Part shown: positions 1 through 60,973 of the stretch, one piece after another
Layout: every line of letters starts with the position of its first letter
Numbering within the stretch: position 1 is the stretch's first letter
Origin: Bacteroidota bacterium
GTDB taxonomy: Bacteria > Bacteroidota > Bacteroidia > Bacteroidales > VadinHA17
Direction of reading: 5' to 3'
Length of the DNA: 60,973 bases
NCBI GenBank assembly: GCA_022703405.1
Contig: JAKLDT010000004.1
Span: forward strand, 1 to 60,973
Position numbers and translations under genes: made by a program
Notes under the pieces: generated by a model
The model's input: the letters and a program-made list of their open reading frames with translations, nothing else
Databases searched by the model: none
Told to the model about the DNA's origin: nothing

Positions 1-471
1 ACAGTGAAGTATGGAACCATTGAGCTCCGGATTATTATTAAGGGCTTCATCCATTGCAAATCCCTGGCCTATTCCAATAGTATAATCGCTCAGGCTGACA
101 CTCATGCCTCTTTGTCCTGCTTCATCTGCAAACCATCTGAACAGGTCCCACCAGGCATCAGTGAAAAGGGCTGGTTTACTGGGATTTGACAACCCGTATG
201 ACAGTCCTCCGTAATCGAGGTGGCTGTAATTTATCTGAAGGCTTGAGATGCTCTTGCCACTAAGCTGATCGAGCTGCCAGAGCAGTCTTTCTTTTGTTAA
301 TGTATCTCCCTGCCACCAGTAGAATGGCACTTCTCCATAGCCGGCAGGCGGGTTTTTAAAGCCTGGAAGTACATCAATATCAGGACTTCTGTCAGGATAA
401 CCGGCAGGCAGTTTTTCATTCCTGCTGCATGACAGGAGAGTTAAAATAACAGTGAGAAGTACGATGCGCAT
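1..471 (-). CDS. Glycoside hydrolase-like lipoprotein, N-terminal part only
   Basis: Open reading frame on the minus strand that starts at 471 and runs off the left edge, so only the first 157 residues are present. It begins with a lipoprotein signal (MRIVLLTVILTLLSC, lipobox Cys15), implying a lipid-anchored envelope protein. The mature start (GFKNPPAGYGEVPFYWWQGD, then a segment resembling the LxxQL helix that follows) resembles large GH106-like glycosyl hydrolases of Bacteroidota, which open with an F-x-N-P-P segment and a W-x-x-G-D motif. That assignment rests on this N-terminal similarity only; no catalytic residue can be judged. It faces away from the antiporter gene and shares an intergenic region with it. 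Confidence 0.5.
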   Translation of the reverse strand, partial: MRIVLLTVILTLLSCSRNEKLPAGYPDRSPDIDVLPGFKNPPAGYGEVPFYWWQGDTLTKERLLWQLDQLSGKSISSLQINYSHLDYGGLSYGLSNPSKPALFTDAWWDLFRWFADEAGQRGMSVSLSDYTIGIGQGFAMDEALNNNPELNGSILHC

Positions 472-599
472 AAATTTTTTTATTAGCCTTTTTCCAAAGA
501 TAATTAATGATTCCAAATGGATTTGCCTTATCCCGATTTTGGCATAATGTTGCTATATTTGTTCACAGAGGTCTGCCTTTAATTTTAAACAACGATTGA

Positions 600-2861
600 A
601 TGGCCCATTTGCCTAGTCTTATATACGATCTTGCACTTATCCTGATTACAGGTGCTGTAACTACAGTTCTATTCAGAACAATAAAACAACCGCTTGTTCT
701 TGGTTATATTATTGCCGGTTTTCTTGTCGGCCCGCACCTTTCACTTACACCTACTGTTGCCGATACAGAGAACATCGAGATCTGGGCTGAAATAGGCGTT
801 ATTTTCCTTCTGTTCAGCCTCGGCCTGGAATTCAGCTTCAGAAAACTGAAAAGGGTTGGGGGTAGCGCCTCTATAACTGCTGTTGTTGAGATAGTAATTA
901 TCTTCATTTCAGGCTATCTGCTCGGTACTCTTCTCAAGTGGCCTGTAATGGACTGTATCTTCCTCGGAGGTATGCTTGCAAGCTCATCAACAACAATAAT
1001 AAGCAAGGCCTTTGATGAAATGGGCCTTAAAGCCAGGAACTTTGCAGGAGTGGTGATTGGCGTTCTCATTGTAGAAGATCTTCTTGTTATTATGCTGATG
1101 GTATTGTTGTCGACCCTTGCCGCAACAAAGGAGTTTGAAGGATCGGGCATGTTATTCACGGTGGCAAAGCTTATATTCTTCCTGATACTCTGGTTCATAG
1201 GCGGCATCTTTCTTATACCGACAATTATTAAAAAGTTCCGGCGCTACCTGTCAGATGAAAGTACTCTTATAATGTCAGTTGGCCTGTGTCTTGGAATGGT
1301 TATTCTTGCAACAAAAGCTGGTTTTTCTGCAGAACTTGGAGCCTTTCTGATGGGATCAATCCTCGCTGAATCAGTCATGGCTGAAAAAATTGACCATCTT
1401 ATCAAACCTGTGAGGGATCTTTTCGGGGCTGTGTTTTTTGTTTCAGTAGGGATGATGATAGATCCTCAGCTGATGTATGAGTACAGGTGGCCAATCTTGT
1501 GGGTGACTCTGCTTGTTATATTCGGGAAATTCTTTGCGACTGCAGCCGGGGCTCTGATTTCAGGTCAGCAAGTCAGGCAGTCGGTTCAGGTTGGCATGAG
1601 CATGGCTCAGGTTGGCGAATTTGCCTTTATAGTTGCCTCTCTCGGTCTGTCACTGGGAGTTACAAGTGATTTTCTTTTTCCTGTTGCTGTCGGAGTATCG
1701 GCTGTTACGACTTTCACAACTCCCTATATGATAAAATCATCAGACAGGATTTATAAAGTAATAGTCTCTGTTTTACCTGGCAGCTGGATAAGGACCCTGA
1801 ATAAATATTCTTATGCAGCACAGGGTATTCAGGCAGGAAGCAATCTCAAACAGGTTCTCCAGAAGCAGATTACTATTGTTCTGATAAATGGCAGTATAGT
1901 AATTGCTGTATTTCTGCTTGCCGTAAGGGTACTGCTTCCCTTTTTGAATGAGAATTTTTCCGGTGCTTATGTCCCGGAATTAATTACACTCATTGCTGCC
2001 CTTGGGTTTGGTAGTCCCTTCCTGTGGGCGCTTATGGCAAAAAGACCGGGAAATGTGCCTTATAAGGAATTGTGGCTCGATAATAAATACAGCAGGGGAC
2101 CTCTCTTTATAATTGAGGTTTCACGATTAATATCCGGTATACTTATAATCGGTTATCTGCTTGACCGTTTGTTTTCCACTTCAGTTGCTGCTGTGGTTGG
2201 CTTGCCTGTTATTGCTTTAACAGTAATTCTGTTCTCAGCGCGAACAAGAAAATTCTATGAAAAAATAGAATTAAGGTTTATCGATAACCTAAAGGCTAAC
2301 GAAAATGCTGATATTGAAAAAGATAAAAATAGTCCGGGTCTGAGAATGCAAATCACGGAAGATCATGAATTTAGGCCATGGGATGTGCATATAGTAGAGT
2401 TTCAGGTTGATCCAAATGCCATTTTTATCGGCCAGACACTGAACGAACTGGCCTGGAGGGAAAAGTTCGGCATAAATATTTCCTGTATCCGCAGAGGTGA
2501 CAGAATGATCTTTGCGCCCGGGCGTAATGACAGGATTCAGGCGCTTGATTTTATCGGAATAATCGGAACTGATGAGCAGATACAGGTATTCAGGAATTTC
2601 CTTGATTCCGGTGAAAAGCAGGCTTTTTCAGCACAGGATACAGACGATCTGGTTATCGAGAAAATTATAATAGGAGCAGGTAACAAGCTGAAAGGCCAGA
2701 CAATAAGGAATTCGGGGATAAGGGAAAATTCCAAAGGTCTTGTTATCGGGATTGAGAGAAATGATAAACGTATTCTTAACCCATCTTCCGATACTGTTTT
2801 TGAGTGGGGCGATATTGTCTGGATTGCAGGTGACAGGAAGCTTATTAAGAGGTATAAATAG
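600..2861 (+). CDS. Kef-type cation:proton antiporter with two C-terminal TrkA-C domains
   Basis: A 753-residue inner-membrane protein of the CPA2 (KefB/C, NhaS-like) family, which exchanges K+ or Na+ for protons. Residues 1-400 form a Na_H_Exchanger domain with many hydrophobic segments; GYIIAGFLVGPH and the GVLIVEDLLVI stretch with its acidic pair are family hallmarks. After further membrane segments come two RCK_C (TrkA-C) modules, about residues 595-675 and 690-753, of the kind that gate transport by ligand binding. There is no RCK_N nucleotide-binding domain, unlike KefC. A Bacteroidota -7 box (TATATTTG, 554-561) lies 38 bp upstream of the ATG but no good -33 TTTG is spaced correctly. 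Transported ion is not predictable. Confidence 0.9.
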   Translation: MAHLPSLIYDLALILITGAVTTVLFRTIKQPLVLGYIIAGFLVGPHLSLTPTVADTENIEIWAEIGVIFLLFSLGLEFSFRKLKRVGGSASITAVVEIVIIFISGYLLGTLLKWPVMDCIFLGGMLASSSTTIISKAFDEMGLKARNFAGVVIGVLIVEDLLVIMLMVLLSTLAATKEFEGSGMLFTVAKLIFFLILWFIGGIFLIPTIIKKFRRYLSDESTLIMSVGLCLGMVILATKAGFSAELGAFLMGSILAESVMAEKIDHLIKPVRDLFGAVFFVSVGMMIDPQLMYEYRWPILWVTLLVIFGKFFATAAGALISGQQVRQSVQVGMSMAQVGEFAFIVASLGLSLGVTSDFLFPVAVGVSAVTTFTTPYMIKSSDRIYKVIVSVLPGSWIRTLNKYSYAAQGIQAGSNLKQVLQKQITIVLINGSIVIAVFLLAVRVLLPFLNENFSGAYVPELITLIAALGFGSPFLWALMAKRPGNVPYKELWLDNKYSRGPLFIIEVSRLISGILIIGYLLDRLFSTSVAAVVGLPVIALTVILFSARTRKFYEKIELRFIDNLKANENADIEKDKNSPGLRMQITEDHEFRPWDVHIVEFQVDPNAIFIGQTLNELAWREKFGINISCIRRGDRMIFAPGRNDRIQALDFIGIIGTDEQIQVFRNFLDSGEKQAFSAQDTDDLVIEKIIIGAGNKLKGQTIRNSGIRENSKGLVIGIERNDKRILNPSSDTVFEWGDIVWIAGDRKLIKRYK

Positions 2862-2879
2862 CGGGGAAGTTGTAAAAAG

Positions 2880-2955
2880 TAATCAGTGATCAGTAAGCGG
2901 TAATCAGTTATCAGGTATCAGTAATTTTAACAAGCAACAAGCAACAAGCAACTAA
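2880..2955. repeat. Degenerate short tandem repeats (AATCAG and CAAGCAA units)
   Basis: The gap between the antiporter and gntP is filled by degenerate direct repeats: several TAATCAG/TGATCAG/TATCAG units followed by three CAAGCAA units. The same word families recur around 45.53-45.66 kb, so they belong to a dispersed simple-repeat class. No promoter is obvious in the gap. Confidence 0.7.
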
Positions 2956-2966
2956 AACACTCTCCT

Positions 2967-4286
2967 ATGCCACTACTTATCGCCCTCTGCGGAATAACAC
3001 TCTTCCTTATACTCATAATGGTTTTCAAGCTGAACCCTTTTATTGCCGTTATGATAGTTGCTATTTCTGTTGCACTTGCTGTTGGCATGCCTGTGGCAAA
3101 GGCAATATCAACAATTGAAAAAGGCATAGGCAGTACAATGGGAGTTATTGTCCCGGTTCTGGGATTAGGTGCCATGCTTGGCAAACTCGTTGCTGAAAGC
3201 GGTGCTGCCCAGAGAATTACAACACGTTTTCTGACCGGAGTAAATAAAAACAGGATACAGAGTTCAATAATGATAGCAGGCTTCATAATTGGCGTGGCCC
3301 TGTTCTATGAGATAGGTTTCTTCATAATGATCCCGCTCGTTTTTACAATTGCCGCTTCAACCGGCCTTCCACTTATATATGTTGGCCTTCCAATGCTTGC
3401 CTCACTTTCGGTAACACATGGCCTTTTGCCGCCACATCCTGCCCCCACGGCTCTTACTGCAATTTTTCAGGCTGACCTTGGTCTCACACTCCTGTACGGC
3501 CTTACAATTGCCGTACCTACAATTCTGGTTTCCGGACCCTTTCTGGCAAGGTTTTTAAGCAGGGTTGATGCAAAGCCAATCGCCGAATTTGTCAACCAGA
3601 AAGTTATGGCAGAAAATGAAATGCCTGGCTTCTGGAAAAGCTTCTTTACGGCCCTTATGCCTGTTATACTTATATCTCTCGCTACAGTCGCTGGCCTTAC
3701 ACTACCTGAGGGAAATATCCTTCGCAGGTTTCTCTCAGGTATAGGAAATCCTATTGTTGCAATGCTTCTTTCTGTATTGTTTGCCATATATACTCTTGGT
3801 ATCAGCAGAGGAAAAAAGATGCCTGACATTATGAAATCACTTGGCCATTCTGTTGGAAGCATAGCAATGATAATGCTGCTGATTTCAGGTGCGGGTGCAT
3901 TAAAACAGGTCCTTGTTGATGGAGGAGTCAGTAAATATATAGGCGAGCTTCTGAGCAGTTCAGGACTTTCTCCACTATTCCTGGGCTGGCTTATTGCCAC
4001 AATTCTCAGGATATGTATCGGATCTGCCACTGTATCAGGTCTTACTGCAGCCGGCATAGTGCTCCCTCTTGTGGCAGGCACAGGTGTTAAACCGGAACTG
4101 ATGGTCCTTGCCGTCGGTTCAGGAAGCCTGATGTGCAGTCATGTTAACGATACCGGATTCTGGCTATTCAAGGAGTACTTCAATCTCAGTGTTAAAGAAA
4201 CGCTTAAGACCTGGACAATAATGGAGACTTCAATAGGTATCACAGGACTGATAGGGGTACTGCTTTTAAACCAGATTGTGGGTTGA
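2967..4286 (+). CDS. GntP-family gluconate/organic acid:H+ symporter
   Basis: A 439-residue polytopic membrane protein of the GntP family, which imports gluconate or related sugar acids with protons. The start (MPLLIALCGITLFLILIMVF) is the usual first membrane helix, and the conserved HGLLPPHPAPT loop near residue 150 is diagnostic. Length matches the family norm of about 440. The next gene begins 72 bp downstream in the same direction but is functionally unrelated, so an operon is uncertain. Substrate cannot be told from sequence alone; no gluconate kinase or dehydratase is in the window. Confidence 0.92.
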   Translation: MPLLIALCGITLFLILIMVFKLNPFIAVMIVAISVALAVGMPVAKAISTIEKGIGSTMGVIVPVLGLGAMLGKLVAESGAAQRITTRFLTGVNKNRIQSSIMIAGFIIGVALFYEIGFFIMIPLVFTIAASTGLPLIYVGLPMLASLSVTHGLLPPHPAPTALTAIFQADLGLTLLYGLTIAVPTILVSGPFLARFLSRVDAKPIAEFVNQKVMAENEMPGFWKSFFTALMPVILISLATVAGLTLPEGNILRRFLSGIGNPIVAMLLSVLFAIYTLGISRGKKMPDIMKSLGHSVGSIAMIMLLISGAGALKQVLVDGGVSKYIGELLSSSGLSPLFLGWLIATILRICIGSATVSGLTAAGIVLPLVAGTGVKPELMVLAVGSGSLMCSHVNDTGFWLFKEYFNLSVKETLKTWTIMETSIGITGLIGVLLLNQIVG

Positions 4287-4358
4287 TCTGTTTATTGTCT
4301 CTTTTTTTGTAAATTTAGCATCCTTAATACAGGGTCATTTGCAAATTTCTTCAATAAA

Positions 4359-7300
4359 ATGAAAAAGTTATTTTTTTTCCTGTTATTGTCTGCTGCCATA
4401 ACAGACAGTATTCTCGCTCAGGAAGGCGCAACTCTTCTGAACAACTTTCAGGAGAGCAGTGAGCCTGAAGACCAAAGCTGGGCCATTTGCCAGGACGGAT
4501 ATAACACTATGCTTTTTGCAAACCGCAGGGGCATAATGACCTTTGACGGGCAAAAATGGGACTTTGTCATGATGCCGGCCGTACCTTATTCATTAAGCTA
4601 TTCAGGCGCTGATAACAGAGTATATGCTGGTTGTGACAATAATTACGGTTATCTTGAAAAAGATGACAAGGGATTTTACCATTTCGTGTCTCTTTCTGGT
4701 GATTCTGCTGCTGTCGGGCTGATTTCCAGGATAATACTGACCGATACCACAGTGTGGTTTTACAGTGAATCTTCAATAAGCAGGCATAATCTTAAAACAG
4801 GAATGCTTGAGAAGCGCTTTGAAAATAAGGGCGGAAAGTTATTCACAGGTATGTTCCTGACAGCAAAGAATGCCTTTATAAATGTCACCTCAGCTGGCCT
4901 CCACAGGGTTGAGGCCGATACTCTTTTTCCCATTGTAACAGGCTATCTTACAATGAATGAAGTTGTATTGTTCTCACTGCCTTATGATGCCAGGCAGGTG
5001 TTGCTTGGTCTGGGAAACAGTACACTGAAACTTTTTGATGGTATCAAGTATTATGATTACAACATACATGATGAGGGTTACCTGGCCGACAACATCTTGT
5101 CTGACGGTACAGCTGTAAGTGATTCTCTGTATGCTTTTTCGACTCTTAGCGGTGGATGTATTGTTGTCGATAGAAAAACAGGAAAGCTTATTTCAACAAT
5201 AAATTACCAGAATGGTCTTCCCGATGATGAAGTATATGCCATATCTTCAGACAATCAGCTTGGACTCTGGATCTCACATCAGTATGGTCTGAGCAGGGCC
5301 GCCTTAAAATTGCCAGCAGGTAATTTCAGCATTTATCCGGGCCTGTCAGGTAACCTTACAACATCATTATTTTACAATAATGAATTGTATGTGGCTACAA
5401 GCGAAGGTGTTTTCTACCTCGATGAGGTCAGGAATTTCGGAGAGGTGGAAGTGCTTGTTAAAAATGAAAAGGCTGCTTCAGGGCCTGCTGCAGTCAGTCC
5501 TTCTTCTCAGGTGCAGCCTTCAAAGGAAAGCGGGAGAACTAAAAAAGGATTGTTTTCAAAAATTTTCGGGAAAAAAGAGCCTGCAGCTTCTGCTTCTGCA
5601 GCCGGCACTGCTGCAGTGCCTGTAGCTGAGCCTCAGTTTATCCGTAAAAAGGTGAGCCGGTTGAAGTCTGTGAATTATATATATCGCAGGGTTTCAGGTC
5701 TTAATGAAAAATGTTTTCAGCTTCTTGCTGCAAGGGAAGGAATACTTGTCTCGACAACAAATGGCCTGTTTGTAATAAATGATCATAAGGCAAAAATTGT
5801 TGAAAAGGATGTTTATGTAACATTTATAAGTGAAAAATTCAGCGACAACAGCTATTACGTTGCAACAACGGAAGGATATTTCAGGCTAGTAAATATTGCC
5901 GGTACCTGGAAGACAGAATATCCTGACAGGAAGTTCAATCAGCCTCTTTATTCAATCACCGCAGACAATAATAAAACAATATGGTTGGGGGGAAACAGTC
6001 TCGTATATCGGATGACTCCCGGAAACAACGGCGAAAAATATTCTTATAAAACCTATTCGGTTCAGAATGATTATCCAAATAAGTATTTTGTAAAAAGCAT
6101 TAATGACACACTTTTCCTGTTTACTGAAGGAAGAATTTTCTGCTTCAACATCACAAAAGACAGTTTTGATGAGTATGCCCGGTCAAAAACAGGAGCAGGG
6201 GAAAAAGTGAATTATATTATATCACAACCAGGCATTGCATGGTTCAATGATGGTGAGGAATGGATTTACATGCCTGCGGATGACAGGGTTAAACCGGGTG
6301 ACGCTGCTATGCTCAAAATATTCGATAAAGTCAGTTCTGTATCACTTTCAGATAAATACCTGTGGACTGTCACAGGCAGCAATCAGGTATTCCGTATTGA
6401 GCTGAACAGGAACATTTCAGTACAGGGCGATGTTGATCTGTTCGTCAGGAACATAAATAATAATGAAGGTGAGTATTTCCGGATCTCAAATGCAGTTCTG
6501 GGCAGAGGTGACAATACTGTAAGCATCGATTTGGTTTCTCCCGGATACCTTCGTCAGAATTCAACTCAATATCAGTATCTTCTTGAGGGTATCATGTCTG
6601 AATGGTCTAAGTGGTCAACCTCATCCACAATCACCCTTATGCCGCCTGCAGGATCACACAAGCTGCTTGTGAGGGCAAAGGATATCTGGGGTAATATAAG
6701 TGAAACACAGGCGCTTAAATTCACAATCAGGCAGCCATTTACCCAGTCTACTGCATTTTATATATTAATACTGATAGTTGTCCTTTCACTGGTTTTATTT
6801 GTGTCAAGGCTGCGCGAGCAGAAACTAATAAAGGAAAAGCTGGTGCTTGAAGAAAAGGTGCAGGAACGAACACAGGAGATTCAGGCCCAGAAAGAGGAAA
6901 TTACCTCAAGCATTGAGTATGCAAGCCGCATCCAGAGGGCTATGCTTCCGATGGAAGATATGTACAAAAAGAATTTCTCTGAGCACTTTATTATATTCAA
7001 GCCAAGGGATATTGTAAGCGGCGATTTTTACTGGATAGGAGAGGATGAAAAACGTGTTTACTTCACTGTTGCCGATTGTACGGGACATGGAGTGCCTGGA
7101 GCCTTTATGAGCTCACTCGGAATATCAACCCTGCATGAAATAATAACTAATCAGGAGAACCTTACAGCTGCCGGAGTGCTTAATCTTCTGCGCAATAAAA
7201 TTAAAACTTCCCTGCATCAGACAGGCAAGGAGGGTGAAGCTGCCGACGGAATGGATATTGCTTTCTGTATTCTTCACAAGAATAAAAAGATTCTTGAGTT

Positions 7301-7649
7301 TGCAGGTGCATATAATCCACTTATAATTTTTCAGAATGGTGAACTCAGGGAGTTCAAGGCCGACAGGATGCCGATAGGTATATATTATGGTGAAAAAGAG
7401 ACATTTGCGAATAATGAAATAAAGGTTTCAAAGGGAGAAGTGCTGTATATTTTCTCTGACGGACTATGCGACCAGTTTGGCGGACTTACAGGAAGAAAAT
7501 TCAAACTTGCCAATCTGAAGAAGCTGCTTACAGAAATTAATATGAAGCCATTGACAGAACAGAAGGATATGATTGAAGCAGAGTTCTCCAGGTGGAAAGG
7601 CTCATACGCACAGGTAGACGATATATCAATGGTGGGAGTGAAAATCTAA
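4359..7649 (+). CDS. Periplasmic beta-propeller sensor with SpoIIE phosphatase output
   Basis: A 1,096-residue single-pass sensor. Order seen: signal peptide (1-20, ending in SILAQ), WD/Reg_prop-type beta-propeller repeats up to about 370, an Ala/Ser/Pro-rich insert (about 373-425), more propeller repeats, a Y_Y_Y domain (about 730-795), one membrane helix (about 803-822), a charged coiled coil, and a cytoplasmic PP2C/SpoIIE serine phosphatase from about 870 to the end. Phosphatase motifs visible are DIVSGDFYW, VADCTGHGVPGAF and a final DDIS. The architecture parallels hybrid two-component sensors of Bacteroidota but with a phosphatase instead of a kinase, so it probably controls a partner-switching (anti-sigma or STAS) target that is not encoded here. 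The ligand is unknown. Confidence 0.88.
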   Translation: MKKLFFFLLLSAAITDSILAQEGATLLNNFQESSEPEDQSWAICQDGYNTMLFANRRGIMTFDGQKWDFVMMPAVPYSLSYSGADNRVYAGCDNNYGYLEKDDKGFYHFVSLSGDSAAVGLISRIILTDTTVWFYSESSISRHNLKTGMLEKRFENKGGKLFTGMFLTAKNAFINVTSAGLHRVEADTLFPIVTGYLTMNEVVLFSLPYDARQVLLGLGNSTLKLFDGIKYYDYNIHDEGYLADNILSDGTAVSDSLYAFSTLSGGCIVVDRKTGKLISTINYQNGLPDDEVYAISSDNQLGLWISHQYGLSRAALKLPAGNFSIYPGLSGNLTTSLFYNNELYVATSEGVFYLDEVRNFGEVEVLVKNEKAASGPAAVSPSSQVQPSKESGRTKKGLFSKIFGKKEPAASASAAGTAAVPVAEPQFIRKKVSRLKSVNYIYRRVSGLNEKCFQLLAAREGILVSTTNGLFVINDHKAKIVEKDVYVTFISEKFSDNSYYVATTEGYFRLVNIAGTWKTEYPDRKFNQPLYSITADNNKTIWLGGNSLVYRMTPGNNGEKYSYKTYSVQNDYPNKYFVKSINDTLFLFTEGRIFCFNITKDSFDEYARSKTGAGEKVNYIISQPGIAWFNDGEEWIYMPADDRVKPGDAAMLKIFDKVSSVSLSDKYLWTVTGSNQVFRIELNRNISVQGDVDLFVRNINNNEGEYFRISNAVLGRGDNTVSIDLVSPGYLRQNSTQYQYLLEGIMSEWSKWSTSSTITLMPPAGSHKLLVRAKDIWGNISETQALKFTIRQPFTQSTAFYILILIVVLSLVLFVSRLREQKLIKEKLVLEEKVQERTQEIQAQKEEITSSIEYASRIQRAMLPMEDMYKKNFSEHFIIFKPRDIVSGDFYWIGEDEKRVYFTVADCTGHGVPGAFMSSLGISTLHEIITNQENLTAAGVLNLLRNKIKTSLHQTGKEGEAADGMDIAFCILHKNKKILEFAGAYNPLIIFQNGELREFKADRMPIGIYYGEKETFANNEIKVSKGEVLYIFSDGLCDQFGGLTGRKFKLANLKKLLTEINMKPLTEQKDMIEAEFSRWKGSYAQVDDISMVGVKI

Positions 7650-7663
7650 AACATAATTTTAAT

Positions 7664-9064
7664 ATGAAAATCAAATTTATCGGGGCTGCCCAGGAAGTGA
7701 CCGGCAGCAAACATCTTATTACAACTGACAGGGGAAAAAGGATTCTGCTCGACTGTGGCATGTTCCAGGGAAAAGGTCTTGAAACAGATGGACTTAACAG
7801 GGATCTTATGTTCGAGGCAGCATCTGTTGACCATATAATTCTCACCCATGCCCATATTGACCATGCAGGACTGATTCCCTATATGTATAAGATGGGATTC
7901 AGGGGGTCAGTTGTTTGTACAAATGCTACACGCGACCTATGCGCAATTATGCTGGCCGATTCAGCCTTCATACAGGAGCATGATACCTATACTTTCAATA
8001 AACGCCGGGCAAAAAAAGGACTGCCTCTTGTTACTCCTATTTACACCCAGGAAGATGCACGCAATTGCATGAACCTCTTCATAGGTGTCCCTGCCAATAT
8101 GAAGTTCATGATTGATGATAATATAAAGGTGCGTTTTACTAACACCGGGCACATGCTGGGAAGCGGAGCTGCAAATATTCAGATAATCGAGAACGGACAG
8201 ATAAAAAGGATAACCTATACAGGTGACATCGGCCGGCCTGTAAACAGGATACTTGCCCCTCCTGTACCATTCCCGCAGGCTGATATCCTGATCACTGAAT
8301 CCACTTATGGCGACAGGCTGCATTCATCAAATGAGGAAGCTGAAGAACAAATGCTTAAAATTGTAATTGAAACTTGTGTAAACAAGGGAGGAAAGCTTAT
8401 TATCCCTTCTTTCAGTGTCGGCAGGACCCAGGAGGTTGTTTATGCCCTTAATAATTTCTTTAATGCAGGTAAATTGCCAAGAGTTGATATTTATGTTGAT
8501 AGTCCTCTTGCAGTAAACGCCACCTCGGTTTTCAGGGCTCATCCTGAATGCTACAATGATGATTTTCATAAGGTTATGGCAACTGATCCTGATCCTTTCG
8601 GATTCAATGGCCTGTATTATATTACCCGTCAGCAGGATTCGAAAAAGCTAAATGAACTTAAAAAGCCCTGCGTAATAATCTCAGCATCAGGCATGATGGA
8701 AGCCGGTCGTGTGAAACACCACCTGGCAAATAATATTTCTGATCCGAAAAATACTATTCTTGCCGTAGGATATTGTTCTCCCATAACCCTGGGGGCCAGG
8801 ATACTAAGAGGCGACAGGGAGGTGTCAATTCATGGTAATGTTTATGAGGTTAAGGCTGATGTCAGAAAACTCGACTCATTCAGCGGGCATGCTGATTATA
8901 AGGAGATGATTGATTATCTGGGCTGCCAGGATAAAAGTGCACTTGAAAAGACTTTCATAGTACATGGTGAGCGCGAAACCCAGAAGAAATATGCAGACAC
9001 ACTTTCAGCAGAGGGATACAGTAATATAGAGATCCCTGCACGTGGTCAGGAATATACCTTATGA
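7664..9064 (+). CDS. MBL-fold beta-CASP RNA-processing nuclease
   Basis: A metallo-beta-lactamase fold protein with beta-CASP and C-terminal RMMBL domains, the family of CPSF/Ysh1-like ribonucleases. The zinc motif HAHIDHAG is at residues 62-69, followed by the beta-CASP core and an SFSGHADY motif near residue 405 that supplies a metal-binding His. The frame is open back to 7592, but I chose the ATG at 7664: it follows the previous stop by 14 bp and gives the normal family start MKIKFIGAAQEVTG. At 466 residues it is full length. Family members cleave or trim RNA in the cytoplasm; the specific substrate is unknown. Confidence 0.9.
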   Translation: MKIKFIGAAQEVTGSKHLITTDRGKRILLDCGMFQGKGLETDGLNRDLMFEAASVDHIILTHAHIDHAGLIPYMYKMGFRGSVVCTNATRDLCAIMLADSAFIQEHDTYTFNKRRAKKGLPLVTPIYTQEDARNCMNLFIGVPANMKFMIDDNIKVRFTNTGHMLGSGAANIQIIENGQIKRITYTGDIGRPVNRILAPPVPFPQADILITESTYGDRLHSSNEEAEEQMLKIVIETCVNKGGKLIIPSFSVGRTQEVVYALNNFFNAGKLPRVDIYVDSPLAVNATSVFRAHPECYNDDFHKVMATDPDPFGFNGLYYITRQQDSKKLNELKKPCVIISASGMMEAGRVKHHLANNISDPKNTILAVGYCSPITLGARILRGDREVSIHGNVYEVKADVRKLDSFSGHADYKEMIDYLGCQDKSALEKTFIVHGERETQKKYADTLSAEGYSNIEIPARGQEYTL

Positions 9065-9139
9065 AAATAATTGCATCAGTCATGTTATCATTTCAATCAG
9101 CTTATTAATTTTGCCGCTCAGAAATCAAGACTGTTTATT

Positions 9140-9850
9140 ATGGGAAGAGCATTTGAATACAGAAGAGCCTCCAAGGAAAAAAGGTGGGATAAGATGTCCA
9201 AACTTTTTCCAAAGCTTGCAAAGACAATAACAATGGCTGCCAAGGAAGGTGGCTCTGATCCTGATATGAATGCCAAGCTCCGTACTGCAATTCTGAATGC
9301 CAAGGCTCAGAATATGCCGAAGGACAACATAGAAGCTGCAATAAAAAGGGCCTCAGGCAAAGATTCTGCTGCTTATGAGGAAATATGCTATGAAGGGAAG
9401 GGCCCTCACGGAGTTCTTGTATTTGTCGAATGTGCAACTGATAATAATACACGAACTGTTGCCAATGTCAAAGCATACTTCGGGAAAAACGGAGGCACTA
9501 TGGTTCCGACAGGATCTCTTGAGTTCATGTTCTCGAGAAAAGCTGTTTTTGAGTTTGAAATTCCTGAAGATAAGAGTCTTGAAGATATTGAATTTGAGCT
9601 GATTGAAGCAGGGCTTGAGGAAATTGAAAAGTATGATGATACTGTTTTTGTATATGGTGATTATACAAATTTTGGTTCACTGTCCCATGCCCTTGATAAC
9701 CTGGGAATTGAAGCAAGTAAAGCCACACTCAAAAGGATTCCTCTGAATCAGGTTGAATTTACTGATGAACAGCTTGCTGATATTGAAAAGCTTATTGACA
9801 GGCTGGAAGATGATGATGATGTTCAGGCCGTATATACTAATATAGCTTAA
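9140..9850 (+). CDS. YebC/PmpR-family protein (TACO1-like translation factor)
   Basis: A 236-residue YebC-family protein. The start [16 protein letters not shown] is the standard one for Bacteroidota members (MGRAFE...), so the in-frame upstream ATG at 9071 was rejected. Internal hallmarks are [32 protein letters not shown] and YEGKGPHGV. The family was long annotated as transcriptional regulators and has more recently been tied to ribosome stalling relief; which role applies here is not shown. A GC-rich hairpin just after the stop probably terminates transcription. Confidence 0.93.
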
Positions 9851-9855
9851 CCCCC

Positions 9856-9876
9856 AAACCCCCCAAGGGGGGCTTT
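9856..9876 (+). terminator. Hairpin terminator after yebC
   Basis: Six C, AA, six G, then CTTT, beginning 5 bases after the yebC stop: a perfect 6-bp GC stem with a 2-base loop, extended by AAA/TTT. The T-run is short, and this C6-AA-G6 word is also a common dispersed Bacteroidota intergenic repeat, so the terminator role is probable rather than certain. Confidence 0.65.
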
Positions 9877-9944
9877 AAGAAGGAGCCTCATTCCAATCTT
9901 GTGTGAGCGATAGGATGTCTTAAAATGAGGTGCTTAAGTGCATT

Positions 9945-10745
9945 TTAGAACAAATTTCCCTTCATCTTCTTCCTGAGATCTTTCCAGTCAGGGCAGATCT
10001 GAGAAAGTAATTCATAGAATTTTGGCCCGTGATTATGGTGTTTAAGATGACAGAGTTCATGGATTATAACGTATTCTGTCAGTGTGTCGTCAAGCTTAAT
10101 CAGTTCACTGTTCAATGTAATTCTTCCTCTACTGGAACAACTTCCCCAGCGTCGTTTCATCGTCCTGATCCGCAGGCTTGTTGGTTTGAAATCATACGAT
10201 CTGTATTTCTCAATTATGTTATAAAACATATTTGGAAGGAGCCTTTCTGCTTCTTTACGATAAGCACTCTGAAGTAGTCTTCCAATTGTTATCTCAGCAG
10301 CACCCGGTTTTATCCCGGCTTCAATTGTTTCTCCATTGAATTTCACATATTGACTGCCGGATGATGTAATATTAAGTATCAGAGAATTACCTCTGTAAAG
10401 ATGTGAGGAGCCATGCGTAAAGGTCTTTATTTCTCTGTTTTTATTCAGCTCTTTAAATTTATCCCTGTGCCTGATTATCCAGGCTGATTTTTCGCTGACT
10501 ATCCTGTAAATTGATTTTTCTGAAGTTCTGAAAGGAACCCTTACAATTACTGATCCGTCAGTAAGAACGCTTATCCCGAGTGTCCTTCTGGCCGAATAAA
10601 TTACACTGAACTCAATTGAATCAATTGAACCTGAGGATATTCTTCCTGAAATCAAATTGCCTGCTTTTTTGGTGGAACCTGGAGCCTTGGTGTCCTGGTG
10701 GCAGAAAAAAGATTGCCACCAGGGCACTAAGGCACAAAGTAACAT
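9945..10745 (-). CDS. YgjP-like SprT-fold metallopeptidase (DUF45)
   Basis: A zinc metallopeptidase-like protein of the YgjP/DUF45 family with the active-site motif HELCHLKHHNHGPKFY near the C-terminus and the preceding RRWGSCSSRGRITLN block. The longest frame (266 residues from the ATG at 10745) is probably too long: its first 29 codons run through a near-perfect hairpin repeat (10684-10733) and give an atypical Trp/Cys-rich peptide. A TTG at 10658 followed by ISGRISSGSIDSIEF would give a 237-residue protein of normal family size and is my preferred start. Function in the cell is poorly defined for this family. Confidence 0.85.
   Translation of the reverse strand: MLLCALVPWWQSFFCHQDTKAPGSTKKAGNLISGRISSGSIDSIEFSVIYSARRTLGISVLTDGSVIVRVPFRTSEKSIYRIVSEKSAWIIRHRDKFKELNKNREIKTFTHGSSHLYRGNSLILNITSSGSQYVKFNGETIEAGIKPGAAEITIGRLLQSAYRKEAERLLPNMFYNIIEKYRSYDFKPTSLRIRTMKRRWGSCSSRGRITLNSELIKLDDTLTEYVIIHELCHLKHHNHGPKFYELLSQICPDWKDLRKKMKGNLF
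10684..10733 (-). repeat. Long imperfect hairpin between the GH9 and YgjP genes
   Basis: Two 20-base arms (10684-10703 and 10714-10733), complementary except at two wobble positions, enclose a 10-base A-rich loop. It lies 26 bases past the GH9 gene stop on the minus strand and overlaps the doubtful 5' end of the YgjP frame. The arm carries words of the CCTTGGTGTCCTGGTGGC type that I recognise as a widespread intergenic repeat. It may terminate or stabilise the GH9 transcript. Confidence 0.75.
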
Positions 10746-10758
10746 TAAGTATTGAATA

Positions 10759-13242
10759 TCAGATTAATTCAGAAAAGGAGTGAAAGCTGTATCCTTTCTT
10801 TTCAAGCTTTGTCAGTATCTCATCAAGGTGCTTGTAGAGCTTGTCAGTTCTTCTGGGATCAGTACCGGGATGGATTAGCAGTACATACCCGTTGAGCCCT
10901 TTTTTCTGTTCATAATCAAAAAGGTCTTTCTTCAGAAAATCGCTTGAATAGTATTTGGTTCCGTCCGGAACGGTCCAGTCCTGGCTTGTAAGTGTTCCTG
11001 ATGAGATATTTACAAGTGTGTAACCGGCCTCTCCTGTCCAGGCTGCAATAGAGTCATTATACCACTCGTATGGGGGAAGGAAGATATTTGCCTTTTCTCT
11101 TGCAATGCCGTGTTTTTCAAGTGCCTGATAGTTGTTTTCAAGATCCTTCAGAAATTCATCCTTTGATACAAGGAGCGAATCTCTTTTAGTCCAGTCACAG
11201 TAAAGCAGGTGTTTGTCAGAGTGACATCCGATGTAATGTCCTTCTGATTTAAGTCTTTCAATGTACTTATCATAACCGTCAATCCTTGTAAAATCTCCAG
11301 TCAGAAAGAAAGATGCCCTAGCATTATGGTCTTTCAGAGTATTCAGAACATGTTCAAGTCCGTCAGCAAATTCATGTGCGGTAAAAGTAAGCCAGATCTT
11401 TTTCTGTGTTGTATCCATCCTCACAATTGCTCCGTGAGATTTTTTCATGAATGGATTCTCATTCATTCTTCCTGATGATGAAGACATTGAGCTAAGATAG
11501 TATACAAGGCAGGCAGTGCCGTCCATAGTGCTTTCGTTCGATGTGTAGTCTGCAATCTCATCGTGGTATGCAGCCATTTTAGTCTGAAACTCAGCATACA
11601 TATCCGGCTTTGTGAGAGTAATATACGCAGCATGATTCTTGTAAATTGAAGAATAAATCGGACCGTCAACAAGGCCTCCGGGTGTCTGACCTCCTTTAAG
11701 CACATAAACTGAATGTGTTTCAGAAGGATAATCTCCATTTTCGGGCAAGCCGACTATCATGCTTGTTCCCCAAGGATTACAGCCAAACAACCAGTCGCGG
11801 TGGGCTGCTTCAAGCTCAAGGAATGAAGGATCACCTGTTATTTCATTATATAGTCTGGCCTGGGTAATGAGGGCTGTGACAAGGTTATTTGAGCACCATA
11901 TAAAGGGCACTCCGACAAGGAAAGGATTCCTGCTTCCTCTTTCCAGGGTTTTTTCAAGGCCCATCTTCATATAGCCCGCAAATTCATTGTTTCCCTGCTC
12001 CATTTCATTCCTGGCAATTCCCGGATGCCCCATATTCACGAAGGGATACCATTGATAATGCCGTGCCGTATCAGCGCCCATCCATGGAGTGACAAGCTCC
12101 TGTCTGCCAAATTCGACAGCATGTTTCATGTAAGTTTTATCACCGGTCTGCCTATATAATTCTATTGCAGCGAGTTCCATATCGTCAACCCAGTTGTCCT
12201 CTTCATAGAAATATGGTGCCTTGCATGGTGCAGTCTGACAGGCACCCGGATGTTTCAGGCCATAGGCAAATGCCTCTTCTGCCTTCTTCAGAAGTTTTTC
12301 TGACAGTCCGGGATCAATTGTCTTGTAGGCTTCAGATGCCCTTGAAAATGCAGATGAAAATTTACCGGCTGTTGAAGCAATTCCTGTGGCTCTGTTTTTA
12401 TGTTTACCTACTCCCTGTGGCTCACCGGTGCAGACATAAACAGGTCTTTCTTTCCCTTTGCCGTAATTGGCTGTGTCCTTGTTTGGCAGCTTGAATCCTA
12501 TGTGATCCCTGTCGTCGGCAAGCTGGTTGTACATTAACTCCGGACCGGGATTCATTTTAAGTAACCAGTCAAGTCCCCATCTGCTTTCATTCAGTACATC
12601 CGGAACACCGTCAGCCCCGGGGTCGCCATTTGCAAGATATTCATCACCAAAGGCATGCGGATTTTCAGAATATGCAAAAAGCATCTGATAGACAGCATTG
12701 GCTGAGGTAGCAACATACTGAAGGTAGTCAGCAGCGTCATGCCATCCTCCGGTAACGTCAACATGTGCCGAGTCGAGATTTGAATCATAAATCTCATAGC
12801 CATCTTCAAGATGACATGAATCTTTAAGATACGGATTATAACCACAGCGCTGCTGCCGCATATAGTTCAGAAGGAAATCAGCCGTTCCGTCATAAACATC
12901 CCTTCCAATCCTGAAAGGCGTCGATACCGCATCTCCGGCTTTTATCCTGTAGGTACCTTCACTGTTTATATCTGTAAAAGGAAGCCTGTAACAGCTTACA
13001 AAATGATCAAGCGATGCTGCAGAGACTACATTATCAAAGGTTTTTACAACATTTCCGGTCGAGGCATCGAGCAGATCAAACGATTCCAGTTTTATGGGTT
13101 CCCTGCTCAGGTAAACTGCTACCTTAACATCACCTGGACGGTAACCCAGTTGATTTATCCTGATCCAGTCACTCTGTTCCCTGCTGCATGAAAGAAATAC
13201 AGTTAACAGAATTGCAGATAATAAGCCTATGGTGTTTTTCAT
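10759..13242 (-). CDS. GH9 glycanase fused to a NodB-like deacetylase domain, lipoprotein
   Basis: An 827-residue secreted lipoprotein (lipobox LSC, Cys19). A cellulase N-terminal Ig-like domain (about 25-110) precedes a glycoside hydrolase family 9 catalytic domain (about 115-590) with GGWHDAADY near residue 165 and the C-terminal DYTSNESTMDGTA motif, where Glu570 is the expected general acid. A polysaccharide deacetylase-like domain fills residues 610-827: the metal-binding His pair is present (HSDKH, 674-678) and LLIHPGT is recognisable, but the usual TFDDG is replaced by TFTAHEFADG. GH9 enzymes cut beta-glucans; whether the second domain deacetylates is uncertain. Divergent from the BNR_4 gene, so the two may share a control region. 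Confidence 0.88.
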   Translation of the reverse strand: MKNTIGLLSAILLTVFLSCSREQSDWIRINQLGYRPGDVKVAVYLSREPIKLESFDLLDASTGNVVKTFDNVVSAASLDHFVSCYRLPFTDINSEGTYRIKAGDAVSTPFRIGRDVYDGTADFLLNYMRQQRCGYNPYLKDSCHLEDGYEIYDSNLDSAHVDVTGGWHDAADYLQYVATSANAVYQMLFAYSENPHAFGDEYLANGDPGADGVPDVLNESRWGLDWLLKMNPGPELMYNQLADDRDHIGFKLPNKDTANYGKGKERPVYVCTGEPQGVGKHKNRATGIASTAGKFSSAFSRASEAYKTIDPGLSEKLLKKAEEAFAYGLKHPGACQTAPCKAPYFYEEDNWVDDMELAAIELYRQTGDKTYMKHAVEFGRQELVTPWMGADTARHYQWYPFVNMGHPGIARNEMEQGNNEFAGYMKMGLEKTLERGSRNPFLVGVPFIWCSNNLVTALITQARLYNEITGDPSFLELEAAHRDWLFGCNPWGTSMIVGLPENGDYPSETHSVYVLKGGQTPGGLVDGPIYSSIYKNHAAYITLTKPDMYAEFQTKMAAYHDEIADYTSNESTMDGTACLVYYLSSMSSSSGRMNENPFMKKSHGAIVRMDTTQKKIWLTFTAHEFADGLEHVLNTLKDHNARASFFLTGDFTRIDGYDKYIERLKSEGHYIGCHSDKHLLYCDWTKRDSLLVSKDEFLKDLENNYQALEKHGIAREKANIFLPPYEWYNDSIAAWTGEAGYTLVNISSGTLTSQDWTVPDGTKYYSSDFLKKDLFDYEQKKGLNGYVLLIHPGTDPRRTDKLYKHLDEILTKLEKKGYSFHSFSELI

Positions 13243-13366
13243 GTGAATTAGTTTATTTTTATAATGGCAATTTAGTAAAATTGATGTTACAATTTATTAT
13301 GATGTGCATTCCGGCTGGCTGTCAGGAATATCATCTTAGAATATTATCAGGAGAAACGGCTTAATA

Positions 13367-14893
13367 ATGAGGAAAAAAGCTTTGAAAATCATTTATACGC
13401 TGTTGTCAGCAACTATGTGTTGTTCACTCAGCACGGTATACAGTCAGGAAACCATACCTGGCAATGTTCACCCTGATGCCAGGTATGCAGATGGCCTTAC
13501 TCTGAATAGTAAGCTTGAAGGTTTCAGTGGCATCTGGTATGCCAACCAGCCATCGGATGATGAATATGCCTACAAATACAGTGGTGGACTGGCTACATAT
13601 ACAGCCAACCATAATCCCATGGCAGTATATTCACCCGAGACTGATAAAACCTATTTCTGTTATGGTGCTGTAAACAGTCATGGCTCCCTTATTCATGCTG
13701 TCTCCTGTTATGATCATAAGACAAAGGCTGTAACCCGTCCGGTAGGTGTTATAGACAAGAAAACAACTGATGCACATGATAATCCGGTATTATGCCTCGA
13801 TGATAAGGGTTATATATGGCTCTTTTCAACTTCACATGGTACCTCCCGGCCGTCATATATTCACAGAAGCAGGAAACCTTATGATATAAATGAATTTGAG
13901 CTGATCAGTCCATTTAAAACTGAGGATGGGAAGAAGGTTCCCCTGGATAATTTTTCTTATCTGCAGGTATATTTTCATAGGGGCAGTGGCTTTCTGGGGC
14001 TTTTCACGCACTATGTTGTCAGTGAACTTAAGTACGGTAAAAAATCAGTAAGGGTAATCTCCTGGATGAAAAGTCCTGACGGAATAAACTGGTCAGAATG
14101 GAATGAAATTGCAGCTATTGAGGAAGGTCATTATCAGACGAGTTTTTTCCGCAATGGGAAAGTAGGTACCTCATTCAATTATCATCCTAATCTGGAAAAG
14201 GAACCCGGACTTAACTACAGAACCAACCTCTACTACCTTGAAACTGATGATTTTGGAGAGAGCTGGCATACAATTGACGGGAAGAAGCTTTTGCTTCCTC
14301 TTAAAGATGTTGATAATGAAGCAATTGTGGCAGATTATGCTTCCAGGGGGCTGAATGTCTATATAAACGATGTAGCCTTTGATAATAGGGGATATCCTGC
14401 CATCCTGTACATTACAAGTAAAGGTTACCAGGCAGGACCTGTAAGCGGACCACAGGAATGGCATATTGCTCACTGGAGTGGAAAGAGCTGGGATATTGGT
14501 TTTGTAACAAGGTCCGATAATAATTATGATATGGGATCTCTCTATATTGAGAGTGAGGCAATCTGGAGGATAATCGGACCAACTGAGCCTGGTCCTCAGC
14601 TATATAATACAGGAGGAGAAATGGCAATGTGGCTAAGTGCAGACGGAGGAAAGAGCTGGAAGCTGGAGATTCAACTGACGGCGAAAAGCAGGTTTAATCA
14701 TTCCTACGCCCGGAAACCTCTTATTCTTAAGGATGATTTCTACGCTATATGGTCTGATGGTCATGGCAGGAAACCCTCTGAATCAGGAATCTGGTTCTGT
14801 ACAAAAAATGGGGAGGTATTCTGTCTTCCGCAGAAGATGAAAAACGACACAGCGAAAGTTGCCGCCTGCAGGATCATTCCTTCTTTAAAATGA
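13367..14893 (+). CDS. Secreted BNR_4-type beta-propeller protein
   Basis: A 508-residue exported protein with a signal peptide (about 1-26, ending near VYSQ) and a sialidase-like propeller of the BNR_4 type. Visible features include TTDAHDNPVLCLDDKGYIWLF and several Asp-box-like S-x-D-G-x-x-W repeats (SPDGINWSEW, SADGGKSWKLE). This fold occurs in glycan-active proteins, including some polysaccharide lyases, and the divergent GH9 gene supports a glycan role. I cannot assign a catalytic activity. The 3' end overlaps the convergent phosphoesterase gene by 20 bp. Confidence 0.75.
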   Translation: MRKKALKIIYTLLSATMCCSLSTVYSQETIPGNVHPDARYADGLTLNSKLEGFSGIWYANQPSDDEYAYKYSGGLATYTANHNPMAVYSPETDKTYFCYGAVNSHGSLIHAVSCYDHKTKAVTRPVGVIDKKTTDAHDNPVLCLDDKGYIWLFSTSHGTSRPSYIHRSRKPYDINEFELISPFKTEDGKKVPLDNFSYLQVYFHRGSGFLGLFTHYVVSELKYGKKSVRVISWMKSPDGINWSEWNEIAAIEEGHYQTSFFRNGKVGTSFNYHPNLEKEPGLNYRTNLYYLETDDFGESWHTIDGKKLLLPLKDVDNEAIVADYASRGLNVYINDVAFDNRGYPAILYITSKGYQAGPVSGPQEWHIAHWSGKSWDIGFVTRSDNNYDMGSLYIESEAIWRIIGPTEPGPQLYNTGGEMAMWLSADGGKSWKLEIQLTAKSRFNHSYARKPLILKDDFYAIWSDGHGRKPSESGIWFCTKNGEVFCLPQKMKNDTAKVAACRIIPSLK

Positions 14894-16055
14894 TCAGGGT
14901 TATCTCGGGAGGCATCCATAGGCGGAATGGCACCGAAAGCACTCCCATCCCCCTGTTTACATAAAGGTGTTGATCATCAATATTATAAAGTCCGCTCCAG
15001 TGTGGATAGAAATGTTTTGAAGGGCTCCACTTGAAATTCTGTGTATAAATGCCCATCTGCATGCCATGGGTGTGACCAGATAAGGTCAGGTCAATATCTG
15101 TCTTGCCTGCAACTGCAAGCTCCCAGTGATTGGGGTCGTGCGATAATAAAATCTGAAAATCAATGCTGTCAAGGTCCATAAGGGCTTTGTCAAGATCACC
15201 ATGGATTATATTGGGATACCTTCCCATAGTTGTTACCCCTGCTAATCCGATTTTTGCTCCATTGTAATCAATAATATCATGTTCGTCATTAAGAACTCTG
15301 TAGCCTGATGATCTTATCAAGTTATTGATCAAAAGTACATTATCTTCCCTGTCTGCATCAGTGAAGAAGGGGTGGTAGGTGCCAAAATCATGATTTCCTG
15401 CCACAGCATAAGTCCCGTATTTTCCCTTCACCTTGCTAAGTATAGTATCGAAGCCTGTGAATTCTCTCCAGCCGAAGGTTACGAAATCACCTGTATTAAG
15501 CAGGAGGTCTGGTTTCAGATCATTGATTTTGATTATCTGTTGTTCAAGTGCCTGCCTGTGATGGTTAAAGCCTGCAAGATGAAGGTCTGAAATCTGTACA
15601 ATCCTTAAGCCATCCAGCTTTTCATTCAGGTCCCTGATTTTCAGTTCAACAGTTTCAGTCCTGAAATTAAGTCTGCCAAAGAGGGTTCCTGCTGCAATTA
15701 TTATTATGATGCCGGCATTTAATGCTATACCGGTATTTGTGAGCCAGCTGATATGTCCTCCTTCCCTTCTCTTTACATATTTGCCTGTAAAATGAAGTAT
15801 GCTGAGTATGGCTCTCGGGAATATAACGGCAACAATCATTCCCCTAAGTTGCATCAGGTCCCAGATATGTTCCGGTGAATCAAAGCTGCCAGTGTGATTT
15901 CTTACGGAAATATACAATATCCAGAACCAGAGGCTGATAATAACATGCAGAATAATGAATAAATAAAACAGGGGTTTTAGCCTGGTGTAGAAATGCTGCC
16001 TTATCGCCGTGGCGGAGAGAATTTCAATTATCAGCAGAATCAGCACAGAAATCAT
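14874..16055 (-). CDS. Membrane-anchored calcineurin-like metallophosphoesterase
   Basis: A 393-residue protein with about four N-terminal membrane helices (residues 1-130) and a calcineurin-like phosphoesterase domain (about 150-390) of the YaeI type. The metal motifs are all present in order: QISDLHLAG (DxH), NTGDFV (GD), AGNHDFG (GNHD), LLSHDP (H) and LTLSGHTHGMQ (GHTH). Relatives hydrolyse phosphodiester or pyrophosphate bonds, for example in lipid intermediates at the membrane. Substrate is not predictable here. Confidence 0.9.
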   Translation of the reverse strand: MISVLILLIIEILSATAIRQHFYTRLKPLFYLFIILHVIISLWFWILYISVRNHTGSFDSPEHIWDLMQLRGMIVAVIFPRAILSILHFTGKYVKRREGGHISWLTNTGIALNAGIIIIIAAGTLFGRLNFRTETVELKIRDLNEKLDGLRIVQISDLHLAGFNHHRQALEQQIIKINDLKPDLLLNTGDFVTFGWREFTGFDTILSKVKGKYGTYAVAGNHDFGTYHPFFTDADREDNVLLINNLIRSSGYRVLNDEHDIIDYNGAKIGLAGVTTMGRYPNIIHGDLDKALMDLDSIDFQILLSHDPNHWELAVAGKTDIDLTLSGHTHGMQMGIYTQNFKWSPSKHFYPHWSGLYNIDDQHLYVNRGMGVLSVPFRLWMPPEITLIILKKE

Positions 16056-16131
16056 TGTGTAGCTTTTAGCGTTTAAAAATACTCAATAATTATTTATGAT
16101 TAAATTCGCCTCTTATCAATAGTGATATTAA

Positions 16132-16566
16132 ATGACAGAAGTTAACTTTTTTGATCCCTTGTTCAGTCCTGATGTAAGCCTTACATATTCGGTAATAGCT
16201 TCCCGCTTCAATGGCAGCTGGGTTTTTGTCAGGCATCATAAACGTACAACTTTCGAAATAGCCGGTGGTCATATTGAAGAAGGCGAAACCTCTGATGAAG
16301 CAGCCGCCCGTGAGCTTGAAGAAGAAACAGGAGCAATAAAATACGACATAAAGTGTGTTGCGACTTATTCAGTAAAGAAAGATGGCGAGACAGGGTGGGG
16401 GAGATTGTATTATGCTGATATTCATGAGCTTGGTTCAATTCCGGATATCTCAGAAATACAGGAAATTGTTTTGCTTGATACAATTCCCGAACATCCGACA
16501 CACCCGGATATCCAGCCGCATCTGTTCAGGCGTATACTTGAGTATCTTAAGGAAGAAGGTAATTAG
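16132..16566 (+). CDS. Nudix hydrolase
   Basis: A 144-residue Nudix protein. The Nudix box is complete at residues 46-68 (GHIEEGE, seven residues, then RELEEETGA), giving the Mg2+-binding Glu residues. Family members cleave nucleoside diphosphates linked to another group; the sequence outside the box does not identify the substrate. It stands alone between minus-strand genes. Confidence 0.9.
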   Translation: MTEVNFFDPLFSPDVSLTYSVIASRFNGSWVFVRHHKRTTFEIAGGHIEEGETSDEAAARELEEETGAIKYDIKCVATYSVKKDGETGWGRLYYADIHELGSIPDISEIQEIVLLDTIPEHPTHPDIQPHLFRRILEYLKEEGN

Positions 16567-16680
16567 CTCTGCGGGCGTAATTTGCCTTCGGCGTAATTCG
16601 CTTCGCTGTAATTAATTGTAATTAGCCCTGCGGGTGTAATTATCTGCCCTTCCGCCTTTCGCCTTTCGCCTTTCGCCTTC
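16558..16680. repeat. Degenerate direct repeats and GCCTTTC heptamer array
   Basis: Between the Nudix gene and the SpoIIE gene are two imperfect 20-base direct repeats (TTAGCYCTGCGGGYGTAATT, near 16563 and 16623), a run of GTAATT words between them, and then a tandem array of the heptamer GCCTTTC (16653-16680) that ends exactly at the stop codon of the minus-strand gene. The heptamer array recurs at three other minus-strand gene ends in this window. Confidence 0.8.
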
Positions 16681-17867
16681 TATATATACTCGAAAGTAAC
16701 TTTCTTCAGCCACTTCTCCTCGAGAAGTCTTGCAATGCGCTTGACAACAGTTCTTCTTATCTCAAGTTCAACGGGAAGGTTAGGATCCTGATGTGCAATA
16801 TTGATCCTGGTACCTATTATGAAATGTATCTCATCACTCTCCATCAGCATCTTTACTATTTTATCAGCCGGACCTTTCCCGAGCTTGACACTGTTGTTGA
16901 ATGATTTAAGTAATTCATTGACTTTCTGAAGTGTAAGTATACCTTCAGTCACAAGATCAATACCTTCAAGGAAGCTTTCAGGGGGCAGTTCAGGATCTTC
17001 AAATATAAGCTCATCAACAATTTTCCTGTTCATTTCCCTTGCTATGATATCGGCAGTGGTTCCACCGCTGAGGATTACCTTGCCGGTGAATTCTCTCACC
17101 TTCAATGCGAGCTCACTGTCCTTGTCCTTCTCAAAAGGAGGACCGGTGCACAGAAGCAGCTTTCTTGGTTCACGGAAATAGATTGTGGCACAGCTGATAT
17201 CATCCCTGGCTTTATAATTGTCATTTTTATGAGCCATAGTGACAATTTTGCCTGAAAGCATGTTAGCCGATATTGATGCTTCGCTGTTTACAAGCTTTGC
17301 AGCATATTCAGCAATGTTGGCTCTTTCCCAGCCGAATGGATAATCCTCGCTACCCATGCCGCTCTGCGAAACTCCGTCGGAGCATATTATTATCCTGTCT
17401 TCCTTTTCAGGTTCCAGCGTGCAGGTTTTAAGTATTTTTCCTGAGTGCTTTCCTTTTTCCAGAATTACCTTTTCCCATTGCGGCTCAACGGCTTTATTTC
17501 CCCTGAGCACAATTGTTGAAGGATTATCATATTCGAGAATTGTAGTCCTTCCGCTGCTCTCGATGTCAATTATTGTGAAGGTGGAATAGCTGATCTTCCT
17601 TTCGCTGCAGACCGGCAGGGTGTTCATTATTATCTCGGCAATCCTCTCAACCTGTTTGTGCTCGCGGGTAAAGTTCAGGGCCATTGTTGAGGTCAGGGTG
17701 GCAAGTATATTTGCCTTTACTCCGTGTCCCATGCCGTCCGACAAAACTGCAATCACGCGGTCTTCTTCCTTGATATACCTGTAAAGGAATACATCCCCGC
17801 AGATCCTCTCACCGTCATGATTTTTCTGCTGGCTGTTTATCTCTATGAAAAAATCCCTGTTCACCAA
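16680..17867 (-). CDS. SpoIIE-family serine phosphatase, partner of the sensory hydrogenase
   Basis: A 395-residue cytoplasmic PP2C/SpoIIE phosphatase. The metal-binding motifs are visible: SGDV-like start (GERICGDVFLY), SDGMGHGVKAN, CSDGVSQSG and ARDDISCATI. The C-terminal 150 residues (after about 240) form an additional domain that I do not recognise. It begins 4 bp after the stop of the PAS-containing sensory hydrogenase, so the two are almost certainly co-translated and the hydrogenase-like protein probably controls this phosphatase. The dephosphorylated target is unknown. No sensor domain or membrane segment is present in the phosphatase itself. Confidence 0.88.
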   Translation of the reverse strand: MVNRDFFIEINSQQKNHDGERICGDVFLYRYIKEEDRVIAVLSDGMGHGVKANILATLTSTMALNFTREHKQVERIAEIIMNTLPVCSERKISYSTFTIIDIESSGRTTILEYDNPSTIVLRGNKAVEPQWEKVILEKGKHSGKILKTCTLEPEKEDRIIICSDGVSQSGMGSEDYPFGWERANIAEYAAKLVNSEASISANMLSGKIVTMAHKNDNYKARDDISCATIYFREPRKLLLCTGPPFEKDKDSELALKVREFTGKVILSGGTTADIIAREMNRKIVDELIFEDPELPPESFLEGIDLVTEGILTLQKVNELLKSFNNSVKLGKGPADKIVKMLMESDEIHFIIGTRINIAHQDPNLPVELEIRRTVVKRIARLLEEKWLKKVTFEYI

Positions 17868-17871
17868 TATG

Positions 17872-19752
17872 TCAGCTCTTTATTGATCCGGCTTTTCTGC
17901 TTTTGTAGGATTCAATTATTGAATTGAGCATCTGCTCTGTCTCGGAAGCCCCTTCACCAAGCAGGAAGCCTATTTTCTGGACCATTTCGAGGTTCTTCTC
18001 AACAACCTCACTTACCCTGTTTATTACTTCTTCTCCCTGCACCTCCGATGAAAATACATCCCTGATTATGGCTCCGCACATCTTGTTCTTTTTTATAGGG
18101 AATATTGAAATGTTGAGCATTCTGTCCTCAAAATGAACATCCTTGCTTACCACCGGCTCATCTTCCTTTATAACAAAGGTGAACATGTTGTAAACATTGT
18201 AGGGAATGAGAGTTTTTATATCAGCGCCTGCAAGGCCGGGAATTATGTCGGCAATTGTCCTTGCATCCTCTCCGATTGTGTTAATGAAGCTCTGGTTTGA
18301 ATGGAGAATCTTCAGGTTATTGTCAACAATTACAACTCCTGTCGGAAGTTTCTCAAGCATATTGTTCATCATATCCGAAGCGCTCTGGGCAATCTCTTTT
18401 TCCTTTCTTGCCAGTTCTTCCGACTCCTTGAGGGCCTTTTTTGTTTCTGCAAGCTTCTTGTTGGTCTGCCTGAGAGTTTCTATATATTCCTGCTTATTTC
18501 TGAGGTTGAATGTATGGCACATTTCAGGTATTGCAAGTCCTTTTGCAACAGTTGAAGCAAATTCATGACATGACAAGTAGCCACAGGCTCCGCAGTTTAC
18601 CTCATCATTCGGATCATCCTTGCCGACAATTTTCATTACCTCCATTATTGCCTCCTCGGGTGGCTCGGGAATACGGTGGTCATCATTTATGAAGCTGCGT
18701 GTAAAATCAAGTTTAGACCATTTTTCGATATCCTTTTTCCACTGATCCTTATCGATCATGGCCGATCTTTTCTCGGCATATTTCCTTACAAGGGCCCTTC
18801 TCTTGAATCTTTCCTTATGCTGCTGCATTGCAGGACCCAGAAGGCAGCCATGACAGAAAAACAGGTTAAAATGGTGCTTTATTGTATCGATATACTTATC
18901 GAAATCATTTACAGCCTCAAGAATATCCTCCTTGCCTGATGCCGTTATAATGCTGCTCGATACCATATCGCGCTTGATGCCGGCAGCCTGAATTATTCCA
19001 GGAGGCAGCGGATACAAGGCTCCGAGGTTGCCGTGTGGTGGATCAAAGTCAGACAGTTTCACAAGTCTTTCCTGTATGCTGAATTCATCAAACATCCTCC
19101 TTAACTCCACGAAAGTCAGTACAGCCTCAATCAGCGACCCGTTCCTGTACTGGAGAACCTCATCCTTGGCATCAATGCAGGGACCCATGTGTACTATTGC
19201 TGCGTCGTCGCCATATAATTCCCTGACTACCATTGCAGTAGCCACCATTGGTGATACCAGGGGTGCAAGGTTCGGGATCATCTCAGGGTGAAATTTCTCG
19301 ATGAGCTTAACAATTGCCGGGCAGTTGGCGGTTATAAGGTATTTGCCTTCAGCCCTGGAGAATAGCTTCGCATAGGCCTGGGCAATAAGATCGACACCGA
19401 ATGACACTTCATGTACATATGTGAATCCCAGGGAACGGATCATTGCCACAAATTTCCTGTAATCAGTTATGTCTTCAAATTCCGATGAGATGCTGGGATC
19501 AACAATTGCTGCCGTGGGCCTTCCGGATTTAAGCAACGCTTTTACATTGTCAATTGAATCCCTGAATTCAATTGCATGAGGTGAACAGGAAACATAACAT
19601 AAACCACAACCGATGCATCTTTCCGGGATTATGAAGGGATGGGCCCTCTGTGGTTTTACCTCAATAGCATTTACCGGACATACCCTCACGCATGAATAGG
19701 AGTTCCTGCATTTGGAGTCGTTTATATATAGAACAGGCTTATTTTCTGTCAT
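17872..19752 (-). CDS. Sensory-type [FeFe]-hydrogenase homologue with PAS domain
   Basis: A 626-residue soluble protein: two ferredoxin motifs (15-60), an [FeFe]-hydrogenase H-domain (about 75-330), an FeS motif CGACGYLSC with a later Cys412 (387-412), a coiled coil (420-460) and a PAS domain (about 465-570). Candidate H-cluster cysteines are C144 (TANCPA), C192 (MGPC), C300 and C303 (CHGC). The proton-relay Cys position is Asn143. In the first ferredoxin motif the second ligand is Ser18 (C15, S18, C21, C25), which may give a modified cluster. This is the layout of group C putative H2 sensors. The last gene of its operon is a SpoIIE phosphatase, its likely output. Confidence 0.9.
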   Translation of the reverse strand: MTENKPVLYINDSKCRNSYSCVRVCPVNAIEVKPQRAHPFIIPERCIGCGLCYVSCSPHAIEFRDSIDNVKALLKSGRPTAAIVDPSISSEFEDITDYRKFVAMIRSLGFTYVHEVSFGVDLIAQAYAKLFSRAEGKYLITANCPAIVKLIEKFHPEMIPNLAPLVSPMVATAMVVRELYGDDAAIVHMGPCIDAKDEVLQYRNGSLIEAVLTFVELRRMFDEFSIQERLVKLSDFDPPHGNLGALYPLPPGIIQAAGIKRDMVSSSIITASGKEDILEAVNDFDKYIDTIKHHFNLFFCHGCLLGPAMQQHKERFKRRALVRKYAEKRSAMIDKDQWKKDIEKWSKLDFTRSFINDDHRIPEPPEEAIMEVMKIVGKDDPNDEVNCGACGYLSCHEFASTVAKGLAIPEMCHTFNLRNKQEYIETLRQTNKKLAETKKALKESEELARKEKEIAQSASDMMNNMLEKLPTGVVIVDNNLKILHSNQSFINTIGEDARTIADIIPGLAGADIKTLIPYNVYNMFTFVIKEDEPVVSKDVHFEDRMLNISIFPIKKNKMCGAIIRDVFSSEVQGEEVINRVSEVVEKNLEMVQKIGFLLGEGASETEQMLNSIIESYKSRKAGSIKS

Positions 19753-19769
19753 ACTTTTTCAGTTTCAGG

Positions 19770-20024
19770 TTAGAGAAATCTGGAAAGTTCCTTTTCAAGT
19801 ATCCCTTCAATCCTTGCAATTGTCACACCTTCAATTGTAAGTCCGTTTATTGTGAGGTTTGGACCCTTGCTGCAAAGCCCCATACACCTTGCACCCTTGA
19901 ATACTACCTTGTCATCGAGATGGTTTTTCCTGAGGTATTCCTTTATGAAATTAACAACTTCTTTATTACCTCTTGAAAAACAGGAACTTCCAAGACAAAT
20001 CTGCATTTCTATCCTTTGTGGCAT
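19770..20024 (-). CDS. Small thioredoxin-like [2Fe-2S] ferredoxin
   Basis: An 84-residue protein with the thioredoxin-fold ferredoxin pattern: C10-x4-C15 and C47-x3-C51 (CLGSSC and CMGLC), as in the C-terminal half of NuoE/HydC. The frame stays open to 20192, but the preceding 56 residues are Leu/Ile/Lys-rich with no family match, and the ATG at 20024 (MPQRIEMQICLG) sits sensibly below a promoter. It lies 17 bp upstream of the sensory hydrogenase and probably passes electrons to or from it. Confidence 0.85.
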   Translation of the reverse strand: MPQRIEMQICLGSSCFSRGNKEVVNFIKEYLRKNHLDDKVVFKGARCMGLCSKGPNLTINGLTIEGVTIARIEGILEKELSRFL

Positions 20025-20051
20025 TGTCTGTTCATAAAAAAACAACAACTT

Positions 20052-20083
20052 CAAAGATAGTAATATTTTAAAAGCTCTGTAAA
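20052..20083 (-). promoter_or_regulatory. Candidate promoter of the sensory hydrogenase operon
   Basis: On the minus strand TATCTTTG (20059-20052) matches the Bacteroidota -7 consensus TAnnTTTG. A TTTA (20083-20080) lies 20 bp upstream in place of the -33 TTTG. Transcription would start near 20045, about 20 bases before the ferredoxin ATG at 20024. Confidence 0.5.
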
Positions 20084-20245
20084 TGAGTTTTATGCTAAAA
20101 ATGATCTCCGTTTCCTGCTTTCCGGGAACAGAAAAGCCAAATTCCTTTTTGAGCAGAATGATTATTTGTATATACTTTGCTATATAAAGCACAGAAATAC
20201 AGCACTATATGCAATATTTTACAAACTTGATTTTTATCATATTTT

Positions 20246-20265
20246 ATTGTTAATAAAATAACAAT
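20246..20265. promoter_or_regulatory. Probable Rex operator upstream of hydC
   Basis: A 20-bp palindrome, ATTGTTAATAAAATAACAAT, with perfect 7-bp arms (ATTGTTA/TAACAAT). It closely matches the Rex type TTGTTAA-n4-TTAACAA. A further TAACAAT half-site lies at 20276-20282. It sits just upstream of the hydC -7 box, where a bound repressor would block transcription, and a rex gene lies 8 kb downstream in the same island. The 305-bp gap 20025-20329 between the divergent operons otherwise holds only the promoters. Confidence 0.7.
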
Positions 20266-20291
20266 GTTTATTTAGTAACAATAATATAAGT

Positions 20292-20299
20292 TATATTTG
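20292..20299 (+). promoter_or_regulatory. -7 box of the hydCBA operon
   Basis: TATATTTG matches TAnnTTTG and lies 30 bp upstream of the hydC ATG. The -33 region is only a weak T-rich match (TTTATTTAG), as might be expected for a promoter overlapped by a regulator site. Confidence 0.5.
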
Positions 20300-20329
20300 T
20301 ATAGAAATATCAGTTAATCAGAAAGGATT

Positions 20330-20800
20330 ATGGGGACAGAACTGGACTTGATCCTTAAGAAGTACAAACCTGGCAAAAGGGAAGACCTGATACCAATGCT
20401 TCAGGAGGTGCAGGAACATATAGGATTTCTCTCCGAAGAAGCTGTTGTCAAAATCGGAAACTATCTGGGACTCAGTACAACAAAAATTTACGGCCTGGCT
20501 ACCTTTTATGACCGCTTCCGTTTTTATCCTGCAGGTAAGATTAAAATACTTGTTTGTAATGGTACTTCATGCTTCCTTAATGGTTCACAATCAATAATTA
20601 ATAAGCTTAAGGAGGAAACCGGGATTCAGCCGGGATTTACTACCCGGGATGGTAATTTCAGCTATGAAATTGTTTCATGCATGGGAGGCTGCCAGAATGG
20701 TCCCTTAATAAAAGTCAATGGTGAATATCATACTCATATAAGTGCATCACAGCTGCCAGAACTGCTGAAAAAGCTTAAATATGTACTTGAGAATGACTAA
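20330..20800 (+). CDS. hydC: HydC/NuoE-like [2Fe-2S] subunit
   Basis: A 156-residue NuoE-family protein with a helical N-terminal domain and a thioredoxin-like domain that binds one [2Fe-2S] cluster through C76, C81, C117 and C121 (CNGTSC and CMGGC). In trimeric hydrogenases this subunit (HydC) works beside the flavin subunit HydB. First gene of a five-promoter-distance-tight operon (spacing 12 bp to hydB, then 4 bp and 12 bp). The Rex-like site upstream suggests control by NADH/NAD+ ratio. Confidence 0.93.
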   Translation: MGTELDLILKKYKPGKREDLIPMLQEVQEHIGFLSEEAVVKIGNYLGLSTTKIYGLATFYDRFRFYPAGKIKILVCNGTSCFLNGSQSIINKLKEETGIQPGFTTRDGNFSYEIVSCMGGCQNGPLIKVNGEYHTHISASQLPELLKKLKYVLEND

Positions 20801-20812
20801 TGTGGAATCAAT

Positions 20813-22753
20813 ATGATGACTGAGGAGACAAAATCATTCCTTATAACCAGGGTTCTGCTTTCAGAATCTGACGTTCTCCCGGCTTCTGCCGAAAAGGTAT
20901 TGCAGCAGATACGCAGGGAAAAACCTGATAACCCGGTTATCTACATGTCATCGGGTACAAGCAGCATAATAGCAGGTTCTGAAAAGACTGCAGTTGCCAT
21001 AAAAGCCTATATAGACGAAAATGGCCTCGCTGCCGACTTTATTAAGGTTGGCTGTACCGGACCTGCAAACTTCGAACCTCTTGTCTGTGTGCATATTCCC
21101 GGTAAGAATAAATTGTTTTTCAGGAACATAACCGAGGAGAAAGTATCAACACTGCTTGACGGTGTCTTTCATAATGACATAAGTGAAGAGGATCTGGCGG
21201 GGCAGTCGGGAACAAAGGGATTTGAACTCTGGTCAGGCATTCCCTTCATTGAAGACCTTCCCTTCTTTGCCCGGCAGAAAAGAATCATACTTGGAAACTG
21301 CGGCTGCTATGATCCTGAAAGCATTGAGGAATATATTGCAAGGGGCGGATACAGGTCGTTTGTGAAAGCTATAAGAAATTACACCTTCGAGGAAGTTTGC
21401 GATATTGTTGAGCGTAGCGGACTCAGGGGAAGAAGTGGTGGTGGGTACCTTACAGGTCTGAAATGGAAACATGCCCTTAATACAACTTCAAACGCTAGGT
21501 ACCTGATATGCAATGCCAAGGAGAGCGATCCGGGCGCCTTCACTGACCGTACAATCCTTGAAAGTGATCCTCACAGGTTGCTTGAAGGCATAGCCATAGC
21601 CTCTTATGCAATCGGAGCTTCAAATGCCATAATATTCATGCGCTCCGGATCATTGCATGCTCAGGCAAGGCTTCAGAATGCAATTGACAGTGCGAGGGAA
21701 TTCGGACTTATAGGGCACAACATATTTTCAAGCGGGTATAACCTCGACGTTATTATCAGAATTGAGCCCGGGGCTTTTGTCTGTGGAGAGGAAACGGCGC
21801 TGATAAATACTCTCGAGGGAAAAAGGGGAATGCCAAAGCTTAAACCTCCATACCCGACAAGTTCGGGCCTTTTCGGCAAACCTACTGTCATAAATAATGT
21901 TGAAACCCTGATGAACGTCCCGGTAATTATGCAGAATGGCCCGGAGTGGTTCAGGAAAACAGGCACAGAGAACAGCCCGGGTACAAAAGTGTTTGCAATA
22001 GCAGGCAAAGGGAGAATGACCGGTGTGGTAGAGGTGGAAATGGGTACTTCTGTAAAGCAGATTATTGATGACATTGCCGACGGGATAAGGGAAGGCAGGG
22101 AGTTCAAGGCAGTACATCTCGGAGGCGCCTCGGGATCATTCATTACAAAGGAAAACCTTGATTTAACAATTGACTATGAAGTCCTTAGAGAAAGAGGCAT
22201 AGGGATGGGGGCAGGCGGCTTTGTTATAATCGATGAAAACACCTGCATGGTCGATCTTGTGAGATATTACATGGAATTCATAAGGAATGAGAGCTGCGGG
22301 AAATGCATTCCATGTCGCGAAGGTACCGGCAGAATGCTTGAAATACTTGAAAGCGTGATACGGAAGCCTCTTAATGAGGAAGCCGGTACAACACTCGAGA
22401 GGTTCAAGGGTGTGATGCAGCTTGAAACAATTGCAACCGTCATGAAGGATGCTTCACTCTGCGGACTTGGTCAGACTGCACCTAATCCCTTCATCAGCGC
22501 CCTGAATAATTTCCGTGATGAATTTGAGGAACATATCTTCGACCGCAAATGCAGGGCAAATATCTGCAGAGGTCTCAGAACCTTTTCAATAGACGTTGAT
22601 AAGTGCACAGGATGCACAGCGTGTGCTGCAAAATGTCCTGTTAATGCAATCTATGGCACCCGGCTTCAGCCCTTCTTTATTGTTGAGGATAAGTGCATAG
22701 GTTGCGGTGTATGCTATGATATCTGCAAGTTCAGTGCAATAAATGTAAAATAG
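20813..22753 (+). CDS. hydB: HydB/NuoF-like flavoprotein subunit with degenerate N-terminal cluster
   Basis: A 646-residue NAD(P)H- and FMN-binding subunit. Order seen: thioredoxin-like domain (40-130), NuoF core with GRSGGGYLTGLKW and GAFVCGEETALINTLEGKRG, the N3-type [4Fe-4S] motif SCGKCIPC with a later LCGLGQ cysteine, and two C-terminal ferredoxin motifs (CTGCTACAAKCP and CIGCGVCYDIC). Oddities: the N-terminal [2Fe-2S] ligands are mostly gone (Ser46, Ser51, Cys81, Ala85 where four Cys are expected), and the nucleotide-site motif NADEGDPG reads NAKESDPG. Length matches HydB of trimeric hydrogenases. It should still oxidise or reduce pyridine nucleotide. Start may be either of two adjacent ATGs. 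Confidence 0.92.
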   Translation: MMTEETKSFLITRVLLSESDVLPASAEKVLQQIRREKPDNPVIYMSSGTSSIIAGSEKTAVAIKAYIDENGLAADFIKVGCTGPANFEPLVCVHIPGKNKLFFRNITEEKVSTLLDGVFHNDISEEDLAGQSGTKGFELWSGIPFIEDLPFFARQKRIILGNCGCYDPESIEEYIARGGYRSFVKAIRNYTFEEVCDIVERSGLRGRSGGGYLTGLKWKHALNTTSNARYLICNAKESDPGAFTDRTILESDPHRLLEGIAIASYAIGASNAIIFMRSGSLHAQARLQNAIDSAREFGLIGHNIFSSGYNLDVIIRIEPGAFVCGEETALINTLEGKRGMPKLKPPYPTSSGLFGKPTVINNVETLMNVPVIMQNGPEWFRKTGTENSPGTKVFAIAGKGRMTGVVEVEMGTSVKQIIDDIADGIREGREFKAVHLGGASGSFITKENLDLTIDYEVLRERGIGMGAGGFVIIDENTCMVDLVRYYMEFIRNESCGKCIPCREGTGRMLEILESVIRKPLNEEAGTTLERFKGVMQLETIATVMKDASLCGLGQTAPNPFISALNNFRDEFEEHIFDRKCRANICRGLRTFSIDVDKCTGCTACAAKCPVNAIYGTRLQPFFIVEDKCIGCGVCYDICKFSAINVK

Positions 22754-22757
22754 TACC

Positions 22758-24479
22758 ATGCTTTTCACTATACAGGTCAATAACAGGAAAATAAAAGCGG
22801 AGAAGGGAGAAACTATCCTCTCCGCCCTTAACAGGAACGGAATCATTATTCCGACTCTCTGCCGGATGAAGGATTTTACTCCCACCGGAGCCTGCAGGAT
22901 GTGCGTGGTTGAAGTGGAAGGCCGTGACAGGCTTGTTACTGCCTGTTCCCAGCCTGTTGAGGAATGGATGAAGATTCATACTCATTCACCAAGGGTTATC
23001 CAGGCCAGGAAAACCATAGTTGAACTGCTGCTCTCAAATCATCCTGATGATTGCCTTTACTGTGAACGAAACCTGAACTGTGAACTGCAGGACCTCTCTG
23101 AAGAGCTCAATATCCGGGAAAGAAGAATTAAGGGAAGGAAAATAAAACCACGCCTCGATCAGTCAAGCCCAGCCATTGTAAGGGAACTCTCAAAATGCAT
23201 TCTCTGTGGAAGGTGTGTAAGGGTGTGTGAGGAGGTGATAACTGCCAACACTCTTGATTTTATCAAAAGAGGAAGGAACACTCACATCGGCACATCAATG
23301 GACAGGGATTTCAACTTTTCAAGCTGCATCCATTGCGGACAGTGCCTTCTGCATTGCCCGACAGGCGCATTACATGAAAAACATAATATTAATGAATTGC
23401 AGGAATACCTTAACAAGACGGAACTTATTAAGGCTATTCAGTATTCACCTCTTGTTACTGTCGGACTGGCAGATGAGCTGGGACTCCGTTATAACAAGGA
23501 CACCGACAGGATATTAAACGCGATACTCAGGAAAATAGGCTTCGACATGGTGTTCACTATGGGCACCGGAACCGATGTTTACATAACAGAGGTTACAAAT
23601 CAGCTTATATCAAAACTTGAAAACGGTACTGACACACCTCTTTTCCTCTCAGCATGCCCTGCCTGGGTAAAATACTGTGAACAATTTCTTACACCCTGGA
23701 TACCACGACTTTCAAATGTCAAGTCGGCCCAGCAGATAACAGGCGTTCTGATAAAGACTGTTGTTGCTGAACGCCATAAGGTGAAGCCTGAAAATATTTA
23801 TTCCGTGTCTGCAACACCTTGTCTTGCAATGAAGTTTGAAGCCAGGCGTGACGGTATGATGCGAAAGGGTATAAGTGACGTCGATGCTGTTCTTACTGTC
23901 AGGGAACTGGCCCGGCTTATACGTCTGTACGGTATTGATACCTCGAATGTTGAACCTGAACCTGCTGATGAACCGCTTGCAGGAAGAAGTTCCTCAGCTT
24001 TTCTATCAGAGGTTTCCGGTGGACTCACAGAAGGAATCCTGAGATTGCTTCACTTTCAGTTGCTTAAGAAAGAAGCTGATAAACAGCAATTTAAAAAGAT
24101 ACGACAAGCCGGTTCCTTCAGGGAAATATCAATGACTATTGATAAATTTACAGTTAATGCAGCTGTAATTGATGGTCTTACAGGTATCGAAAAGTACAAG
24201 TCAGCCATTTCTGCAGGGAAGTCTTATGATCTTGTTGAAGTGATGACCTGTCCGGGGGGCTGTGTTCATGGAGCAGGTCTGTCCTCAAGCACTTCAAGGG
24301 ACGATATAAAAAGCAGGGCAAAGCTTGTTTACCAGGCTGACGATTCAGAACCTGTTAACCTTCCCTGCCGTTCGCCGCACCTGATAAACCTCTATGATAA
24401 AATACTAAAAGACGATCCTGAATTATCTGACAAAAAGATTTTTTTCACTCATTTTGAAAAGCGCAACGTATTACTCTGA
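22758..24479 (+). CDS. hydA: HydA-like [FeFe]-hydrogenase subunit with altered active-site pocket
   Basis: A 573-residue subunit with a plant-type [2Fe-2S] domain (C35, C46, C49, C63), a His-ligated cluster motif (HPDDCLYC...C, 95-108), two [4Fe-4S] motifs (147-157, 190-200) and an H-domain (about 225-520). All four cysteines that hold the H-cluster are kept (C300, C355, C498, C502). Three pocket residues differ from the usual TSCCP and MPCxxKK motifs: Ala299 replaces the proton-relay Cys (LSACPAW), Thr353 replaces Met and Met358 replaces Lys (TPCLAMK). The same Cys-to-Ala change is known from putative sensory hydrogenases, so H2 turnover may be slow or absent. The C-terminal [2Fe-2S] domain of Thermotoga HydA is missing. 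Directly follows hydB. Confidence 0.9.
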   Translation: MLFTIQVNNRKIKAEKGETILSALNRNGIIIPTLCRMKDFTPTGACRMCVVEVEGRDRLVTACSQPVEEWMKIHTHSPRVIQARKTIVELLLSNHPDDCLYCERNLNCELQDLSEELNIRERRIKGRKIKPRLDQSSPAIVRELSKCILCGRCVRVCEEVITANTLDFIKRGRNTHIGTSMDRDFNFSSCIHCGQCLLHCPTGALHEKHNINELQEYLNKTELIKAIQYSPLVTVGLADELGLRYNKDTDRILNAILRKIGFDMVFTMGTGTDVYITEVTNQLISKLENGTDTPLFLSACPAWVKYCEQFLTPWIPRLSNVKSAQQITGVLIKTVVAERHKVKPENIYSVSATPCLAMKFEARRDGMMRKGISDVDAVLTVRELARLIRLYGIDTSNVEPEPADEPLAGRSSSAFLSEVSGGLTEGILRLLHFQLLKKEADKQQFKKIRQAGSFREISMTIDKFTVNAAVIDGLTGIEKYKSAISAGKSYDLVEVMTCPGGCVHGAGLSSSTSRDDIKSRAKLVYQADDSEPVNLPCRSPHLINLYDKILKDDPELSDKKIFFTHFEKRNVLL

Positions 24480-24491
24480 AACATACATCCA

Positions 24492-26453
24492 ATGCTGGTT
24501 TATACAATAAAGGAGCTTTGCAGAACTTGCTATACATGCGTCAGGGAATGCCCGGCAAAGGCTATCAGGATTGTCGGAGGCCAGGCAGAGGTAATTGATG
24601 AAAGGTGCATAATCTGCGGTAACTGCACTAAGGTATGCAGCCAGGGTGCAAAGGTCTTCCTGAATACTTCCGACAGGGTTAAAAAGTTTCTTGACGGGAA
24701 AGAAGATGTTGCTGCAATTGTAGCTCCAAGTTTTCCGGCTGAGTTCTCCGAGCTGAAAGATCATAAAATGCTCGTAGGCATGATAAAGTCACTTGGTTTC
24801 AGATATGTAGCCGAGGTATCTTTTGGCGCTGACCTTGTTGCTGAAAAATTCAGAAAGCTGATAGAGGAGAACAAGAACTATTATATATCATCTGATTGCC
24901 CGTCAATAGTGAATTATGTGAAACACTATCATCCCGATCTTACTGACAGGCTTGCTCCGATAGTATCGCCAATGGTGGCAATGTCGAGGGTAATGCATGA
25001 GAAGCACGGGAAAGAGCTTAAGGTTGTGTTCATTGGTCCCTGTGTTGCCAAGAAGGCTGAGAGCAATGAGATAGACGAGGCAATAACCTTCACTGAGCTC
25101 AGGGAGTTACTTGCTGAACGGAACATTACTGTTGAAAATGCCTCAGCCTGTGAATTTGATGAGCCACTGGGAGGCAGGGGAGCAATATTCCCTGTCACTA
25201 GAGGCCTTCTTCAGACAGCCAACATTAATGATGACGCTGTTACAGGCAACATTATTGCCGCAGAAGGACGCATTGATTTTCAGAGCGCCCTGAAGGAAAT
25301 GGAAGCAGGCCTTATAAAAGACCAGCACATGGAACTTCTTTGCTGTGAGGGATGTATAATGGGACCCGGGCTTTCGAAAAACGGGAAACAGTACAATCGC
25401 AGGGCTCTTGTAAGCAGCTATGCCTCAGGGAAAATGAAAAATCTTGATACTGAGAGCTGGAAGATGGCCCTGGATAAATATAGTGAGCTGGACCTGAGCT
25501 GCAACCACCGTGCTGAAGAAGCGGGTATTGAGGAACTCCAGGAAGCGGATGTCGAGGATATACTTGCCCGGATAGGGAAAAAGGCAAAAAAGGATCAGCT
25601 GAACTGTGGTGCCTGCGGTTATGAGACTTGTGTGGAACATGCAATTGCAATAAAAAGAGGTATTGCCGAGGTGGAAATGTGCCTTCCATATACTATTGAA
25701 AAACTGCATAAGTCGGTTAAGGAGCTGGCACTGTCGAATGAGAAACTCTCCTCAATGCGGCAGGCCCTGAAACAATCTGAAAAGCTTGCTCACATGGGGC
25801 AGCTCTCAGCGGGGATAGCCCATGAGCTGAATAATCCTCTCGGAGTGGTTATTATGTACTCAAATATACTTCTTGAGGAGGCAAAAGACGGAGATCCTGT
25901 CCGGGAGGACCTTAAACTGATTGTCGATCAGGCAGGAAGATGCAAGACTATTGTTGCAGGTCTTCTCAACTTTGCCCGTAAAAACCAGGTGAATCATCAG
26001 CTCGTAAATATTAAGGAGCTTGTAAAGAACAGTCTTGAAGGTGTAATTGTTCCCAGGAGTGTAAAGATTTCTGTATCAGACAATACAACAAATCCAGAAG
26101 CCCTTCTCGATCATGAACAGATGATGCAGGTTATTACAAACCTTGTTAAGAATGCCATTGATGCAATGCCTGCGGGAGGATCAATAAACATCAGCCTTGA
26201 AGATACTCTCAGTGATGTAGTTATTGTTATAAGTGATTCAGGAACAGGTATTAAGGAAGAAGACAGGGCTAAGATATTTGAGCCTTTCTTTACCACAAAG
26301 AGCATCGGTCATGGTACGGGGCTTGGATTGGCTACTGCCTACGGAATTGTTAAAATGCATAAGGGGCAGATAACTGCTGAGTCGAATGATAATCCTGCAA
26401 ACGGTCCCACAGGGACAGCCTTCAGGATTGTGCTTCCCAGGGGAAGAGGGTAG
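24492..26453 (+). CDS. Sensory-type [FeFe]-hydrogenase fused to a histidine kinase
   Basis: A 653-residue soluble protein: two ferredoxin motifs (10-49, complete), H-domain (about 65-310), FeS motif CGACGYETC with Cys397 (372-397), coiled coil, HisKA with His444 in HELNNP, and a HATPase domain (NLVKNAID, DSGTGI, GHGTGLGLAT). Candidate H-cluster ligands are C136 (SSDCPS), C184 (IGPCVAKK), C285 and C288 (CEGC). The pocket Lys187 is kept, but Asp135 occupies the proton-relay Cys position. It follows hydA by 12 bp, so it should be made together with the HydABC complex, and the receiver genes downstream are its likely partners. The design suggests conversion of H2 or redox state into phosphorylation. 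Confidence 0.92.
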   Translation: MLVYTIKELCRTCYTCVRECPAKAIRIVGGQAEVIDERCIICGNCTKVCSQGAKVFLNTSDRVKKFLDGKEDVAAIVAPSFPAEFSELKDHKMLVGMIKSLGFRYVAEVSFGADLVAEKFRKLIEENKNYYISSDCPSIVNYVKHYHPDLTDRLAPIVSPMVAMSRVMHEKHGKELKVVFIGPCVAKKAESNEIDEAITFTELRELLAERNITVENASACEFDEPLGGRGAIFPVTRGLLQTANINDDAVTGNIIAAEGRIDFQSALKEMEAGLIKDQHMELLCCEGCIMGPGLSKNGKQYNRRALVSSYASGKMKNLDTESWKMALDKYSELDLSCNHRAEEAGIEELQEADVEDILARIGKKAKKDQLNCGACGYETCVEHAIAIKRGIAEVEMCLPYTIEKLHKSVKELALSNEKLSSMRQALKQSEKLAHMGQLSAGIAHELNNPLGVVIMYSNILLEEAKDGDPVREDLKLIVDQAGRCKTIVAGLLNFARKNQVNHQLVNIKELVKNSLEGVIVPRSVKISVSDNTTNPEALLDHEQMMQVITNLVKNAIDAMPAGGSINISLEDTLSDVVIVISDSGTGIKEEDRAKIFEPFFTTKSIGHGTGLGLATAYGIVKMHKGQITAESNDNPANGPTGTAFRIVLPRGRG

Positions 26454-26454
26454 G

Positions 26455-26490
<36 letters not shown>

Positions 26491-26605
26491 GTGATATAGA
26501 GGATATGTATTAATTGTCTGAAAGTGACTGTGAAAAAAGTAACAATAAATCATATTTATCATAAAAAATGTTAATATTCTGGAAATTGTTGAAATTTGTG
26601 GAGAG

Positions 26606-27001
26606 ATGAAAAAGAGTGATGTAACAATACTTATTGCCGATGATGATCCGGATTACCTTTTTCAGACTGTATTCAATTTAAAAAAGGAAGGTTACAAGAC
26701 AATGGCTGTTGAGAGCCAGGCTGAAGCTGAATCGGTCATTGCCAGGTTCAGGCCCGATCTGGCAATATTTGACCTTATGATGGAGAGCGATGACAGTGGT
26801 TTTATACTCTGCTATAAGCTGAAGAAGAAATATCCAGATGTTCCTGTCATACTTGCAACCGCCGTTTCGTATGAAACAGGTATGTCATTTAATCTCGATT
26901 CTGAACAGGCTCGTACCTGGATACGTGCGGATCTGTATCTTGAAAAGGGAATAAGGCCCGAACAGCTCGACCAGGAAATAATGAAACTGTTAAAACTCTG
27001 A
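26606..27001 (+). CDS. Stand-alone receiver-domain response regulator
   Basis: A 131-residue CheY-like receiver with no output domain. Expected residues are present: acidic pocket D12-D14, phospho-acceptor D56 (IFDLMME), Thr85 and Lys114. It starts 152 bp after the hydrogenase-kinase gene and ends one base before the receiver-kinase gene, suggesting an intermediate in a phosphorelay that begins with the hydrogenase-kinase. Confidence 0.88.
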   Translation: MKKSDVTILIADDDPDYLFQTVFNLKKEGYKTMAVESQAEAESVIARFRPDLAIFDLMMESDDSGFILCYKLKKKYPDVPVILATAVSYETGMSFNLDSEQARTWIRADLYLEKGIRPEQLDQEIMKLLKL

Positions 27002-27002
27002 C

Positions 27003-28139
27003 ATGGCAGTTCTGAAAATTCTTGTAGTTGATGATGAACCCGGTATCAGAAGCGGGGTGGTGAGGATATTGAACAGTTTTCATGTCACTTATCCTTTTAT
27101 GGATGAGGATTATACCTTCGAAGTTTATGAGGCGGCAACAGGTGAAGACGGGATTTCTTTCATAGAGCGTGAATTGCCGGATATTCTTTTGCTGGACAAC
27201 AAGTTGCCGGGCATGCAGGGGATTGAGGTGCTCGAATATGTGCGCAAGAGAAATTACGATATAATGGTTGCCATGATAACTTCCTATGCTTCGCTTGATG
27301 TTGCTATAAGGGCAACGCGTGACGGAGCAATTGATTTTATCCCGAAACCATTCACTCCCCAGGAACTGAAGTCGAGCATTGAGAATATCACAAAACAGCT
27401 TTACCTCAAGCGTATCACACATAAGATGAACCAGGAGGGCAAGAAGATACGCTATCAGTTCCTTTCTGTCCTTTCACATGAGCTCAAAGCGCCTTTGAAT
27501 GCCCTGGAGGGATATCTGAGGATGATGCAGGAGAAGCAGGCTGGTGACAGAATTGACGATTATGCAACTCCTATTGAAAGATCATTGCAACGCGTTCAGG
27601 GAATGAGAAACCTGATAATGGACCTTCTTGATTTTACAAAGATCAGGCTTGAACGAAAAGAGGAGAAGCTTCAGGAAGTTGTTCTCTCGGAAGTTGCCTC
27701 AAACTCAATCGTAACAGTTCAGCCTTATGCCATTCAGATGGATGTTACAATGAACATTGATATACGTACAGATGTTTCTGTAATGGCTGATCCTGATGAT
27801 ATGGAGATTGTCTTCAACAACCTTATATCAAATGCGGTTAAGTACAATAAAAGGGGAGGAAGGCTTGACATAACAATTGACAGCTCGGAAAATGATGCAA
27901 TAATCATTTTCGCTGATACAGGAATAGGCATAACACAGGACGAGACTGAGAGCCTGTTTACTGAATTTGTCAGAATAAAGAATGAGAAGACAAGGAACAT
28001 TACAGGAAGCGGTCTCGGACTGTCGATTGTAAAAAAAGTGATTAGCTTATATCATGGAACAATAAAAGTGGAAAGCACCCCCGATGTGGGAACAGTTTTT
28101 ACAGTAATAATTCCAAAAAAACAATTATCAATTAGCTGA
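27003..28139 (+). CDS. Hybrid receiver-histidine kinase
   Basis: A 378-residue soluble protein with an N-terminal receiver (D10, D11, phospho-acceptor D65 in LLLDNKLPG, Lys115 in PKPFTP) followed by HisKA (His159 in SHELKAPLNALEGY) and HATPase domains (NLISNAVKYN, DTGIGI, GSGLGLSIV). The receiver-first order means its kinase is probably tuned by an upstream phosphoryl donor, most simply the neighbouring hydrogenase-kinase. No DNA-binding output is in the operon, so the final target is elsewhere. Confidence 0.9.
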   Translation: MAVLKILVVDDEPGIRSGVVRILNSFHVTYPFMDEDYTFEVYEAATGEDGISFIERELPDILLLDNKLPGMQGIEVLEYVRKRNYDIMVAMITSYASLDVAIRATRDGAIDFIPKPFTPQELKSSIENITKQLYLKRITHKMNQEGKKIRYQFLSVLSHELKAPLNALEGYLRMMQEKQAGDRIDDYATPIERSLQRVQGMRNLIMDLLDFTKIRLERKEEKLQEVVLSEVASNSIVTVQPYAIQMDVTMNIDIRTDVSVMADPDDMEIVFNNLISNAVKYNKRGGRLDITIDSSENDAIIIFADTGIGITQDETESLFTEFVRIKNEKTRNITGSGLGLSIVKKVISLYHGTIKVESTPDVGTVFTVIIPKKQLSIS

Positions 28140-28141
28140 AT

Positions 28142-28765
28142 ATGAAACTACCAGGAAAAACAGTTGAAAGGCTGAGTGAGTACAGAAGAACACTTCTGGA
28201 ATGCCTAAATGAAAAACGTAATTTTATTTTTTCACACGACCTTGCAGCCCGGCTGCATATAACTGCAGTTCAGGTCCGGAGGGATCTTATGCTTATAGGA
28301 TACTCAAGCGTTCTAAGGAAAGGTTATGATGTCCGTGAACTGATTGATACTATCGGTAAGATAATCGATTCGGAACTGAGCATGAATGTGGCTGTAATAG
28401 GCATAGGTAACCTGGGAAGAGCAGTTTCCGGTTATTTCAGGGGAAAAAGGTCAAAGCTGAACCTGGTGGCTTCATTCGATAATGATCCTCAGAAAGTAAA
28501 TAAGGTTATTTCAGGTGTTAAGTGTTATCCCTATGCCGATTTTGAAAAACTGATCCATGAGCTTGATATCAAAATTGCTATTCTAACGGTGCCGCCTGAA
28601 TTCGCAAGGGAAATTGCTGAAGAAATTGTACGCTTCGGGATTAAGGGAATTCTCAATTTTACAACAATTTCACTTAATGTTCCTTCAGGTGTCTACCTTG
28701 AAGAGTATGACATGATTACTTCTATTGAAAAAGTTGCCTACTTCGTAAAGGAGAATAAATTATAG
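28142..28765 (+). CDS. rex: Redox-sensing transcriptional repressor Rex
   Basis: A 207-residue Rex protein: winged helix at the N-terminus (about 1-75, with SHDLAARLHITAVQVRRDL as recognition region) and a Rossmann NAD(H) domain (GIGNLGRA, 87-94). Rex releases DNA when NADH rises, typically turning on fermentation and hydrogenase genes. It begins 2 bp after the receiver-kinase gene. The palindrome at 20246-20265 upstream of hydC is the obvious candidate target. Confidence 0.95.
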   Translation: MKLPGKTVERLSEYRRTLLECLNEKRNFIFSHDLAARLHITAVQVRRDLMLIGYSSVLRKGYDVRELIDTIGKIIDSELSMNVAVIGIGNLGRAVSGYFRGKRSKLNLVASFDNDPQKVNKVISGVKCYPYADFEKLIHELDIKIAILTVPPEFAREIAEEIVRFGIKGILNFTTISLNVPSGVYLEEYDMITSIEKVAYFVKENKL

Positions 28766-28780
28766 ACCGTTCCCCTTGCA

Positions 28781-29701
28781 ATGAAAGTATTCAGGAGCTT
28801 TAGTGAGGCCAGGGGAATAAGGAATCCGGTTGTCACAACCGGATCATTTGACGGTGTGCATATCGGTCATAAGACTATCCTGAAAAGGCTCAGGGCGCTT
28901 GCAGAAATGCATAATGGTGAATCAGTTCTGATTACCTTTGATCCGCATCCCCGGAAAGTGCTTTATCCCGATACTGCCGGTAAGGACCTGAAACTTATAT
29001 TATCACAGAAGGAAAAGCTTGAACTTCTGTCGGAAGCAGGTCTCGACAATATAATTATTATAGAATTCACAAAAGATTTTGCCAGAACAACAAGCGAGGA
29101 ATTTGTCAGGGATTTTCTGACAGGATCACTGGGAGCCAGGGTTATAGTTGTGGGTTTTAACCACCATTTCGGATTTAATAAGGAAGGCGATTACAAACAA
29201 CTATGGGAATGGCAGAAGAAATATGGTTTTTTGGCTGAGGAGATCCCTGAACAGGATGTTGAAAATGAAACTGTCAGCTCAACCAAAATACGAAAGGCGA
29301 TCAGCGAGGGCTATATCCAGCGGGCAAATGCCTATCTTGATCACTTCTACATAGTTATAGGCCTACCTGAAAAGTACTCCTGTGAAATATGCAGCGAGTT
29401 GCCTCAATTCTTCAATATTGATTTCAGGGATGATTGCAAGCTGTTGCCTTCTCCGGGAATTTATGCCGTTACGGCGGAAAGTGATGTTTATTGCTCAAAA
29501 GCAATGGCTGTAATCATTAAGGAGCCTGAAAAACAGCCTGCCCTCCTTGCACATTTTTTTGAGGAACTCATTAATGATTCCGACAGGAATCTCAGACTGT
29601 CTTTCCATAAACGTGTTCAGGGTTCTGTAAATCTGCAGGATCCCTCAAATATTGCGAGGATACATTCTGCCGTAAAGGAAATTTCAGAGCTCATTTACTG
29701 A
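28781..29701 (+). CDS. RibF-like FAD synthetase without a recognisable kinase domain
   Basis: A 306-residue protein whose first 185 residues are a RibF-type FMN adenylyltransferase: GSFDGVHIGHKTIL, TFDPHPRKVL, VGFNHHFG and SSTKIRKAI are all present. The C-terminal 110 residues, where riboflavin kinase should follow with its GRxLGFPTAN block, do not show those motifs. It therefore may make FAD from FMN but not FMN from riboflavin. It begins 16 bp after rex, in the same operon; a link to flavin supply for HydB is possible but is inference. Confidence 0.82.
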   Translation: MKVFRSFSEARGIRNPVVTTGSFDGVHIGHKTILKRLRALAEMHNGESVLITFDPHPRKVLYPDTAGKDLKLILSQKEKLELLSEAGLDNIIIIEFTKDFARTTSEEFVRDFLTGSLGARVIVVGFNHHFGFNKEGDYKQLWEWQKKYGFLAEEIPEQDVENETVSSTKIRKAISEGYIQRANAYLDHFYIVIGLPEKYSCEICSELPQFFNIDFRDDCKLLPSPGIYAVTAESDVYCSKAMAVIIKEPEKQPALLAHFFEELINDSDRNLRLSFHKRVQGSVNLQDPSNIARIHSAVKEISELIY

Positions 29702-29710
29702 CAAGGATCA

Positions 29711-29741
29711 TTTTATAAGAGGGGATTATTGCTTACCTTTG
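29711..29741 (+). promoter_or_regulatory. Candidate hydG promoter
   Basis: TACCTTTG (29734-29741) fits the -7 consensus and TTTT (29711-29714) lies 19 bp upstream where TTTG is expected. The ATG at 29764 would be about 17 bases from the start of transcription. Confidence 0.5.
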
Positions 29742-29763
29742 GCCCTCTTAATTCTTGTCTATT

Positions 29764-31188
29764 ATGAAATTCTCACCCGAAAAGCTGAATATACCCGATC
29801 AGAGGATGAAGCCATTCATTGACCCCTCTGAAATATGGGATCTTATTAACAATACAAAACCTGATAAAGCTGCCGTAAGAGATGTTATTGCAAAATCACT
29901 TGACAAACAACGTCTGACTCTCAGGGAAACAGCAATACTTATAAATTCTGTCGGTACCGATCTTGCTGATGAGATAAAGGAAGGTGCAAAAACATTAAAG
30001 GAGAAGGTTTACGGAAACAGAATAGTGCTTTTTGCTCCTCTCTATGTGGGCAACAGGTGTATCAACAATTGCAAATACTGTGGTTTCAGGGCATCTAATA
30101 CCGGAGCTGTAAGGAAAACACTTTCTGATCAGGAAATTATCATGGAGGTTGAGGCTCTTGAAGATAACGGTCAGAAAAGGCTTATACTTGTTTATGGCGA
30201 GCACCCTGATTATTCACCCGAATATATAGCTCATACTGTAAAGCTTGTGTACAGTATCAAAAAGGGACCCGGAGAGATAAGACGCGTGAACATTAACGCA
30301 GCTCCGCTTGATATTGAAGGTTTCCGTACCGTTGGCGCTGCCGGAATCGGAACTTATCAGATTTTTCAGGAAACCTATCACCCCGAAGCATATACATGGT
30401 ACCATCTGGGGGGTAAGAAAAGAGATTATGAATACAGGCTTACAGCTCTCGACCGTGCCCAGGAGGCAGGGATTGATGATGTCGGAATTGGAGCCCTGTT
30501 CGGTCTCTATGACTGGAGGTTTGAGGTTCTCGGACTTGTAAGGCATACAAACCATCTTGAAGCCTGCTATAATGTTGGCCCGCATACAATCTCCTTCCCG
30601 AGAATCAAGGATGCAATGAGCCTGAACCTTGATAATAAGTACGAAACAACAGATGACGATTTTAAAAAGCTGGTAGCAATACTCCGGCTTGCAGTACCAT
30701 ATACAGGACTAATCCTTACCGCTCGTGAAGCCCCTGATGTCCGTCGGGAGGTAATGCAATATGGTGTTTCACAGATAGATGGAGGTACGAAGCTTGAACT
30801 TGGCTCTTATTCCGACACAAAAAATGAAAACCAGAACCTTAACAGGGAACAGTTCAAGATTAATGACTCCCGGTCGCTGGCTGATGTTATAGATGAACTT
30901 CTGGATAATGACTACATCCCTTCATTCTGTACCTCATGCTACAGGATGGGAAGAACTGGCGAGCACTTTATGGAATTCTCTGTTCCCGGTTTCATTAAGA
31001 GATTCTGCACTCCGAATGCCATCCTCACCCTGTCAGAATATATCTGCGATTACGGCAGGGGAGAAACAATTGATAAGGGCTGGAAGGTAATAGAAAAGAA
31101 TATTGCAAAACTTGAACCAGGTGTTGCCTCCCAGACAAGAGAAAAAATTGAACGGATCAAGGCTGGCGAACGTGACCTGTATTTTTGA
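29764..31188 (+). CDS. hydG: [FeFe]-hydrogenase maturation radical SAM enzyme HydG
   Basis: A 474-residue radical SAM tyrosine lyase that splits tyrosine and supplies the CO and CN ligands of the H-cluster. The SAM cluster motif is C99-x3-C103-x2-C106 (CINNCKYC) and the C-terminal auxiliary cluster motif CTSC-x22-C is intact near residues 405-431, which separates it from ThiH. The frame opens with a TTG at 29755, but the ATG at 29764 (MKFSPEKLNI) is the better start. Its tyrosine need makes the nearby Tyr-rich leader noteworthy. Confidence 0.95.
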   Translation: MKFSPEKLNIPDQRMKPFIDPSEIWDLINNTKPDKAAVRDVIAKSLDKQRLTLRETAILINSVGTDLADEIKEGAKTLKEKVYGNRIVLFAPLYVGNRCINNCKYCGFRASNTGAVRKTLSDQEIIMEVEALEDNGQKRLILVYGEHPDYSPEYIAHTVKLVYSIKKGPGEIRRVNINAAPLDIEGFRTVGAAGIGTYQIFQETYHPEAYTWYHLGGKKRDYEYRLTALDRAQEAGIDDVGIGALFGLYDWRFEVLGLVRHTNHLEACYNVGPHTISFPRIKDAMSLNLDNKYETTDDDFKKLVAILRLAVPYTGLILTAREAPDVRREVMQYGVSQIDGGTKLELGSYSDTKNENQNLNREQFKINDSRSLADVIDELLDNDYIPSFCTSCYRMGRTGEHFMEFSVPGFIKRFCTPNAILTLSEYICDYGRGETIDKGWKVIEKNIAKLEPGVASQTREKIERIKAGERDLYF

Positions 31189-31239
31189 TATTGTGTATTT
31201 AGCCCTGAGCCAATTAAATGATACTTAACAAGCCGAAAT

Positions 31240-31764
31240 ATGATACGAATTCTTGGAATAAAAATAGTTGACCGGATTAAAGAATCAGGTCTTACCCAGG
31301 GAATACTGTCAAGTCATTCTTCAGCCATTACAACACGCCTGGGCTTTCACGAGGTTACTGATGATATCTGCAGTCGTGAAGCATACCTGATACTGCACCT
31401 GAACTGCTCTGATGATGAATATAATAAAATTGAACATGAGCTTGAGCAGCTGGGTGGCATTGAGGTAAGGAAAATGATTTTCAGCAATTCGGCAAAAGAT
31501 CTTAATAAAACAGGAAAAGACTCTGCTCCCGAGATAATGGGAATTCTTCTCGAGAAATCTCAGCCGGTTGTTCAGTCAGTGCAGAAACTTCTTACATCAT
31601 ACGGCTGCAATATCAGAACAAGACTTGGTGTCAATGAACAGTTTTACGGAGAGCCTGCAGGTCTTATTATTCTAGAGCTTAAGGGTGATGCTGAACAAAG
31701 GCTTCTTCTTGAAAAAGACCTGAGAGCCATTGACAGGATACACGTAAGAACAATGGCCTTCTGA
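31240..31764 (+). CDS. Tandem TM1266-like hydrogenase-associated regulator
   Basis: A 174-residue protein made of two copies of a small ferredoxin-like fold. The copies align by eye: ITTRLGFHEV...YLILHLN...LEQLGGIEVRKMIF (first half) and IRTRLGVNEQ...LIILELK...LRAIDRIHVRTMAF (second half). Single-domain relatives (TM1266 family, putative iron-only hydrogenase system regulators) are usually 80-100 residues and encoded beside hydE/F/G. Position 52 bp after hydG fits. The molecular role of the family is not well established. Confidence 0.75.
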   Translation: MIRILGIKIVDRIKESGLTQGILSSHSSAITTRLGFHEVTDDICSREAYLILHLNCSDDEYNKIEHELEQLGGIEVRKMIFSNSAKDLNKTGKDSAPEIMGILLEKSQPVVQSVQKLLTSYGCNIRTRLGVNEQFYGEPAGLIILELKGDAEQRLLLEKDLRAIDRIHVRTMAF

Positions 31765-31893
31765 TACCTGAAAGCCAAACTCAATCCTCATTTACCATAT
31801 AGCCATCAAGCTAAGAGTCACTTAGGATGAGATAGCCAGATTAAAGTTTTGTAGTCTTAAGGTCTTAGTTTGATGACCATGCCATTTTCCTGT

Positions 31894-31920
31894 AGCCTGT
31901 CGCCTTTCGCCTTTCGCCTT
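31894..31920. repeat. GCCTTTC heptamer array
   Basis: Three tandem units of the GCCTTTC type, ending 6 bases from the stop codon of the minus-strand M14 peptidase gene. Same array and same position relative to a gene end as at 16653, 45672 and 46917. The rest of 31765-31893 shows no gene or clear signal. Confidence 0.8.
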
Positions 31921-31925
31921 GTTTT

Positions 31926-34496
31926 CTATTCTTCACTGTAATCAGCTGATCCTCTTCCAAGTATCTGCCCAAAGAAGATTGCATTCAGGAACACCTTGTT
32001 GGTACCGTACCATGTAGCCCTGAAATTTGTGTTTTCGTAAATTGATATTATCCTGTTGCCATGGACGCTTGCAAATGGTGAACCCTTTATCCGTTTGATA
32101 TTCTGAGAGGTGCAGTAGCCACTTAACAGCGGACTGTCGGTATACACAATCGGATTATTGTAAATTGTTGAATCCATTTTTGCAACAAGAGTACCAGCTT
32201 TGAAAACCGGAAGCCTGTCCTTTGTGTATCCATAGCACAATGGGTGACTCAGATCAATCCTGGTCTCGAAAATAGAACCCGGTATAAGCTGAGCCTGCCG
32301 GTCTTCCTGCATATTTGCATAGACTCCCGTCTTTCTTTCAGGTTTAAATTCTTCAACAAAGCTTATTGATGCTATCTTTTTATCTGCCAGCCACCGGTTG
32401 CCGCTTTCATAAGCGATGATTGTACCTCCCGTCCTGTTCCATGTCTTTAGCTTTTCAACAAAAGCCGGGCTTGTCTGAGGGTTTCCTGCTATTATTATTA
32501 CATTGTATTTCTGGAGGTTAACGCTGTTGATGCGTGAAGGCGTTATCATTGTTACAGGGATTCCGAACCTTGTATCAAGAAGATGCCATATCTCTCCCGC
32601 TTCGGCACTGTTTGAGCCATCACCGGCGAACATCATAACTGATGGTTCCTGCAGGTTAACAAAGCTGTTGCTGCCCAGATCAATTCCTTCCGGAGTGCGA
32701 CCGGTGCTGACTGCATAAACAGTTACTCCGCAGCGTTTTGCAACCTTAATTATTTCATTCTTAAGCTCGTCTCCCGAAAAAGGCTGTCCCTCACTGTGAA
32801 TGAGAATGGTTCCGAATGAAAACTCTTTCTTAAATTTACCGTCATCATAAGTGAACCTCTCAGTAGCAACTCTTGTTCTGATTCCGGCGGCCTGCAGTTC
32901 AAAAAGCGCTTTGGGAGCCAGGTACTCATTCCATTCAAAGAGGTAAGCGTATGCTTTTTCAGCTCCGATTATATCTCCTGAAGGAGCGGTTGTTTCTGAT
33001 ACTTCTTTACCGGGCAGGCCTTCAAGCTCCTTAACAGAATTGACAGATGTGTAATCAATATTGTATGCAAGGGGGAGTACCCAGGTGGAAATGTCATAGA
33101 AGAGACTGTCAGTAAAGATTTTAACTGGCTCAAAAAGGCTTCGTATATACCTGAATTCATTCTGTTTAAGCGGTACAACATAACTGTTGCCTGTTGTATA
33201 GTTCACGCCCTCCCTGCTTACATCCTTTGCAAGCCTGTACACTTTTATATTGTGCTGTCTCAATACGTTTATAAATTCTGTAAGCCTGCCTTTGTCTTCA
33301 GTCTCTCCGAAAATATATGCCTTGACAGGATGCCTGTCTGCCTCAGTAACAGAGTTTTTGTAAAAATCAGCCTGGCATTCAAGGAGCTTCTTTCTCATCT
33401 TTAATCCTGCTTCCAGTGATGATAATGAGACCGATACATGATTTCTTATTGCGAATGGGAACGAAATTGTTCCTGCCGCCGTATTTCTAAGATGACCTTT
33501 TACACCCGCCTGTTCAAAAAGTATTCCCACGGCACCGTGTATGTCGGGATATGATGATCCCTTGCCTACATAAAAGTCATCGAATCCCTCTTCGGAATAG
33601 TACAGACTTCCGATCTCGTTAAGGTATTTTTCATGATAAGATGCCACCTCTGAAGTAAGAGTGTGGATTATATCCGGGGTCATTGGATTGTTCCTTGATC
33701 TGACGCCTGGCTGGAAAAAGAATGTTGATCCGGCTTCCATTTCATGATGATCAGTCACAATATTCGGTCTCCACCTGTAATATGCAGCCATCCTTCCCCT
33801 TGTCTCGGGATGCTGCAGAAAGAGGTAGTCGCGGTTAAGATCAAACCAGTAATGGTTGGTGCGCCCGCCAGGCCATGGTTCTGCAAATTCCCATGAGTCG
33901 GAGTCGGGATTGTCGTTCAGACTTCTTGTTGAATTCACCCACGAAGAATGACGCTGCATACCGTCAGGATTGAGAGAAGGATCGATAAGTATCACTGCAT
34001 TCTGAAGGAGAGCATTTATTGCATCGCCCTCGCCTGCAATAAGGTGGTAAGCAACTATGACAGATGAATTCTGCGCACTCGATTCATTACCGTGAATACC
34101 GTAGCCCAGTTTGATAACAATGGGCATTTTATCAATATTTACATTTCCGGAAGTTGCCGGATCACAGAGTTTCAGGTGTTCCTGCCTTATTGCCTCAAGG
34201 TTTCTTATATTCTCCGGTGAGCTGATAATCAGGTTGCCAAGAGGACGGTTTTCATAACTTTTTCCATACTCATCCCATACGGCCCTGTCAGAAATCCTAG
34301 AAAGTTCGAGGATATATGAATACAGTTTGTCATGAGAAAGATGCCATTCCCCAGGCTCGTGACCAAAAAACTGCAGTGGAGTGGGGACCTCTTTGTTATA
34401 GGTTACATTCCCCGGCAGGAAATAGGACAAAGGTTTCTGGCAGAAGGAGTTTTGCGATAAGATTAATACAACGCTTAAAATAAATATCTTTCTCAT
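31926..34496 (-). CDS. Secreted M14-family zinc carboxypeptidase
   Basis: An 856-residue exported protein (signal peptide 1-19, ending SFCQ). The N-terminal half is an M14 carboxypeptidase domain: zinc motif HGNE (GIHGNESSAQNS), the DPSLNPDGMQRH block and TDHHEMEAGS. The second half (about 400-856) is a long extension including a flavodoxin- or amidotransferase-like segment seen in large Bacteroidota M14 proteins. Probably digests peptides in the periplasm, which suits an amino-acid fermenter. It lies 39 bp downstream of the tyrosine phenol-lyase-like gene on the same strand and may share its transcript, and so its Tyr leader. Confidence 0.87.
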   Translation of the reverse strand: MRKIFILSVVLILSQNSFCQKPLSYFLPGNVTYNKEVPTPLQFFGHEPGEWHLSHDKLYSYILELSRISDRAVWDEYGKSYENRPLGNLIISSPENIRNLEAIRQEHLKLCDPATSGNVNIDKMPIVIKLGYGIHGNESSAQNSSVIVAYHLIAGEGDAINALLQNAVILIDPSLNPDGMQRHSSWVNSTRSLNDNPDSDSWEFAEPWPGGRTNHYWFDLNRDYLFLQHPETRGRMAAYYRWRPNIVTDHHEMEAGSTFFFQPGVRSRNNPMTPDIIHTLTSEVASYHEKYLNEIGSLYYSEEGFDDFYVGKGSSYPDIHGAVGILFEQAGVKGHLRNTAAGTISFPFAIRNHVSVSLSSLEAGLKMRKKLLECQADFYKNSVTEADRHPVKAYIFGETEDKGRLTEFINVLRQHNIKVYRLAKDVSREGVNYTTGNSYVVPLKQNEFRYIRSLFEPVKIFTDSLFYDISTWVLPLAYNIDYTSVNSVKELEGLPGKEVSETTAPSGDIIGAEKAYAYLFEWNEYLAPKALFELQAAGIRTRVATERFTYDDGKFKKEFSFGTILIHSEGQPFSGDELKNEIIKVAKRCGVTVYAVSTGRTPEGIDLGSNSFVNLQEPSVMMFAGDGSNSAEAGEIWHLLDTRFGIPVTMITPSRINSVNLQKYNVIIIAGNPQTSPAFVEKLKTWNRTGGTIIAYESGNRWLADKKIASISFVEEFKPERKTGVYANMQEDRQAQLIPGSIFETRIDLSHPLCYGYTKDRLPVFKAGTLVAKMDSTIYNNPIVYTDSPLLSGYCTSQNIKRIKGSPFASVHGNRIISIYENTNFRATWYGTNKVFLNAIFFGQILGRGSADYSEE

Positions 34497-34535
34497 TTTA
34501 ATGAAAATCTGTGATCAGGCAAATTAGTAAAAATT

Positions 34536-36002
34536 CTAAAGGCTGTCGCCAAAATCCTGGCGGAACTTTGCCAGAAGTTTTTCAGGCCAGTTGCCGATTG
34601 ACTCCAGACGGCCGGTAAAGAACCTGAGTACAGGTGGCTCCTCCACAAATTTAAGTCCTCCAATAAGCTCCCTGTTATGGTACAGCCAGTTCAGCCTGTC
34701 AATTATATATTCTACCTGCGACAGGGTAAATACTCTTCTTGGAAATGCAAGTCTCATGAGTTCAAGGTCGGCATATATATCGTTACCTTGTTCATCGCGA
34801 ATGCTGCTGAGTGTTCCTCTTTCCATGCCCCTGATTCCTGATATAATATAAAATGCAGCAACAAGTGCGCCTGCAGGGTATTCGCTCTGAGGAACCTGTG
34901 GTATAAACTGCTGAGCTTCAACATGACAGCCAAGGGCTCCGCCAGGCATAATTACAGGCAGTCCAAGTTTGTCCAGTTCAGTTACTGCATAATTAATAAA
35001 TGATGGCGACTGACCGACAACATCTTCTTCCTTTGTTTCAAGCAAACCTGTTGCCATGGCTTCAATCTCCCTGATTGAAATACCTCCGTAGGTAAGGAAA
35101 CCCTCATAAAGAGGCACAAGGTCTTTCATCATGCCGTACAGTTCCTTGTTATTTGTACATATTGCCCCTCCACGTGATGAGCTGACCTTTCGTCCGGAGA
35201 AATAAACTATATCGCACAGATTGCACATCTCAGTAAGGATTTGATGAATTGAACTGTTCATGTACGCCGGTTCACGTTTTTTAATGAAGTAGGCATTCTC
35301 ACCTATAAGGCTTGCATCCATCACTACTATTATTTTGTACTTGTCAGCAACAGCCCTTACTTCTTCAAGGTTTTTCATTGAGAAGGGCTGGCCTCCGATA
35401 AGGTTCGTTGATGCTTCCATTCGGATGAAGGGTATGTTTGCCGCTCCATGCTTTTTGATCAGTTCCTCGAGCCTTTGGATATCTATGTTTCCTTTGAATG
35501 GATTTGTGCTCTTTATTTTCATTGCTTCCGGTGTGAACAGCTCAACAACTGTACCTCCGTTAAGTTGTATATGTGCAAGTGTTGTTGTAAAGTGGTAATT
35601 CATAGGGATATAGGAGCCCTTCTTTACAAAAGTCTGTGAAATTATGTTTTCTGCAGCTCTTCCCTGGTGGACAGGCAGCACGAACTTTTTATTGAATACG
35701 TCAAGTACGCTTTTCTCGAACTTCACAAAGCTCTGTGATCCGGCGTATGCATCATCTGCCACGAACATGCTTGAAAGCTGGTTATCGCTCATTGCATTTG
35801 TGCCGCTGTCGGTAAGCATGTCAAGGAAAATGTCCTTTGTTCCGAGGAGGAAGGTATTATATCCGGCTTCCTTTATTGCTTCCAGACGTCTTTCAACAGG
35901 TACAAGATTCAGAGACTGTACTATCCTTACCTTATGCATTTCGAGAGGCAGTTCTTTTCCGCTGAAGAATTTCACTTTTCTGCTGTTCAATGTTTTTTCC
36001 AT
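34536..36002 (-). CDS. Tyrosine phenol-lyase-like beta-eliminating lyase, divergent
   Basis: A 488-residue PLP enzyme of the tyrosine phenol-lyase/tryptophanase family. It carries three tyrosine-lyase signatures rather than tryptophanase ones: HFTTT (139-141), MERGT (393-397) and RFFT (460-463), the latter two where TnaA has VEIG and RHFT. PLP Lys272 (SGRK), Asp229, and the AYAGS and TNLIGGQP motifs remain. Two changes are odd: SGKKD is SGRKV, and the Arg that contacts PLP O3' in the DAxR motif is Leu232. Family members split tyrosine to phenol, pyruvate and ammonia, a reversible reaction. Substrate here is unproven. A promoter, Tyr-rich leader ORF and terminator precede it. Confidence 0.85.
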   Translation of the reverse strand: MEKTLNSRKVKFFSGKELPLEMHKVRIVQSLNLVPVERRLEAIKEAGYNTFLLGTKDIFLDMLTDSGTNAMSDNQLSSMFVADDAYAGSQSFVKFEKSVLDVFNKKFVLPVHQGRAAENIISQTFVKKGSYIPMNYHFTTTLAHIQLNGGTVVELFTPEAMKIKSTNPFKGNIDIQRLEELIKKHGAANIPFIRMEASTNLIGGQPFSMKNLEEVRAVADKYKIIVVMDASLIGENAYFIKKREPAYMNSSIHQILTEMCNLCDIVYFSGRKVSSSRGGAICTNNKELYGMMKDLVPLYEGFLTYGGISIREIEAMATGLLETKEEDVVGQSPSFINYAVTELDKLGLPVIMPGGALGCHVEAQQFIPQVPQSEYPAGALVAAFYIISGIRGMERGTLSSIRDEQGNDIYADLELMRLAFPRRVFTLSQVEYIIDRLNWLYHNRELIGGLKFVEEPPVLRFFTGRLESIGNWPEKLLAKFRQDFGDSL

Positions 36003-36022
36003 AGTATTGGTTTGAAGTTTGG

Positions 36023-36060
36023 TTAAAAAAAAGAGGCTTACCTTGTTTCCTGGTAAGCCC
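36023..36060 (-). terminator. Leader terminator of the tyrosine attenuator
   Basis: On the minus strand an 8-bp perfect stem (GGCTTACC / GGTAAGCC, arms 36059-36052 and 36042-36035), 9-base loop, then TCTTTTTTTT: a textbook intrinsic terminator. It lies 23-57 bases upstream of the ATG of the tyrosine-lyase-like gene, inside its own leader, so it can only make sense as conditional termination, or as the far-downstream terminator of hydE. Confidence 0.85.
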
Positions 36061-36097
36061 CGTATATCAAATTTTATGTTTTATAACATGTTTTTAT

Positions 36098-36119
36098 CCG
36101 GACTTACGTATGTATCCGG
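36098..36119 (-). promoter_or_regulatory. Alternative leader hairpin competing with the terminator
   Basis: CCGGA (36119-36115) and TCCGG (36102-36098) form a hairpin with extra internal pairs (TAC/GTA). The segment GTAAGTCC (36107-36100), which includes the leader stop codon TAA and part of this 3' arm, is complementary over 8 bp (one G-U) to GGGCTTAC in the 5' arm of the terminator. The two pairings exclude each other, giving the 1:2 / 2:3 / 3:4 logic of classical attenuators. Confidence 0.7.
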
Positions 36120-36175
36120 TAATAATAATAATAATAATAGTAATAAATAGAAATATTCAATTTTACTAAATCCAT
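36104..36175 (-). CDS. Tyrosine-rich leader peptide, 23 residues with nine Tyr in a row
   Basis: A 23-codon ORF: MDLVKLNISI, nine consecutive Tyr codons, RIHT, then TAA. It starts about 12 bases after the predicted transcription start and ends inside the alternative hairpin. The Tyr run reads TAT TAC TAT (six times) TAC; the two TAC interruptions remain tyrosine, which argues for selection on the peptide rather than a chance AAT microsatellite. Ribosome stalling here when Tyr-tRNA is scarce would free GTAAGTCC to block the terminator. The downstream gene encodes a tyrosine phenol-lyase-like enzyme, an appropriate target. No similar ORF precedes the other genes I inspected. Confidence 0.82.
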   Translation of the reverse strand: MDLVKLNISIYYYYYYYYYRIHT

Positions 36176-36192
36176 TTCTTAACAGATTTTTT

Positions 36193-36223
36193 CAAACCTA
36201 ACTTATTTTTGTCAGATATCAAA
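36193..36223 (-). promoter_or_regulatory. Promoter of the tyrosine-attenuated gene
   Basis: TTTG (36223-36220), 19 bp, then TAGGTTTG (36200-36193): an exact match in sequence and spacing to the Bacteroidota promoter consensus. Transcription should begin near 36187, giving a leader of about 185 bases before the structural gene at 36002. Confidence 0.75.
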
Positions 36224-36249
36224 TAAAAGGATGAAAGAAATAAAAAATA

Positions 36250-37350
36250 TCAGAAGAGCTTCAGGCCTGATCTCCTTTTTTGATAATGGGCAGTATCGCC
36301 CCATTCCCCATAGATAATTTCAGCATCTGCCAGGCCAATTCTGGCTTCAAGGCAGTTCTGACAATCCTCGGCGGAATCATCAGTGCATGGTTTATTATTG
36401 TAAAGCTTGTAACTGTCGCGGTATCTTCCGGGTGTAATATTTGGCATTATAATATTTGCTCCGATCTTGATTGCCTTCTCCCTTCCCACAGGATCAATTG
36501 CCTGAAGCGCTGTTGCAGCAACAATGTTGATGTCCTTCATCATTATCCTGATTATTGCTATCATCTTGAGGGTGAGATCAAACCTGTCAGTAAGTGGGAG
36601 AAGTTTTTCTGAATGACTTGCAAGAGGTGTATCAGCATGTTCAATATAGGGCCCCATGCCGCACATGTCAATATTAAACTCTTTCATGAAAAGCAGATCG
36701 CCTGCAAGATCTTCATACGACTGAAACGGCAAGCCGATCATTACTCCTGTACCTGTCTGGTAACCAATGTCCTGCAGGCTTTTCAGACAGTCGAGCCTTC
36801 TTCTGAAGCTGTGTTTCGGATTGTCGGGATGAATTTTTTTATATAGCTCCTCATTTGTTGCCTCAACCCGCAGGAGATATCTGTGAGCGCCGGCTTCATA
36901 CCACTTCATATATACTTCTGGAGTCTGTTCTCCAACCGAAAGAGTTACGCCAAGCTCTCCTTTTGAAAGATCTTTGATTCTTTTCAGCAGGTTTTCAATT
37001 CTGTTTGTGCTGACTGTGCTTTCTATCTCACCCGATTGTAGGGCAATAGACCCGTATCTGTTTTTATATGCAAAGCTGGCTGCTTCAAGTATTTCATTGT
37101 CAGACAGATCATAACGCACAAGATTCCTGTTGCCTTTCCTTATTCCACAGTATAAACAGTCTTTCCCGCAAACATTGGAGAACTCAATAAGTCCCCTGAA
37201 CCAAACCTTATTTCCGATATATTCTTCCTTAATACCGGCAGACTTCTTAAAAAGCAGGGTCTTTTCTTCCCCCCGGCTCAATAAAAGTTCAATTATATCT
37301 GCTTTTGTGAAATTTTCCTTTTTGAGGATTTCATTGACGTTGCCGGCCAT
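36250..37350 (-). CDS. hydE: [FeFe]-hydrogenase maturation radical SAM enzyme HydE
   Basis: A radical SAM enzyme of the HydE family, which works with HydG and HydF to build the 2Fe subcluster. The SAM cluster motif is C61-x3-C65-x2-C68 (CGKDCLYC), and the GSIALQSGE segment is typical. The frame opens at 37407, but the first 19 residues are a hydrophobic oddity and the ATG at 37350 (MAGNVNEILKKENF) gives the normal 366-residue length. It is on the minus strand, apart from hydG. No hydF is in the window. Confidence 0.93.
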   Translation of the reverse strand: MAGNVNEILKKENFTKADIIELLLSRGEEKTLLFKKSAGIKEEYIGNKVWFRGLIEFSNVCGKDCLYCGIRKGNRNLVRYDLSDNEILEAASFAYKNRYGSIALQSGEIESTVSTNRIENLLKRIKDLSKGELGVTLSVGEQTPEVYMKWYEAGAHRYLLRVEATNEELYKKIHPDNPKHSFRRRLDCLKSLQDIGYQTGTGVMIGLPFQSYEDLAGDLLFMKEFNIDMCGMGPYIEHADTPLASHSEKLLPLTDRFDLTLKMIAIIRIMMKDINIVAATALQAIDPVGREKAIKIGANIIMPNITPGRYRDSYKLYNNKPCTDDSAEDCQNCLEARIGLADAEIIYGEWGDTAHYQKRRSGLKLF

Positions 37351-37530
37351 AACTTTTTTACTGAATGTCAAAAGTAGCAAAAGAATCTGTACGTGCCATA
37401 ATTCCATTTATTAATTACTGTCATTTGCGTCTTTGTGATGATGATCTTAAACATGTTTTATGGCAGGTTTTTTTTACTATCTTGCTTCTGAAAAACCAGG
37501 GTAATTAATTCATTATTCTATTATTGCGTT

Positions 37531-39594
37531 ATGATAAATGAAAAGCTTATTAATCCCGGCAGCATTGTAGTTGTAGGTGGATCAGATGATCTGTTCAAAC
37601 CGGGAGGAAAAGTTTTAAAAAATATTCTTGAAGGCGGATTCAGCGGGAAGCTTTATGTGGTTAATCCCAATAATGATATTATCCAGGGGATTAAGTCATA
37701 CAGGAATCTGAATGATGTGCCTCAGGCAGACCTTGCGATACTTGCTATTTCAGCCAGGTTGTGCCTTTCTTCAGTGGAAGTGCTTCTCCGGGAAAAGGGA
37801 ACAAAAGCCTTTATTATAATATCAGCCGGATTCAGTGAAGCAGGAGAGGAGGGCAAAAAACTTGAAAGCGAGATTTCTGCCATGATTACCGGTGCCGGAG
37901 GCTGTCTGATCGGCCCTAACTGTATCGGTGTTGTTACCCAGACTTACCAGGGTGTGTTTACATCACCTGTCCCAAAGCTTGATCCAATGGGTTGTGACTT
38001 TGTTTCAGGTTCAGGTGCAACCGCTGTTTTTATATTTGAATCAGCCATGCCCAAAGGCCTTAAATTCGCAAGTGTTTTTTCAGTCGGGAACAGTGCCCAG
38101 ACAGGTGTTGAGGAAGTGCTTGAGTACTGGGACAGCAGCTTCAATCCTGACACCAGTTCGAGGATAAAGCTTATATATGTTGAGAGCATCAGGGAACCCG
38201 ACAAGCTCTTGCATCATGCTTCTTCCCTGATCCGCAAAGGTTGCAGGATTGCTGCAATAAAAGCCGGAACAACAGAGGCAGGTAGTCGTGCCGCCTCCTC
38301 TCATACTGGAGCGATGGCTTCTTCGGATTCCGCAGTTGAAGCTCTTTTCAGAAAAGCCGGAATTGTACGTTGTTCCGGACGGGAGGAGCTTGCTACTGTT
38401 GCATCAGTTTTTATGCATAAGCCTCTGAAAGGAAAGAATATAGCCATAATTACTCATGCCGGTGGCCCGGCAGTTATGCTTACCGACGCGCTCTCGGCAG
38501 GAGGAATGAATATTCCGGGAATAACAGGAATTCATCATGATAATCTTCTTGCGATGATGAATCCCGGAGCTTCTGCTGACAATCCTATAGACATGATAGC
38601 CACTGCAACCAAGGAGCAGCTTGACAAGGTTATTGAATATGTTGATAAGAAGATCCCTACAATAGACGGCATGACAGTGATTTTCGGAAGTAACGGGCTC
38701 GTTGACATAACAGAAATCTATGACCATCTTCACAATAAGATTAATGAATGCGATAAACCGCTTTATCCGATACTCCCATCAATTACAAGCTCTTCTCAGG
38801 AACTTGCATATTTTCTGGATAAAGGCCATGTGAATTTTCCTGATGAAGTTGTTCTTGGCAGGGCCCTCATCAGGATCTTTAATACTCCGCTGCCGGCTGA
38901 TGAGAAAATTCACCTCGATAAGGTGGATGTCCCGGGGATACGGAGGATCATTGATAATGCAAATGACGGATACCTTGAACCGGCTGCGATACAACAACTT
39001 CTTGGCGCTGCGAATATTCCGGTTGTAAAGGAGGCTGTTGCCAGGACAAAAAAAGAACTGCTTGGCGTTGCAAGAAAAACAGGATATCCACTTGCCCTTA
39101 AGGTAGTTGGTCCGGTGCATAAATCAGATGTGGGTGGCGTCACTCTGAACATCAAATCGGAAAAACACCTTGAGGCTGAGTTTTCGAGGATGATGAAGAT
39201 CAAAGGAGTCAAGGCTGTTCTTGTGCAGCAGATGCTTTCAGGAACAGAACTCTTTATCGGTGCAAAATATGAACCTAGATTCGGACATGTGGTTCTCTGC
39301 GGGCTGGGAGGTATCTTCGTGGAGGTGCTTAAGGATGTATCTTCCGGACTGGCCCCTCTTACCTTCCGGGAAGCCGAATCTATGATAAGAAGCATAAAAA
39401 GTTATAAGATAATAAAAGGTACCAGGGGCAAACCTGGTATAAATGAACAGAAGTTTGCAGAGATAATTGTCAGATTGTCAACCCTTCTCAGGTTTGCAAC
39501 AGAAATTAAGGAGATGGACCTGAACCCACTTATAGGGAGTCCAGACAGTATAACAGTTGTCGATGCAAGGATAAGAATTGAAAAAAATAAATAA
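37531..39594 (+). CDS. ADP-forming acyl-CoA synthetase (alpha-beta fusion)
   Basis: A 687-residue fusion of the alpha and beta parts of NDP-forming acyl-CoA synthetases: CoA-binding Rossmann domain (1-130), succinyl-CoA ligase-like domains with the phospho-histidine His258 (SHTGAMASSD), and a C-terminal ATP-grasp domain (about 470-687; YPLALKVVGPVHKSDVGGV). It converts acyl-CoA + ADP + Pi to acid + CoA + ATP. With the oxidoreductase and aminotransferase downstream it would give the energy-yielding last step of amino-acid fermentation. The ATG follows a 123-bp gap after the divergent hydE. Confidence 0.9.
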   Translation: MINEKLINPGSIVVVGGSDDLFKPGGKVLKNILEGGFSGKLYVVNPNNDIIQGIKSYRNLNDVPQADLAILAISARLCLSSVEVLLREKGTKAFIIISAGFSEAGEEGKKLESEISAMITGAGGCLIGPNCIGVVTQTYQGVFTSPVPKLDPMGCDFVSGSGATAVFIFESAMPKGLKFASVFSVGNSAQTGVEEVLEYWDSSFNPDTSSRIKLIYVESIREPDKLLHHASSLIRKGCRIAAIKAGTTEAGSRAASSHTGAMASSDSAVEALFRKAGIVRCSGREELATVASVFMHKPLKGKNIAIITHAGGPAVMLTDALSAGGMNIPGITGIHHDNLLAMMNPGASADNPIDMIATATKEQLDKVIEYVDKKIPTIDGMTVIFGSNGLVDITEIYDHLHNKINECDKPLYPILPSITSSSQELAYFLDKGHVNFPDEVVLGRALIRIFNTPLPADEKIHLDKVDVPGIRRIIDNANDGYLEPAAIQQLLGAANIPVVKEAVARTKKELLGVARKTGYPLALKVVGPVHKSDVGGVTLNIKSEKHLEAEFSRMMKIKGVKAVLVQQMLSGTELFIGAKYEPRFGHVVLCGLGGIFVEVLKDVSSGLAPLTFREAESMIRSIKSYKIIKGTRGKPGINEQKFAEIIVRLSTLLRFATEIKEMDLNPLIGSPDSITVVDARIRIEKNK

Positions 39595-39629
39595 TATTTA
39601 CAGGATTTTCTGAATAAGATTAAACGATC

Positions 39630-40055
39630 ATGATAATTCAACAGCTTTCTGTTTTTCTTGAAAATAAATCCGGACGCCTGACTCAGGTTCTGGAAGTACT
39701 GGGCCGTGAAAACATAAGAATTACTGCGTTAAGTGTCGCGGATACTTCCGAATTCGGAATACTGAGACTGCTTGTTACTGAGCCTGATAAGGCAAAACAG
39801 GTACTCAAAAACAACGATTTCACTGTCAATATTACCGAAGTGATTTCTGTAAGCGCACCGAACGAGGCAAAACATTATGCAAAGGTACTCAAGATCCTCT
39901 CTGACCGGAATATCTCGGTTGAGTACACCTATGCCTTCACTGTTGACGATAAATCAATAATAATCCTCCGTTGCAGTAATAATCATGAAGCCATCAATGA
40001 ACTGAAAAGTCATGAGATGGATCTGCTGACTTCCGGAGATCTTTATAAATTATAA
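39630..40055 (+). CDS. Tandem ACT-domain protein
   Basis: A 141-residue protein of two ACT domains (about 1-68 and 70-141) with no catalytic part. Such proteins are often encoded beside phenylacetate-CoA ligase and indolepyruvate or other 2-oxoacid ferredoxin oxidoreductases, as here, and probably sense an amino acid, perhaps an aromatic one. It starts 35 bp after the synthetase gene and is followed 45 bp later by the CoA ligase. Confidence 0.87.
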   Translation: MIIQQLSVFLENKSGRLTQVLEVLGRENIRITALSVADTSEFGILRLLVTEPDKAKQVLKNNDFTVNITEVISVSAPNEAKHYAKVLKILSDRNISVEYTYAFTVDDKSIIILRCSNNHEAINELKSHEMDLLTSGDLYKL

Positions 40056-40100
40056 TTATGCAGATAATATCTGCTGTCAAAACTGAACACCGTTAGTATT

Positions 40101-41402
40101 ATGGAAATATGGAACCGCCATTTCGAAAGCATGGATCGCGATGGCATTAGAAAAGTACAGGGAGAGAGGCTCAGGGAAACTGTTGAACGGGTGTATTTCA
40201 ATGTGCCCTTTTACAGAAACAGGATGCAGGAAGCCGGTCTGGGACCCGAATCAGTTCATAACATTGATGATATCCGGAAACTACCTTTCACTACAAAGCA
40301 GGATCTGAGGGATAATTACCCCTTTGGACTTTTTGCTGTGCCTATGAGCGAGATCGTAAGGATACACGCATCATCAGGCACAACAGGTAAACAAACTGTA
40401 GTTGGCTATACACGGGCAGATATCTCTACCTGGTCAGAGGTAATGGCACGAACACTTACTGCAGCCGGGGCAACGCGGAATGACTTTATACAGATAGCAT
40501 ACGGTTACGGGTTGTTCACCGGAGGACTTGGACTGCACTACGGCGGAGAAAAAATAGGCGCCTCAGTTATTCCAATCTCAGGAGGAAATACTACAAGGCA
40601 GATTCAGCTCATGCACGATTTCGGAAGTACTGTCCTTGCATGCACTCCTTCTTATGCCCTGTTCCTTGCGGAAGCCATTCAGGACAGCGGTATCAGGCGT
40701 GAGGAACTGAAACTTAAAGTAGGCGTATTCGGAGCAGAACCATGGACCGAAAACATGAGGCGGGAAATCGAACAAAAGCTTAAAATAAAGGCTATTGATA
40801 TCTATGGCCTGAGTGAGGTAATTGGCCCTGGCGTTGCAAGTGAATGCCTTGTGCAGAACGGGCTGCATGTAAATGAAGATCATTTTTATCCGGAAATAAT
40901 TGATCCTGAAACACTTGATGTTCTGCCGGCAGGCAGTGTCGGAGAACTTGTTTTTACCACAATAACAAAGGAAGGACTACCACTTATAAGATACCGCACA
41001 AGGGATCTGACAAGACTGCATTACGAAAAATGCGATTGCGGCCGAACCCTTGTGAGAATGGATAAATGCCTCGGCAGAAGTGACGACATGCTGATAATAA
41101 GGGGAGTAAATCTCTTTCCGTCACAGGTCGAGAGTGTATTGCTCGAGATGCACGAGATCAAGCCACATTACCTGCTTATCGTCGACAGGCAGAACAATCT
41201 GGACACTCTTGAACTTAAAGTGGAAGTTGAAGATGAGTTTTTCCAGGACAGAATAAGTGAACTTGAAACACTCAGGCAGAGAATTCAGAATTCGGTTGAG
41301 AGTTCAATAGGAATAGGACTTAAGGTAACTCTGGCCGAACCAAAAACTATAGAAAGAAGCGAGGGGAAGGCAAAAAGAGTTATCGACAACAGAAAGTTCT
41401 GA
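40101..41402 (+). CDS. Phenylacetate-CoA ligase-like enzyme
   Basis: A 433-residue AMP-forming ligase of the PaaK type. The ATP loop [14 protein letters not shown] is at 91-104, the adenylate motif is [12 protein letters not shown], and the C-terminal hinge is [19 protein letters not shown]. PaaK activates phenylacetate or other aryl acids with ATP and CoA; in anaerobes with this neighbourhood it may work on aryl acids made from Phe, Tyr or Trp. Exact substrate is not determined. Confidence 0.9.
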
Positions 41403-41441
41403 ACCTGCATTGTATCAGCCTTGGAGCTGATAATGATCAGC

Positions 41442-41471
41442 TTTGAAAGGATTTTAATATTAGTATATTTG
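41442..41471 (+). promoter_or_regulatory. Promoter of the aminotransferase/2-oxoacid oxidoreductase operon
   Basis: TTTG (41442-41445), 18 bp, TATATTTG (41464-41471): a good Bacteroidota promoter. The ATG of the aminotransferase is 38 bp after the -7 box. The five following genes are closely spaced and probably form one transcript. Confidence 0.65.
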
Positions 41472-41509
41472 ACACGCTTAACCAGGTAGAAGACCTTAAG
41501 AATATAAAG

Positions 41510-42844
41510 ATGGGACAGGTTCCGTTCGATAATAAAAAGGTAACTGAAATAATTGCTGAAAGCGGAGTAAAATCTTTTTCTACCGCTTCAATAAGGGAAA
41601 TAGTCAGGCTGGTGAACATGCTTGAAAAAGCAACCGGCCAGAAATATGTAAGGATGGAAATGGGTGTCCCGGGTCTTCCTGCTGAACAGGCAGGTGTGGA
41701 TGCCGAGATTGAAGCACTTAAAAAGGGAGTGGCGTCTGTATATCCTGATATTGAAGGCCTTCAGCTTCTGAAAGATGAGACTTCAAGGTTTATCAAACTT
41801 TTCCTCAATCTTAATATAAGTTCTAAAGGTTGCGTTCCGTCTGTTGGATCCATGATGGGATCAATGGCTGCCTTCCTTGTCGCAAACAGGAATGACAGAA
41901 GCAAGGAGGGATCACTGTTCCTCGATCCCGGATTCCCTGTCCAGAAAAGCCAGGTGAAGATGCTTGGACATGACTATACGCATTTTGATATTTTCGAACA
42001 CAGGGGTAAAAAACTTGCTCCGAAACTTGAATCATTCTACGCAACAGGAAAGGTATCCTCTCTTGTTTACTCAAATCCAAATAATCCAACATGGATGTGC
42101 CTTACAGAGGAAGAACTGAAAATAATAGGTGATCTTTCCAGGAAATATGATGTGATTGTTATTGAGGATCTTGCATATTTTGGCATGGATTTCAGAAGCG
42201 ATTATTCAAAGCCGGGTTTACCTCCTTTTCAGCCTTCAATTGGTAGATATACAGATGATTACATTCTTCTTATTTCAAGCTCGAAGGTTTTCAGCTATGC
42301 CGGACAGAGAATAGGCATGATGGCAATTTCTGATCATTTGTATGAAAGAAGTTATCCCGATCTGCTAAGGTATTATTCTACTGATAAGTTTGGTCATTCA
42401 GTTGTTTACGGAGCTCTTTACGGTCTTTCTGCCGGTGTTGCACATTCCGTACAATATGGTCTTGCTGCCATCCTTAAAGAGGCCAATGAAGGAAGACTCA
42501 GATTTCTTGATGAGGTAAGGGAGTACGGAGAGAAGGCTAATATCATGAAAAGACTGTTCACTGAGAACGGCTTCTTCATAGCCTATGACACTGATATTGA
42601 CAAACCGGTTGCAGATGGATTCTATTTTACAATTGCATACCCGGGAATGACAGGTGCCGAACTTCTCGGGAAACTTCTTCATTACGGTATCAGTGCTATA
42701 ACTCTTGATATTACAGGCAGCCAGAGAAATGATGGCTTAAGGGCTTGTGTGTCACATGTATACAGGAATCAGTTTTCAGATCTTGAGGAGAGATTGAAAT
42801 GTTTTAACAGAGATTTTCCAGTTAAGAATCAACATAAGAATTGA
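41510..42844 (+). CDS. PLP-dependent aminotransferase class I/II
   Basis: A 444-residue fold-type I aminotransferase. The motif YSNPNNPTWMCL, Asp220 (VIVIEDLAYFG) and PLP Lys259 (ISSSKVFSYAGQRIG) are in place. It ends one base before the ferredoxin subunit gene of a 2-oxoacid oxidoreductase, so it most likely supplies that enzyme with 2-oxoacids from amino acids. Whether it prefers branched-chain or aromatic substrates cannot be read from the sequence. Confidence 0.9.
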   Translation: MGQVPFDNKKVTEIIAESGVKSFSTASIREIVRLVNMLEKATGQKYVRMEMGVPGLPAEQAGVDAEIEALKKGVASVYPDIEGLQLLKDETSRFIKLFLNLNISSKGCVPSVGSMMGSMAAFLVANRNDRSKEGSLFLDPGFPVQKSQVKMLGHDYTHFDIFEHRGKKLAPKLESFYATGKVSSLVYSNPNNPTWMCLTEEELKIIGDLSRKYDVIVIEDLAYFGMDFRSDYSKPGLPPFQPSIGRYTDDYILLISSSKVFSYAGQRIGMMAISDHLYERSYPDLLRYYSTDKFGHSVVYGALYGLSAGVAHSVQYGLAAILKEANEGRLRFLDEVREYGEKANIMKRLFTENGFFIAYDTDIDKPVADGFYFTIAYPGMTGAELLGKLLHYGISAITLDITGSQRNDGLRACVSHVYRNQFSDLEERLKCFNRDFPVKNQHKN

Positions 42845-42845
42845 T

Positions 42846-43070
42846 ATGGCAAAGATCAAAGGTAGTATTGTAGTTGATGTTGAGAAATGCAAAGGATGCG
42901 AAGTATGCATGGTGTCATGTCCAACAGGCACCATCGCAATGGCTAAGGAGGTTAACGGAAAAGGTTATTTCAATGCCTATCCTGCTAATCCTGACCTGTG
43001 CATTGGATGTGCCAGTTGTGCAATAGTCTGCCCCGACGGAGTTATAACAGTTTACAAAACAAAAATATAG
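42846..43070 (+). CDS. Ferredoxin-like delta subunit of 2-oxoacid oxidoreductase
   Basis: A 74-residue protein with two [4Fe-4S] motifs (CKGCEVCMVSCP and CIGCASCAIVCP), the delta (KorD/VorD-type) subunit that relays electrons from the catalytic subunits to free ferredoxin. Located 1 bp after the aminotransferase and 5 bp before the alpha subunit. Confidence 0.93.
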   Translation: MAKIKGSIVVDVEKCKGCEVCMVSCPTGTIAMAKEVNGKGYFNAYPANPDLCIGCASCAIVCPDGVITVYKTKI

Positions 43071-43075
43071 CCGCG

Positions 43076-44149
43076 ATGGAAAGAGAACTTAGGCTGATGA
43101 AGGGTAATGAGGCTGTTGCTGAGGCAGCCATACGTGCTGGCGTTGATGGCTATTTTGGCTATCCTATCACTCCCCAGAGTGAGATACTCGAGTATCTTAT
43201 GGAAGCCAATCCTTATGAACGCACCGGAATGGTTGTTCTTCAGGCTGAAAGCGAAGTAGCAGCAATAAACATGGTTTATGGCGGTGCAGGTTGTGGAAAG
43301 AAGGTAATGACTTCTTCTTCCTCTCCCGGAATAAGTCTGAAGCAGGAAGGTATCTCCTATATTGCAGGAGCAGAACTTCCCTGTCTTATAGTTAATGTTG
43401 CCAGGGGTGGTCCGGGACTGGGTACTATACAGCCGGCTCAGGCCGACTATTTCCAGTCTGTTAAAGGTGGCGGTCATGGCGACTATCACCTGATTGTCCT
43501 TGCACCTGCTTCGGTACAGGAAATGGCTGATTTCGTTGAACTTGGTTTCGAGCTTGCCTTCAAATACAGGAATCCGGCTCTTATACTTTCCGACGGAGCC
43601 ATCGGTCAGATGATGGAGAAAGTATACCTTAATCCGCAAAAGCCAAGGTCTTCCGAATCCCCGGATTGGGCAACAACAGGAAAGGGAAGCAGAGAAGACC
43701 GGAATATAATTACCTCACTTGACCTTGATCCTGACGGACAGGAACAGTTCAATCATAAGCTTATTGAGAAGTATGCGGAGATAGAAAAGAATGAGGTCAG
43801 GTATGAAGAGTTTCATTGCGATGATGCTGAATACCTGCTTGTTGCTTATGGCACAAGTGCCAGGGTTTGTCAGAAATCAGTTCAGATTGCCCGTGAGCAT
43901 GGCATAAAACTCGGATTGCTGAGACCTGTTACCCTGTTTCCCTTCCCTAAAAAAAGAATAGCAGAGATAAGCTCCAGGGTGAAAGGGATACTGTCTGTTG
44001 AGATGAGTTCAGGACAGATGGTGGAGGATGTCCAGCTTGCAGTAAACGGGAGGGTGCCTGTTATGCACTTTGGAAGAATGGGAGGGATAGTCACAACTCC
44101 CGATGAGGTTGTAGAGCAGGTAAAAATTTTATTTTTAGGAGGAAAGTGA
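43076..44149 (+). CDS. 2-oxoacid:ferredoxin oxidoreductase alpha subunit (VorB-like)
   Basis: A 357-residue alpha subunit. GYFGYPITPQSEILEYL and LQAESEVAAINMVYGGAGCGKKVMT are typical of the pyrimidine-binding half, and length fits the VorB type. The frame extends back to 42998 inside the ferredoxin gene, but the ATG at 43076 (MERELRLMKGNEA), 5 bp after the ferredoxin stop, is the real start. The complex decarboxylates 2-oxoacids to acyl-CoA and reduces ferredoxin. Confidence 0.93.
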   Translation: MERELRLMKGNEAVAEAAIRAGVDGYFGYPITPQSEILEYLMEANPYERTGMVVLQAESEVAAINMVYGGAGCGKKVMTSSSSPGISLKQEGISYIAGAELPCLIVNVARGGPGLGTIQPAQADYFQSVKGGGHGDYHLIVLAPASVQEMADFVELGFELAFKYRNPALILSDGAIGQMMEKVYLNPQKPRSSESPDWATTGKGSREDRNIITSLDLDPDGQEQFNHKLIEKYAEIEKNEVRYEEFHCDDAEYLLVAYGTSARVCQKSVQIAREHGIKLGLLRPVTLFPFPKKRIAEISSRVKGILSVEMSSGQMVEDVQLAVNGRVPVMHFGRMGGIVTTPDEVVEQVKILFLGGK

Positions 44150-44150
44150 G

Positions 44151-44942
44151 ATGAAAGAGGCTACAGGAATTAAGGAAATAATAAAACCCGAAAACCTCGC
44201 GTATGCCAGGACTGAGGTTATGCTCAATAATACATTGTCGTACTGCCCCGGCTGTGGTCATGGAACTACTCACAGAATACTTGCGGAGCTTATAGATGAG
44301 CTTGGTTTGCAGTCAAAAACAATAGGTGTCTCACCTGTTGGCTGTTCTGTTCTTATGTATCACTATCTTGACGTGGATATACAGCAGGCAGCTCATGGCA
44401 GGGCGCCAGCCGTGGCAACAGCAATCAAAAGACTGCTTCCGGACAGGTTCGTTTTTACCTACCAGGGTGACGGTGACCTGGCTGCAATAGGTACTTCGGA
44501 GACAATTCATGCATGCAACAGGGGAGAGAACATACTTATAGTTTTTATAAATAACGGGATCTATGGTATGACCGGTGGTCAGATGGCTCCAACTACAATC
44601 CCGGGAATGAAATCCTCCACTTCTCCCCAGGGAAGAGATGTGCATTCAATGGGAAATCCCCTTAAGATGACTGATATTGTTGCGACACTTGCAGGCACAT
44701 ATTATGTGACAAGGCAGAGCGTGCATACACCGGCTAACGTGCGGAAGACAAAGAAAGCCCTGAGGAAGGCTATTGAATATCAGAAGCTTAACAAGGGGAC
44801 ATGCTTCGTTGAGATAGTTTCAAACTGCCCATCAGGATGGAAAATGACTCCTGTTGATTCAAATAAATGGATGGAGGAAAACATGTTCCCATATTATCCG
44901 CTCGGCGATCTTAAAACACCTTCAGAACAGGCAGAAAAATAA
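44151..44942 (+). CDS. 2-oxoacid:ferredoxin oxidoreductase beta subunit (TPP-binding)
   Basis: A 263-residue beta subunit with the zinc/cluster-associated YCPGCGHGTTHR start and the TPP motif GDGDLAAIGTSE...NNGIYGMTGGQ. Only one base separates it from the alpha stop, and a strong GGAGG lies 6-8 bases before the ATG, unusual in this phylum. Confidence 0.93.
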   Translation: MKEATGIKEIIKPENLAYARTEVMLNNTLSYCPGCGHGTTHRILAELIDELGLQSKTIGVSPVGCSVLMYHYLDVDIQQAAHGRAPAVATAIKRLLPDRFVFTYQGDGDLAAIGTSETIHACNRGENILIVFINNGIYGMTGGQMAPTTIPGMKSSTSPQGRDVHSMGNPLKMTDIVATLAGTYYVTRQSVHTPANVRKTKKALRKAIEYQKLNKGTCFVEIVSNCPSGWKMTPVDSNKWMEENMFPYYPLGDLKTPSEQAEK

Positions 44943-44959
44943 ACAAAACATTATTAATC

Positions 44960-45511
44960 ATGACTGAGGAGATAATAATTGCAGGTTTTGGCGGACAGGG
45001 AGTTCTGTCGATGGGAAAAATAATGGCGTATTCTGCAATGATGCAGGATATGGAAGTCAGCTGGATGCCTGCCTATGGCCCTGAAATGAGGGGAGGTACT
45101 GCTAATGTTACTGTAATTATAAGCAGTGAAAGGATCAGTTCACCTATTGTAAAGCACTTTGATACTGCTATCATACTTAACCAGCAGTCTCTTGATAAGT
45201 TTGAACATGCCGTGAAACCTGGCGGTGTTCTGATATACGATGGCAATGGAATAACAAGGCATCCTGAAAGAAAAGATATTTCGATTTACCGTATTGATGC
45301 CGCTGAGGAAGCCGGCCGTACAAACATGTCAAAGGTGTTCAACATGATGGTAATGGGTGGTTTCATTAAGGTCAGGCCGCTTATTAAGCTTGAAAATGTT
45401 CTCAGGGGACTTAAAAAATCACTTCCTGAAAGATATCACAGCCTCATTCCGCTGAATGAAAAAGCCCTTATCCGCGGTGAAGAGTTAATAAAGGAGGTTC
45501 ATATTGTATGA
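44960..45511 (+). CDS. 2-oxoacid:ferredoxin oxidoreductase gamma subunit
   Basis: A 183-residue gamma subunit (POR gamma family) with GFGGQGVLSMGKIMAYSA and YGPEMRGGTANVTV. Completes a four-subunit delta-alpha-beta-gamma enzyme. The reduced ferredoxin it generates would need an outlet such as a hydrogenase. Confidence 0.93.
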   Translation: MTEEIIIAGFGGQGVLSMGKIMAYSAMMQDMEVSWMPAYGPEMRGGTANVTVIISSERISSPIVKHFDTAIILNQQSLDKFEHAVKPGGVLIYDGNGITRHPERKDISIYRIDAAEEAGRTNMSKVFNMMVMGGFIKVRPLIKLENVLRGLKKSLPERYHSLIPLNEKALIRGEELIKEVHIV

Positions 45512-45529
45512 GGCTTTCTTGGTAGCCGG

Positions 45530-45701
45530 AAATTGGTAATCGGTGATCGGGGATCACTAACCAGCAACCAGCAACAAGCAACCAGAAAAACCCACCCCCA
45601 GCCCCTCCCAGGAGGGGAGCCGTATGCAACCAGCAACCAGCAACAAGTAATCAGCAACAATTCCACCCCTGTCGCCTATCGCCTTTCGCCTTCTGCCTGA
45701 T
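45530..45701. repeat. Composite intergenic repeats with hairpin
   Basis: The 192-bp gap between the convergent gamma subunit and nadD holds AATCGG/GATCGG words, two blocks of CAACCAGCAACAAG-type repeats, a hairpin between them (CCCCTCC CA GGAGGGG, near 45602-45618) and a GCCTTTC-type array (45672-45700) up to the nadD stop. The hairpin may be a two-way terminator. Confidence 0.75.
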
Positions 45702-45703
45702 AC

Positions 45704-46300
45704 CTACTTCTCATAGAAATGCATCTCCCTGATATACTTCCATACTTCAGGAGCGAGGTAGTATGACATATCCTTACCTGCTTTTATTCCGTCACGGATA
45801 AAGGTTCCTGAAATATCCATCAGAGGGGCCTTTGAAAAACTGATATCAGCAGAAGAAAGCAACTGCCCAAGAATTGCAGACGAAGGTTTTGAAATACCTG
45901 GTCTGGGGTATACATATACCGGATGTTCCTTCAAAAGCTCCTTTGCATTTTTCCATTTGTGCAAAGTGTAAAGGTTGTCTTCACCCATCACAAGACTAAA
46001 TTTGTTGGAGGGATATTTTTCCTTAAGATATGCCAGAGTATCAATTGTATATGAGGGAACCGGGAGTCTGAATTCTATGTCGGAAGCCTTCAGCCTGGGA
46101 TTGTCTCCTATTGCAAGCTGAGCCATGTAAAGTCTCTGATGATCATCAAGGAGAGTTTCTTTTTTCTTTAGAGGATTATGGGGGCTTACAACGAACCATA
46201 CCTGTTCAAGGCCTTCAAATTCTGTCATGTAGCCGGCTATTGCAAGATGCCCTATGTGAACAGGATTAAATGATCCGAAGTACAAGCCTACCTTCGCCAT
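45704..46300 (-). CDS. nadD: Nicotinate-nucleotide adenylyltransferase
   Basis: A 198-residue NadD that joins nicotinate mononucleotide to AMP in NAD synthesis. The nucleotide-binding motif GSFNPVHIGHLAIA starts at residue 9 and the C-terminal ISGTFIRDGI matches the SxTxxR signature. It is 4 bp downstream of gmk on the same strand, in an operon with yicC upstream. Confidence 0.95.
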   Translation of the reverse strand: MAKVGLYFGSFNPVHIGHLAIAGYMTEFEGLEQVWFVVSPHNPLKKKETLLDDHQRLYMAQLAIGDNPRLKASDIEFRLPVPSYTIDTLAYLKEKYPSNKFSLVMGEDNLYTLHKWKNAKELLKEHPVYVYPRPGISKPSSAILGQLLSSADISFSKAPLMDISGTFIRDGIKAGKDMSYYLAPEVWKYIREMHFYEK

Positions 46301-46304
46301 TATT

Positions 46305-46877
46305 TCAGCTGTTTAAAAAATTATATATCAGGTTATATGCCTCTTTTTTTGCATGTTCAAGATTGTCATTTATTACGATCTTGTCGAAGCTTTCTGCAAG
46401 ATCAATCTCTTCTTTTGCTTTGGCAACCCTGATTCTGATTTTTTCATCTGAGTCTGTCCCCCTGTTTATAAGCCTCTTTTCAAGTTCTTCAACTGATGGT
46501 GGCATTATGAATATTGACAGGGCACTGGCTCCGAAAATTTTTTTAAGATTTATTCCGCCCCTGACATCAACGTCAAACAGGACATGTTTTTTTTCATTCC
46601 ATATCCTTTCCATTTCGCTTTTCAGAGTTCCGTAATACAGGTCCTTGTATACTTCCTGCCATTCTACAAGCTCCTGATTATCAATCTTTTTTTTAAATTC
46701 AGGCACAGAAAGATAAAAATAGTCTATTCCGTTTCTTTCGCTTCCCCTGATATGACGGGTTGTTGCTGACACTGAAAATGAAAGACCCAGTCCGCTCTCA
46801 AGCAGATGCTTTACAATTGTAGTTTTTCCCGCACCGGATGGAGCCGATATAATAATCAGCTTTCCCTTTTCACACAT
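46305..46877 (-). CDS. gmk: Guanylate kinase
   Basis: A 190-residue guanylate kinase converting GMP to GDP. The P-loop SAPSGAGKTTI is at residues 11-21, followed by the guanylate-binding SVSATTRHIRGSERNGIDYFY segment. Normal length; between yicC and nadD. Confidence 0.96.
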   Translation of the reverse strand: MCEKGKLIIISAPSGAGKTTIVKHLLESGLGLSFSVSATTRHIRGSERNGIDYFYLSVPEFKKKIDNQELVEWQEVYKDLYYGTLKSEMERIWNEKKHVLFDVDVRGGINLKKIFGASALSIFIMPPSVEELEKRLINRGTDSDEKIRIRVAKAKEEIDLAESFDKIVINDNLEHAKKEAYNLIYNFLNS

Positions 46878-46916
46878 TATCTTAATTTATTTTTCTTCTA
46901 TAAATTACTATCATTT

Positions 46917-46965
46917 ACCTTCTGCCTTCCGCCTTCCGCCTTCAGCCTCCCGATAGCTATCGGGA
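46917..46965. repeat. GCCTTCC heptamer array plus 18-bp palindrome
   Basis: Heptamers of the GCCTTCC/GCCTTTC type (46917-46947) run into a perfect 18-bp palindrome, TCCCGATAGCTATCGGGA (46948-46965), just before the yicC stop. The palindrome is a familiar dispersed Bacteroidota word. The whole lies between yicC and gmk, so it would be inside their shared transcript. Confidence 0.8.
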
Positions 46966-46971
46966 CGCCTT

Positions 46972-47847
46972 TCATAACACATTAAGAGTCTGTTCCTTAA
47001 TTTTTTCGAGCTCATCTTTCATCATAACAACGAGCTTCTGGATTGAAGCATCGTTTGCCTTTGATCCGATTGTGTTTATCTCCCTTCCGATTTCCTGGCA
47101 GATAAAGTTAAGCAGTTTGCCGTTCGGGGAATCTGTTTTCATTGTTTCAAGGAAATAGTCACAATGCGTTTTAAGCCTGACTTTTTCTTCATTTATATCG
47201 AACTTTTCGAGATAATAAATAAGCTCCTGCTCAAATCTGTTCTTATCGATATTTTCTGCTCCGACATTTTCTTCAAGCATTGAATTAAGCTTTTCTTTTA
47301 CCTTTCTGATTCTTTCAGGTTCATGATTTCCTATTTTTTCAAGTAATGAGAGGATATTGCGTATGCATTTCATCATATCCTCCATAATTGAATTACCTTC
47401 TTCAGCTCTGTACAGGTCAAGTATTTTAAGAGCTTCACTTATTCTGCCACGGACAAGTTGCCACTCCTCTTCAGGTATTTCATTTTTGTCAGTCTTCAGT
47501 GTTTCAGGGAGTTTCATGATGGCAGAGAAGATCTGATCATCAAGTTTTATGTTAAGCTCAGATGCAATTTCACTGAACTGTTTATAATAATTTTTTACTG
47601 CTCCTTTATTTATTACAGTAGATACTTCCTGGTCTATTGAATCAAAATATATTGTAAGGTCAATTTTCCCCCTGTCGAGCACCTGACTGATAATAGTCCT
47701 GATTTCAGGTTCTTTTTCTTTATACAGCCATGGCACCTTAATGTTAAGATCAAGCTGTTTTGAATTGAGAGATTTAACCTCAATATTTATTTTTTTTGTT
47801 GTGGTTTCGGCAATTGCCTTTCCGAAACCTGTCATTGATTTAATCAT
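46972..47847 (-). CDS. YicC-family endoribonuclease
   Basis: A 291-residue YicC protein. The start MIKSMTGFGKA and the C-terminal HCDYFLETMKTDSPNGKLLNFICQEIGREINTIGSKANDA region are diagnostic, and length matches. Family members are endoribonucleases involved in RNA turnover. First gene of yicC-gmk-nadD. Confidence 0.94.
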   Translation of the reverse strand: MIKSMTGFGKAIAETTTKKINIEVKSLNSKQLDLNIKVPWLYKEKEPEIRTIISQVLDRGKIDLTIYFDSIDQEVSTVINKGAVKNYYKQFSEIASELNIKLDDQIFSAIMKLPETLKTDKNEIPEEEWQLVRGRISEALKILDLYRAEEGNSIMEDMMKCIRNILSLLEKIGNHEPERIRKVKEKLNSMLEENVGAENIDKNRFEQELIYYLEKFDINEEKVRLKTHCDYFLETMKTDSPNGKLLNFICQEIGREINTIGSKANDASIQKLVVMMKDELEKIKEQTLNVL

Positions 47848-47878
47848 TTTGAAATTATGAATTAACTACTGTAAAACT

Positions 47879-49234
47879 TTATTGAAGCTGTTCATTATCA
47901 GCATATTTTACAACTGCTTTGTTTTTCCATCTGCCTGTTTTGTAATAAATGTACGACATGATCATCCCAAAGGTCCATCCTGCCGGAATTGACCACCATA
48001 CACCCTGCGATCCGAATTTGCCGGAAAAGTACCAGGCAAATGGTATTCTGATCAGCCACAGTGAAATTATTGTTATTATCATAGGCCATAGTGTATCGCC
48101 GGCCCCCCTTGTAATTCCGCTGTAGATAAACATAAGGGTAAATGTAATATAGAAGATACTTACTATTGTCAGATACTGATCTCCTATCCTGATTACCTCA
48201 GAATCGTTTGTAAACATCGACATTATTATATGACCACCAAGTACTATTATCAAAGTTGTAACAATTGTTACAATTCCTGACATTTTAATTGTAGCTATGA
48301 GACCTGTTCTGATCCTTTCAGGCTTGTTGGCGCCAATATTCTGGCCTACGAATGTTGACAGTGCCTGCGAAAAGGACATTGCAGGTATCAGAGCCATCGC
48401 ATCAAGGCGGCTGGCAACAGAGTAGCCTGCTATAACAGGTGTCCCGAATTTATTGACAATATCAAGTAGCGCTATTCCTCCCAATGCCACAAACATCTGC
48501 TGAATTCCGGTTGGTAATCCGATCCGCAGACTCTGCTGAAAGGTCTCTCTGTCGAAATGTAATCCTTTTATTGCTATCCGGATAAGCTTATGAGTTTTAT
48601 TCAGCCACCATATCGCAAGAGCAAAGGCTATGGCGTTTGCAAGAAGAGTGGCGTATGCAGCGCCTGCCACGCCCCACTTGAAAATGCCGACAAAGAGGAT
48701 AACAAGGATTATATTGGCAATGCTTGCAATTATTAGAAAGTAAAGCGGAGTTTTTGAATCTCCCAGACCTCTTAATACAGCACTGGTTCCGTTGAATCCG
48801 AAGAAAATGAGTATGCCTCCAAGATATATTTTAAGATAAACTACCGCTTGCGGGAGAATCTCCTCAGGAAGATCGATGAGCCGGAGCAGGGGTTCGCTGA
48901 TGAATATTCCGGTAACTGAAGCAACAGTACCTATGATAGCGCTGTAAATATACATAGTGTCGATAGCTCTCCTGACTTTCACGAAGTCCCTGGCCCCAAA
49001 GTATTGCGATATTACTACAGTAGTACCCATTACAAGACCTATTATCAGCGATATCATTATGAAGATTACCGGAAATGAGGCTCCGACAGCTGCCAGAGCT
49101 TCTGTACCTATGAATTTCCCCACAACAATACTGTCAACCACGCTGAAAAGTTGCTGGAAAACAGTTCCTAACAGCATTGGCGCTGCAAACTGAAAGATGA
49201 GTTTTCCTTCGTGGCCACTTGTAAAATCCTGCAT
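47879..49234 (-). CDS. MATE-family efflux transporter
   Basis: A 451-residue protein with about twelve hydrophobic helices and the MATE pattern: AAPMLLGTVFQQLFSVVDSIVVGKFIG at the start and a second similar half beginning LRIGLPTGIQQMF. It exports drugs or metabolites in exchange for Na+ or H+. Lies 31 bp upstream of yicC on the same strand. Confidence 0.92.
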   Translation of the reverse strand: MQDFTSGHEGKLIFQFAAPMLLGTVFQQLFSVVDSIVVGKFIGTEALAAVGASFPVIFIMISLIIGLVMGTTVVISQYFGARDFVKVRRAIDTMYIYSAIIGTVASVTGIFISEPLLRLIDLPEEILPQAVVYLKIYLGGILIFFGFNGTSAVLRGLGDSKTPLYFLIIASIANIILVILFVGIFKWGVAGAAYATLLANAIAFALAIWWLNKTHKLIRIAIKGLHFDRETFQQSLRIGLPTGIQQMFVALGGIALLDIVNKFGTPVIAGYSVASRLDAMALIPAMSFSQALSTFVGQNIGANKPERIRTGLIATIKMSGIVTIVTTLIIVLGGHIIMSMFTNDSEVIRIGDQYLTIVSIFYITFTLMFIYSGITRGAGDTLWPMIITIISLWLIRIPFAWYFSGKFGSQGVWWSIPAGWTFGMIMSYIYYKTGRWKNKAVVKYADNEQLQ

Positions 49235-49290
49235 TTGTTTTCTTTAGACCTGCAAAGGAAATGAATCTTGGCAATATCTCAAAACAACAT

Positions 49291-50667
49291 TTACAACCTT
49301 TCCAGTTCAACTGTGAAATGTCTCATTATCTGTGCTTCCCTTTTGATTTTCAATCCTGATTTGATTGAATGTCTTCTGTCAAAAACATTTGATGCCACAG
49401 CTGCAATGTATTCTATATGCCTGTATGTATAAACCCTCCGTGGTATTGCAAGCCTGACCATTTCAAGTTCAGGGAACCTGTTTTCCCTGGTAAGCGGATC
49501 CCTGTCGGCAAGGAGGGTTCCTATTTCAACTGTCCTTATACCTCCTTCAAGATACAGTTCCACTGCAAGAGTCTGCGCCGGAAATTCCTCCCTTGGTATT
49601 GAAGTCAGAAAATTCTTTGCATCTATGAATATTGCATGTCCGCCAAATGGCTCAATAAGTGGGATCCCGGCAGATTTCAGCATGGTACCAAGGTACTCGA
49701 CCTGTTTAATTCTCGATTCAAGATACCTGAACTCTGTGCCCTCATAAAGGCCCTGGGCAAGTGCGTTCATGTCCCTGCCCGACATGCCGCCATAGGTTAT
49801 AAAGCCCTCATATATAATGTTATAGGTACTTGCCTGCCGGTAGAGTTTTTCATCACGAAGTGCAATGAATCCACCCATGTTCACGATGGCGTCTTTTTTT
49901 GAGCTCATCGTCATTCCGTCTGCATACGAAAACATTTCTCTGCTAATTTCAGTTATCTCCATGCCGGCGTAACCTTTTTCCCTGGTTTTAATGAAATAGG
50001 CATTTTCGGCAAAGCGAGCTCCGTCAATTATCAGTTTAACTCCGTATTTTTTTGCAAGCGCTGACACTTCCCTGATATTCTCCATGCTTACAGGCTGCCC
50101 TCCTGCAGTGTTGTTTGTAACAGTAACAATTATAAAGGGCACCTTGCCGGCTGGTGTCGTTTTAAGTACATCCTCAAGCTTTTCTGTATCAACATTTCCT
50201 TTGAAAGGATGCCATACTGATGGGCTTTTTGAAGCCTCAATAGTACAATCAACTGCCTTAGCCTTCCTGAATTCTATATGCCCCTTTGTTGTGTCGAAAT
50301 GAGAATTTCCGGGTACTATGTCTCCTTCTTTCACAAGTACTGAGAACAGGACATTTTCTGCAGCCCTGCCCTGGTGGGTAGGCAGAAAGTACTGGAATCC
50401 GGTTATATCCCAGATTGCATCCTTCAGGTTGTAAAATGATGAAGCTCCTGCATAGCTTTCGTCTCCGGTCATAATCGCTGACCATTGCCTGTCGCTCATG
50501 GCGCCTGTTCCTGAATCGGTAAGCAGGTCGATGTAAACCTGTTCAGACCGGAGATTGAATAGATTGAATGAAGCATCCCTGATCCAGCGTTCGCGTTCTT
50601 CCCGGGTACTTCTGTAGATGGCTTCGACCATCTTTATCTTATATGGTTCTGAAAATGGTAATTCCAT
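49291..50667 (-). CDS. tnaA: Tryptophanase
   Basis: A 458-residue PLP enzyme that splits tryptophan to indole, pyruvate and ammonia. PLP Lys258 lies in MSSKKDAIVNMGG, the phosphate/PLP Arg218 in DGARFAENA, and the tryptophanase signatures VEIG and MRHFT (the latter with the family His) are present, unlike the tyrosine-lyase-like paralogue at 34.5 kb. The sequence is very close to Bacteroides TnaA as I recall it (start MELPF.E..KIKMVE). A hairpin lies in its 5' leader. No tryptophan permease or TnaC-like leader is seen. Confidence 0.94.
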   Translation of the reverse strand: MELPFSEPYKIKMVEAIYRSTREERERWIRDASFNLFNLRSEQVYIDLLTDSGTGAMSDRQWSAIMTGDESYAGASSFYNLKDAIWDITGFQYFLPTHQGRAAENVLFSVLVKEGDIVPGNSHFDTTKGHIEFRKAKAVDCTIEASKSPSVWHPFKGNVDTEKLEDVLKTTPAGKVPFIIVTVTNNTAGGQPVSMENIREVSALAKKYGVKLIIDGARFAENAYFIKTREKGYAGMEITEISREMFSYADGMTMSSKKDAIVNMGGFIALRDEKLYRQASTYNIIYEGFITYGGMSGRDMNALAQGLYEGTEFRYLESRIKQVEYLGTMLKSAGIPLIEPFGGHAIFIDAKNFLTSIPREEFPAQTLAVELYLEGGIRTVEIGTLLADRDPLTRENRFPELEMVRLAIPRRVYTYRHIEYIAAVASNVFDRRHSIKSGLKIKREAQIMRHFTVELERL

Positions 50668-50721
50668 AAAATTAAATCTTAAGTAAAAATTGTTTGATCT
50701 TATTACCCTGAACTGAGACTT

Positions 50722-50762
50722 AAAAAAACAGCCTTAAATGAATCTCATTTCACAGAGATTCA
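50722..50762 (-). promoter_or_regulatory. Hairpin in the tnaA leader
   Basis: A perfect 8-bp stem (TGAATCTC/GAGATTCA, 50762-50755 and 50746-50739) with an 8-base loop, followed on the minus strand 10 bases later by seven T (50728-50722). It is 55-95 bases upstream of the tnaA ATG and could act as a weak terminator or a leader structure. I found no Trp codons in short ORFs nearby. The rest of the 292-bp gap between tnaA and the DUF3078 gene shows no gene. Confidence 0.4.
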
Positions 50763-50959
50763 CACTTCTTGCATTAATGTAAATAACATTCAGGCTACAC
50801 GGTTTTCAGACTTCCGGTGAAAAATTATCCCTGTTTTTGATATTTCTGTATATATCACAAGGGAATTTCTTCGTTATTGATAAAATGAATACCAATTTTA
50901 AACTGATTTGAGTAGTAAAAATAAAAGTAATTTGTGATATATTCAACCGGGAAATTCTG

Positions 50960-52822
50960 ATGAAAAAAATATATGTAATGATAAGAATAACAGGCAGATT
51001 TGTTATAACTGTTTTCGTTTTATTGATTGCCTTGCCGGTAATTGCGCAGAACGATACTCTGAAGACTTCAACAGAAATTATTGATTCTTTGCAAAGATCA
51101 GGTCTTATTTTCAGTGACTTGCATAAAAGACCTGATATTTCATTGAATACTGATCAGGCAATACTTTTTCTTGAGAAGAGGTTGCAGCAGCATTACTGGA
51201 ACAATGCAAATGATCCTTTGCGAAAGGCTTTGTCGCAACTTGTGTTCCAGGCTTCCAATCCACCTTATGATTCTTCTGAGGTTTTCCTTAAAAAGTACCC
51301 TTTTGATTCCTTAATGGTTTCCTGGGATAAATTCTATATCTGGGAACCGTTAAGATTGAAAATGCCATCTGCAACTCCTGAAAAATCAGAAGTCCCAGTT
51401 GATACAATATCCCCTGTTGATACAATATCCCCTGCCGATACCACTTTTGCTGCTCTTCTGAGCGATTCTTCAATGGCAAATCTAAGCCTGAAGAGGGATA
51501 CACTGATTATACCTTCTGAAGAATCTGACTTAAGGGATACTTCAATCCTTGTGATAATAGATACACTGAAGCAGGTTACCTCAGCCAACCCATTATTCCC
51601 TTTCAGGTATTACGAGTATCCATATCAGGGTGATTCATTGGAAGTTGCGGTAAATTCACTTCTTAAGTACATGGAAGAGAGAGACTCTTCGATAATCAGA
51701 TTCACAGGCCGGACCAATGTAATTACGCCTTTCTGGATCAATTCAAGCCGCGATTATATGGCGCGATACTGGTTAAGCAATGAATTTGACGATTCGGTGA
51801 CAGTCTGGATAGGAGATGCCGGGAGGAATACAATCGGTCTGTATCTTGAACAGGGCATCAATTTTAAACGCCCTACAAGGCAGGAGACAACAAATACTGA
51901 AGCACGGATTAATGTGGAAAAGCAGGATAAGTCAAAATTGCTTGAATTACAGCGTGTTGTGGTGAAGCAGCAATACTGGAAGTACAGGACCGAAACAAAC
52001 CTCGCATTTTCACAGACTTCTCTTTTTAACTGGGTAAAGGGTGGTGAAAAAAGTTTATCCTCATTACTCGACGTAACCGGCTATGTAGATTATAATAATA
52101 AACAGAAGAAAATTTCCTCTAATAATTTTGCACGAATTAAACTTGGTTTCCTTGCTACCGGAGATAATCCCATCAGAAAGAATACCGATATTTTTGAAAC
52201 GAATTCAAAAGTGAACCATAAGGCTTTTGGTAAGTTCGATTTCTCTGCAATAATGCTGTTCAAGACACAACTTTTACCGGGTTATACTTATTCAAAGGTA
52301 AAGGACAGGGATACTGCTATCCTAGTTTCAAAGATCTTCAACCCTGCAACCATTACATTGGGTTTTGGTCTTGATTACAAGCCAAATGCCCAGACCTCAA
52401 TCAACTTTTCACCCTTATCCTACAAGGGTACTTTTATGACAGATACTATCAGACTCGATCAGACAAAATACGGTATTCCGGCAAACAGGAAGTCATTGCA
52501 TGAGCCCGGCGTCAGCCTTAACGTTTCACATAACTGGAAGCCACTCAAATCTGTGGCTGTGACAAACAGGTTATCGTTGTTTACAAATTATGTTAATAAT
52601 CCGCAGAATGTCGATATCGACTGGGAAATGATACTTACTGCCAATCTTAACTGGTTCACCGATCTGAGGGTTAATACACATTTTATCTTTGATGATGACA
52701 CAAAGACACCGGTACTTGATGATGAAAATAAGCCCGTGCTGAGACCAGATGGTTCAGTGAAAAAGACAGCCAGGATCCAGTTCAAGGAGATGATCGGACT
52801 TACCCTTGCTTTCAGGTTCTGA
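50960..52822 (+). CDS. DUF3078 outer-membrane beta-barrel protein
   Basis: A 620-residue exported protein (signal peptide 1-30, ending VIAQ). The N-terminal 300 residues are a Bacteroidota-type periplasmic region; the C-terminal part (about 320-620) has alternating beta-strand character, with SLFNWVKGGEKSLSSLLDVTGY typical of DUF3078, and ends in an aromatic residue (LAFRF) as outer-membrane barrels do. Function unknown. Residues 147-164 are three hexapeptide repeats (VDTISP, VDTISP, ADTTFA). Confidence 0.87.
   Translation: MKKIYVMIRITGRFVITVFVLLIALPVIAQNDTLKTSTEIIDSLQRSGLIFSDLHKRPDISLNTDQAILFLEKRLQQHYWNNANDPLRKALSQLVFQASNPPYDSSEVFLKKYPFDSLMVSWDKFYIWEPLRLKMPSATPEKSEVPVDTISPVDTISPADTTFAALLSDSSMANLSLKRDTLIIPSEESDLRDTSILVIIDTLKQVTSANPLFPFRYYEYPYQGDSLEVAVNSLLKYMEERDSSIIRFTGRTNVITPFWINSSRDYMARYWLSNEFDDSVTVWIGDAGRNTIGLYLEQGINFKRPTRQETTNTEARINVEKQDKSKLLELQRVVVKQQYWKYRTETNLAFSQTSLFNWVKGGEKSLSSLLDVTGYVDYNNKQKKISSNNFARIKLGFLATGDNPIRKNTDIFETNSKVNHKAFGKFDFSAIMLFKTQLLPGYTYSKVKDRDTAILVSKIFNPATITLGFGLDYKPNAQTSINFSPLSYKGTFMTDTIRLDQTKYGIPANRKSLHEPGVSLNVSHNWKPLKSVAVTNRLSLFTNYVNNPQNVDIDWEMILTANLNWFTDLRVNTHFIFDDDTKTPVLDDENKPVLRPDGSVKKTARIQFKEMIGLTLAFRF
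51398..51451 (+). repeat. In-frame 18-bp tandem repeat in the DUF3078 gene
   Basis: Two identical 18-base units (51398-51415, 51416-51433) and a diverged third (51434-51451) encode VDTISP, VDTISP and ADTTFA. The unit length keeps frame, so copy number could vary without breaking the gene. Confidence 0.85.
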
Positions 52823-52894
52823 TTTAATAAGATCAGTTTGCAGAAACTATTTCTGATTAAATGTGTTGTGATATTGCAAACATGATAATATAAG

Positions 52895-53302
52895 TCAGGG
52901 GGAGCAGGCAGTGCAATTGTCATGGTGGATGCTGATTATTGATCCGCAGTTTACACAAGTCCTTTTTTTCCTTTCAAGTTTCAGGAATGTATCCAAGCCT
53001 TTTTCTTTGATAATCATCAGGTTCCGGATCAATCCTGTATTGTATTTTGTCCTGTATCGTTTATCAAGTTGTTTTAACCTCTGACATGGAAGTTTTTCAC
53101 AGTCGTAACAGAATCCGGATTCTGTTTTAGCCAGAAGCTCACAATTTGCAATCCTGCAGCTTTTGCAGTATGTTGGTTTGGTTTCTGAATCAATTCTGCA
53201 TCCGGGGCACTTGTTTTTAGGTCTTAAATAACCACTGCAGGCTCCACAATAGATCCCGCAGGGTGCCAGCAGAATACTATCAAAAGAATCGGGAGATAAC
53301 AT
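52895..53302 (-). CDS. DUF3795 Cys-rich protein
   Basis: A 135-residue protein with the DUF3795 pattern CGIYCGACSGYL and further Cys pairs (CPGC, CKSC, CYDCEKLPC), and an extra C-terminal CVNCG...CTAC pair; likely binds zinc or Fe-S. Function unknown. It overlaps nothing and is followed upstream 4 bp away by the DinB-like gene on the same strand. Confidence 0.85.
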   Translation of the reverse strand: MLSPDSFDSILLAPCGIYCGACSGYLRPKNKCPGCRIDSETKPTYCKSCRIANCELLAKTESGFCYDCEKLPCQRLKQLDKRYRTKYNTGLIRNLMIIKEKGLDTFLKLERKKRTCVNCGSIISIHHDNCTACSP

Positions 53303-53306
53303 TGTC

Positions 53307-53786
53307 TTATTTGTTATTAATCAATTCATTAATCTCATCAAGATGCAATTTAAGATGTTCAGGGAAATCTACAATCATGGTTTCCAGGGTAATTTTTTTA
53401 TCCGCACCTGCAATCCATTCACTATCAAGCTTTGATTTATCTGCGTTATTAATCACGTGACAGAAGTGAATCAAAGAAAATTTCCACAGCTGAATCATAT
53501 TATTCCAGTCCTCGTTTTGATAATTTTGAATTGCTATCCAGCGATCATTATTCCCGAAGGTGGCATAGTTTGGAAAAGTCAGCGGGCTTTGCTGATACTG
53601 AAGATGAACAATCCGGTGGATGTTATTGGATGTTGAGTCAATCAGATGCCCAAGTATCTGTTTTACAGTCCTGTTTTGACTATTCCGGTAATTAGTAATA
53701 GTCTCGTTCTGAAGTGAAGTCAGTCTTGGTTCCCAGTCTTTGATTAAGGAGAGGATTTCGTTATTTATTGCAGCTGTTTCCATCAT
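53307..53786 (-). CDS. DinB-like four-helix metalloprotein
   Basis: A 159-residue DinB/YfiT-superfamily protein. Three His residues in the expected helices (ILGHLIDS, HFCHVI, FPEHLKLHLDEI) would bind a metal. Relatives include thiol-S-transferases and uncharacterised stress proteins; no function can be assigned. Forms a pair with the DUF3795 gene. Confidence 0.8.
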   Translation of the reverse strand: MMETAAINNEILSLIKDWEPRLTSLQNETITNYRNSQNRTVKQILGHLIDSTSNNIHRIVHLQYQQSPLTFPNYATFGNNDRWIAIQNYQNEDWNNMIQLWKFSLIHFCHVINNADKSKLDSEWIAGADKKITLETMIVDFPEHLKLHLDEINELINNK

Positions 53787-53907
53787 GGTAATTGGCAGAT
53801 TTTATGTAGTATAGAATTTGAACTTCAGAATGGCTTATAAATTATTTTAAAAACTTTTTTGTTATGAGTCTTGCTATAAATAAATGTCTGCCCTTGTTGT
53901 TCTTTCT

Positions 53908-54417
53908 CTAGTCTCTTTTTGTTCTGTATTCTATTAATTTACTGTAAAGCACATCACAATCTGATTGATCAAGGTTTGGCACTGCTTTCTTTATTGCTGT
54001 AATATATGAACTGAGTTCATCCTGGGTAGCAGGATATCCAATGTTCCCTTTACCCAGGTCACTATCCAGCACAATTGAACCTTCTGAGTCAAAAATAGTC
54101 CAGGACGGAGTGCCTCCTTTGCCATATCTTTTAAACAGATCCTGTCCATTTGCGGATTTATAAATATCTATATATGAAATTATAAAGTGCTTGTCCAGAA
54201 TATTTTTGACTTTTGGATCATTATGGTATTTATCCAGGCGTCTGCACCAGCCACAGCCTTCCCATCCAAATACAAGGAATAATTTCTTATTATTCTCTTT
54301 GGCCGTAGATATTAGAAGATTCAGTGTATCTGTCATTTGAATCTTGTCCTGGGGATAGGAATTTGTCCAGGTACAAAATGCAAAAATAAAGGTGATTATC
54401 AGGTGTCTTTTTTTCAT
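53908..54417 (-). CDS. Exported thioredoxin-like protein
   Basis: A 169-residue protein with a signal peptide (1-22) and a thioredoxin fold carrying CGWC (WEGCGWCRRLDKY) as redox site and a cis-Pro region GGTPSWTIF. A periplasmic disulfide or thiol reductase role is likely. It is the first minus-strand gene downstream of the repeat element at 54450-54554. Confidence 0.83.
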   Translation of the reverse strand: MKKRHLIITFIFAFCTWTNSYPQDKIQMTDTLNLLISTAKENNKKLFLVFGWEGCGWCRRLDKYHNDPKVKNILDKHFIISYIDIYKSANGQDLFKRYGKGGTPSWTIFDSEGSIVLDSDLGKGNIGYPATQDELSSYITAIKKAVPNLDQSDCDVLYSKLIEYRTKRD

Positions 54418-54449
54418 TTCCTCGGGTATATAGTTGTTGAGTATTTATG

Positions 54450-54554
54450 GCTTACAATGGACCGGCAATAAAGGGAGATTGTTTAACCCGACGATAGGTA
54501 ACGGGTTCCGAAAAACCATAACAATCTTATTACACCAACCGACAGTGTTCCCGC
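54450..54554 (-). repeat. attC-like element E5
   Basis: A 105-bp stretch that folds on itself: outer imperfect arms, then AGATTGTT/AACAATCT and AACCCG/CGGGTT. Its right half (54518-54554) contains the TTATTACACCAACCGACAGTG word shared with 55955, 58951 and 60718. It lies 14 bp past the stop of the antitoxin gene, as a cassette recombination site would. It lacks a clean GTTAG core. Confidence 0.55.
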
Positions 54555-54567
54555 TTGGTTTTATTTT

Positions 54568-54894
54568 TTAAGCAATCGTGACAGTTTGGTCAAGGAGTTC
54601 AACATTAAAATTTATCTTGGCATTGAGAGCTTTAAAGACTTTAATAATGGTCTCAAATCTTGCATCAGTAAGACTGTTTTCAATTTTTGAAATCTGAGCC
54701 TTTTGAACACCAACTAACCGACCAAGTTCTTCCTGTGTCAAATTACGTTGTTTCCTGGCTTGCTTAATCGCTTCACCGAGCAAATCAAGACGTAATTCAT
54801 TCTCAAAAGCTTCTCTCTTTGACGTCCCTCGTTTACCGATATGCTTATCAGTAATTTCCTCTAAGTTATATGTCTTCATTCCACTCTGTTTCAT
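54568..54894 (-). CDS. HTH antitoxin (XRE type, HigA-like)
   Basis: A 108-residue Cro/C1-type helix-turn-helix protein (LTQEELGRLVGVQKAQISKIE, about 53-73). It starts inside the last codons of the toxin gene (overlap 54891-54894), the reversed toxin-first order of HigBA systems, and would neutralise the toxin and repress the operon. Confidence 0.88.
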   Translation of the reverse strand: MKQSGMKTYNLEEITDKHIGKRGTSKREAFENELRLDLLGEAIKQARKQRNLTQEELGRLVGVQKAQISKIENSLTDARFETIIKVFKALNAKINFNVELLDQTVTIA

Positions 54895-55238
54895 TGCTTT
54901 GAATATTTTTGTTTTAAGTACTGTAGTCTCAGTTTTTCAGCTTTTTTAATCTCTTTCTTAGGTGTCTTATCTGTTTTCTTAATTATCCCATGTGTTGAAA
55001 CCACAATTGTATCTGTTTTATCAAACTTATCCCAGAAAGCAAATAATCGGTAAAAAGTCTTGTTGAAAAATGTTCTGAATTCCCATGTCTCTCCTGATAG
55101 CTTTTTAAAGAGAGTTTTATCATTGATTATTTGTGCTTTGCGTATGTTATAAATAATTTTTTCTCTGGCTTTTTCATCAATATTGTCAAGGAACTCAGCA
55201 GCTTCTTGCAAAAATTCAACCTTGAAATTTTCTGTCAA
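54891..55238 (-). CDS. RelE/HigB-superfamily toxin (Gp49-like)
   Basis: A 115-residue basic protein of the Gp49/HigB type: FLQEAAEFLDNIDEKAREKI, then KKLSGETWEFRTFFNKTFYRLFAFW, the usual RelE-like core. Such toxins cleave mRNA at the ribosome. A TAACTTTG -7-like box (55262-55255) lies 17 bp upstream. The family normally has a strong basic C-terminal tail, as here. Confidence 0.87.
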   Translation of the reverse strand: MTENFKVEFLQEAAEFLDNIDEKAREKIIYNIRKAQIINDKTLFKKLSGETWEFRTFFNKTFYRLFAFWDKFDKTDTIVVSTHGIIKKTDKTPKKEIKKAEKLRLQYLKQKYSKQ

Positions 55239-55274
55239 AGTCTGATATTTTATGCAAAGTTAAAAGTTTCTTTA

Positions 55275-55730
55275 TTAGGAAACAAGTTTATTTTTTGACT
55301 TTTCGAGCTCTTCGAATTTCTCTTTAATTTTTCTTAAGTCTTTATATCGGAGATTACCTAGGTTTATTAATCGAGTCTTGTCTTTGAGTTTTAATTCAAT
55401 TTTGAATAGTTTGATACTAACATGACCAATTTCCGATAGTATTATTGATTCAGGAATCCTGGTGTCCGGAAGATATAATCTTAATTCATTATCGTCCCAC
55501 TCTATGTAATATTTTCTGACGTAGAGATCTTCAACTCCCTTGATTATAAAAATTAATCCCAGACAGGTAAATAAAATAGAATTCCAGTCTCCATTTTGGA
55601 AATTAGTATTGAATCCATTATTAAACGCTTTTATAAGCAAAAAGATTCCGCTAATGATGAAGAGTCCTCCAAAAATTATAAAGAATCTCACCATTGCTGC
55701 AGGGTTTTTAAATACGTAAATTCTAGTCAT
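55275..55730 (-). CDS. Small membrane protein with two helices, unknown
   Basis: A 151-residue protein not recognised. It has two membrane helices (about 12-35 and 47-64), followed by a cytoplasmic beta-rich and charged domain that could be PH-like, and a Lys/Glu-rich C-terminal helix. It lies 37 bp upstream of the toxin gene on the same strand but the promoter-like box between them suggests separate expression. Confidence 0.65.
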   Translation of the reverse strand: MTRIYVFKNPAAMVRFFIIFGGLFIISGIFLLIKAFNNGFNTNFQNGDWNSILFTCLGLIFIIKGVEDLYVRKYYIEWDDNELRLYLPDTRIPESIILSEIGHVSIKLFKIELKLKDKTRLINLGNLRYKDLRKIKEKFEELEKSKNKLVS

Positions 55731-55830
55731 GGTTGAAATAAATTAAAGGTTAGCACGAGTAATTTAATGAATTATAGGAGAGATAAATCTTTTTTTTGTC
55801 TGATTTTTTAAGTTACTTTGCTGCCAATTA

Positions 55831-55903
55831 CGGCCCGTAGCTCAGCTGGTAGAGCACGTGACTCTTAATCATGGGGTCGAGGGTTCGATCCCCTCCGGAC
55901 CGA
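55831..55903 (+). tRNA. tRNA-Lys (CTT)
   Basis: A 73-base tRNA with a 7-bp acceptor stem (one C-A mismatch at position 4-69), D stem GCTC/GAGC, anticodon stem CGTGA/TCATG around CTCTTAA (anticodon CTT, lysine), a 5-base variable loop, T stem GAGGG/CCCTC with TTCGATC, and discriminator A. CCA is not encoded. A TTACTTTG close to the -7 box consensus lies 11 bp upstream. It sits alone in accessory DNA. Confidence 0.95.
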
Positions 55904-55910
55904 CAAAAGC

Positions 55911-55940
55911 AGAGGCAACCTTGAGTTGTCTTTTTGTTTT
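55911..55940 (+). terminator. Terminator of tRNA-Lys
   Basis: Stem GGCAAC/GTTGTC (one G-U pair, flanked by A-T/G-T) with a 5-base loop, then TTTTTGTTTTT, starting 8 bases after the tRNA. Confidence 0.8.
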
Positions 55941-55954
55941 TAGAATTATACCTG

Positions 55955-55995
55955 TCATGACGAGCTTATTCCACCAACCGATCGTGTAAGTGAGA
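55955..55995 (-). repeat. attC-like half element E4
   Basis: Contains the shared word (TGACGAGCTTATTCCACCAACCGATCGTG). It lies about 60 bp downstream (minus sense) of the split DUF7000-like gene. No partner arm was found on the tRNA side, so it may be a remnant. Confidence 0.5.
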
Positions 55996-56054
55996 AATCG
56001 ACAAATCTGGTCATTGCAAAGGTGGATTCAGAATTAAGGTTTTGCATTATGGAA

Positions 56055-56264
56055 TCAAGTGTCCTTTATTAGTTCTTTAACATCTCTGATGAATTTTACA
56101 GTACAGGATTCAATTTGTCTGCTTAAAGCTTCAAGATCATTAAAGTTGGGATTATCCGTAATACAATATTCAATTATTGCGTCTGCTCCCTTTAAAGTCT
56201 TTGGTAAGTGATAAGCATTTAAGTTTTTGGATTTAAGTATATTCCAGTATTTTGTCTGGATTTG
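56055..56264 (-). pseudogene. C-terminal fragment of the IS-split DUF7000-like gene
   Basis: The frame QIQTKYWNILKSKNLNAY to the stop at 56055 (about 69 residues) continues exactly the protein broken off at 57497. An ATG inside the IS end (56279) keeps the reading open, so a short fusion peptide could be made. Confidence 0.85.
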
Positions 56265-57496
56265 CTTAGTACATGACAAAAAACGCTAAAGCGTTGATTG
56301 TTAATATAATATACTGTTATTGTTAATAAATCCACGTTCTTTTATTAGTATAAAACCTTGATTATCAATATGTTGGAATAGTACTACCAATACCATTTCC
56401 GACTATGAAAACCAAGGTTGAAAACAAAGTTACAGTTTTATCTGATACGTTGAAAGAGTTCTTTGGTGACAAAATGAACTTAGCTCGTATAAAGTTCTTT
56501 GGCTTATTTATCAGTGCGTTATGCAGGGTGCAGACTGTCTGCTTCGAAAAGCTGGCTTGTGGATTTGATTCTAGAGTTAGAACAGAGTCGTCACTTAGAA
56601 GGATACAGAGATTCATTGCAGAGTATTCACTTGACTCAGACCTGGTCGCAAGGTTTATATTTGCTCTATTGCCGCATGAACCACCATACAGACTGGTTTT
56701 AGACAGAACTAACTGGAAGTTCGGTATGAATAACATTAACATCCTTACTATTGGCATCGTATATAAGGGAATCGCCTTTCCAATACTGTTCCATATAATG
56801 CCAAAGTTTGGGAACTCCAGCATGCAGGAACGGATAAACTTAATGGAGCGCTTTGTCCGGCTGTTTGGCTCTGAAAGTATTGAATGCCTGCTGGCCGACA
56901 GGGAGTTTGTTGGTGACAAATGGCTCGAATATCTTAACAAGCTATCCATTGAGTATCATATTCGAATACGTGAGAACTTCTGGGTTGAAAAGCCTGCCAA
57001 CGGTCAGATGGTAAAGGCATCGTGGTTGTTTAATGGTCTCCGAATCAATGATTGGACTTTTCACCACAAGATTGTCAGGGTTAATGGAGAACTTTGCTAT
57101 CTCTCTGCTTCCAGAATCATTAACAAAGAAAATGTTCCAGAGCTTCAGATAATTGTGTCGTTCAATAAACCTGCCAAAGCCCAGACACTTTACAAAGAAA
57201 GATGGCAAATAGAGTCGGCTTTTAAGGCCTTGAAAACAAGTGGATTTAATATTGAGGACACTCATCTGACTGATATTGAAAGAGTAAGTAAACTATTGTC
57301 ACTGGTTTTGATTGCTTTTGCCTGGGTGTATAGAATAGGCATACATCTCGATACTCTCAAGCCCATCAAGATTAAAAAACATGGAAGAAGGGCTAAGAGC
57401 TTGTTTAAATATGGACTTACTTATGTCGCAAACTTGCTTTTTACCAACGATATAGATAAATTTAACCAATGTTGTAGATTTTTGTCATGTACTTAG
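56265..57496 (+). mobile_element. Intact IS4-type insertion sequence, 1,232 bp
   Basis: Ends are 18-bp inverted repeats differing at one base: CTTAGTACATGACAAAAA (56265-56282) and the complement of CTAAGTACATGACAAAAA (57479-57496). A 9-bp direct repeat, CTGGATTTG, flanks both sides (56256-56264 and 57497-57505) as target duplication, a size normal for the IS4 family. One transposase gene fills the element and its TAG stop is the last three bases of the right end. A small hairpin (AACGC TAAA GCGTT, 56283-56296) follows the left end. Intact ends, frame and duplication suggest recent insertion. Confidence 0.95.
56405..57496 (+). CDS. IS4-family DDE transposase
   Basis: A 363-residue transposase with D100 (LVLDRTNWKFG), D165 (LLADREF) and E270 within the YREK signature Y263-x2-R266-x3-E270-x6-K277 (YKERWQIESAFKALK). 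Full length with no frameshift. The stop codon lies within the terminal repeat. Confidence 0.95.
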   Translation: MKTKVENKVTVLSDTLKEFFGDKMNLARIKFFGLFISALCRVQTVCFEKLACGFDSRVRTESSLRRIQRFIAEYSLDSDLVARFIFALLPHEPPYRLVLDRTNWKFGMNNINILTIGIVYKGIAFPILFHIMPKFGNSSMQERINLMERFVRLFGSESIECLLADREFVGDKWLEYLNKLSIEYHIRIRENFWVEKPANGQMVKASWLFNGLRINDWTFHHKIVRVNGELCYLSASRIINKENVPELQIIVSFNKPAKAQTLYKERWQIESAFKALKTSGFNIEDTHLTDIERVSKLLSLVLIAFAWVYRIGIHLDTLKPIKIKKHGRRAKSLFKYGLTYVANLLFTNDIDKFNQCCRFLSCT

Positions 57497-57790
57497 CTGG
57501 ATTTGTTTATTAATACCTGAAAGCCAGATATCAAATTTTATCTCGTTGTGGAGGAAAACGACTGCAATTTTTAGTTTTTTGTTTTTTAAATCATCAGGGA
57601 ATAATGCGAAATATGTCATATCCATATATCCCTGATATAAAGTGCCAGGGACTGAAAATTCAGGATACTTGTTTTTAAAGAAGTTTCTTAATTCCAACAT
57701 ATAATCCATTAATCCTCTGTAGGCAATTTGAATATTCCCTTTGCCCAGTTGTTTTTTATACTCGATTACAGAATCATTGAATGATGTCAT
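57485..57790 (-). pseudogene. N-terminal fragment of a DUF7000-like gene split by the IS
   Basis: Starts MTSFNDSVIEYKKQLGKGN and continues 98 residues to INKQIQ, after which the frame enters the IS and ends LST. The 9-bp target duplication encodes QIQ in frame, so joining 57497 to 56255 restores one uninterrupted protein of about 164 residues. I believe it belongs to a family of small uncharacterised proteins (DUF7000-like); function unknown. The insertion most likely inactivates it. Confidence 0.88.
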
Positions 57791-58029
57791 AGTTGAGTTT
57801 GAATTAATTATTGAAATTGTCTTGTTCTGCTATTTTATTCTGTGCAAAGCCCCCTGTATTGTCGGCATCAGCAGTGCGTGATTTATTTATTTCTGGAATG
57901 GGGAAAAGTTGTATAGATTTGTGTTATTAAAATCTAAGTCTTTATATTATCCTCCTTGTTGTTTTACCTGGATCCAATGGATTCAATGTGAAGGAATTAG
58001 TATTTCTCAAACATTCAAATATAATATAA

Positions 58030-58665
58030 ATGAATCAAAATATAAAAATTGCTGTTATTGGTGGAACTGGCAAAGCAGGTAAATACTTATTGAATCAATT
58101 AGTCAGCCATGGCTTAAAAATCAAAGCATTAGTAAGAAACCCTCAGAAACTCGAAGAAAACAATCTTATTGAAAAAGTAATCGGAGATGTCCGGAATTAT
58201 GAATCTGTGTATAATCTAATCGATGGATGTAATGTTGTAGTCAGTACACTTGGCCAGTCAAAAGGAGAAGATCCGGTATTTAGCCTGGCAGCGAAAAACA
58301 TTGTCAAAGCAATGGAAGCTTTACATATTACAAGATACATTGTTTTAACAGGATTAACTCTTGATACACAATTTGACAATAAAGGATTTCAAACACAGAT
58401 GAAATCTTTGGTTATGAGACTTTTCTTTAAAAAAATCATTCTTGACAAACAAGCTGAAAATAAAATTCTGCAGGATAGTAAACTGGATTGGACAATTGTA
58501 CGGGTTCCATTCATTGAATTGACTGATAGTCAGAAGACTATTAGAATCAGTCTTGATGATTGCAAGGGATCAGGTATCAGTTCGACTGATCTTGCAAAAT
58601 TTTTAACAGACCAGATATGGGATGAAAGCTTTTTAAGGAAAGCCCCGTTCATTTGGAACAGCTGA
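58030..58665 (+). CDS. NAD(P)-binding atypical SDR (NmrA/YwnB-like)
   Basis: A 211-residue Rossmann protein with GGTGKAGKYLLNQL at residues 11-24 and an atypical short-chain dehydrogenase layout, lacking the YxxxK catalytic pair in its usual place. Such proteins reduce flavins or quinones or sense nucleotide ratio. A TAGATTTG -7-like box lies at 57914-57921. It is the only plus-strand non-transposon gene in the accessory tail. Confidence 0.82.
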   Translation: MNQNIKIAVIGGTGKAGKYLLNQLVSHGLKIKALVRNPQKLEENNLIEKVIGDVRNYESVYNLIDGCNVVVSTLGQSKGEDPVFSLAAKNIVKAMEALHITRYIVLTGLTLDTQFDNKGFQTQMKSLVMRLFFKKIILDKQAENKILQDSKLDWTIVRVPFIELTDSQKTIRISLDDCKGSGISSTDLAKFLTDQIWDESFLRKAPFIWNS

Positions 58666-58713
58666 TTTGTATGCATAAGAATAATCAATGATTCTTGTCT
58701 GGTGGCCCAACTC

Positions 58714-58991
58714 ATTACTGCTAACAGCCGGCGGGAGGGTATGCCATGCTCGGTACCGAAGGTGGGGATGCACTTTTGTCATCAGTTACCAGGCCTGGTG
58801 AGTTGATGCGGATTTACGGTATAAGGTCTAAAGGTGAGTGATAATTTGTCCGGGTTTAAAGAGAAAAGAGTAAAAGAGAAAAGAGCGTTCGGGCCCATAG
58901 TCAACTTGCAGTTTTTGTCAAGACGGCACTGATTGTATTCGGCAAAAAGTGTGACAAGCTTATTAAACCTGCCGTCCGTTTTATGCGTTCG
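58714..58991 (-). repeat. attC-like element E3
   Basis: A 278-bp element with inverted-like ends: on the minus strand it begins GCATAAAACGGACGGCAGG (right, from 58986) and ends CCGCCGGCTGTTAGCAGTAAT (left, to 58714). The right end carries the shared TGACAAGCTTATTAAACC word. Inside is a tandem AAAGAGAAAAGAG repeat (58858-58886). It starts at the stop of the small third gene of a toxin operon. No other gene is visible in 58666-58980. Confidence 0.55.
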
Positions 58992-59145
58992 TGATTTTTT
59001 TATTTCTTCTTATACTTTTGTCTTTTTTAATAAAGTCACTAATCATTTTTTGCTCCTTTTTTGTCAAAGGTATATGATCAAATCCTATTGTTAAATCATC
59101 AAGATTATATGTCAGCCCAGGTTGAGGTTGATCTTTAAGCGGCAT
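58981..59145 (-). CDS. Small third ORF of the second toxin-antitoxin operon, 54 residues
   Basis: Starts MPLKDQPQPGLTYNLDDLTI and ends KKITNA. Its ATG overlaps the last codons of the antitoxin gene (59135-59145), typical of translational coupling, and the protein is Lys-rich at its C-terminus. I do not recognise it. It ends exactly where the repeat element begins. Confidence 0.6.
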   Translation of the reverse strand: MPLKDQPQPGLTYNLDDLTIGFDHIPLTKKEQKMISDFIKKDKSIRRNKKITNA

Positions 59146-59434
59146 ATTCTCTTGCTTTTTTAATACGTTTCAATTCGGTTGCCTTTATTTTCTTTTCTTT
59201 CTCAAGATCAAAATCATTCTGAAGTCCTAACCAAAATTTTGCAGAATTGCCAAAATAATAACTTAATCTAAGTGCAGTATCTGCTGTAATACTTCGGTTT
59301 CCTTTAATTATCTCTGAAGTCCTGGTTTGAGGAATCCCAATGTCCTTTGAGAGCCTGTAGGCTGAGATGTTAAGCGGTTTAAGAAACTCTTCAAGAAGAA
59401 TCTCTCCTGGATGAATATTTGATAATTTTTCCAT
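59135..59434 (-). CDS. higA: HigA-family antitoxin
   Basis: A 99-residue HigA/VapI protein. The start NIHPGEILLEEFLKPLNISAYRLSKDIG and the helix-turn-helix KDIGIPQTRTSEIIKGNRSITADTALRL are classical. Follows the toxin gene by 5 bp. Confidence 0.95.
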   Translation of the reverse strand: MEKLSNIHPGEILLEEFLKPLNISAYRLSKDIGIPQTRTSEIIKGNRSITADTALRLSYYFGNSAKFWLGLQNDFDLEKEKKIKATELKRIKKAREYAA

Positions 59435-59439
59435 ATTTT

Positions 59440-59724
59440 TTATTTATGATAGTCTATAATAGTCACTTCACTTGCATTTCCATCTTCCCAATTGAAAACT
59501 ACTCTCCATTGGTCATTAATCCTGATGCTGTAAAAGTCACTCCTTTTGCCCGAGAGTTTTTCAAGTTTATTGGAGGGAGGGATTCTTAAGTCCATCAAAT
59601 TTTGAGAGTTGTTTAGCATTCTTAATTTTCGTCTTCCAATTTGTTGAATTTCGTTTGGCAGATTTTTAACTCTGTCTCCGTTCCATATTTTTTCAGTCTC
59701 TTTGGATCCAAAGGAGCTTATCAT
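59440..59724 (-). CDS. higB: HigB-family toxin
   Basis: A 94-residue RelE-superfamily HigB: SFGSKETEKIWNGDRVKNLP at the start and YSIRINDQWRVVFNWEDG near the end, standard for ribosome-dependent mRNA interferases. First gene of a higB-higA-small ORF operon flanked by repeat elements E1 and E3. Confidence 0.94.
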   Translation of the reverse strand: MISSFGSKETEKIWNGDRVKNLPNEIQQIGRRKLRMLNNSQNLMDLRIPPSNKLEKLSGKRSDFYSIRINDQWRVVFNWEDGNASEVTIIDYHK

Positions 59725-59734
59725 ATACCGTTTC

Positions 59735-59823
59735 GCGTTACTAACGACAAAGGTAAGTATTATTTATTAATCCACAAAACTATCCCGGGGCAAGCCCTTT
59801 GCTTATACCCGCTTGTTAGCGTT
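59735..59823 (-). repeat. attC-like element E1
   Basis: An 89-bp element on the minus strand that begins CGCTAACAAGCGGGTATAAGC and ends GTCGTTAGTAACGC. The ends pair (CTAAC with GTTAG, then imperfect pairing inward). Size, position just after a gene stop and the GTTAG core resemble an integron attC site. Confidence 0.6.
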
Positions 59824-59836
59824 TCGTTGTATTTTT

Positions 59837-60457
59837 TTAAATATCAAAGTCAATAGTCATGGGAGCGTGGTCGCTGTATGCACTCCAGTCTTCATAAGTC
59901 CCGATTGCAACATTTTGAACTTTGTCTAGAAAGTCCCCGGATGCAAAGCAGTAGTCTATATGATAAGGTTTGCTAAGTTTTCGTTGAAGAAAGAAAGTTG
60001 GATGTTTTTCTATGCCTTGTTCAATTTTAAAGTGTCTGTGATATATGCTCTGAATATTATTTTCAGCAAGTTTTTCTACAACGTCTGAATGGTCTCCAAC
60101 TCTCTTTTTAAAATCCCAAATTTTGTTGCTGTTGAAGTCCCCGACTAGAATTGCGGGACCCTTTAACAAATCTGAATAATAGTCTATTGCGAGCCAAACC
60201 TGTCCAATATATCTGGCATCGTAGTTTTCTTTATTACCCATTGCCCAGATAGCAAATAGCGTAAATGTCTGTCCGTGTCCAGTCACGCGGAATGGTAGAA
60301 TATATCTGAATTTAGGGTTGAAATTTTGCAATAATTCAATTTTGAAGTCATTGAAGGTGTGTATGCAAATGCCTTTGTGTCTGCTGTCACCATGCCAATA
60401 CTGCGAGTCTGGCTTTTTGTTTGTGGGATTGTAAACATATTTGTCCGGATGCTCGCA
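59837..60457 (-). pseudogene. 5'-truncated endonuclease/exonuclease/phosphatase family gene
   Basis: The 206 codons from CEHPDKYVYNP to the stop match the C-terminal four-fifths of small EEP nucleases: GPAILVGDFNSNKIWD, YHIDYCF and YSDHAPM carry the catalytic Asp/Asn and His. The N-terminal part, which should give a W-N-x-N start and the catalytic Glu of QECE, is missing. Upstream, the frame stays open to 60658 but that 67-codon stretch is repeat DNA (Pro/Arg-rich, including the inverted end of element E2), so it is a fortuitous extension. Probably non-functional. Confidence 0.8.
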
Positions 60458-60463
60458 ATTATT

Positions 60464-60763
60464 GCCACTAACGGCCCGGCGGTTGTGGTAGTAAGCGTTA
60501 CCTGACGCAGCACTGGGCACTGATCCAGGTACCCCGCGCCAGCGGGGCCGAGAATGAGTCACGGTGCAAGGAAGGTATGGCGTAGTTTTTGCGAATCCCG
60601 GCGAAGGTGTTAACTGTCTCTTTAGCACGAATTTGTCTTGAGCCGGATTCAGAGTCATGGTAAATAATTGAGAAGTAACGAATCAAGATAGAGTTTTGGA
60701 AGTATGGCTGCAAAAACTATGACAAGCTTATTACCCCAACCGTCCGTGTTATAGTGCGTTGTG
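60464..60763 (-). repeat. attC-like element E2
   Basis: A roughly 300-bp element with inverted ends: on the minus strand it begins near CACTATAACACGGACGGTTG (from 60756) and ends ACAACCGCCGGGCCGTTAGTGGC (to 60464). The right end has the shared TGACAAGCTTATTACCCCAACCGTCCGTG word; a GC-rich hairpin (CCCCGC/GCGGGG, near 60533-60550) lies inside. Its left end abuts the broken nuclease gene. Confidence 0.55.
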
Positions 60764-60973
60764 TGTCCTGAGTTGTTACAGGGTACGAAGAGAAAAAGGT
60801 TCTTTGAAGTAACAACGTAACTGTAAACATGATGATAGTCAGAGTACTGATCTACTATCAAAGGGAAACGAGTCAGTCTCATAATACATGAGTTAAAACT
60901 GGAAGTCTCACAAAACGGAGAAGTATAAATCAACTCTGAGATTGGTCTATCGGTCAAGATGTTCAGGCATATT
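60764..60973. other. No gene recognised at the right edge
   Basis: The last 210 bases hold a low-quality open frame on the minus strand that runs into the repeat; its codons do not resemble a protein family and I do not call it. Confidence 0.5.

Follow-up and report, generated by a model that had tools for sequence, protein, structure and literature searches.

Anatomy of the leader ahead of the lyase gene

The window, by which we mean the whole 60,973-nucleotide stretch of Bacteroidales DNA analyzed here, carries on its minus strand a gene for a beta-eliminating lyase. Upstream of this gene lie a promoter, a leader ORF with nine tyrosine codons and an intrinsic terminator, all at the positions and on the strand given in a preliminary description of the sequence:

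36220–36223, minus strand: promoter −33 element TTTG, read off the sequence
36193–36200, minus strand: promoter −7 element TAGGTTTG, 19 nt past the −33 element
36104–36175, minus strand: leader ORF of 23 codons, product MDLVKLNISIYYYYYYYYYRIHT, with its stop codon inside region 2
36119–36145, minus strand: control codons, nine Tyr in a row (TAT and TAC)
36098–36119, minus strand: candidate protector hairpin formed by CCGGA (region 1) and TCCGG (region 2), a fold prediction
36100–36107, minus strand: region 2, GTAAGTCC, antiterminator strand containing the leader stop codon
36052–36061, minus strand: region 3, GGGGCTTACC, terminator 5′ arm and partner of either region 2 or region 4
36033–36042, minus strand: region 4, GGTAAGCCTC, terminator 3′ arm
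36025–36032, minus strand: run of eight T of the intrinsic terminator (hairpin 36033–36061)
34536–36002, minus strand: gene for a 488-aa beta-eliminating lyase from a phenol-lyase-like clade, ATG at 36002
31926–34496, minus strand: M14 carboxypeptidase, 39 nt behind the lyase and possibly cotranscribed with it in the window

The TTTG and TAGGTTTG elements form what we take, from the consensus, to be a promoter of the Bacteroidota type. Nine consecutive tyrosines were obtained in 0 of 20,000 shuffles of the window leader ORF. The run mixes TAC with TAT, as had been pointed out before, and TAC interruptions also occur in the leaders of relatives. Likewise correct was the claim that the leader stop region can form 8 bp with the 5′ arm of the terminator; this pairing of region 2 (GTAAGTCC) was calculated at −12.1 kcal/mol and was equaled by 1 of 1,000 mononucleotide shuffles of the spacer. 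The antiterminator (2:3) and terminator (3:4) pairings are mutually exclusive.

In an Rfam scan, neither a T-box nor any other known RNA leader reached its gathering score; Thr_leader came closest, with 21.7 bits where 55 are required. A second Tyr-run gene in the same genome was also considered and rejected, as the sole other run of five TAY codons in the assembly (75% complete) was a chance match, out of frame inside a transporter-like ORF.

Conservation upstream of lyase orthologues

The search covered 60 relatives, then 62 genomes of the genus and 117 of the family, and the orthologue set comprised 23 near-full-length lyases, namely the window's own gene and 22 others at 62–84% identity. 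A Tyr-rich leader ORF and a terminator of the same kind were found ahead of 17 of these 23 genes. The preliminary description had proposed examining the orthologues for a Tyr-run ORF, a terminator and the alternative pairing; all three are kept in these 17 family members and, in addition, in a further Bacteroidales genome, L085. Examples of the orthologue leader peptides are MGIFKLNIGIYYYYYYRLIYK, MGIIKLNIGIYYYYYCRLI, MSISKLNIGIYYYYYYYRQITVSPVIN, MNIDHYRHYYYYCRLTDVSLDLV and MIINGCNYYHYYYYHGLPGVSRDW and, from another genus, MHYYHNHFFYYCRYWDPVST. All 16 leaders checked have a TAnnTTTG box ahead of the leader start, at −24 to −30 in 14 of them, at −12 in L036 and at −15 in L085.

The Tyr leader was absent in six of the 23 family orthologues (L002, L009, L010, L015, L033 and L035), and none was found upstream of the lyases L014 and L016, which belong to different families within the order. 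Weak matches to a model of the leader lie directly before the lyase in two leaderless genomes, G070 (E = 0.002) and G024 (E = 0.014), which suggests leader decay there. A truncated lyase, L017 (G023), was excluded from every leader count; this copy lacks the N-terminal side, covering query residues 215–488 only, and has 442 nt upstream to the contig end.

Across the 117 family genomes, with 35 candidates scored per genome, the leader model gave 17 matches at E ≤ 6.2 × 10−6, all adjoining a lyase gene; the model itself had been trained on the 17 family leaders. A wider genome collection contributed 80 loci, ten of which duplicated genus genomes (seven with the leader). Sixty-one other loci, three of them with less than 120 nt upstream, were scanned for Tyr-rich ORFs, 42 of these 61 were covered by the terminator scan, and nine (L119–L127) were left out. 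Among the 61 loci, whose enzymes have 45–71% identity, a Tyr-rich short ORF and a terminator occurred together only in L085.

A chance TAT microsatellite beside an ordinary terminator might be supposed in an AT-rich region such as this, where single repeats drift easily. This explanation is refuted by the conservation, as 18 genomes have an in-frame, Tyr-rich ORF broken up by TAC codons, with similar spacing and pairing, and it can practically be dismissed.

Codon content of the leader peptides

Tyrosine accounts for 94 of the 411 residues in the 18 leaders, encoded by 77 TAT and 17 TAC codons. Where the run contains other residues, these are mainly Cys, His or Phe, a single step from Tyr. Outside the run, no residues common to all 18 leaders were seen by eye; close relatives have KLNIGI in common. 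This lack of common residues beside the run argues for codon reading rather than a tnaC-like arrest peptide.

The same observation bears on an inducible catabolic leader, in which an excess of tyrosine would arrest the ribosome and turn on degradation. Known phenol-lyases are indeed catabolic, with TyrR activating them in Erwinia and Citrobacter on the account cited below. A fixed arrest site was not seen, however, judging by eye from the 18 leaders beyond the Tyr run, and an intrinsic terminator with competing strands is present here, while tnaC uses Rho. We regard a tnaC-like leader as quite improbable. A queuosine-tRNA sensor (Tyr, His, Asn and Asp codons), suggested by a few leaders rich in these codons, was rejected, since in the KLNI group hardly any of them apart from Tyr were seen by eye.

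Competing pairings and ribosome geometry

In the 17 family leaders, 97.6% of the cells of the terminator helix are paired and four of its ten pairs have changed on both sides, a level of covariation reached by 1 of 500 shuffles. The antiterminator helix is paired in 81% of cells in the family leaders, against 14–57% in slid versions, and its core is invariant. Covariation of the 2:3 helix within the family was absent, with one pair changed on both sides and 461 of 500 shuffles scoring as high. The covariation that the preliminary description proposed to look for was thus seen in the terminator helix but not, within the family, in the antiterminator helix. Shuffle support for 2:3 was weak in L004 (0.61), L008 (0.17), L011 (0.09) and L005 (0.08). 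Region 2 is conserved both where the stop codon lies inside it, in the window and its near relatives, and where the frame reads through (VSP, VSL and VSR); being kept irrespective of the stop position, it behaves as expected of an RNA strand under constraint.

Independent support for the antiterminator comes from L085, in which all helices differ yet the same pairing can form. The elements in this genome are arranged as in the family leaders, and its leader MRTILSNRYSYCYSRSFDRV (RYSYCYS), hairpin and terminator have little helix sequence in common with the other leaders. Its region 2 GACCGGGT and the 5′ arm of its terminator ACCCGGTT form a pairing of −14.0 kcal/mol, a value that 0 of 1,000 shuffles matched, and its last Tyr codon lies 12 nt upstream of region 2. 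In an enzyme tree of 71 of the 83 loci plus the window's second lyase, which included 14 of the 18 leader genes (L012, L013, L036 and L037 missing), L085 grouped with leaderless relatives, apart from the main leader clade. Given this position, its switch is either old and diverged or newly evolved.

The last Tyr codon of the run stands 11–16 nt before region 2 in 17 of the 18 leaders (11 nt in the window). The exception is L178, where the run ends 25 nt before region 2 and a later lone Tyr codon lies at 16 nt by manual count; in L003 and L031, an extra lone Tyr codon sits directly against region 2. The footprint of a stalled ribosome reaches some ten nucleotides past its A-site codon, so with this spacing region 2 would start just outside a ribosome stalled where the run ends. 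Measured from the first base of region 2, the stop codons fall at −8 to +25 nt in the 18 leaders.

Folds were then predicted with ribosome edges set to assumed values. For a ribosome halted where the run ends, with region 4 unmade, 2:3 was predicted in 18 of 18 leaders (5.4–9.8 expected pairs). With the ribosome at the stop codon, the terminator formed in all 18 predicted folds, region 2 being masked, largely by construction. When region 4 was present together with a stalled ribosome, the equilibrium fold preferred the terminator in 14 of the 18 leaders, and in the window the terminator had 9.2 expected pairs versus 0.7 for the antiterminator. Antitermination must therefore be kinetic, 2:3 forming first. 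Contrary to the attenuator model, the ribosome-free folds of L036 and L085 favored the antiterminator over the terminator.

Region 2 was also predicted to pair upstream before region 3 is made, in all 18 leaders, and in 14 of them with at least three expected pairs to the stretch directly after the Tyr run. This protector pairing beat 2:3 in only 11 of the 18 predictions once region 3 was out. In the window, the protector had 7.6 expected pairs before region 3 and then tied with 2:3 (3.9 versus 3.9).

Genomic neighborhood

At most loci of the genus, the lyase is flanked on one side by a keto-acid oxidation cluster (acd, ACT, paaK, an aminotransferase and three oxidoreductase subunits) and on the other by a hydrogenase cluster that includes Rex and often HydG, with HydE often upstream of the lyase. 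Of the gene names in the window, seven were checked by family models and the others were read from ORFs. The hydrogenase and keto-acid oxidation surroundings suggest fermentation. By eye, no conserved operon partners were seen among 30 of 31 loci outside the family.

An M14-type gene follows the lyase in five genomes including the window, in one at only 21% identity, and is not a constant partner. In four genomes (L130–L133) a HydG-type gene comes after the lyase on the same strand, split in L131. These HydG-type genes have 42–44% identity to the window HydG, with a TM1266-like gene in between in three; in L132, the HydG-type and TM1266-like genes were confirmed by family model.

HydG consumes tyrosine, and the attenuator might chiefly serve this neighbor or the M14 carboxypeptidase, as their placement behind the lyase in four and five genomes, respectively, would allow. 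Against such a role, five leader-bearing lyases (L003, L012, L013, L036 and L037, which are L129 and L143–L146) have their next gene on the opposite strand. At the L038 locus, 0 of the 22 other window genes tested were found nearby, though the lyase has the same kind of leader. Since L038 keeps the leader without the window's neighbors, the leader belongs to the lyase, and we consider control aimed mainly at the neighbors very improbable.

The L038 locus (also L147, in G060) is at another genomic place and its lyase sits deeper on the enzyme tree, with a leader very like those of the main clade. This suggests that lyase and leader were transferred as a unit or have an old origin. A tie of the leader to the HydE/HydG maturases was rejected, as the linkage is common in the genus, yet at the locus of several genomes with lyase and leader neither maturase was found.

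The lyase and its clade

The enzyme belongs to PF01212 and to the tryptophanase subfamily model NF009709 (582 bits). It falls below the cut-off of the curated phenol-lyase equivalog TIGR02618 (449.4 versus 720.7 bits) and below the cut-offs of both curated tryptophanase equivalogs. Of the tryptophanase residues D137, F304, V394, I396 and H463, it matches only F at 304. Assignment as a tryptophanase was rejected on both counts, the missed equivalog cut-offs and the single common residue of five.

By sequence, the closest solved relatives are the tyrosine phenol-lyases of Citrobacter and Erwinia, from which the window lyase differs in having F for M288 and replacements at R217, K256, D258 and N262. 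In the clade, R217 is replaced by L in 63 of 63 members, K256 by R in 62 of 63 and N262 by R or K in 63 of 63, while position 263 shows the loss of a single residue. Residues 217, 256 and 262 have roles in binding PLP and a cation. Positions T124, M288, M379, R381 and F448 are named in PMC5805759 as separating phenol-lyases from indole-lyases. The window lyase matches the phenol-lyases of Citrobacter and Erwinia at four of these five, retaining T124, M379, R381 and F448 of the Citrobacter enzyme. Among 63 aligned clade members, T124 was kept in 61, M379 in 60, R381 in 62 and F448 in 61; the alignment held 65 of the 86 loci, 63 of them of the clade, and the other 21 had been dropped by a strict motif filter or for short length.

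The earlier label 'tyrosine phenol-lyase-like' can be refined: the pocket is mostly of the phenol-lyase type, but the enzyme lies in a separate clade and is not a canonical phenol-lyase. Relatives include archaeal, Zixibacteria, WOR-3, Opitutales and many Bacteroidota records. The phenol-lyase-like clade is a wide bacterial and archaeal one, and both members tested (window and L085) scored under the curated phenol-lyase cut-off. The window contains a second lyase (49291–50667), which is a tryptophanase over the NF053783 cut-off; upstream of it, a Trp-containing short ORF was not seen by eye.

Proposed control and role of the lyase

From anatomy and conservation, the leader is very probably a classical ribosome-mediated attenuator of the trp/his type that reads charged tRNA-Tyr and controls the lyase. 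When tyrosine is ample, the ribosome would pass the Tyr codons to the stop codon in or near region 2 and mask region 2; the 3:4 terminator would then form and transcription would stop before the lyase. When Tyr-tRNA is short, the ribosome would stall in the Tyr run with its front edge leaving region 2 free, 2:3 would form first and the lyase would be transcribed. From the order of the strands we infer that a shortage of charged tRNA-Tyr opens the lyase gene.

Control of the starvation type on a supposedly catabolic enzyme suggests tyrosine synthesis rather than breakdown. Given the attenuator, the most likely use of the lyase would be to run its reaction backwards and form tyrosine out of phenol with pyruvate and ammonia (or serine), a role about which we have slightly more doubt than confidence. 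It is a more tentative thought that the phenol-lyase-like clade could be a tyrosine synthase, switched on in starvation by the first tyrosine-dedicated translational attenuator and giving anaerobes a salvage route around the shikimate pathway. Some isolate names hint at fen, sediment and digester habitats, where we assume phenol to be present.

The intact classical pathway, the fermentative surroundings and the unusual active site speak against synthesis, and any of them could mean another substrate. tyrA was found in 36 of the 36 genus genomes searched, so tyrosine is obtainable by the usual route, and the idea that the lyase makes up for an absent tyrosine pathway was rejected. We consider it somewhat less probable than the synthetic role that the attenuator is real and reads Tyr-tRNA while the lyase acts on some other beta-substituted amino acid or yields ammonia and pyruvate, tyrosine shortage being a proxy for amino acid hunger. 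Besides the fermentative surroundings, the clade-wide replacements R217L, K256R and N262R/K at PLP and cation residues would fit this, as activity may differ from that of the classical enzymes. Control codons that are (nearly) Tyr alone and a pocket mostly of the phenol-lyase type both point instead to tyrosine.

If the proposed tyrosine-reading, synthetic role is true, tyrosine would join the amino acids read by leader-peptide attenuation, and the sign of a control element would serve as evidence on the physiological direction of an enzyme. A natural use of the reversible phenol-lyase reaction for synthesis would also become directly testable.

Relation to known systems

The trp, his, pheA, leu and thr attenuators likewise combine a short leader ORF, control codons, antiterminator and terminator strands and a stop near region 2. 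The present leader differs from them in its Tyr codons and in its target, a beta-eliminating lyase and not a biosynthetic operon. In tnaC, a leader peptide similarly stands ahead of a gene of the same enzyme family; it senses an excess of free tryptophan by nascent-peptide arrest and blocks Rho, in contrast to the shortage logic and intrinsic terminator of the lyase leader. Tyrosine is the inducer in the activation of phenol-lyases by TyrR. The sign expected of the lyase switch, on at tyrosine scarcity, is opposite to that of such phenol-lyases, and PMC1173090 describes the phenol-lyase genes of Erwinia and Citrobacter as activated by TyrR.

Our literature search, conducted mostly without subscription papers, found neither a tyrosine-only attenuator nor an attenuator on such a lyase, and little on leader attenuation in the phylum of these Bacteroidales. 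The nearest counterparts are predictions. The uORFC-13-1 motif upstream of aroF in Acholeplasma is presented in the text on that motif as a predicted uORF attenuator with Phe codons (PMC8632094); it too concerns aromatic synthesis, but with Phe codons, a DAHP synthase gene and another phylum. Putative computer-predicted attenuators before tyrA operons (PMC1173090) also concern tyrosine genes, but they are sited before tyrA and the attenuation section of that paper states no control codons for them. A survey of Actinobacteria places tyrosine under T-boxes and not attenuators (PMC1262725). For Bacteroides thetaiotaomicron, a transcriptome paper mentions short ORFs that resemble attenuation leaders and gives a single example (PMC7366714).

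Other leaders in these bacteria

In the window's own genome, genes for prephenate dehydratase, an aminotransferase, prephenate dehydrogenase, DAHP synthase/chorismate mutase and aroA lie in a row, the prephenate dehydratase and DAHP synthase matches being under the curated cut-offs. Before this aromatic operon (L047:15780–15918, contig C350, minus strand) is a Phe/Tyr leader, MNFVYTYYAPFFYFFFYFKKN, with a terminator. A Phe/Tyr-rich leader ORF precedes the pheA-tyrA-aroF-aroA operon in 25 of the 26 readable genus loci, the pheA start being placeable in 26 of 30 fetched loci. Three of these leader loci were scanned with Rfam and gave no match. The genus's aromatic-operon leader (MNIVYKYFISFYYFYFYFKNR type) resembles the lyase leader in having a leader ORF and a terminator, the latter read closely in the window's own genome. 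It combines Phe with Tyr codons and precedes genes of the classical pathway, whereas the lyase leader is Tyr-dedicated.

A Tyr leader before non-lyase genes was also considered. Twelve weaker matches of the leader model were examined, and this candidate was rejected because most of them (11 of 12) were leaders before ilvD-like genes, so named from N-terminal likeness and, for L206, from a family-model check as well. Apart from the lyase leader, the leader attenuators observed in this analysis guard biosynthesis, which makes the lyase an exception in kind. Compared across relatives, these sequences supply evidence for three types of leader, Tyr, Phe/Tyr and Ile/Leu/Val, within a single Bacteroidales family. 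The leaders standing immediately ahead of ilvD-like genes bear terminators and come from four genera of the family (L196, L197, L199–L204 and L206–L208), and six of the 11 contain Ile/Leu/Val-rich short ORFs.
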